A stretch of DNA of 23,524 nucleotides from Alphaproteobacteria bacterium (GTDB taxonomy: Bacteria; Pseudomonadota; Alphaproteobacteria; Rs-D84). This document shows positions 1 through 23,524 of this stretch, one piece after another (position 1 is the first letter of the stretch; the number at the start of each line of letters is the position of its first letter). A program made the translations under genes and the position numbers. Where the stretch lies: contig JAGCET010000026.1 in assembly GCA_017650505.1 (NCBI GenBank), positions 1 to 23,524 on the forward strand, in the 5' to 3' direction. Under the pieces are notes generated by a model. It worked only from the letters and a program-made list of their open reading frames with translations. It searched no databases and had not been told where the DNA came from.

Positions 1-580
1 CGGTTATTTTTTTGATATTCTTTACGCGACCCCAAACTTTTGTTCCGGTCGTTGTGTTATTTAATTCCATATCGAATTTATATTCTATCAATTTCTTGCC
101 CCCGTCAACCATAACATTCCGTTGTTGGATACGGCCGGTCAGGCTGTAATCATATGCCTTGACAGTACCATTGGGTTTTACCGTTGTTTTATCAACCAAT
201 GGTGAATTTGCCAATTCGCGCGACATTGCAATCGATGTATCGCAGTCTTCGCCAAATGCGCGTGTTGGTTCAACCTTGCCCGAATTTAACAATTCGTTTT
301 CAATGTATGAAGACAAGTCTTTTGTATTTATGCGTTGCGCGGTTTCATTTTTGATACCATAGAAATATATGTAATATGGTTTGCCATTGTTTTTGCCCGC
401 CAAAATTGGACGCGACAACAAATCGTTCACCATATCTTGGGCCGCGGCTTCAAAATCGTTATCCGACAGCGATGCCGATACAATTTCTTGGGATTCTGCA
501 TCACTAAGCACGCGCGTTTCGGTTGCGCAACCACACAACAATGTTGATATTGAACATGCAAAAATAAATATTTTTTTCAT
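1..580 (-). CDS. lpoB: LpoB-type penicillin-binding protein activator lipoprotein (C-terminal end cut by window)
   Basis: The frame reads from the ATG at 580 to the window edge, giving 193 codons without a stop. Residues 1-18 form a signal peptide with a lipobox ending in Cys (L-C-G-C), so a lipid-anchored envelope protein is expected. The body carries LpoB-family features: a DMVNDLL segment, an F-Y-G-I-K-N-E-T strand, and late on FDMELNNTTTGTKVWGRVK, which resembles the LpoB 'D..TG..VW...K.I.K' ending. LpoB proteins sit in the outer membrane and stimulate bifunctional PBPs (PBP1b in E. coli); here that role is inferred from family. A GGAG Shine-Dalgarno lies just before the start and overlaps the end of the YcfL-like gene upstream. 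Adjacency to YcfL- and COG3014-type lipoproteins strengthens the call. Confidence 0.8.
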   Translation of the reverse strand, partial: MKKIFIFACSISTLLCGCATETRVLSDAESQEIVSASLSDNDFEAAAQDMVNDLLSRPILAGKNNGKPYYIYFYGIKNETAQRINTKDLSSYIENELLNSGKVEPTRAFGEDCDTSIAMSRELANSPLVDKTTVKPNGTVKAYDYSLTGRIQQRNVMVDGGKKLIEYKFDMELNNTTTGTKVWGRVKNIKKIT

Positions 581-598
581 TTTTTACTCCTTGGGGGT

Positions 599-964
599 TT
601 ATTGTCTTATGGGACGGTTGGAAATGTAAACTTTATATGAATGGGCATTATTTGACGGCGAAACTATATGCCAATTAAATGGTATATTGCGACGAATATT
701 TGCCTGGACAGGGCGGTCCGTTGCCCCAGAATTTATTTGCGTACCTTCAACGTCGAACCATACAACGCGATAATATAATGTTGTATCTTCGTATGTTTCG
801 CCATTTATGCTGACACTGGTAAATCCGTCACTTGGGCGCACCACACTTTTTGCAGAAATTTCTTTGATATAATTTCCGTCTTCAATGATAATGTTTTCCG
901 GCGTGTAATTTTGGGCCGCGCACGCAGCCAAAATCGACGCCAATGCAAGTGATATTTTTTTCAT
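599..964 (-). CDS. YcfL-type (DUF1425) small lipoprotein
   Basis: 121 residues. The N-terminus is a short signal peptide ending in an L-A-A-C lipobox (Cys15), predicting a lipid anchor. The mature part contains the short beta-rich core typical of YcfL/DUF1425 proteins, with a Y-Y-R-V-V-W-F-D-V-E-G stretch (about residues 64-74) and an N-terminal-half pattern of alternating polar and hydrophobic strands. In E. coli, ycfL lies directly before lpoB, and the same order holds here: this gene ends 19 bases before the LpoB start. The biochemical function of the family is not established; a role with the LpoB/PBP system is inferred only from conserved neighbourhood. Confidence 0.7.
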   Translation of the reverse strand: MKKISLALASILAACAAQNYTPENIIIEDGNYIKEISAKSVVRPSDGFTSVSINGETYEDTTLYYRVVWFDVEGTQINSGATDRPVQANIRRNIPFNWHIVSPSNNAHSYKVYISNRPIRQ

Positions 965-985
965 TTTTTCTCCTTTGTGTTTCTG

Positions 986-2278
986 TTAGTTCAACCGACC
1001 AACACCAATGGACGGTGTCGCCCCGGCAGATGGCAATCGGATAAATACCGCGGCATTTTTTATTTCATTTGGAATTTCAACCGTGTATTTATCGTCCAAT
1101 ACCAATGTTCGCGTACGTGGCATATCGACACGCGCAACCTGAATTTCATGTGGCAACGCGGTCCACGAACGCAAATCCCATGGCTGATCGGAACTCATTA
1201 TCCCTATCATTGCATAAGTTCCCAAAAAATCCAACCACAGATTATTATTATTTTTGTGTGACATCTTGTTCGTCACAGACTTCGTCATTATCGCGGCCGC
1301 GACCTTGCCCGATTCAAACGCAATAGATTTTATTATGTTCGCATTACGGTATTTATTTATATCTGTTTTTACAATGGAATCCATATTTGCCAAAAATTCT
1401 GTATTTACCGATTTACCATCGGCCGTGACCCTTAGATTACTTAACGCGGGCGTTCCTGGGAAAATATCCGGCACACTAATGCGTATACCAAACACTTGCA
1501 ACACCGCCGGTGCCAATGCGCGGGGACGAATATCGCCAACCATTCCATTTTCAAAGAAAACCCATACAGAATCTTTATGCGATTTTATTGTATCTAAATC
1601 AGACACAACAAAATGATTGTTTGGTGCAAATGCTTTTACACGGCTAAAATCCAATGGCGCATTTCCCATATCGCCATTCAACGCATTGTAAATTGCACCA
1701 ATGTATGTTGTATACGGATTCACATAATCACGCATTGGTGCAACCGCATCGGGCGCAGAATCCATTTCCGAAATCGCCTGGCTGATTGCAAGATTTGTAT
1801 TCACGCCCGCCATATTTTTGTTTATTTTTTCTTGGGCCGCAGTAATTTCCGCATCATTATCTTGGACGTTTTCAGATTGGTACATATATGCACGATTAAA
1901 AAACATTCCTGCATCATTTGACGCGTCCAATATTTCACCAATGCCCTGATATGTGGCCATGGCTATTTTTTCATACTGTTTTATCCGATAACCCGAATCA
2001 TCGTCAAGCGTACCATTCAGAACATTGTTTGCCGTATCAAAGCACATTTTCCGTTCAGCCGCATCCCCAGACCACAAATATGCCGTTCCGCACTGTAATC
2101 CGCCAATGTACGGCGTATCGACCGGATTTGCCGAAACAGTTGCAACCGCCATAATATCGCCTGCAATTGCGTATTCACCATTATAAAAATCTTCGATAAA
2201 ATCATCATGCGCCACATCATATGTGGTACCACATGCGGCCAGACCGCACATTAGTATCAAACACAAAATATGGCGCAT
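986..2278 (-). CDS. COG3014-type lipoprotein, LpoB-cluster member
   Basis: 430 residues with a signal peptide and lipobox L-A-A-C (Cys16). The N-terminal half looks helical and TPR-like: a cysteine-containing G-L-Q-C-G-T-A-Y-L-W stretch, then repeated short helices. A conserved-looking segment Y-V-N-P-Y-T-T-Y-I-G-A-I-Y lies near the middle. The C-terminal third is basic and beta-rich, ending in a low-complexity tail. I match it to the COG3014 lipoprotein family, which in gammaproteobacteria and others sits beside YcfL and LpoB genes; that match is by memory of the neighbourhood and overall pattern, not by search. It starts 16 bases after the beta-barrel gene, with an AGGG Shine-Dalgarno overlapping that gene's stop, so it is co-transcribed. 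Function unknown; envelope-associated. Confidence 0.6.
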   Translation of the reverse strand: MRHILCLILMCGLAACGTTYDVAHDDFIEDFYNGEYAIAGDIMAVATVSANPVDTPYIGGLQCGTAYLWSGDAAERKMCFDTANNVLNGTLDDDSGYRIKQYEKIAMATYQGIGEILDASNDAGMFFNRAYMYQSENVQDNDAEITAAQEKINKNMAGVNTNLAISQAISEMDSAPDAVAPMRDYVNPYTTYIGAIYNALNGDMGNAPLDFSRVKAFAPNNHFVVSDLDTIKSHKDSVWVFFENGMVGDIRPRALAPAVLQVFGIRISVPDIFPGTPALSNLRVTADGKSVNTEFLANMDSIVKTDINKYRNANIIKSIAFESGKVAAAIMTKSVTNKMSHKNNNNLWLDFLGTYAMIGIMSSDQPWDLRSWTALPHEIQVARVDMPRTRTLVLDDKYTVEIPNEIKNAAVFIRLPSAGATPSIGVGRLN

Positions 2279-2293
2279 TGCTATTTGCCCTGA

Positions 2294-2866
2294 TTAGAAC
2301 GAAACACGCGCACCAACCGTTACTTCATGAGCATACGCCGATGCATCGAATCCGTCAAACGAATGGTCCCCAAGGTACGAAAAACGATATCCGGTGTCCA
2401 ACGAGAACATATTAGTTATACGCCATTCAACACCAACCATGCCACGAAAACCAATTGCGCCGGCATCATCATCGATACCACCACCCTTGATATTCATAAT
2501 GTCATAACCAACACCCAAACCGATGTACGGTGTGAACAAACTGTTTGTTTTGATGTCATAGTAGGCGTTCACAAACACAGACATATCATTTGCCTTAACA
2601 CCATCCAAAGATTTCAACTTTATCTGCGGATTCCAATTTGCCTCTAATTCGGCACGAAAGTCGTACAATTTAACACCGTACGCCAAACTTAGGCCATAGA
2701 AATTTTTGGTATCATACTTCTCTGACCTTGCGCCGGTTTCTTCCATTTTGAATTGTCCGGCAATGCCATCCGATGCCTTTAAAGACGCGTACTGACGCAG
2801 GTTCACCGCATTTGCGGCACCAATGACAGCAACAGTGGAAACAAGTGATACAAGTACTTTTTTCAT
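2294..2866 (-). CDS. Small outer-membrane beta-barrel protein
   Basis: 190 residues. A clear Sec signal peptide (M-K-K-V-L, then a hydrophobic core and A-N-A cleavage site near residue 20) is followed by alternating polar/hydrophobic strands: Y-G-L-S-L-A-Y-G-V-K-L, V-N-A-Y-Y-D-I, P-Y-I-G-L-G-V-G-Y, F-R-G-M-V-G-V-E-W. The last residue is Phe in V-G-A-R-V-S-F, the C-terminal aromatic signature recognised by the BAM machinery. This fits an 8-strand opacity/OmpA-transmembrane-like barrel. It is first in the minus-strand operon with the three lipoproteins, with a strong AAAGGAG site before the ATG. A link to PBP activation is only suggested by co-transcription. Confidence 0.75.
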   Translation of the reverse strand: MKKVLVSLVSTVAVIGAANAVNLRQYASLKASDGIAGQFKMEETGARSEKYDTKNFYGLSLAYGVKLYDFRAELEANWNPQIKLKSLDGVKANDMSVFVNAYYDIKTNSLFTPYIGLGVGYDIMNIKGGGIDDDAGAIGFRGMVGVEWRITNMFSLDTGYRFSYLGDHSFDGFDASAYAHEVTVGARVSF

Positions 2867-2906
2867 ATTTTCTCCTTTTGGTTTATCCCATACGGGTCAT
2901 TTTAAC

Positions 2907-2967
2907 GGTATAAGATTTTTATCTATGATGCAACGATTTTATTTTATGTCTTGCAAAATGATGTCAA
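2907..2967 (-). promoter_or_regulatory. Candidate promoters of the envelope operon
   Basis: In the gap between the divergent barrel gene and recF, the minus strand shows TTGACA (2962-2967) with TAAAAT 15 bases on (2941-2946), and a second pair TTGCAT (2928-2933) and TATACC (2907-2912), also 15 apart. Both spacers are shorter than the usual 16-18, so support is weak. No convincing promoter was seen for recF on the plus strand. Confidence 0.3.
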
Positions 2968-2989
2968 AATTTTTAACCTTTTGCCTGAT

Positions 2990-4057
2990 ATGATTCAAGA
3001 TTTAAGATTGACAGATTTCAGAAACCACAAAACATCACACCTGAATATTCGGGGGAAAAAAAACATTATCATAACCGGGCCAAATGGCGCCGGAAAAACC
3101 GCAATTATTGAAGCCGTATCTATGTTATCGGGCGAACGCGGAATGCGGGGCGCCCCAATGTGCGACATTGCGCGATTTGATGGGAACGGTGGTTTTTCCG
3201 TCTTTGCGACATTGGACAATGATGATGAAGTGTGTGTGTATTTTAATCAGAATGATTCCAACCGTCATGCGCGGGTGAATGGCGATGGTACGCCATTATC
3301 AGATTTGGCGAAACATATGCGCATTGTTTGGGTCACACCACGCGAAGACCGTATTTTTGTTGACAATGCAACCGACCGACGTGCTTTCTTTGACCGAATG
3401 GCCGCCGGATTCGATTCTGCACATTCGGGACGTGTTGCGCGACACAATAAATTGATGTCTGAACGGGCGGGGGCGTTAAAGACCGGCGCAAACAGCAAAT
3501 GGATTGACGCATTGGACGCACAAATTGCCGCGACCGCCGTCGCGATTGCCGCCGCACGTATTCAATATGCCGGGGAAGTAAATTATTTCTTGTCCGATGT
3601 GGCAACATCCGTGGACGGAATGGTCGAATCTATGATTATGAAAACAAATGCGGCAACGGCGGAAAGAAATTATTTGGACTACTTAAAATCGAACCGTTCA
3701 CTTACCAATGATAAAATGGTATTGGATGGTGTGAATAAATCGGACTTTGGGGTTTTTAATCACGCATTAAATTTGCCGGCGCACCTTACCAGTACGGGTC
3801 AACAGAAAACAACACTGTTAGATTTGGTTTTGGCACATGCAAAACTTATTCACACCAAAACAAATTCAACACCAATTGTATTGTTGGATGAAGCCGCCGC
3901 ACATTTGGATAACGATGCACGAAAACGGCTGTTTACCGAACTTGGCAACGCATCGGCCCAGGTATGGGCAACCGGTATCGACGACGCAATATTCAAAAAT
4001 GTTCCGAATGCAACATTTGTTGCTTGCGCAAACGGTGAAATAAGTAATATACTTTAA
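2990..4057 (+). CDS. recF: DNA replication/repair ATPase RecF
   Basis: RecF is an SMC-like ABC ATPase that helps RecO/RecR load RecA at gapped DNA. From the ATG at 2990 the protein has 355 residues, close to the family's 350-370, and begins M-I-Q-D-L-R-L-T-D-F-R-N-H, the standard RecF N-terminus; an in-frame TTG at 2951 would add 13 unrelated residues, so I reject it. Walker A is GPNGAGKT (residues 30-37). The ABC signature region reads S-T-G-Q-Q-K near the C-terminal third, followed by Walker B T-P-I-V-L-L-D-E and the D-loop A-A-H-L-D. There is no clear Shine-Dalgarno at either start. sspB follows after 18 bases, so the two are probably one operon. No dnaA or dnaN, the usual partners, is present here. 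Confidence 0.9.
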   Translation: MIQDLRLTDFRNHKTSHLNIRGKKNIIITGPNGAGKTAIIEAVSMLSGERGMRGAPMCDIARFDGNGGFSVFATLDNDDEVCVYFNQNDSNRHARVNGDGTPLSDLAKHMRIVWVTPREDRIFVDNATDRRAFFDRMAAGFDSAHSGRVARHNKLMSERAGALKTGANSKWIDALDAQIAATAVAIAAARIQYAGEVNYFLSDVATSVDGMVESMIMKTNAATAERNYLDYLKSNRSLTNDKMVLDGVNKSDFGVFNHALNLPAHLTSTGQQKTTLLDLVLAHAKLIHTKTNSTPIVLLDEAAAHLDNDARKRLFTELGNASAQVWATGIDDAIFKNVPNATFVACANGEISNIL

Positions 4058-4075
4058 TCATTCGGGGGTAGAATT

Positions 4076-4546
4076 ATGGCAAAGATAGATTACCAATCCT
4101 TACTTGACACCGCGTTAAAATCCGTTGTACGCGAAGCGTTGATACATGCTCAGATAAATGGTCTTGGGGATGGAATGCATTTTTTTATCACGTTTCGTAC
4201 GCATGATGCCGGGGTCGTTTTACCGGATTTCTTGCGCATACGGTATCCAGATATTATGACGATAGTATTACAATATTCATACAACAATCTGCATGTTTCA
4301 GACAAAGAATTTGGTGTACAATTGACCTTTGATGGTCGGCCGTTCTTTATTCGTGTACCGTTTTCTGCATTGGTTGAATTCAAAGACCCGTCGGTTGATT
4401 TCATGCTGTCATTTCACAACCGGCCGAATCGTGGGGCACCCGATAACGATATTGAATTACCATTGGACGGCACCGGTGATACTATTCCGGACAATGGCCG
4501 TGTTGTATCATTGGATGAATTTCGTCGCCGTCGGAAACAAAGTTAA
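4076..4546 (+). CDS. sspB: ClpXP adaptor SspB (alphaproteobacterial type)
   Basis: 156 residues. SspB binds the ssrA tag and other substrates and tethers them to ClpX for degradation. The N-terminal domain (about 1-110) has the SspB fold pattern with I-D-Y-Q-S-L-L at the start and the strand pair F-G-V-Q-L-T-F-D-G-R followed by I-R-V-P-F-S-A-L-V-E-F-K-D-P-S-V, matching alphaproteobacterial SspB. A poorly conserved acidic linker (about 120-140) leads to the C-terminal ClpX-binding tail V-V-S-L-D-E-F-R-R-R-R. A GGGGG Shine-Dalgarno precedes the ATG. It follows recF closely and ends at a bidirectional terminator shared with mreB. Confidence 0.88.
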   Translation: MAKIDYQSLLDTALKSVVREALIHAQINGLGDGMHFFITFRTHDAGVVLPDFLRIRYPDIMTIVLQYSYNNLHVSDKEFGVQLTFDGRPFFIRVPFSALVEFKDPSVDFMLSFHNRPNRGAPDNDIELPLDGTGDTIPDNGRVVSLDEFRRRRKQS

Positions 4547-4563
4547 AGTGTTTATGGTTGATT

Positions 4564-4596
4564 ATTATGGGCGCAGAATTGCGCCCATAATAGTTT

Positions 4597-4598
<2 letters not shown>
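4564..4598. terminator. Bidirectional terminator between sspB and mreB
   Basis: A perfect 12-bp stem (4564-4575 with 4580-4591) closes a GAAT loop. T-rich sequence follows on the plus side and A/T-rich sequence on the other, so it can stop both convergent transcripts. Confidence 0.85.
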
Positions 4599-5646
<1,048 letters not shown>

Positions 5647-5729
5647 TTATGCCCCCTTTGGGAAAAATTTTTTCACACCAACTATAAACATACATTTTTG
5701 AAAAATCAAGACCCCAAAAACCTTTTTAT

Positions 5730-5756
5730 TTGACTTTTAAAATATTTTGCTATTAT
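5730..5756 (+). promoter_or_regulatory. Candidate rnpA promoter with little or no leader
   Basis: TTGACT (5730-5735) and TATTAT (5751-5756), spacer 15; an alternative -10, TATTAA (5754-5759), gives spacer 18. Transcription would start at or next to the A of the rnpA ATG (5764), and no Shine-Dalgarno is seen, so the message may be leaderless. Confidence 0.4.
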
Positions 5757-5763
5757 TAAATGT

Positions 5764-6165
5764 ATGCGAGACACAATAAAAGACCATAAAGATTTTTTAA
5801 TGTCGCCCGATGACCCAACGGCGCGGTCGGAGTACTTTTTTGTTCGTGCCAAAGCGGCACGCTTTGCCGATAATCCGCGGGTTGGTTTTACGGTGACCAA
5901 GCGCACATTCAAATTGGCGGTTGACCGTAATCGGGCGAAGCGTCTTTTGCGCGATTGGGTTCGGCATTATTCAAAAATTCTGTCGGACAAATTTGATTAT
6001 GTCTTTATCGCCCGCCCCGGGATTTTGACTGCAACACGTCCGATGGGACGCACCGCCATGAAAAAGGCGTTGGCCTATATCTTGTGCAAATATGCACCAA
6101 GGCCCAAAAAGCCCAAACCAATAAAAAAGAAAGATAAAAAGCGTAAAAATGACAACCGGTCATAA
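5764..6165 (+). CDS. rnpA: Ribonuclease P protein component
   Basis: 133 residues. RnpA binds the RNase P RNA and assists 5' maturation of pre-tRNAs. The RNR signature is clear: V-D-R-N-R-A-K-R-L-L-R-D-W (about 57-69). The preceding strand R-V-G-F-T-V-T-K-R also fits. The C-terminus is a lysine-rich tail (P-K-K-P-K-P-I-K-K-K-D-K-K-R-K), longer than in many homologues. The start at 5764 keeps the typical opening helix (I-K-D-H-K-D-F-L), while the next Met (13) would lose it. rpmH, normally just upstream, is absent: mreB lies there divergently. The end overlaps the yidD start by 17 bases, indicating coupled translation. Confidence 0.9.
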   Translation: MRDTIKDHKDFLMSPDDPTARSEYFFVRAKAARFADNPRVGFTVTKRTFKLAVDRNRAKRLLRDWVRHYSKILSDKFDYVFIARPGILTATRPMGRTAMKKALAYILCKYAPRPKKPKPIKKKDKKRKNDNRS

Positions 6166-6385
6166 ATTTCCACGAAATATCGGAATCGGCCTTATATGGG
6201 TATATCAACACTTTATTTCCCCGGCATTTGGTGGTCGGGCCGCATGCAGGTTTACACCAACATGCAGTGAATATACAAAAATCGCAATTAAAAAATACGG
6301 ATTGTTTCGTGGAACGATTATGGGAATGCGCAGAATTCTGCGCTGTCGGCCGGGTGGCGAGTTCGGTTTTGACCCTGTGCCTTGA
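6149..6385 (+). CDS. yidD: Membrane protein insertion efficiency factor YidD
   Basis: 78 residues, the usual YidD size. YidD is a small inner-membrane-associated protein that assists YidC-dependent insertion. The family hallmark is present: Y-Q-H-F-I-S-P followed by C-R-F-T-P-T-C-S-E-Y (two conserved Cys), then G-M-R-R-I-L-R-C-R-P-G-G-E-F-G-F-D-P-V-P. It overlaps the 3' end of rnpA in another frame, the classical arrangement. yidC, which normally comes next, is missing; accB follows behind its own promoter. Confidence 0.93.
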   Translation: MTTGHKFPRNIGIGLIWVYQHFISPAFGGRAACRFTPTCSEYTKIAIKKYGLFRGTIMGMRRILRCRPGGEFGFDPVP

Positions 6386-6409
6386 CAAGTTGTGGTTTTA
6401 TGTTAAAAT
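6382..6409 (+). promoter_or_regulatory. accBC promoter
   Basis: TTGACA (6382-6387), 16-base spacer, TAAAAT (6404-6409). The -35 box overlaps the yidD stop codon. The start would fall about 30 bases before the accB ATG, leaving room for its AAAGGA ribosome binding site (6436-6441). Confidence 0.6.
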
Positions 6410-6447
6410 TCGAATGATATAAAGGTAATTTTACAAAAGGATAAGAT

Positions 6448-6894
6448 ATGTCATTTCGTGCAACCGTAGAGTCTATGTCAAAAATTATGGACGATATGGG
6501 GATTACAGAACTTGATTTAGAACGCCAATTTTTGTTTGGCGTGTATCGCAAACATATTCATCTGTCGAAGCAAACTGGGACAACCGTTGCAATGCCGGCA
6601 TTGCCGACTTCGGATACCGCGAAACACACAACCAGTGAGCCGGCCGATGCAACCACGTCGGGATATGCGTTGAAATCGCCGATGGTTGGTGTGGCTTACC
6701 TTGCCCCGGAACCGGGCGCGAAGCCGTTTACCAAGGTTGGTGCCCAGATAAAGGCCGGAGATACGGTGATTTTGGTCGAAGCGATGAAAACATTTAATCC
6801 GATTAAATCTGATAAAGATGGCATCGTCAAAGAAATCTTGGTCACTGATGGCGCGGCCGTTGAATTTGACCAACCACTTATTATTATCGAGTAG
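6448..6894 (+). CDS. accB: Biotin carboxyl carrier protein of acetyl-CoA carboxylase
   Basis: 148 residues. AccB carries the biotin that shuttles CO2 from biotin carboxylase to carboxyltransferase in the first step of fatty-acid synthesis. An N-terminal helical region (1-45) leads to an Ala/Thr/Pro-rich flexible linker (about 46-72) and the biotinyl domain (about 74-148). The biotinylation motif E-A-M-K-T-F-N places the modified lysine at Lys124, and K-S-P-M-V-G near 76-81 is the conserved domain opening. The AAAGGA site seven bases upstream supports this start. accC begins five bases after the stop. Confidence 0.95.
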   Translation: MSFRATVESMSKIMDDMGITELDLERQFLFGVYRKHIHLSKQTGTTVAMPALPTSDTAKHTTSEPADATTSGYALKSPMVGVAYLAPEPGAKPFTKVGAQIKAGDTVILVEAMKTFNPIKSDKDGIVKEILVTDGAAVEFDQPLIIIE

Positions 6895-6899
6895 AAATT

Positions 6900-8252
6900 A
6901 TGCCAAAAATTAAAAAAGTTTTGATTGCCAATCGTGGCGAAATTGCGTTGCGAATTATTCGAGCGTGTCGCGATATGGGAATTCGTACCGTTGCGGTGTA
7001 TTCCACCATTGACCGTGATGCGATGCACGTGCAATTGGCGGATGAATCTGTATGTATTGGGCCGGGGCCATCACGTGATTCTTACCTTAATGAATCGGCG
7101 ATATTGACGGCGGCGTTGTTGACCAATGCAGACGCGATTCACCCGGGATATGGATTTTTATCTGAACGTGCGGACTTTGTGCAAAAGGTCGAACAACACG
7201 GCCTTATATGGATTGGGCCGGATGCCGCGATGATAAATAAAATGGGCGACAAGGTAAATGCCAAAAGAACCGCAATTGAATGTGGCTTGCCGGTTGTGCC
7301 TGGTTCGGATGGTGCGGTTGACACATTAGAAGACGCGTTAAAATGGGCCGAAAAAATCGGTTATCCGGTGATGTTAAAGGCCGCGGCGGGTGGGGGCGGC
7401 CGTGGAATGCGTCCGGTAATGTCGGCCGACCAAATGGCCGAAGCGTTCGAAGTTACTAAGAACGAGGCCCGCAGTGGATTTGGTGATGATACGTTATATA
7501 TGGAAAAATTATTGTTGCACCCACGTCATATTGAATTTCAGGTCTTGGGCGATAAGCACGGCAATGTCGTAATATTTGGTGAACGCGATTGTTCTTTGCA
7601 ACGCAAAAACCAAAAGGTTATGGAAGAGTGCCCGGCCGCGGCATTGACGCAGAAACAGCGCGACGATATGATTGAAATATGTAAAACGGCTGCGAAAAAG
7701 ATGGGCTATACAAATGCCGGCACGTTCGAGTTTATGTACGAAGGTGGCGAATTTTATTTCTTGGAAATGAATACCAGACTTCAGGTTGAACATCCGGTCA
7801 CCGAAATGGTGTACGGCGTCGATTTGGTGCGCGAGCAAATCCGTGTCGCCGCTGGCGAGAAGTTAGGATATACCCAGGCGAACGTTATCCCACACGGTCA
7901 TGCGATTGAATTCAGAATAAATGCCGAAGACCCCGAAACATTTGTTCCGAACCCGGGCAAGATTACGTTGTATGCGCCTTCGGGCGGTCTTGGTGTGCGC
8001 GTAGACAGTGCGGTTTATACCGGATATACCATTCCACCAACGTATGATTCAATGATTGCAAAACTGATTGTGCACGCACAATCACGGTCTGCGTGCATTA
8101 TGCGTGCGGAACGCGCATTGGACGAATTTGTTATCGAAGGTGTCAAAACTACGATTCCGTTGCAGAAAAAACTTTTGACCAATCGTGATGTTCGAACCTT
8201 AAATTTTGATAATCATTGGTTGGAAGAATATTTGAAAAAATCGAAAAAGTAA
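6900..8252 (+). CDS. accC: Biotin carboxylase subunit of acetyl-CoA carboxylase
   Basis: 450 residues, matching AccC (about 449). It carboxylates AccB-linked biotin with ATP and bicarbonate. Seen motifs: N-terminal K-V-L-I-A-N-R-G-E-I-A; H-P-G-Y-G-F-L-S-E; the ATP-grasp glycine loop A-A-A-G-G-G-G-R-G-M (161-170); H-P-R-H-I-E-F-Q-V; R-D-C-S-L-Q-R-K-N-Q-K with E-E-C-P-A; and the active-site stretch E-M-N-T-R-L-Q-V-E-H-P-V-T-E. The C-terminal lid R-I-N-A-E-D-P is also normal. It forms an operon with accB. No terminator is visible before the tRNA-Thr promoter. Confidence 0.97.
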   Translation: MPKIKKVLIANRGEIALRIIRACRDMGIRTVAVYSTIDRDAMHVQLADESVCIGPGPSRDSYLNESAILTAALLTNADAIHPGYGFLSERADFVQKVEQHGLIWIGPDAAMINKMGDKVNAKRTAIECGLPVVPGSDGAVDTLEDALKWAEKIGYPVMLKAAAGGGGRGMRPVMSADQMAEAFEVTKNEARSGFGDDTLYMEKLLLHPRHIEFQVLGDKHGNVVIFGERDCSLQRKNQKVMEECPAAALTQKQRDDMIEICKTAAKKMGYTNAGTFEFMYEGGEFYFLEMNTRLQVEHPVTEMVYGVDLVREQIRVAAGEKLGYTQANVIPHGHAIEFRINAEDPETFVPNPGKITLYAPSGGLGVRVDSAVYTGYTIPPTYDSMIAKLIVHAQSRSACIMRAERALDEFVIEGVKTTIPLQKKLLTNRDVRTLNFDNHWLEEYLKKSKK

Positions 8253-8267
8253 TTCGTATAAAAACAC

Positions 8268-8296
8268 TTGAAAAGCCGAAGTTTCTTGTGTATGGT
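8268..8296 (+). promoter_or_regulatory. tRNA-Thr promoter
   Basis: TTGAAA (8268-8273), 17-base spacer, TATGGT (8291-8296). The predicted start falls a few bases before the mature tRNA 5' end at 8307. Confidence 0.5.
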
Positions 8297-8306
8297 GTGT
8301 GACGTT

Positions 8307-8382
8307 GCCGGTGTAGCTCAGTTGGTAGAGCATCTCATTCGTAATGAGGGGGTCGTAAGTTCGAGTCTTATCACCGGCACCA
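8307..8382 (+). tRNA. tRNA-Thr (anticodon CGU)
   Basis: 76 bases including an encoded CCA. Acceptor GCCGGTG pairs perfectly with CACCGGC; the D arm is GCTC/GAGC; the anticodon stem TCTCA/TGAGG holds loop TTCGTAA, giving anticodon CGT; the T arm is GTAAG-TTCGAGT-CTTAT; discriminator A. All canonical positions, including T8, are present. It decodes ACG. A hairpin terminator follows ten bases downstream. Confidence 0.95.
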
Positions 8383-8391
8383 CGAATTTTG

Positions 8392-8417
8392 AAACCCGTC
8401 CGAATGGACGGGTTTAT
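8392..8417. terminator. Terminator after tRNA-Thr
   Basis: Perfect 10-bp stem AAACCCGTCC/GGACGGGTTT (8392-8401 and 8406-8415) with loop GAAT, then TATTCT. The convergent gene at 8419 ends right beside it, so it probably serves both strands. Confidence 0.75.
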
Positions 8418-8418
8418 T

Positions 8419-9048
8419 CTATCGCAAACGGTCCGCGGCCAATCGTTTTTGTTGGGCCGTATATTTTTCGTTCACAATATCCGACAAGAATTTCGATAAA
8501 TCGTACGAAATTGTTGCAATTTGAACAAAATTTTCATCCCCGTCACGTTTGAACACATAACCAGTCCCCGACATTCCACCGCACCATTTTGTTCCGGCCG
8601 TTGCAAAATCGATGGCGTATTCCCGGAACAAACAACGCTTTGGCGCACGCGGTTGGTGTTCGGTTTCTTCAAAATAATCAACCGTAATTATAGTCTGGGC
8701 CGATAGTCCTTTTATAACCGCGTCCAAATCTTTGGCGTGTATTTCCGCAGATATATCATATTCTGTTGATTGATTTTTCTTTGACTTTGCAATACGTTCA
8801 TCCGCACGCGCCATCGCACAATTCAATAACCTGTTATTGTTGCCATGATCCATATGCGCGCGAAAATGATGCGCGTACGTTTTGAAATATTTTATATCCC
8901 GGTCGATATTTTCGGGATTTAACAAATCCATACGCAACCGATATGCCGCAACAAACGGTGCAGAAACGGCCGCAATGGCGGTATCGCCCATAGTGGCCAA
9001 TGTGCGCAATATGCCGTTAGTTTTTTCTGTTTTATTCATATCTTTCAT
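8419..9048 (-). CDS. Hypothetical protein, 209 residues
   Basis: I do not recognise a family. The N-terminal part (about 10-45) contains an alanine-rich hydrophobic stretch (T-A-I-A-A-V-S-A-P-F-V-A-A-Y) that is too short and polar to be a confident membrane helix. Residues 48-105 are charged and helical with several His. The C-terminal part has paired cysteines (K-R-C-L-F-R-E-Y and K-W-C-G-G-M-S-G-T-G-Y) and ends in a basic helix. AAAGGT lies nine bases before the ATG at 9048, favouring that start over the Met at codon 4. Codon use resembles the core genes. It converges on tRNA-Thr and diverges from the ileS leader. Confidence 0.7.
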   Translation of the reverse strand: MKDMNKTEKTNGILRTLATMGDTAIAAVSAPFVAAYRLRMDLLNPENIDRDIKYFKTYAHHFRAHMDHGNNNRLLNCAMARADERIAKSKKNQSTEYDISAEIHAKDLDAVIKGLSAQTIITVDYFEETEHQPRAPKRCLFREYAIDFATAGTKWCGGMSGTGYVFKRDGDENFVQIATISYDLSKFLSDIVNEKYTAQQKRLAADRLR

Positions 9049-9091
9049 CTGTAATTACCTTTTCGGTGGTATTTTATATTAAATATCTGCG

Positions 9092-9120
9092 TTGTCAAAA
9101 AAATACTGGAAATTTGAAAT
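9092..9120 (+). promoter_or_regulatory. Candidate promoter of the ileS leader transcript
   Basis: TTGTCA (9092-9097), 17-base spacer, TGAAAT (9115-9120). The start would fall near 9127, just ahead of the leader-peptide ribosome site (TAGGG, 9135-9139). The -10 box is a weak match. Confidence 0.35.
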
Positions 9121-9143
9121 TTTATGTATTAAACTAGGGCGCG

Positions 9144-9176
9144 ATGAAAACAAAAGAAATAATTATTATAAAGTAA
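9144..9176 (+). CDS. ileS leader peptide with four tandem Ile codons
   Basis: The frame encodes M-K-T-K-E-I-I-I-I-K and stops at TAA (9174-9176). Codons 6-9 are ATA-ATT-ATT-ATA (9159-9170). TAGGG at 9135-9139 is a plausible, slightly close ribosome binding site. The run of isoleucine codons immediately before a gene for isoleucyl-tRNA synthetase, followed by a terminator hairpin, is the signature of a control peptide in ribosome-mediated attenuation, as in trp, his and ilv leaders. Low charged tRNA-Ile would stall a ribosome here. The AT-rich context makes a short Ile run by chance conceivable, but the geometry with the downstream hairpins argues against it. Confidence 0.7.
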   Translation: MKTKEIIIIK

Positions 9177-9183
9177 TTCGGTG

Positions 9184-9226
9184 GCGCGCTTTGGCGTTGG
9201 CCTGGGCGCGTGGGCGCCTGTTTTTT
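9184..9226 (+). promoter_or_regulatory. Attenuator of ileS: alternative antiterminator and terminator hairpins
   Basis: Terminator: GGCGC (9205-9209), loop GTGG, GCGCC (9214-9218), extended by G.U pairs, followed by TG and six T (9221-9226). Antiterminator: 9184-9191 pairs with 9204-9211 around a CGCGC/GCGCG core (9185-9189 with 9206-9210), with G.U pairs on both sides and a 12-base loop. The two share 9204-9209, so only one can form. A ribosome stopped at the Ile codons leaves 9184 onward free; one at the stop codon (9174-9176) should cover it. ileS begins 30 bases beyond the T run. Confidence 0.65.
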
Positions 9227-9255
9227 ATAATAAAAAACCAATGGAGTATACAGAT

Positions 9256-12200
9256 ATGGCATACAAAAAAACGGAACCAAAGGCAGACCTTAGACGCATC
9301 GAGCACGAAATGATGGAATTTTGGCGTGCAGACGACACGTTCCACAAAACATTGGAAAAAACAAAAATGGGCGAACAGTTTAATTTCTATGACGGTCCTC
9401 CGTTTGCTAATGGTTTGCCGCATTGGGGACATTTGGGCGTTTCTGCGGTCAAAGATATGGTTTCGCGGTACCAAACTATGCGTGGTCGTTATGTTGAACG
9501 CGCATTGGGTTGGGATTGCCATGGGTTGCCCGCAGAAGCGTCGGTTGAAAAAAAACAGGGACGCACCGCAAAAGACATTGTGGCAAACGATGGTATCGCC
9601 GCATTTTGTGATATGTGCAAAAGCGATGTTATGACATATTCTAATGAATGGTTGAAATTCATAGAAAGAGTAGGGCGATGGGTTGATGGTGGTGATGATT
9701 ATGGTTATCGGACTATGGACCGGAATTTTATGGAATCTGTGATTTGGGCAATCAAAGAAATGCATAATCGTGGATTGCTGTATAAGGATTTTAAGGTCAA
9801 TCCGTTTGATTGGAAATTGGGTACAGTATTGTCTAATTCCGAAGCGTCAAGTGAATATCAAGATGTCGTTGATGATACCGTGACCGTGTGGTTCGAATTG
9901 GAAAACGGTGACCGCGCAATCGCGTGGACAACCACACCATGGACATTACCGGCAAATTCTGCATTGGCGGTGAATCCGAATATGGAATATGTTCGTATGA
10001 AACATGATGATGGACACATATATGTTTTGGCCGCATCGCGCGTCGCCGCATATGACAAAATTTTTGCAAATTCAGAAAATTTGGGAACCGTGCGTGGCAT
10101 GGATTTAGTTGGTCTGCATTATACACCACTGTTCCCATACTATACGGATTTAGCAAAAGATGGTCACGGGCTGTATACAATGATTTCCGGGGACTACGTC
10201 AGTGATAGTGACGGTACCGGAATTGTGCATATTGCGCCGGCGTATGGTGAGGACGACTATATCGTGGCCAAGGCAATAGACCCGCAATTTCCGGTCATTT
10301 TGAATGTAGATGATTATGGCAACTTTGATAAAACCGTTGCCGATTGGGCAGGTGAAAATATATTTGATGCCAATCCCAAAATTATTGATTGGTTGCGTAC
10401 AAATGGGCGTTTGGTTCGTAAAGAACAACATAAACACAGTTATCCGTTTGGGCCGCGCAGTAAAGAAAAACTTATCTATCGCGCAACAGACGCGTGGTAC
10501 GTCGACGTTCCAAAAATCCGTGACCGTTTGGTCGAAATAACCAAAAATCAAACAACGTGGACATCGGCGGGCAATCGGTTTTTATCGTGGATTGAAAACG
10601 CACGTCCATGGGGAATTTCACGCAATCGTTTTTGGGGTGTACCGTTGCCAATTTGGGAACGTGATGGCGAATACAAAATCTTTGGTTCCGTTGCAGAATT
10701 GGAAGAATTCTTTGGCGTAAAAATTGATGATTTACATCGCCCAACATTGGATAAATTGACCAAAGACGGTTGGAAACGCATCCCCGATGTTTTGGATTGT
10801 TGGTTTGAATCCGGTTCTATGCCGTTTGCATCGTTGCATTACCCGTTTGAAAACAAAGATGTGTTTGAAAAAACTTTCCCGGCCGATTATATTATCGAAG
10901 GACAAGACCAAACACGCGGGTGGTTTTATCATCTGATGATTATGGCGGTTGCACTGTTTGACAAGCCTGCTTTTAAGACTGTTTCTGCAAACGGTATGGT
11001 TGTTGATGAAAACAAACGAAAGTTTTCAAAATCACTGGGGAACTTTGTAAACCCAGCACAGCAATTGGAAACATACGGTGCAGATGCGGTTCGTTTGTTT
11101 ATATTGGGCAGTAATTTTATGAAGGCCGAACCGGTTCCGGTGGATAAAGAAGGTAAAGTATTTAACGAATCTATCAAAACAATTCTGACGCCATTGTGGA
11201 ATGCATATCATTTCTTTACATTGTATGCGAATGCGGGTAATATTGTTGCACACGACGTGTGGAATGCACCAACACGCAATGTATTGGACGAATATATATT
11301 GAATGAAACAAATGTCCTTGTCCGTATTGCGACAAATGCATTGGACGAATACAAGCCCGATGTTGCCGTCAAAGAATTTGTTCGATTCTTGGATGTTTTG
11401 AATAATTGGTACATACGACGGTCGCGCGCACGTTTCTGGGATGAAGATACCGATGCGTTTAACACGCTGTATACGGTATTGACCACTGTATGCCGCGTTT
11501 TGGCACCGTTTGCACCGTTTATTTCAGAATATATTTATAAAAACCTGACCGGTGAAGAATCGGTGCATTTGACGGATTTTCCAACGGCAGTCGAACGAGA
11601 CGAGAAAATCGTTGATGATATGCGCCGCGTCCAAGAAATAGTGTCTGTGGGTAATCAATTGCGCGAGCAGTACAAATTACGCAATCGTTTGCCACTTTCT
11701 AATTTGACGGTTGCGGGCGGTCATGCGATGCCTGAATATACGAATATCATTCGTGATGAATTGAATGTAAAGGCCGTAGAATGGGTCGACAACACCAATA
11801 AGGTTGCGGACAGTTTCATATATCTGATTACGCCAAAAATTGGCGCGCGATTGGGCGGCGCTTTGCGTGATATCGTGCCGGCCGTAAAGCGTGGCGATTA
11901 TGAAATTGACGGCGACAAGTTGGTTGTTGGCGAATATGTATTGAATTCAGACGAATTTGAAAACCGTTTGAATATTCGTGACGGCGTCACGGGTATGGCA
12001 TTACCGGACAACACGGCGGTTGTTATTTTGGATACTGAATTGAATTCCGAACTGATTGCCGAAGGTTTGGCGAATGACGCACTGCGTTTCATCCAAGACA
12101 CACGCAAAGCGGTTGGTTTGGATGTTTCGGACCGTATAAAATTGACTTATACAGCGGATTTAGCGCTGTCGGGGGCCATAGAGCAACATCGCAAACGTAT

Positions 12201-12300
12201 AATGTCCGACGCGTTGATTCGCGAAATGTCGCCGGGCGAAGCCGAACATTTTACAGATATAAACGGGTATAACTTTGGCATATCGATTGAAAAGGTGTAA
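9256..12300 (+). CDS. ileS: Isoleucyl-tRNA synthetase, type 2-like
   Basis: 1014 residues from the ATG at 9256. IleRS charges tRNA-Ile and edits misactivated valine. I chose 9256 because GGAG (9243-9246) sits nine bases upstream; ATG 9241 and GTG 9181 have no ribosome site, and GTG 9181 lies inside the attenuator. HIGH motif: G-L-P-H-W-G-H-L-G (53-61). KMSKS motif: K-F-S-K-S (589-593). W-T-T-T-P-W-T-L-P-A-N marks the CP1 editing domain. W-D-C-H-G-L-P-A-E and E-R-V-G-R-W-V-D are typical of type 2 (eukaryote-like) enzymes, several of which resist mupirocin. The Cys-Trp usual after H-S-Y-P-F is replaced by Gly-Pro (399-400). The small gene after it starts three bases past the stop. Confidence 0.95.
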   Translation: MAYKKTEPKADLRRIEHEMMEFWRADDTFHKTLEKTKMGEQFNFYDGPPFANGLPHWGHLGVSAVKDMVSRYQTMRGRYVERALGWDCHGLPAEASVEKKQGRTAKDIVANDGIAAFCDMCKSDVMTYSNEWLKFIERVGRWVDGGDDYGYRTMDRNFMESVIWAIKEMHNRGLLYKDFKVNPFDWKLGTVLSNSEASSEYQDVVDDTVTVWFELENGDRAIAWTTTPWTLPANSALAVNPNMEYVRMKHDDGHIYVLAASRVAAYDKIFANSENLGTVRGMDLVGLHYTPLFPYYTDLAKDGHGLYTMISGDYVSDSDGTGIVHIAPAYGEDDYIVAKAIDPQFPVILNVDDYGNFDKTVADWAGENIFDANPKIIDWLRTNGRLVRKEQHKHSYPFGPRSKEKLIYRATDAWYVDVPKIRDRLVEITKNQTTWTSAGNRFLSWIENARPWGISRNRFWGVPLPIWERDGEYKIFGSVAELEEFFGVKIDDLHRPTLDKLTKDGWKRIPDVLDCWFESGSMPFASLHYPFENKDVFEKTFPADYIIEGQDQTRGWFYHLMIMAVALFDKPAFKTVSANGMVVDENKRKFSKSLGNFVNPAQQLETYGADAVRLFILGSNFMKAEPVPVDKEGKVFNESIKTILTPLWNAYHFFTLYANAGNIVAHDVWNAPTRNVLDEYILNETNVLVRIATNALDEYKPDVAVKEFVRFLDVLNNWYIRRSRARFWDEDTDAFNTLYTVLTTVCRVLAPFAPFISEYIYKNLTGEESVHLTDFPTAVERDEKIVDDMRRVQEIVSVGNQLREQYKLRNRLPLSNLTVAGGHAMPEYTNIIRDELNVKAVEWVDNTNKVADSFIYLITPKIGARLGGALRDIVPAVKRGDYEIDGDKLVVGEYVLNSDEFENRLNIRDGVTGMALPDNTAVVILDTELNSELIAEGLANDALRFIQDTRKAVGLDVSDRIKLTYTADLALSGAIEQHRKRIMSDALIREMSPGEAEHFTDINGYNFGISIEKV

Positions 12301-12303
12301 AAG

Positions 12304-12636
12304 ATGAAAGAATCTAAAACGTTAATAATATTTATTGTCGCAATTATTGCGTGCGGTACTTTTTACCGAATGTTTCGCAACAATGTGTCAAAAAAACTAA
12401 ACACAATTGTTCATGTTCAACCCGGTCATTTTTCAGAATGTAGTTCTGAGATAAAATCTGAAAACTGGGTTGATGGATTGAATAACCGTACAACAAGACA
12501 TTTCAATGCAATTAATACCATTACATGCAAATGTGCGAACGGTGAAATAAAAAGCCAGGTGTACCAATATTTCTCTCGACCGTCTGAATCCGAATTAAAT
12601 TGCAATTCAAAGTGCTCAAAAATCTGCTCAGAATAA
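12304..12636 (+). CDS. Small single-pass membrane protein with Cys-rich tail
   Basis: 110 residues, family not recognised. A short charged N-terminus (M-K-E-S-K) precedes one hydrophobic helix (about 6-21), suggesting a signal anchor with the rest in the periplasm. The mature part has seven cysteines: C-S-S-E, then C-K-C, then a terminal cluster C-N-S-K-C-S-K-I-C. Paired oxidised cysteines in the periplasm, or a metal site, are possible. The gene starts three bases after ileS and ends two bases before nth, so it is embedded in the ileS-nth operon. The codon use is a little more AT-rich than ileS. Confidence 0.7.
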   Translation: MKESKTLIIFIVAIIACGTFYRMFRNNVSKKLNTIVHVQPGHFSECSSEIKSENWVDGLNNRTTRHFNAINTITCKCANGEIKSQVYQYFSRPSESELNCNSKCSKICSE

Positions 12637-12638
12637 AA

Positions 12639-13304
12639 ATGATAACGCCACGGCAATTTTTTGAAACAGTTCCAAAAAATCTGAATATGGATATTCGATC
12701 AGAATTGTATTCGACAAACGAATTTACTTTTGCCGTGGCGGTCATTTTGTCGGCCCAGGCCACCGATAAAAAAGTTAATGAAGTGACGCCAAAACTTTTT
12801 AATATTGCGCCAACACCGCAAAAAATGTTGGAATTGGGCATCAATGGACTGAAAGAATATATACGTGTTATATCGTTCTTTAATAACAAGTCGAAAAACA
12901 TTATTGGCTTGGCCGAAAAATTGGCTGGTATTGAATCAGATGGCGGTAATTTTGTATTTCCAAAAAAATATCATAATCGCACAGAACTTATGAAATTGCC
13001 GGGGATTGGGCAAAAAACCGCAAATGTCATAATGAATGTGTTGTGGAACGCGCCAAATATTGGGGTTGATACTCACGTATTTCGATTAGCACATCGGTAC
13101 GGTTGGGTTGATGAGTCGGCGAACACGCCCGACAAAGTAGAATCAAAACTATTGCACATAATTCCGAAAAAATATCATGCAATAACCAATCACGTAATGG
13201 TTCTGTTTGGAAGGTACACATGTACCGCATTGCGACCAAAGTGTGATAAATGCCCGATTTTACAGTATTGTGACGCGCGTAAAAAATTCATAAAATATGA
13301 ATAA
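12639..13304 (+). CDS. nth: Endonuclease III
   Basis: 221 residues. Nth is a bifunctional glycosylase/AP lyase that removes oxidised pyrimidines. The ATG at 12639 gives the usual length; an upstream in-frame ATG at 12600 lies within the preceding gene. The helix-hairpin-helix reads L-P-G-I-G-Q-K-T-A with the catalytic lysine at 126, and V-D-T-H supplies the catalytic Asp144. The [4Fe-4S] ligands follow the exact C-x6-C-x2-C-x5-C spacing (Cys195, 202, 205, 211). It is probably translated from the ileS operon message. Confidence 0.95.
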   Translation: MITPRQFFETVPKNLNMDIRSELYSTNEFTFAVAVILSAQATDKKVNEVTPKLFNIAPTPQKMLELGINGLKEYIRVISFFNNKSKNIIGLAEKLAGIESDGGNFVFPKKYHNRTELMKLPGIGQKTANVIMNVLWNAPNIGVDTHVFRLAHRYGWVDESANTPDKVESKLLHIIPKKYHAITNHVMVLFGRYTCTALRPKCDKCPILQYCDARKKFIKYE

Positions 13305-13374
13305 TTATCGTTTGATTTTTTTTACGTGGTTTGCTAGCCTTGCGGTATAGAAACAATAGAAAAAGGAGAAACAC

Positions 13375-13743
13375 ATGAAAAAACTGTTGTTCTGTGGTGC
13401 AGCGGCGGCGATTTTGGCGGGCTGTTCTGCGCGTGAAGAAACTGTACCTGTTATAGATGCGCAATGTGAAAAACTTGCGACATTTGAAGCCGGCGACATG
13501 ATTGTAAAATGCCCATTGGCTGAAGGTTTGGTCGCAATGCAGGCTCAACAGGTAAGTGGTAAATTTATCCAGGGTGGCGATTTGCCATTGGCCGAATTTG
13601 CAACGGATGCCGAACACGTTTACGTCAATGTTGTACCGCTTAAATCCGAGGACGGAAAAGACATTGGGACAGAATATCGCATCATGGCCAAAAATGCGGA
13701 TTTGAACGCCGATGCGTGGGCTGTGATTATCAGCATCCAATAA
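13375..13743 (+). CDS. Small lipoprotein of unknown function
   Basis: 122 residues. A signal peptide with a strong alanine-rich core ends in lipobox L-A-G-C (Cys17), so the protein is lipid anchored. The mature part is small and acidic with two further cysteines (D-A-Q-C-E-K and V-K-C-P-L) that could form a disulphide, and a beta-rich C-terminus. I do not recognise the family. AAAGGAG precedes the ATG, and a strong terminator follows, so this is a single-gene unit. No clear promoter is visible; TTTACG with GGTATA (13321-13349) is the best weak candidate. Confidence 0.75.
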   Translation: MKKLLFCGAAAAILAGCSAREETVPVIDAQCEKLATFEAGDMIVKCPLAEGLVAMQAQQVSGKFIQGGDLPLAEFATDAEHVYVNVVPLKSEDGKDIGTEYRIMAKNADLNADAWAVIISIQ

Positions 13744-13766
13744 TTATTTGATGTATTTGATTGCTA

Positions 13767-13798
13767 AATAATGGTCGTAAATACGGCCATTATTTTTT
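13767..13798 (+). terminator. Terminator after the 13375-13743 lipoprotein gene
   Basis: A 12-bp stem (13767-13778 with 13783-13794, one G.U pair) closes an AAAT loop and runs into further T. Confidence 0.85.
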
Positions 13799-13826
13799 GC
13801 CGATGTATTTTCTACAAAAATTTGAC

Positions 13827-13870
13827 TTATAAAAAACGCTGTATACATTGGATATACAAGAGTTTTATAA
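13827..13870. repeat. Nested dyad upstream of the serine recombinase
   Basis: Inner arms TGTATA (13840-13845) and TATACA (13853-13858) surround a 7-base spacer; outer arms TTATAAAA (13827-13834) and TTTTATAA (13863-13870) are almost concentric. The dyad ends 74 bases before the recombinase ATG. It could be a crossover site or an operator bound by the recombinase; I found no second copy in the window. Confidence 0.55.
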
Positions 13871-13944
13871 AATCTTGCAAAACCGAACGACAAAAGATTT
13901 GTAAAAAAGGTTGATTACTATGGAACAAATACGGAGGCAAAAAG

Positions 13945-14550
13945 ATGGCTATTATCGGCTATATTCGGGTCAGTTCTCAAAAACAAACACTTGAACACCA
14001 ACGGTATGAAATCGAACAATTTTCAAAAAGAAATAAATGCAAAATTACGACGTGGGTTATGGAAACAATTTCTTCAAGAAAACCATTGAACAAACGTAAA
14101 CTTGGCGAAGTTTTGACCGGATTGAATGACGGCGATATTTTGGTGGCATGTGAAATATCAAGACTTGGGCGTTCTTTGTTGGAAGTGATGCGGATTTTAG
14201 AGATGTGTCTAAGCAAGAACTGTCAGGTATGGACGATAAAAGAAAACTATCGTTTGGGTAATGATATTCAAAGCAAAGTTATGGCGTTTGCATTTGGTTT
14301 GTCCGCAGAAATCGAAAGAAATTTGATAAGCCAACGTACAAAAACATCACTGGACAATCTGCGTGCACGTGGTAAAAGGTTGGGGCGACCATATTCGTCT
14401 GATTCACGGCGATTAAAATTGGCCCGCAATTACAACCGAATACAATATATGTTGGACAACGGGTACACCAAGATGGAAATTGCAAAAAAATTGAAAGTGA
14501 ACCCAACAACATTGCGTCGTTTTATGCGCCGAACGGGATTGATAGAATGA
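13945..14550 (+). CDS. Serine recombinase, Mpi-like DNA invertase/resolvase family
   Basis: 201 residues, the size of small serine recombinases. The nucleophile lies in G-Y-I-R-V-S-S-Q (Ser10). E-I-S-R-L-G-R-S carries the conserved catalytic Arg residues; F-G-L-S-A-E-I-E-R-N-L-I-S-Q-R-T is the E-helix signature. A hinge with R-G-K-R-L-G-R-P leads to a C-terminal helix-turn-helix (about 163-195). The I-K-E-N-Y-R-L-G-N-D-I and A-F-A-F-G-L-S stretches recall Bacteroides Mpi-type master invertases. GGAGG lies eight bases before the ATG. Its AT-rich codon use differs from accC or ileS. It sits between a lipoprotein gene and the tRNA-Gly/Tyr operon bordering the array, but family logic ties it to inversion or resolution, not to tRNA-site integration. 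Confidence 0.88.
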   Translation: MAIIGYIRVSSQKQTLEHQRYEIEQFSKRNKCKITTWVMETISSRKPLNKRKLGEVLTGLNDGDILVACEISRLGRSLLEVMRILEMCLSKNCQVWTIKENYRLGNDIQSKVMAFAFGLSAEIERNLISQRTKTSLDNLRARGKRLGRPYSSDSRRLKLARNYNRIQYMLDNGYTKMEIAKKLKVNPTTLRRFMRRTGLIE

Positions 14551-14576
14551 TTTTTATGGTATGCACTAATTACCGC

Positions 14577-14604
14577 TTGATTTTTGCGAAATATATTATA
14601 TAAT
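14577..14604 (+). promoter_or_regulatory. Promoter of the tRNA-Gly/tRNA-Tyr operon
   Basis: TTGATT (14577-14582), 16-base spacer, TATAAT (14599-14604). It lies 21 bases ahead of tRNA-Gly. Confidence 0.65.
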
Positions 14605-14625
14605 GCCTTGGCCTTTGGAATTATC

Positions 14626-14700
14626 GCGGGCATAGTACAAGGGCTAGTACGCAAGCCTTCCAAGCTTGATGTGCGGGTTCGAGTCCCGCTGCCCGCACCA
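14626..14700 (+). tRNA. tRNA-Gly (anticodon UCC)
   Basis: 75 bases with encoded CCA. Acceptor GCGGGCA pairs perfectly with TGCCCGC; D stem GTAC/GTAC; anticodon stem CAAGC/GCTTG with loop CTTCCAA, anticodon TCC; T arm GCGGG-TTCGAGT-CCCGC; discriminator A. It decodes GGA and GGG. Its trailer starts with the same bases as that of tRNA-Thr. Confidence 0.95.
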
Positions 14701-14802
14701 CGAATTTTCACCAAAGCGACAGCGAGGATTGAAAATTCAGTGCCGCGGCTTTATCGCAGATAAAGACGGGCGGAACATAAGCACGAGGCACAACTAAGTT
14801 CT
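14701..14802 (+). other. Spacer between tRNA-Gly and tRNA-Tyr with two inverted repeats
   Basis: No gene is seen. GAATTTTC (14702-14709) is repeated inverted as GAAAATTC 21 bases on, and CTTTATC (14749-14755) pairs with GATAAAG (14759-14765) around GCA. These hairpins may guide processing of the dicistronic tRNA precursor. They are not followed by T runs, so they are unlikely to be terminators. Confidence 0.4.
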
Positions 14803-14889
14803 GGGCGTGCGCCGGAGTTGGAGAGCCGGGGCAGACTGTAAATCTGTTGGCTTAAGCCTGAGGTGGTTCGAATCCACCCACTCCCACCA
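14803..14889 (+). tRNA. tRNA-Tyr (anticodon GUA), with acceptor mismatch
   Basis: 87 bases with encoded CCA and a long (class II) variable arm built on GGCTTAAGCC. The anticodon stem GCAGA/TCTGT holds loop CTGTAAA, anticodon GTA. The T arm GGTGG-TTCGAAT-CCACC is perfect. The D stem is CCGG/CCGG. The acceptor pairs GGGCGTG with CACTCCC, leaving a C.T mismatch at pair 4-69, and base 8 is C instead of the near-universal T. The last ten bases recur downstream as the array core. The 5' end is therefore less certain than the anticodon and T arm. Confidence 0.8.
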
Positions 14890-14997
14890 AAAGATACACC
14901 GCACTTAAAAAGTGCGGTTTTCTTTTAGATTTTCAATAGTTTCACAGGTTCGAAGAAAGCATATCCAAAAAACACTTATTTTTATCAATCTTCGAAC
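14880..14997 (+). repeat. Core copy 1 with type 1 right flank (tRNA-Tyr native site)
   Basis: Core decamer followed by AAAGATACACC, the CCGCACTT hairpin, an AT-rich stretch, and a 9-bp inverted pair GTTCGAAGA (14948-14956) / TCTTCGAAC (14989-14997). The whole stretch is closely repeated at 16239-16356 and, for its first half, at 17082-17150. Confidence 0.8.
14899..14926 (+). terminator. Terminator of the tRNA-Gly/Tyr operon
   Basis: CCGCACTT (14899-14906), loop AAA, AAGTGCGG (14910-14917), then TTTTCTTTT. The same hairpin, with loop CAA, recurs at 16258-16285 and 17101-17128. Confidence 0.85.
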
Positions 14998-15006
14998 AAT
15001 TTCAAA

Positions 15007-15807
15007 TTACTTTGCTTGTAATGCTTTGTAATCTGTCATCATCTTTTTAACCGCACCCGGCAAATCAGTTTGTATTGCCTCTGGGGTTATATACGCATTT
15101 GCAAATGAATTCTCAAAATCTTTTTGAACTGGCCGTTTTATAAATTCATAGCAAATCAAGTCAACTATGCGTTCTTTTAAATCTTGCGGAACACCGTATT
15201 CGCGAATTATGGGCATCTCTATCAAAGTATGTACGAATTCATGAAATACCAAACTAAATATCTTTTCTTTATCATCAAAGGGGTTGTCCGCGCTAAACGA
15301 AGGATTGTTTGCCCCAAAGTATATTGATGCAACACCATTTATTGGATAATTATAATAACTGCCATACTCATAAAAATAAAATATTTCTAACTTTTCTGGT
15401 AATTGTGTATTCCACGATGATAAAAGTGGCACCAGATATTCATTCGTTTTATTTTGTAATTCAGGTATTACATATTGTTGGAATACGACATCAAAACGAT
15501 TCAAAGTTTTAACATCATAAATTTCATTTATGAATATATTATGATAATGTTCTATTTCGGTCGGTGTTAACTTTTCTTTGTTGAACATAGATATTATATC
15601 TGCATTACCAGGAACAGGGATAAAAGTATCAACCTTTGGATAAAATTGTTTAAGTTCGCTGTAATACATTTCATGATTGTGTAAAATATTTTCCCATGAC
15701 TCTTCTGCTGTTAGTGGTCGTGTGGTTATTTCCATTTGTTTATCTCCATTATTTTCATTACATGCAGACAAAAATAACGCACAGATTAAGACAATAATTT
15801 TTTTCAT
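15007..15807 (-). CDS. Putative zinc metallopeptidase lipoprotein
   Basis: 266 residues. A signal peptide ends in lipobox L-S-A-C (Cys16). Near residue 190 the motif V-F-H-E-F-V-H-T-L-I-E is a textbook HExxH zinc site; a following helix with V-D-L-I-C-Y-E-F offers acidic residues that could be the third ligand, as in gluzincins. The N-terminal part is helical and rich in Tyr and Phe. I cannot assign a named peptidase family. AAGGAG precedes the ATG at 15807. It is the only gene in the first cassette, lies opposite to the tRNA, and has AT-rich codons, consistent with recent acquisition. An envelope-anchored protease or a degenerate binding protein are both possible. Confidence 0.7.
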   Translation of the reverse strand: MKKIIVLICALFLSACNENNGDKQMEITTRPLTAEESWENILHNHEMYYSELKQFYPKVDTFIPVPGNADIISMFNKEKLTPTEIEHYHNIFINEIYDVKTLNRFDVVFQQYVIPELQNKTNEYLVPLLSSWNTQLPEKLEIFYFYEYGSYYNYPINGVASIYFGANNPSFSADNPFDDKEKIFSLVFHEFVHTLIEMPIIREYGVPQDLKERIVDLICYEFIKRPVQKDFENSFANAYITPEAIQTDLPGAVKKMMTDYKALQAK

Positions 15808-15898
15808 ATGATTCTCCTTGATATGCTCTCATTATAAAACCATATATAAAAAAATCAAAATCTTTACAAATCAATTTTCACCCTTAGGTGAAATTAAC

Positions 15899-16025
15899 AA
15901 TTTTTCTTTAAACTCTTTTACCCGTTGCATTAAATCCGCAAACTGTTGTTTGTTTTCTGCTCGATTAGTGCAAGCATACTCCCACCAAAAACAAAAACCG
16001 ACCTTTATGGTCGGTTTGTGTTTTT
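15899..16025 (+). repeat. Core copy 2: conserved left module, core, type 2 terminator flank
   Basis: The left module (15899-15977) resembles those before copies 4 and 5. Read on the minus strand without gaps, it encodes W-E-Y-A-C-T-N-R-A-E-N-K and ends near F-K-E-K. The core is 15978-15987. The right flank is a hairpin AAACCGACC/GGTCGGTTT (15995-16003 and 16009-16017) followed by GTGTTTTT, the second terminator type, shared with copy 5. Confidence 0.75.
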
Positions 16026-16034
16026 GCCGGCCGC

Positions 16035-16130
16035 GGTCGTGGATTTGATAGCATGTCAACGTAGTTGACAAGGTTCGACCACAAGCAGATTCCGGAAGTG
16101 TAAACGCACCGGAATCGTTGCGGTTGCCGC
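16035..16130. other. Structured GC-richer segment inside the array
   Basis: This non-coding stretch between core copies 2 and 3 holds several perfect inverted repeats: TGTCAAC/GTTGACA around GTA (16054-16070), itself enclosed by GGTCG (16035-16039) and CGACC (16076-16080); GATTCCGG/CCGGAATC around 13 bases (16088-16116); and GCGG/CCGC just after. It is richer in G+C than everything around it. It could be a small structured RNA, a recombination site or a remnant. The minus strand keeps a frame open through it into the copy 2 module. The rest of 15808-16461 holds only repeats, AT-rich sequence and the promoter at 16407. Confidence 0.45.
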
Positions 16131-16238
16131 GCAGGCACGCAGTACCAAGCGAATACGCAGATAAACAATTAGAAAAATTTTAAAAATTTATTAGAAATAA
16201 ATTTTTTAATTTTGATTATTGTGTATCGAGGCGCACCC

Positions 16239-16356
16239 ACTCCCACCAAAAGATACACCGCACTTCAAAAGTGCGGTTTTCTTTTAGATTTTTAATAGTT
16301 TTAATGGTTCGAAAATAGCATATACGAAAAACACTAATTTTTATTAATCTTCGAAC
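16239..16356 (+). repeat. Core copy 3 with type 1 right flank
   Basis: A near copy of 14880-14997. It has the core, AAAGATACACC, the CCGCACTT terminator hairpin (16258-16285) and the inverted pair GTTCGAA (16307-16313) / TTCGAAC (16350-16356). Its left side (CGAGGCGCACCC) differs from the module seen at copies 2, 4 and 5. Confidence 0.8.
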
Positions 16357-16406
16357 AACCAAGATTGCCAAGATGCTGCCCCGTTCGAATCCTTTATTAT
16401 TTTTTG

Positions 16407-16435
16407 TTTACAACTATGAACCCCTATGGTATAAT
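16407..16435 (+). promoter_or_regulatory. Promoter of the 16462 gene
   Basis: TTTACA (16407-16412), 17-base spacer, perfect TATAAT (16430-16435). It lies inside the cassette, so the gene carries its own promoter. A T-arm-like GTTCGAATCC is found at 16383-16392, just ahead. Confidence 0.7.
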
Positions 16436-16461
16436 TCGATCATAAAATAAAGGAGCTTTAT

Positions 16462-16956
16462 ATGGGTTTTTTAATCGACTGGTCTAGATTTCCAAATATG
16501 AAAAATGAATTGTTAACATTGGGGGCCGCAATAAAAGAAGATGCTTCAAAAGTCCGAGATTATCAGCAAATGTATTATAGCGATTTAACTGGCATGCTTG
16601 AGGCATTTGGGAAAGAATTTGTCAGAACAAATGATGACAAAATAGTTTCTGCTATAAGGTCTGCGCTTCTTGAATTGAGTGATGCTGTTATAAAAAATAA
16701 CAATTACGCACAAATATTAGTTGATGCTACTAATAGTATTAAAGGAAAAACCAACGCTATCAAATATGTTGCTTTGTGCATGTTAGTATTTAAAAATAGC
16801 TCACATTTATCAAAACTTAATGATGTAATAAAACAGTTAAATTTGAATATACCTATCCAAGATGTGATTAATGCACAAGAAGATTGGTACCGGGGTCCAG
16901 AAGTGGAAATGCTTAGAGCCGCAAGAGGTCTTAAAGAAATACACAATAATAATTGA
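16462..16956 (+). CDS. Hypothetical helical protein, 164 residues (cassette gene)
   Basis: No family recognised. There is no signal peptide. The sequence is mostly amphipathic helix, with a moderately hydrophobic stretch Y-V-A-L-C-M-L-V-F near residue 110 that is too short for a confident membrane helix. A conserved-looking N-terminus M-G-F-L-I-D-W-S-R-F-P precedes the helices, and the tail is Asn-rich. GGAG lies seven bases before the ATG. The gene is alone between core copies 3 and 4, has its own strong promoter, and uses AT-rich codons (many ATA, AGA, AAT). Confidence 0.7.
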   Translation: MGFLIDWSRFPNMKNELLTLGAAIKEDASKVRDYQQMYYSDLTGMLEAFGKEFVRTNDDKIVSAIRSALLELSDAVIKNNNYAQILVDATNSIKGKTNAIKYVALCMLVFKNSSHLSKLNDVIKQLNLNIPIQDVINAQEDWYRGPEVEMLRAARGLKEIHNNN

Positions 16957-16995
16957 TTATTCTAAAATCCCAGATTTCCAAATCTGGGGTTTTAA

Positions 16996-17150
16996 TCACA
17001 ACCATTTTTCTTTAAACAAATGTATGAGTTGCATAAGTTCGGTGCATTGTTGTTCATTTTTTGCTCGATTAGTGCAAGCATACTCCCACCAAAAGATACA
17101 CCGCACTTCAAAAGTGCGGTTTTTCTTTAGATTTCTAATAATTTCGCAAG
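16996..17150 (+). repeat. Core copy 4: conserved left module, core, type 1 terminator flank
   Basis: The left module (16996-17081) encodes on the minus strand W-E-Y-A-C-T-N-R-A-K-N-E and later F-K-E-K-W-L followed by a stop. The core is 17082-17091. The right flank repeats AAAGATACACC and the CCGCACTT hairpin (17101-17119) with T run to 17128, then drifts away from copies 1 and 3 after about 60 bases. Confidence 0.75.
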
Positions 17151-17200
17151 TTCGATAATGGTGTTTTTGAAAACAACTAAATTTTACCTATTGTCGGACG

Positions 17201-17599
17201 TCATCTTTGCTTATCTTGTCTCAATAGCATCGCACTTTTACATAGCCTGCCATATTCTTCTGTTTCTGCTTTTATACTTTTTCTGTGCCGTTTTATTTCA
17301 TATTTATTCATTATTTTCTGTGCCATCTCTCTATCTTTGAAATAAAATAAGCCGCTACCTATTGAATACAAATCCGAAGCCTCTTGCCAACCAGGATATC
17401 CGAGCTCAATTGAATAACAAAAATCATCAAAGAATATATTAAATTGCCCTTCGGCTGGTTTTGATATATAAAAAACAAATTTCCCATCTTTCATAAAATA
17501 AAAACTTCCCCCAATACGATAAACAACATATTTAGATGAAATTACATCAAAAATAAATTGTTCAACATCATTCTTAGAAGCCGGAACAAACTTATACAT
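17201..17599 (-). CDS. Hypothetical protein, 132 residues (cassette gene)
   Basis: No family recognised. There is no signal peptide or membrane helix. The N-terminal 90 residues are rich in aromatic strands (Y-R-I-G-G-S-F-Y-F-M-K-D-G-K-F-V-F-Y), suggesting a compact beta-rich domain; the C-terminal 40 are basic and helical. AGAGGTG precedes the ATG at 17599, and a near-consensus promoter lies just beyond. It is alone between core copies 4 and 5 and points towards the tRNA. Small orphan genes with their own promoter in such arrays are sometimes immunity or antitoxin genes, but nothing in the sequence shows that here. Confidence 0.7.
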   Translation of the reverse strand: MYKFVPASKNDVEQFIFDVISSKYVVYRIGGSFYFMKDGKFVFYISKPAEGQFNIFFDDFCYSIELGYPGWQEASDLYSIGSGLFYFKDREMAQKIMNKYEIKRHRKSIKAETEEYGRLCKSAMLLRQDKQR

Positions 17600-17619
17600 A
17601 ACAACACCTCTTGACTTTT

Positions 17620-17648
17620 ATTGTAAGACAAAAACATTACGTTGTCAA
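17620..17648 (-). promoter_or_regulatory. Promoter of the 17599 gene
   Basis: On the minus strand, TTGACA (17643-17648), 17-base spacer, TACAAT (17620-17625): near-consensus and the strongest promoter in the array. Otherwise 17600-17900 holds only core copy 5, a T-arm fragment and AT-rich sequence. Confidence 0.75.
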
Positions 17649-17682
17649 GCACAACATTAACAAATCTCATCTATCGGTGAAA

Positions 17683-17815
17683 TCATAACCACTTTTCTTT
17701 ATACAATTTAATATTATGCATAAGTTTAGTAAATTCTTGTTTGTTTTCTGCTCGATTAATGCAAGCATACTCCCACCGAAAACAAAAACCGACCTTTATG
17801 GTCGGCTTGTATTTT
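17683..17815 (+). repeat. Core copy 5 (one base changed): left module, core, type 2 terminator flank
   Basis: The left module (17683-17768) encodes on the minus strand W-E-Y-A-C-I-N-R-A-E-N-K and ends Y-K-E-K-W-L-stop. The core at 17769-17778 ends in G, not A. The hairpin CCGACC/GGTCGG (17789-17805) and T run repeat copy 2 almost exactly. Confidence 0.75.
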
Positions 17816-17825
17816 TGCCCCACCT

Positions 17826-17845
17826 GAATCCACCGAGGCAATTTT
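17826..17845 (+). repeat. tRNA-Tyr T-arm fragment, left of cassette gene 17901
   Basis: GAATCCACC, identical to the T-loop/T-stem junction of tRNA-Tyr, continues into GAGGCAATTTT. A similar stretch follows the gene at 18746-18765, so the two form a direct repeat around it. Downstream, TATAAT (17872-17877) with a weak TTGTAT 15 bases earlier is a possible promoter. Confidence 0.5.
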
Positions 17846-17900
17846 AATTTTTGTATATAAAAAGTTTATGATATAATTTTATCAACAAAAGGAGATAATT

Positions 17901-18698
17901 ATGGCATCTAATGATCAACGTCACGAACAAATATTCACAGAAGCAATGAAAAAACTGCGAGACAAGAAACTGAAGGCTATTATGTCACAATCGGGGGGCC
18001 CGGCCAAACAATTTGCAGGATTTTGTGCGGGAACATTCGTACCTTTCGCTGTTTATTTTTTGTTGGGCAGCCTGGCGTGGTGGGCATCATATGAACACAA
18101 AGGCATGGATGATGATACAAATTTTCATTTCGCCGCGGATGCAGAAAATGCCGACCTTAGTTGGGAAACACCAACACACTTGATTTATGGTGACATGCCA
18201 TATGACCATGCAATAAGAAACGCATACATGTGGGAAGATTTTCGTAACGGTAATGGCGGACTGTTTCAAGGAATATGCGGTCTGTTATCTATTGCGATGT
18301 CTTTATTTGCGGGTACATATGTGGCGCGATCTGTCAAACAAGATCAGCAAGGAAAAGCCCAAGAAATATTAGACCAACTGGATAGTTTAAAAACATACGG
18401 TATCGACGCGAAAAAGGTACTAAATAATCTGAAACCAGAGATTGAAAAACTTGTGTCCAAGATGTCAGAACTTGACCCAGGTTATGTTGAAAATTTATTA
18501 TCGGGTGGGATGAACAACGTATCTTATGAAACGTCCGTATCAATTATTGGTGGATTTTTAAAAACTCACCGAGACCAATACAATCGAATAGTTCAAATAA
18601 TTGATGAAAGTATGTTGCCAGAAGAAATTGTCAGGAAATACGGTAAAGGAAAAACCATCTCTTTTGGCGCAGCACAAACAATGATGGAGCGCCATTAA
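17901..18698 (+). CDS. Hypothetical membrane protein, 265 residues (cassette gene)
   Basis: No family recognised. A charged cytoplasmic N-terminus (1-35) precedes a first hydrophobic helix (about 38-62, F-A-V-Y-F-L-L-G-S-L-A-W-W). An acidic, His-containing loop follows (63-115), then a second helix (about 121-143, G-L-L-S-I-A-M-S-L-F-A-G). The C-terminal 120 residues are soluble and helical, with a long heptad-like stretch (Q-D-Q-Q-G-K-A-Q-E-I-L-D-Q-L-D-S-L) that may form a coiled coil. Both ends would be cytoplasmic. AAAGGAG precedes the ATG and a strong terminator follows. The gene lies between two T-arm fragments of tRNA-Tyr. Confidence 0.75.
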   Translation: MASNDQRHEQIFTEAMKKLRDKKLKAIMSQSGGPAKQFAGFCAGTFVPFAVYFLLGSLAWWASYEHKGMDDDTNFHFAADAENADLSWETPTHLIYGDMPYDHAIRNAYMWEDFRNGNGGLFQGICGLLSIAMSLFAGTYVARSVKQDQQGKAQEILDQLDSLKTYGIDAKKVLNNLKPEIEKLVSKMSELDPGYVENLLSGGMNNVSYETSVSIIGGFLKTHRDQYNRIVQIIDESMLPEEIVRKYGKGKTISFGAAQTMMERH

Positions 18699-18713
18699 CA
18701 ACATAAATAAAAA

Positions 18714-18737
18714 GGGTTGGAAAATCCAACCTTTTTT
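18714..18737 (+). terminator. Terminator of the 17901 gene
   Basis: GGTTGGA (18715-18721), loop AAA, TCCAACC (18725-18731), then TTTTTT. Flanking A and T extend the stem. Confidence 0.9.
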
Positions 18738-18742
18738 ATTTA

Positions 18743-18765
18743 TTCGAATCCACCAGGGCGGTTTT
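18743..18765 (+). repeat. tRNA-Tyr T-arm fragment, right of cassette gene 17901
   Basis: TTCGAATCCACC (18743-18754) matches twelve consecutive bases of the tRNA-Tyr T arm (14867-14878), followed by AGGGCGGTTTT, which resembles the sequence after the fragment at 17826. Confidence 0.5.
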
Positions 18766-18817
18766 GGTTTCAAAAACAACCAAAATTATGATACTATTCG
18801 TATCAAAAGGAAATATC

Positions 18818-19360
18818 ATGAAATATGTATTAAAAGGCCCAAGAATCACATTGATGCATTTGGAACCAACATTAGATAACGCTAAATTGATGTATGAAGT
18901 TCTGGTTCAAAATAGAAATTTTTTGTTGCCTTGGATGCAGTGGTTAAACGATACAAAATCCGCAAAAGATACACATAATTTTTTAATTCAATCTGATAAA
19001 AAATGGGATAATAACTATGCCTATGAGTATGCAATTGTATTAAATAATGTGATTATAGGTAGTTGCGGTGCCGTGGAAGTTGATATAAAAAATAAAAAAG
19101 TTGCGTTAGGTTTTTGGTTGGCAAATGACTATCGTGGAAACGGCTATGTTATGGAATCTGTGCGTTTGTTAGAACAAGAATTATTTAGAAACGGTTTTAA
19201 TAAAATAATCATTCATAACGATGTGTTAAATAAAAATTCTGTAAATTTAGCAAAAAAATTAGGATACGAATTAGAAGGTGTTTTGAAACAAGACAGATGG
19301 TTAGTATATGAAAGTCGTTTTCGTGACACCAACTGTTTCGCAAAATTTAAGAAGAAATAA
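18818..19360 (+). CDS. GNAT-family N-acetyltransferase, RimJ/RimL type
   Basis: 180 residues from the ATG at 18818, chosen because AAAAGG sits seven bases upstream. Family members transfer acetyl from acetyl-CoA to protein N-termini or small amines. The opening L-K-G-P-R-I-T-L-M-H-L-E-P is typical of the RimJ/RimL group. Motif A is visible in G-F-W-L-A-N-D-Y-R-G-N-G-Y-V-M-E-S-V, with the R-G-N-G-Y acetyl-CoA pyrophosphate loop. N-x-x-S-V-N-L-A-K-K-L-G-Y followed by E-G-V-L-K is motif B. The substrate cannot be told. Codons are strongly AT-rich. The gene starts 63 bases after the last T-arm fragment, so it may be one more acquired unit. Confidence 0.88.
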   Translation: MKYVLKGPRITLMHLEPTLDNAKLMYEVLVQNRNFLLPWMQWLNDTKSAKDTHNFLIQSDKKWDNNYAYEYAIVLNNVIIGSCGAVEVDIKNKKVALGFWLANDYRGNGYVMESVRLLEQELFRNGFNKIIIHNDVLNKNSVNLAKKLGYELEGVLKQDRWLVYESRFRDTNCFAKFKKK

Positions 19361-19423
19361 AATCTCAACAATTTTTTATATATTATAACACGGCGACATA
19401 ACAGAAAATTATTTTTGTTTATA

Positions 19424-19951
19424 TTACTTTAATTGCGCAGATTTCAAAAAATCATTTGCTTCCTGGTGCGATTTTAATTTCACAACCTGCAGACCGGGGT
19501 GTTCTTGGATTGCCTTGTTAATCAAATCATACGGTGCATCTTTTTTTCGCAACATATACCAAACATGGCTCCATCGAAAATTTTTTGCAGAAAAACCTTG
19601 GCGACCATGTCTTTTGATTTTTGTTATGCAAGTTTTTATATAGCACCAAAGTCTTTTATATGCCGGTGATAATAGTAAAATCATGGTATCTGAACTATTT
19701 AATCGTTCTTCAAATGAATACCATTCGTATATTCCTTCGATTATCCAACTGTCTTTTTTAACAGTATCTTGGATAACCCGAATTATTTTTTGTTTTCTTT
19801 TGTCGCGCTCTTTACCTGCTGGCACTGCATATGGGTCATACAAATCCAAATAAACAATAGGCAAATTAAATTTTTCACCTAAATTTTGTGCCATTGTTGA
19901 TTTCCCAGAACAAGATCCGCCCATAATTATTATTTTTTTGCCGATATTCAT
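19424..19951 (-). CDS. P-loop kinase, adenylate kinase/FlaR-like
   Basis: 175 residues. Walker A is G-G-S-C-S-G-K-S-T (11-19), followed by a helix and L-P-I-V-Y-L-D-L-Y, as in adenylate-kinase-like proteins once annotated 'DNA topology modulation protein FlaR'. A basic region (K-E-R-D-K-R-K-Q-K and K-R-H-G-R-Q-G) could be lid residues. I-I-E-G-I-Y takes the place of the usual strand leading to an acidic residue. Likely a small-molecule or nucleotide kinase; the substrate is unknown. AAGGAT precedes the ATG. Confidence 0.75.
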   Translation of the reverse strand: MNIGKKIIIMGGSCSGKSTMAQNLGEKFNLPIVYLDLYDPYAVPAGKERDKRKQKIIRVIQDTVKKDSWIIEGIYEWYSFEERLNSSDTMILLLSPAYKRLWCYIKTCITKIKRHGRQGFSAKNFRWSHVWYMLRKKDAPYDLINKAIQEHPGLQVVKLKSHQEANDFLKSAQLK

Positions 19952-20081
19952 ATAAAATCCTTTTTGGGGATTATATCAAAAACGTAATACTTTTTCAAAT
20001 TTCACACACCAGTAAAATCATAATCGCTTTATACATTTTGTATATTGCGCGAGTTTTCATTAAAGTCATATTTCCCTTAAC

Positions 20082-20103
20082 AAAACCGCCATTTGGCAGT
20101 TTT
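20082..20103 (-). terminator. Terminator after the Cys-rich gene
   Basis: On the minus strand, CTGCC, loop AAAT, GGCGG, then TTTTG, just past the stop at 20108. It is nearly the same as the hairpin at 20751-20772. The rest of 19952-20107 holds nothing clear. Confidence 0.55.
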
Positions 20104-20107
20104 AGAT

Positions 20108-20698
20108 TTATCTTTGATGACTTTGTTCGAAACATTTATCACAAATTTTTATACACCTCTGTGATATATCACGATAAACATTTGTGGCAGAATCATAGTG
20201 TCTGTTCGGAACCAACAACAGCCTTTCACTTAATTTGGAATACCCAATATGATATTTTTCTTCTGTTTCGGCCAATTCACGACGCAATGGACAATTATCG
20301 TGACTCATACCGACCGGACAGTTAATGCCACATATTGTGTATGCAAACACCACCGTTTGTATTTGTGGTTGTTTACGAAACTCATTGGGATTATCTTTTT
20401 CTTTTTTGCGATTTTCACAAAAACACGTCCCGTCGCACGTATCTTTTATTGCTTTATTCAAATTAAAATTTTCACAACTATTTTCACTAATAAAATCAAA
20501 TTGAGGCACCAACAAGTTTCCGTTTTCCAAAACACTGTACCCGAAATTACCAGTCAAAGGATTTTCGGCAAATTTCTTTCGCCAATTGCAAAGTTCTTTA
20601 CGCAGGGGGCAATTTTCCCGTGTCATTCCATTTGGACATTCTTTACCAATTATATCATACTTCAACAGCACAGTTGTCATTTGTTTATTTTTTTCCAT
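20108..20698 (-). CDS. Cysteine-rich protein with an internal duplication
   Basis: 196 residues from the ATG at 20698; AAGGAG seven bases upstream decides this start over an in-frame one 17 codons earlier. The protein contains the same segment twice: Y-D-I-I-G-K-E-C-P-N-G-M, then N-C-P-L-R-K-E-L (about 14-36), and Y-T-I-C-G-I-N-C-P-V-G-M, then N-C-P-L-R-R-E-L in the second half. Each half continues to a G-Y-S strand, a L-L-V-P strand and a cysteine pair (C-D-G-T-C-F-C and C-I-K-I-C-D-K-C). Repeated Cys pairs without a signal peptide suggest a cytoplasmic zinc or iron-sulphur protein. I do not recognise the family. Confidence 0.75.
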   Translation of the reverse strand: MEKNKQMTTVLLKYDIIGKECPNGMTRENCPLRKELCNWRKKFAENPLTGNFGYSVLENGNLLVPQFDFISENSCENFNLNKAIKDTCDGTCFCENRKKEKDNPNEFRKQPQIQTVVFAYTICGINCPVGMSHDNCPLRRELAETEEKYHIGYSKLSERLLLVPNRHYDSATNVYRDISQRCIKICDKCFEQSHQR

Positions 20699-20750
20699 CG
20701 GTTTACTCCTTGGTTTCTGTGATGGTAGCAATAATATCCGTAAACGCAAG

Positions 20751-20772
20751 AAAAAACCGCCATTTGGCGGCC
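20751..20772 (-). terminator. Terminator after the flavodoxin gene
   Basis: On the minus strand, CCGCC, loop AAAT, GGCGG, then six T, immediately beyond the stop at 20776. It also separates this gene from the Cys-rich gene. Confidence 0.8.
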
Positions 20773-20775
20773 TTT

Positions 20776-21357
20776 TTATTTTTGTTTATCGGCCCAAGCC
20801 TTTAATTCTTCTATCGACACATCGACCGGGAAACGTTTACCCTTTAATACTTTTGCCTTTGGTGCCAATGCCTGTAAATGTTCGGCACAATCGCCAATAT
20901 CACTGGACCCGGATGTCGCGAATGGAATAATTGTCTTGCCGGAAAAATCATAACTTTCCATAAAGGTGTCTATTATCGACGGTTCACGTCCCCACCAAAT
21001 TGGAAATCCGACAAATATAGTTTTATATTGCGATATATCGCTTAATTTCGACCTTATTTCTGGACGAGAATCTTTATCGGCCATTTCAATCGCGGCACGA
21101 CTTTTGTCATTACGCCAATCTAAATCTTCCACGGTATATGGTTCCGCCGGACGGATTTGAAACAACACTGCGTCTTGGGCGATGGTCAGTTTTTCCGCGA
21201 CGAACTTAGTGTTGCCGGTTGCGCTAAAATACGCAATCAGAATTTCATGGTCGTTTATCTGGCGCGTATTCTGCACGGGCCCACGTGTGCGCAAAGCCGC
21301 AAAAAGGCCAACAACCGCAACGATTACAACAACTGTATAAAATATTATTTTTTTCAT
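20776..21357 (-). CDS. Membrane-anchored flavodoxin-like protein
   Basis: 193 residues from the ATG at 21357, fixed by AAAGGAG upstream; an in-frame start at 21408 is rejected. An N-terminal hydrophobic helix (about 4-21) anchors the protein, and a short linker leads to a flavodoxin fold. The FMN phosphate loop is S-A-T-G-N-T (45-50) after I-L-I-A-Y-F. V-G-F-P-I-W-W-G-R-E-P (about 118-128) is the 50s-type loop that stacks on the flavin, and F-A-T-S-G-S-S-D-I-G is the second loop. This pattern fits the Flavodoxin_4 group. The positively charged N-terminus and short anchor leave the side of the membrane uncertain. It follows the TfoX-like gene by 66 bases. Confidence 0.85.
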   Translation of the reverse strand: MKKIIFYTVVVIVAVVGLFAALRTRGPVQNTRQINDHEILIAYFSATGNTKFVAEKLTIAQDAVLFQIRPAEPYTVEDLDWRNDKSRAAIEMADKDSRPEIRSKLSDISQYKTIFVGFPIWWGREPSIIDTFMESYDFSGKTIIPFATSGSSDIGDCAEHLQALAPKAKVLKGKRFPVDVSIEELKAWADKQK

Positions 21358-21423
21358 AATTTTCTCCTTTCTTTCTTTGATGTTAATGTTTATAAAAACT
21401 TTTCGCAAGCAAATAAATTTTAT

Positions 21424-21717
21424 TTACTCACATTTGTATATTGCATCAAATATATGTGCCAACAAGTCACGATTTTCTATATCGGTTATCATTATCATCG
21501 GTTTGCCGCCGGGATAGGGGACTTCCGTTTGCGGATTTAGAATAACACGCAATGCAGCTGCGGTTGGCTTTATCAACAACCGATTGTCATAAATTCCACC
21601 GATAATTTTACCGTGATAGTATATTATGTATTCGCCCATCATTGAGCGATATGTTATATCGGGCAACATGGACAATTGTTCCAAAACAAAATCTAAAAAT
21701 TCCTTGCTTGATGCCAC
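21424..21717 (-). CDS. TfoX/Sxy N-terminal-domain protein
   Basis: 97 residues, a stand-alone TfoX N-terminal domain. Characteristic parts are F-L-D-F-V-L-E-Q-L near the start, R-S-M-M-G-E-Y-I-I-Y-Y-H-G-K-I-I-G (the family's 'MFGG.GLY..G...A' strand) and L-L-I-K-P-T. The TfoX C-terminal domain is absent, as in many short homologues. Full TfoX/Sxy activates competence genes with CRP; short forms are uncharacterised. The start is GTG at 21717 without a visible ribosome site: an in-frame stop lies only a few codons upstream, and the next Met would cut the domain. A terminator hairpin and a TATAAT lie directly ahead of it. Confidence 0.8.
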   Translation of the reverse strand: MASSKEFLDFVLEQLSMLPDITYRSMMGEYIIYYHGKIIGGIYDNRLLIKPTAAALRVILNPQTEVPYPGGKPMIMITDIENRDLLAHIFDAIYKCE

Positions 21718-21722
21718 AGATT

Positions 21723-21750
21723 ATAAAAATGCACCCGTTTGGGTGCATTT
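21723..21750 (-). terminator. Terminator of the 37-residue membrane peptide gene
   Basis: On the minus strand, AAATGCACCC, loop AAAC, GGGTGCATTT (21727-21750), followed by TTTATAAT. The T run merges into a perfect TATAAT, so termination and a possible -10 box for the TfoX-like gene overlap. Confidence 0.8.
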
Positions 21751-21763
21751 CCCTGTTTAGAAC

Positions 21764-21877
21764 TTAAAATATACGCCCGAAAATGCCACCGTCCAATGCC
21801 AGTGTCAATAAAATCCACCACCATGAACAATTAAGCACTTTTGCCAATTTTAATATGATGAAAATAATGGTCAACAT
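21764..21877 (-). CDS. 37-residue hydrophobic membrane peptide
   Basis: The minus strand from ATG 21877 encodes M-L-T-I-I-F-I-I-L-K-L-A-K-V-L, then N-C-S-W-W-W-I-L-L-T-L-A-L, and ends G-I-F-G-R-I-F before TAA at 21764. A strong AAAAGGAG site lies six bases before the start and a clean terminator follows, so this is very probably a real gene despite its size. Two hydrophobic stretches around S-W-W-W suggest a membrane peptide with a short hairpin, similar in look to small phage-related 'Fragile-X-F' transmembrane proteins. That resemblance is from memory and function is unknown. It lies 67 bases downstream of mnmG. Confidence 0.75.
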   Translation of the reverse strand: MLTIIFIILKLAKVLNCSWWWILLTLALDGGIFGRIF

Positions 21878-21943
21878 AGTTTACTCCTTTTGCGATATAT
21901 TGTGATTATATTCTGGTCTATAAAATTTTGCAATTCAAAAAGT

Positions 21944-23524
21944 CTATGCGCGAATACGTCGCAAAACGACCATTATTCCGGCCGGGGTCATGCCGGGAAT
22001 TTTTTGCAATTCTGCAATATTTGCCGGGCGGGTGCGCTTTAATTTTTCACGCAATTCCAATGTCAATCCCGGCATATCGTCATAATCAAAGTCCGCCGGT
22101 ATTTTTATCATTTTATCCCGAGAATAAGATTCTATTTCCCGGTTGTTTCGTGCAATATATCCAGCATAGAATTTGTCATTTTCGGAAATTTCTCCGGCCT
22201 TTTTGTTCATTTTGTTCAAAAAAGCCGGCAAACTTATCATTCCCAAATCTACACCAATTTGCCCAAGACGCGCAATCGCATTATCGGCGCGCAGGTTCAA
22301 TCGGTATTCCGAACGCGATGTAAACATACGATACGGTTCATCCACCCCCATTGTCGTAATATCATCAACCATAACGCCAATCATGGAATTGGTTCGGTCT
22401 AAATCCAATGTCGGTGCGCCAAGTGCGTATGCGGCGGCATTTGCGCCGGCAACCAAACCTTGGGCTGCGGCTTCTTCGTATCCGGACGTTCCGTTTATTT
22501 GGCCGGCAAAAAATAACCCCGGTGCACGTTGCGACATAAGGTGTGAATCCAATGCCCGTGCGTCGATTGCGTCATATTCTATTGCATACCCATAACGCGC
22601 AATACGCGCATTCCTTAGCCCCGGAATGGTTCGTATCCATTTATCTTGAATTTCCCGGCCGAAACTTGTTGAAATGCCATTTGGATAAATCAAATTACTG
22701 TGCAAACCTTCGGGTTCCAAAAACACATGGTGCGAAGTGTGTTCAGGGAAACGCATAACCTTGTCTTCCAACGAGGGGCAATAGCGCGGTCCGGTACCAA
22801 CAATTTCGCCATTATACATTGGTGCGTTTGCTATATTTTTTCGAATAATCTCGTGTGTTTGTTCATTTGTATGTGTAATAAAGCACACTGCGATATTATT
22901 ATCCGTTGCACAACCATCGGAAAACCAATCGTGCGGTCTGTCGGGTAATTGTTCTTCACATACCGAAAAATCGATAGAATCGCGATAAATGCGCGCTGGT
23001 GTCCCGGTTTTAAGTCGCATTATATCAAAACCAAAATCGCGCAATACAGCGGAAATCCCTGTATCGGGCGATTGGTATTCGCCATTATCCATTATTCGTC
23101 CGGACGGAATTTTTTCACCCCCCATCGTGACAAGCCCACGCAAGAAAGTCCCCGTTGTAAAAACCAATGATTTTGCCGTATATGCGTTATTTATAACCAG
23201 GTTCGTCAATTCCACCGATTCCACCATTTCGAATAAAACCGTCAGGTTTTCATATTCGCGCAAAATTTCTATTGTTGCATTATGGTACAATTCGCGGTCT
23301 ATCTGGGCACGCAGGGCGCGCGTTGCCGGCCCGTGTGATGCATTTAGTGTTCGAAAGTGTATTCCGGCCATATCCGCCGCACGTGGCATAACACCACCCA
23401 GTGCGTCCATTTCTGCCACCATTTGTGATTTTCCGGGTCCGCCGATTGACGGATTGCAAGACATCGCGCCCAAATCAGATTCGCGCATTGTTATCAGAAG
23501 TGTCTTCGCCCCACGGCGTGCAGA
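21944..23524 (-). CDS. mnmG: tRNA uridine-5-carboxymethylaminomethyl(34) synthesis enzyme MnmG (N-terminus cut by window)
   Basis: The frame is open from the window edge to the stop at 21944: 526 codons visible. MnmG, with MnmE, installs cmnm5U at the wobble base of several tRNAs using FAD and folate. Visible features: A-R-R-G-A-K-T-L-L-I-T at the cut end (the FAD Rossmann domain); S-C-N-P-S-I-G-G-P-G-K-S with the first conserved Cys; N-A-S-H-G-P-A-T-R-A-L-R-A-Q; G-P-R-Y-C-P-S-L-E-D-K with the second catalytic Cys; and M-F-T-S-R-S-E-Y-R-L. The C-terminal Y-I-A-R-N and P-G-M-T-P-A-G-I are present. The segment between R-L-G-Q-I-G-V-D-L-G and Y-A-G-Y-I-A-R-N is much shorter than I recall for E. 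coli. Only about 40 residues should be missing at the N-terminus. Confidence 0.93.
   Translation of the reverse strand, partial: SARRGAKTLLITMRESDLGAMSCNPSIGGPGKSQMVAEMDALGGVMPRAADMAGIHFRTLNASHGPATRALRAQIDRELYHNATIEILREYENLTVLFEMVESVELTNLVINNAYTAKSLVFTTGTFLRGLVTMGGEKIPSGRIMDNGEYQSPDTGISAVLRDFGFDIMRLKTGTPARIYRDSIDFSVCEEQLPDRPHDWFSDGCATDNNIAVCFITHTNEQTHEIIRKNIANAPMYNGEIVGTGPRYCPSLEDKVMRFPEHTSHHVFLEPEGLHSNLIYPNGISTSFGREIQDKWIRTIPGLRNARIARYGYAIEYDAIDARALDSHLMSQRAPGLFFAGQINGTSGYEEAAAQGLVAGANAAAYALGAPTLDLDRTNSMIGVMVDDITTMGVDEPYRMFTSRSEYRLNLRADNAIARLGQIGVDLGMISLPAFLNKMNKKAGEISENDKFYAGYIARNNREIESYSRDKMIKIPADFDYDDMPGLTLELREKLKRTRPANIAELQKIPGMTPAGIMVVLRRIRA

Follow-up and report, generated by a model that had tools for sequence, protein, structure and literature searches.

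The ileS leader and its surroundings

In the window, by which we mean the whole 23,524-nt stretch of DNA analysed here, the gene for isoleucyl-tRNA synthetase (IleRS), ileS, is preceded by a compact series of features (Table 1). These run from a promoter-like stretch through a short open reading frame (ORF) encoding MKTKEIIIIK, about 50 nt of structured sequence and a run of six T to a Shine-Dalgarno (SD) motif and ileS itself. The codons of the ORF are ATG AAA ACA AAA GAA ATA ATT ATT ATA AAG TAA. Downstream of its stop codon lie an upstream hairpin (HA) and two further helices, a predicted antiterminator and a predicted intrinsic terminator, which have one arm in common and are mutually exclusive. 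The terminator core (9205-9209 with 9214-9218) is lengthened by two wobble pairs to span 9203-9220. An earlier note on this DNA had read the ten-codon frame, its Ile codons and its stop exactly, and had placed the antiterminator, the terminator core and the six T ahead of ileS correctly to the base; the inner antiterminator pairs are added here.

Table 1. Coordinates of the ileS leader features in the window.
Feature	Position	Strand	Basis
Putative promoter: -35 TGGAAA (9107-9112), 17-nt spacer, -10 TAAACT (9130-9135)	9107-9135	+	analogy with relatives
Leader ORF, MKTKEIIIIK and stop	9144-9176	+	read from sequence; kept at 78/79 loci
Proposed regulatory codons ATA ATT ATT ATA (four Ile)	9159-9170	+	conservation at the run positions, 78 loci
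Upstream hairpin HA, 9182-9187/9194-9199	9182-9199	+	pairing kept in relatives
Predicted antiterminator, 9184-9191/9204-9211, inner pairs 9193-9195/9200-9202	9184-9211	+	pairing kept in relatives
Predicted intrinsic terminator, stem 9203-9209/9214-9220, loop GTGG, T6 9221-9226	9203-9226	+	sequence; kept pairing
Shine-Dalgarno motif GGAG of ileS	9243-9246	+	sequence; SD-like motif before 77/79 ileS starts
ileS, isoleucyl-tRNA synthetase, 1014 aa, proposed regulated gene	9256-12300	+	PF00133, PF08264, PF19302

The protein is identified as IleRS by its three Pfam matches, of which the C-terminal PF19302 is taken here as a mark of the eukaryote-like type 2 enzyme. When the 180 nt before ileS were dinucleotide-shuffled 5000 times, a short ORF with four consecutive Ile codons, ATG, GTG or TTG being allowed as the start, arose in 13 cases. 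The single-sequence fold of the element is unremarkable (z -1.47; 19 of 200 shuffles equally good), so that conservation decides. A GTG-started frame at 9181-12300, which would read ileS through the terminator, was rejected, as the match to homologous loci begins with residue 1 of the protein read from the ATG at 9256; the variable spacing between leader stop and ileS also disfavours it. Rfam searches of the whole window at gathering thresholds returned three tRNAs and nothing else, and a plasmid search was without match. Elsewhere in the window, a 209-aa ORF without a Pfam match at E 0.001 lies on the minus strand upstream of the leader (8419-9048), and a resolvase gene (PF00239, 13945-14889) is followed by tRNA-Gly and tRNA-Tyr genes.

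Conservation of the leader peptide and its Ile codons

Relatives were drawn from a single scan of genome contigs, which yielded 80 ileS loci, nearly all from gut or rumen metagenomes as judged from their titles. With L054 and L067 left out, as their contigs are without an ileS start, 79 loci with an upstream region were compared, the window included. Three of the 80 (L019, L067, L074) are named Candidatus Enterousia, a genus placed in the order Rs-D84 and described in the available text of PMC12306168 as having reduced genomes without amino acid biosynthesis pathways. Because the genomes searched below include that of L019 (G002), they are taken to belong to this order.

A leader with at least three consecutive Ile codons is present at 78 of the 79 loci. 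The longest run comprises four Ile codons in 74 leaders, five in 3 and three in 1, and exactly one codon separates the run from the stop in 76 of the 78. At L013 a longer overlapping frame was scored, the last ten codons of which form the canonical four-Ile leader. Across the 78 loci, 311 of the 312 codons at the four run positions encode Ile, with T as the third base in 196, A in 101, C in 14 and G in none, whereas 30 of the 389 other leader codons scored end in G (at least 3 of the 30 being ATG starts). As the loci are related, conservation is given in counts and not as a probability. The distance from leader stop to ileS start ranges from 66 to 89 nt. The one exception, L063, is without a leader and has a tRNA gene, read as tRNA-Glu from the sequence, directly before ileS; a copy of the element was not found in its genome. 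Its sister L056 keeps the leader, so the absence looks like a single loss.

Two mutually exclusive helices

Both competing helices are kept in the relatives. Over 78 leaders (74 distinct), 96.5% of antiterminator cells and 95.7% of terminator cells are paired, compared with 31-56% and 37-70% in slid registers. The addition of 21 divergent leaders (99 in total, 95 distinct) left these values at 94.0% for the antiterminator (slid, 36-61%) and 96.0% for the terminator (slid, 37-69%). The earlier note had named relatives without the short frame or without either hairpin as evidence against its reading; the frame is kept at 78 of 79 loci and the helices in 94-96% of cells.

Over the 99 leaders, double changes occur at 4 of 10 antiterminator pairs and 3 of 6 terminator pairs, numbers that shuffles of the 3' letters reach in 3 and 0 of 500 trials, respectively. 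The double-changed cells themselves are few among the 95 distinct rows (5 in the antiterminator, 4 in the terminator), and slid antiterminator registers contain 1-17 of them. The comparative case for the predicted structure is therefore one of kept pairing and of a triple change, and not of many covarying pairs. In L065 and L077, a C common to both helices has become U, and the G opposite it in each helix has become A, so that both helices remain intact. L065 and L077 are sisters (support 97), so this triple substitution counts as one event. In L013 another shared base has changed from C to U, accompanied by a change to A in its terminator partner and a G-U pair in the antiterminator.

For hairpin HA, which overlaps the 5' arm of the antiterminator, the share of paired cells is 84.0% with 78 leaders and 79.0% with all 99 (slid, 29-53%). 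Its double-changed pairs do not exceed those of shuffles, 268 of 500 reaching the same number. HA may act as a pause hairpin or as an anti-antiterminator.

Distribution of the element

A covariance model was built from 36 of the leaders, which match it by construction. Of 201 genomes of the order, 165 gave a hit with this model. There was a single hit in 163 of them and a pair in the other 2, where the second hit lies at a contig end. An even sample of the class gave 3 of 289 genomes, each with the element right before ileS; wherever its position was checked, the element was seen at ileS alone. Among the 36 order genomes without the element, 19 were checked for ileS. The gene is 44-48% identical to that of the window in 14 of the 19, split in G306 and cut by the contig end in G312 and G315; G308 and G337 gave no ileS match at E 1e-80. 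An element like that of the window was not found upstream of ileS in the 14 genomes; a frame that contains three Ile codons and starts from TTG lies at L245, and frames with two such codons lie at some of the other loci.

A scan of 400 kb of the roughly 0.9 Mb of G001 listed some two dozen sites at which amino acid runs precede a hairpin and a T-run. Among the sites listed, we judged the ileS leader to be the only convincing case.

Probable isoleucine auxotrophy and enzyme replacement

Neither ilvC (PF01450) nor ilvD (PF00920) was found in any of 96 genomes of the order, with 14 of 14 control genomes positive in the same search. Isoleucine auxotrophy is therefore probable in these organisms, and a role of the switch in isoleucine synthesis improbable.

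The switch is also found in front of a divergent form of the enzyme. At L217, L219, L228 and L236 it precedes an IleRS that is 39-42% identical over the first ~480 residues and groups in a separate clade, apart from the remaining attenuated enzymes, with a support of 100 for both groups. Among the genomes of these four loci, G464, G473 and G465 each gave one ileS match at E 1e-60, with 47-50% identity along its whole length, and in G485 ileS lies as two fragments on two contigs. The C-terminal part of the divergent IleRS may be closer to that of the window (55% in G485), and the gene may thus have undergone partial conversion. At three further loci another gene lies between switch and ileS; from its translation it resembles an acetyltransferase gene at L220 and L227 and a P-loop ATPase or kinase gene at L231.

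A probable leaderless start and a tRNA-Thr neighbour

Promoter-like sites were examined at 58 loci with 60 nt of upstream sequence and without an adjacent tRNA. At 49 of the 58, the end of the best site falls 6-12 nt upstream of the leader ATG (22% in shuffles), and at 29 the distance is exactly 7 nt (2.8% in shuffles). The scores themselves are barely above those of shuffles (mean 10.97 versus 10.32), so that the position carries the signal. In the window, the putative promoter ends 8 nt before the leader ATG; its placement rests on the relatives, as a different site scored better by the simple measure. Upstream of the leader ATG, an SD-like motif is present at 5 of 78 loci, whereas one precedes the ileS ATG at 77 of 79 (4 of 78 and 48 of 79, respectively, by a stricter motif list). 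The window is among the five, with AGGG at 9136-9139, upstream of the likely start. Taken together, the promoter-like spacing and the scarcity of SD motifs suggest that the RNA would start at or very near the leader ATG, and that the leader ORF is probably leaderless.

A tRNA-Thr(CGT) gene lies at most 47 nt upstream of the leader at 18 of 78 loci, and at a distance of 11-20 nt at 15 of these (L020, L022, L027, L028, L043, L047, L057, L058, L064, L068, L070, L071, L074, L079 and L080). The latter spacing leaves no room for a promoter between the two, and the 5' end of the leader RNA may arise from tRNA processing at these 15 loci. Adjacency to tRNA-Thr requires 10 changes by parsimony on the IleRS tree, which was built with FastTree and has 20 weak branches among its 78 inner ones.

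Predicted folding with a ribosome on the leader

The 78 leaders were folded at equilibrium, and a ribosome was mimicked by masking the 5' part of the RNA, with masks +12 and +13 extending 12 or 13 nt past the start of the A site. The antiterminator was scored on its core pairs, as the inner pairs can coexist with the terminator. For a ribosome that has the stop codon in its A site, the predicted terminator exceeds a probability of 0.5 in 67 (mask +12) or 75 (mask +13) of the 78 leaders. In the window, with the first three Ile codons (Ile1-3) in the A site, the antiterminator is predicted at 0.90-0.91 and the terminator at 0.02-0.03; the antiterminator stands at 0.52 with Ile4 in the A site and at 0.88 one codon further on. 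With a ribosome placed at the stop codon, the predicted terminator of the window rises from 0.02 to 1.00. An untranslated leader gives an antiterminator of 0.91 and is thus predicted to allow read-through as well.

In most relatives, the full-length transcript with a stalled ribosome is still predicted to favour the terminator (mean probability 0.65-0.80 for Ile1-4), and the antiterminator exceeds 0.5 in just 11-25 of the 78 leaders. When no more than the antiterminator, up to its 3' arm, has left the polymerase, this helix prevails in 47-77 of 78 leaders for Ile1-4. With the ribosome at the stop codon, the same partial transcript favours the antiterminator in 77 (+12), 71 (+13), 40 (+14) and 8 (+15) of the 78. 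The outcome thus depends on kinetics and on the ribosome footprint, and the order of folding may be decisive. The folding model supports a switch in the window and does not do so for the stalled state of most relatives. As the equilibrium folds of the relatives are equivocal, we infer the stalled-state step from anatomy and conservation. The earlier argument that the spacing fits a classical attenuator holds for the window, where the predicted terminator is complete at the stop codon; in most relatives the stalled antiterminator is not favoured at equilibrium.

Proposed mechanism and alternatives

We consider it very probable, from the comparative evidence above, that the element is a ribosome-mediated transcription attenuator of ileS, with the regulation itself being a prediction. 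The earlier note had arrived at the same reading, which gains support from the conserved frame (78 of 79 loci) and the kept helices. Transcription would begin on the leader ATG or a few nucleotides from it, and a ribosome would load onto the leaderless ORF and trail the RNA polymerase. With ample charged tRNA-Ile, this ribosome would pass the four Ile codons, reach the stop codon and cover part of the antiterminator 5' arm; the GGGCGC arm would then pair downstream, the terminator would form and transcription would end before ileS. At low levels of charged tRNA-Ile, the ribosome would stall within the Ile run, leaving the GCGCUUU arm free to capture GGGGCGC, so that the terminator could not form and ileS would be made. 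The arrangement looks like an on/off switch that would raise IleRS when charged tRNA-Ile runs low.

A constitutive terminator, or one that serves an upstream gene, for example by ending tRNA-Thr transcripts, would make the short ORF incidental. The tRNA-Thr gene close upstream at 18 of 78 loci fits such a role, and the terminator there may also end tRNA transcripts. In the window, however, tRNA-Thr lies about 760 nt away and the nearest upstream ORF of at least 100 aa is on the other strand. Moreover, Ile is conserved as codons and the rival antiterminator helix is conserved too, so that we regard this explanation as improbable. We give an equally small chance to an effect of the leader peptide or its translation mainly on ileS translation or mRNA stability, through reinitiation or coupling, rather than on termination. 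Leader ORFs near a gene have been proposed to raise its translation (PMC4833913), but here 66-89 nt, with the terminator and the U-run among them, lie between the leader stop and ileS, which mostly has its own SD-like motif. Direct sensing of uncharged tRNA-Ile or isoleucine by the RNA without a ribosome, as in a T-box or riboswitch, is the least probable reading: T-boxes do precede actinobacterial ileS (PMC1262725) and have the terminator/antiterminator logic in common with the element, but the only Rfam matches in the window at gathering thresholds are tRNAs, what is conserved is a translatable run of Ile codons and its stop, and the ~50 nt of structured sequence after it would leave little room for a stem I or an aptamer.

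Other Ile leaders before ileS in the class

Beside the attenuator described above, leaders of other types precede ileS elsewhere in the class. A leader ending in Ile-Ile-Ile-Pro-stop is present at L111, L112 and L115, and one ending in Ile-Ile-Pro-stop at L113; at all four loci the leader codons overlap a palindrome resembling CCCC-TAA-GGGG. In other alphaproteobacteria, an Arg-Ile-Ile-x-Pro leader with conserved codons (CGA-ATY-ATH-NNC-CCG) was observed. Its pattern (CGAATYATHNNCCCG) gave 58 matches in 36 of 115 genomes, and the reversed pattern gave 9. Twelve of the 58 matches, in 12 of the 115 genomes, lie 104-253 nt upstream of an ileS match on the same strand. Ten of these 12 loci were folded (L168, L169, L181, L182, L192, L197, L198, L203, L204 and L206). 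A hairpin between the CCCG arm and a downstream arm forms in 8 of the 10; at L168 it forms just weakly and at L181 it does not form. In 5 of the 10, no more than 5 of 100 shuffles attain the energy. None of the ten, nor L139 or L142, has an Rfam match.

The Arg-Ile-Ile-x-Pro and Ile-Pro-stop leaders may represent other forms of ileS control. We tentatively extend this to a joint reading, which is possible but to which we give somewhat less than an even chance. Leader control of ileS would be a general alphaproteobacterial habit with several architectures (four Ile codons; Ile-Ile(-Ile)-Pro-stop; Arg-Ile-Ile-x-Pro with a GC hairpin); in this order it would have outlived both isoleucine biosynthesis and replacement of the enzyme, and tRNA-Thr 3' processing would provide a nearly leaderless 5' end for ribosome loading where tRNA-Thr lies 11-20 nt upstream.

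Comparison with known systems

The element is real and conserved across most of its order, and by its anatomy and kept pairing ileS would be a new target of classical ribosome-mediated attenuation. In the literature searched, mostly outside subscription journals, no paper describing leader-peptide attenuation of ileS was found. The suggestion in the earlier note that the case may be new stands to that extent; it is tempered by the other Ile leaders before ileS in the class and by an 'ileS leader CDS' of Caulobacter, CCNA_03934, which had already been named, as a negative control, in a ribosome-profiling study (PMC4117421). The available part of that study gives no mechanism for CCNA_03934, which resembles our leader in being a small CDS before an alphaproteobacterial ileS. 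The probable leaderless start and the missing isoleucine synthesis genes are additions beyond the earlier note. With this element, alphaproteobacterial ileS joins the few synthetase genes for which there is evidence of leader-peptide attenuation. Its host order has very small genomes, and the switch has been kept although ilvC and ilvD were not found. This retention suggests that even an auxotroph with a heavily reduced genome gains from a dedicated device that keeps the level of a synthetase in step with its charged tRNA. The simple two-helix design, its natural variants, the natural loss at L063 and the enzyme swaps make the mechanism directly testable.

In Escherichia coli, the biosynthetic operons trp and ilv are controlled by ribosome-mediated attenuators. 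Like these, the ileS element combines a leader with cognate codons, mutually exclusive antiterminator and terminator helices and a U-run before the structural gene. Unlike them, it controls a synthetase gene, in an order with ilvC and ilvD in none of 96 genomes, and its leader ORF is without an SD motif in 73 of 78 cases.

Among synthetase genes, attenuators have been described for pheST in gamma-proteobacteria and, as candidates from comparative analysis, for trpS2 and leuS in Streptomyces (PMC1262725). The ileS element resembles these in its predicted classical leader-peptide attenuation of a synthetase gene, and it differs in the synthetase and codons concerned and in being nearly order-wide and nearly always single-copy. 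A further parallel, within the class, is trpL of Sinorhizobium meliloti, where the leader ORF starts at the 5' end of the RNA and is leaderless, and for which trans roles of both the RNA and the peptide are reported (PMC7298713, PMC10117765). The ileS element would likewise be an alphaproteobacterial attenuator, with a probably leaderless leader ORF, whereas Trp codons precede trpE(G) there and Ile codons precede ileS here. Finally, the ileS switch is a counterpart of the tRNA-binding T-boxes found on ileS elsewhere. In both, feedback from tRNA-Ile charging to ileS is proposed; the actinobacterial T-boxes, unlike the ileS switch, sense the tRNA directly and are proposed to act on translation initiation (PMC1262725).
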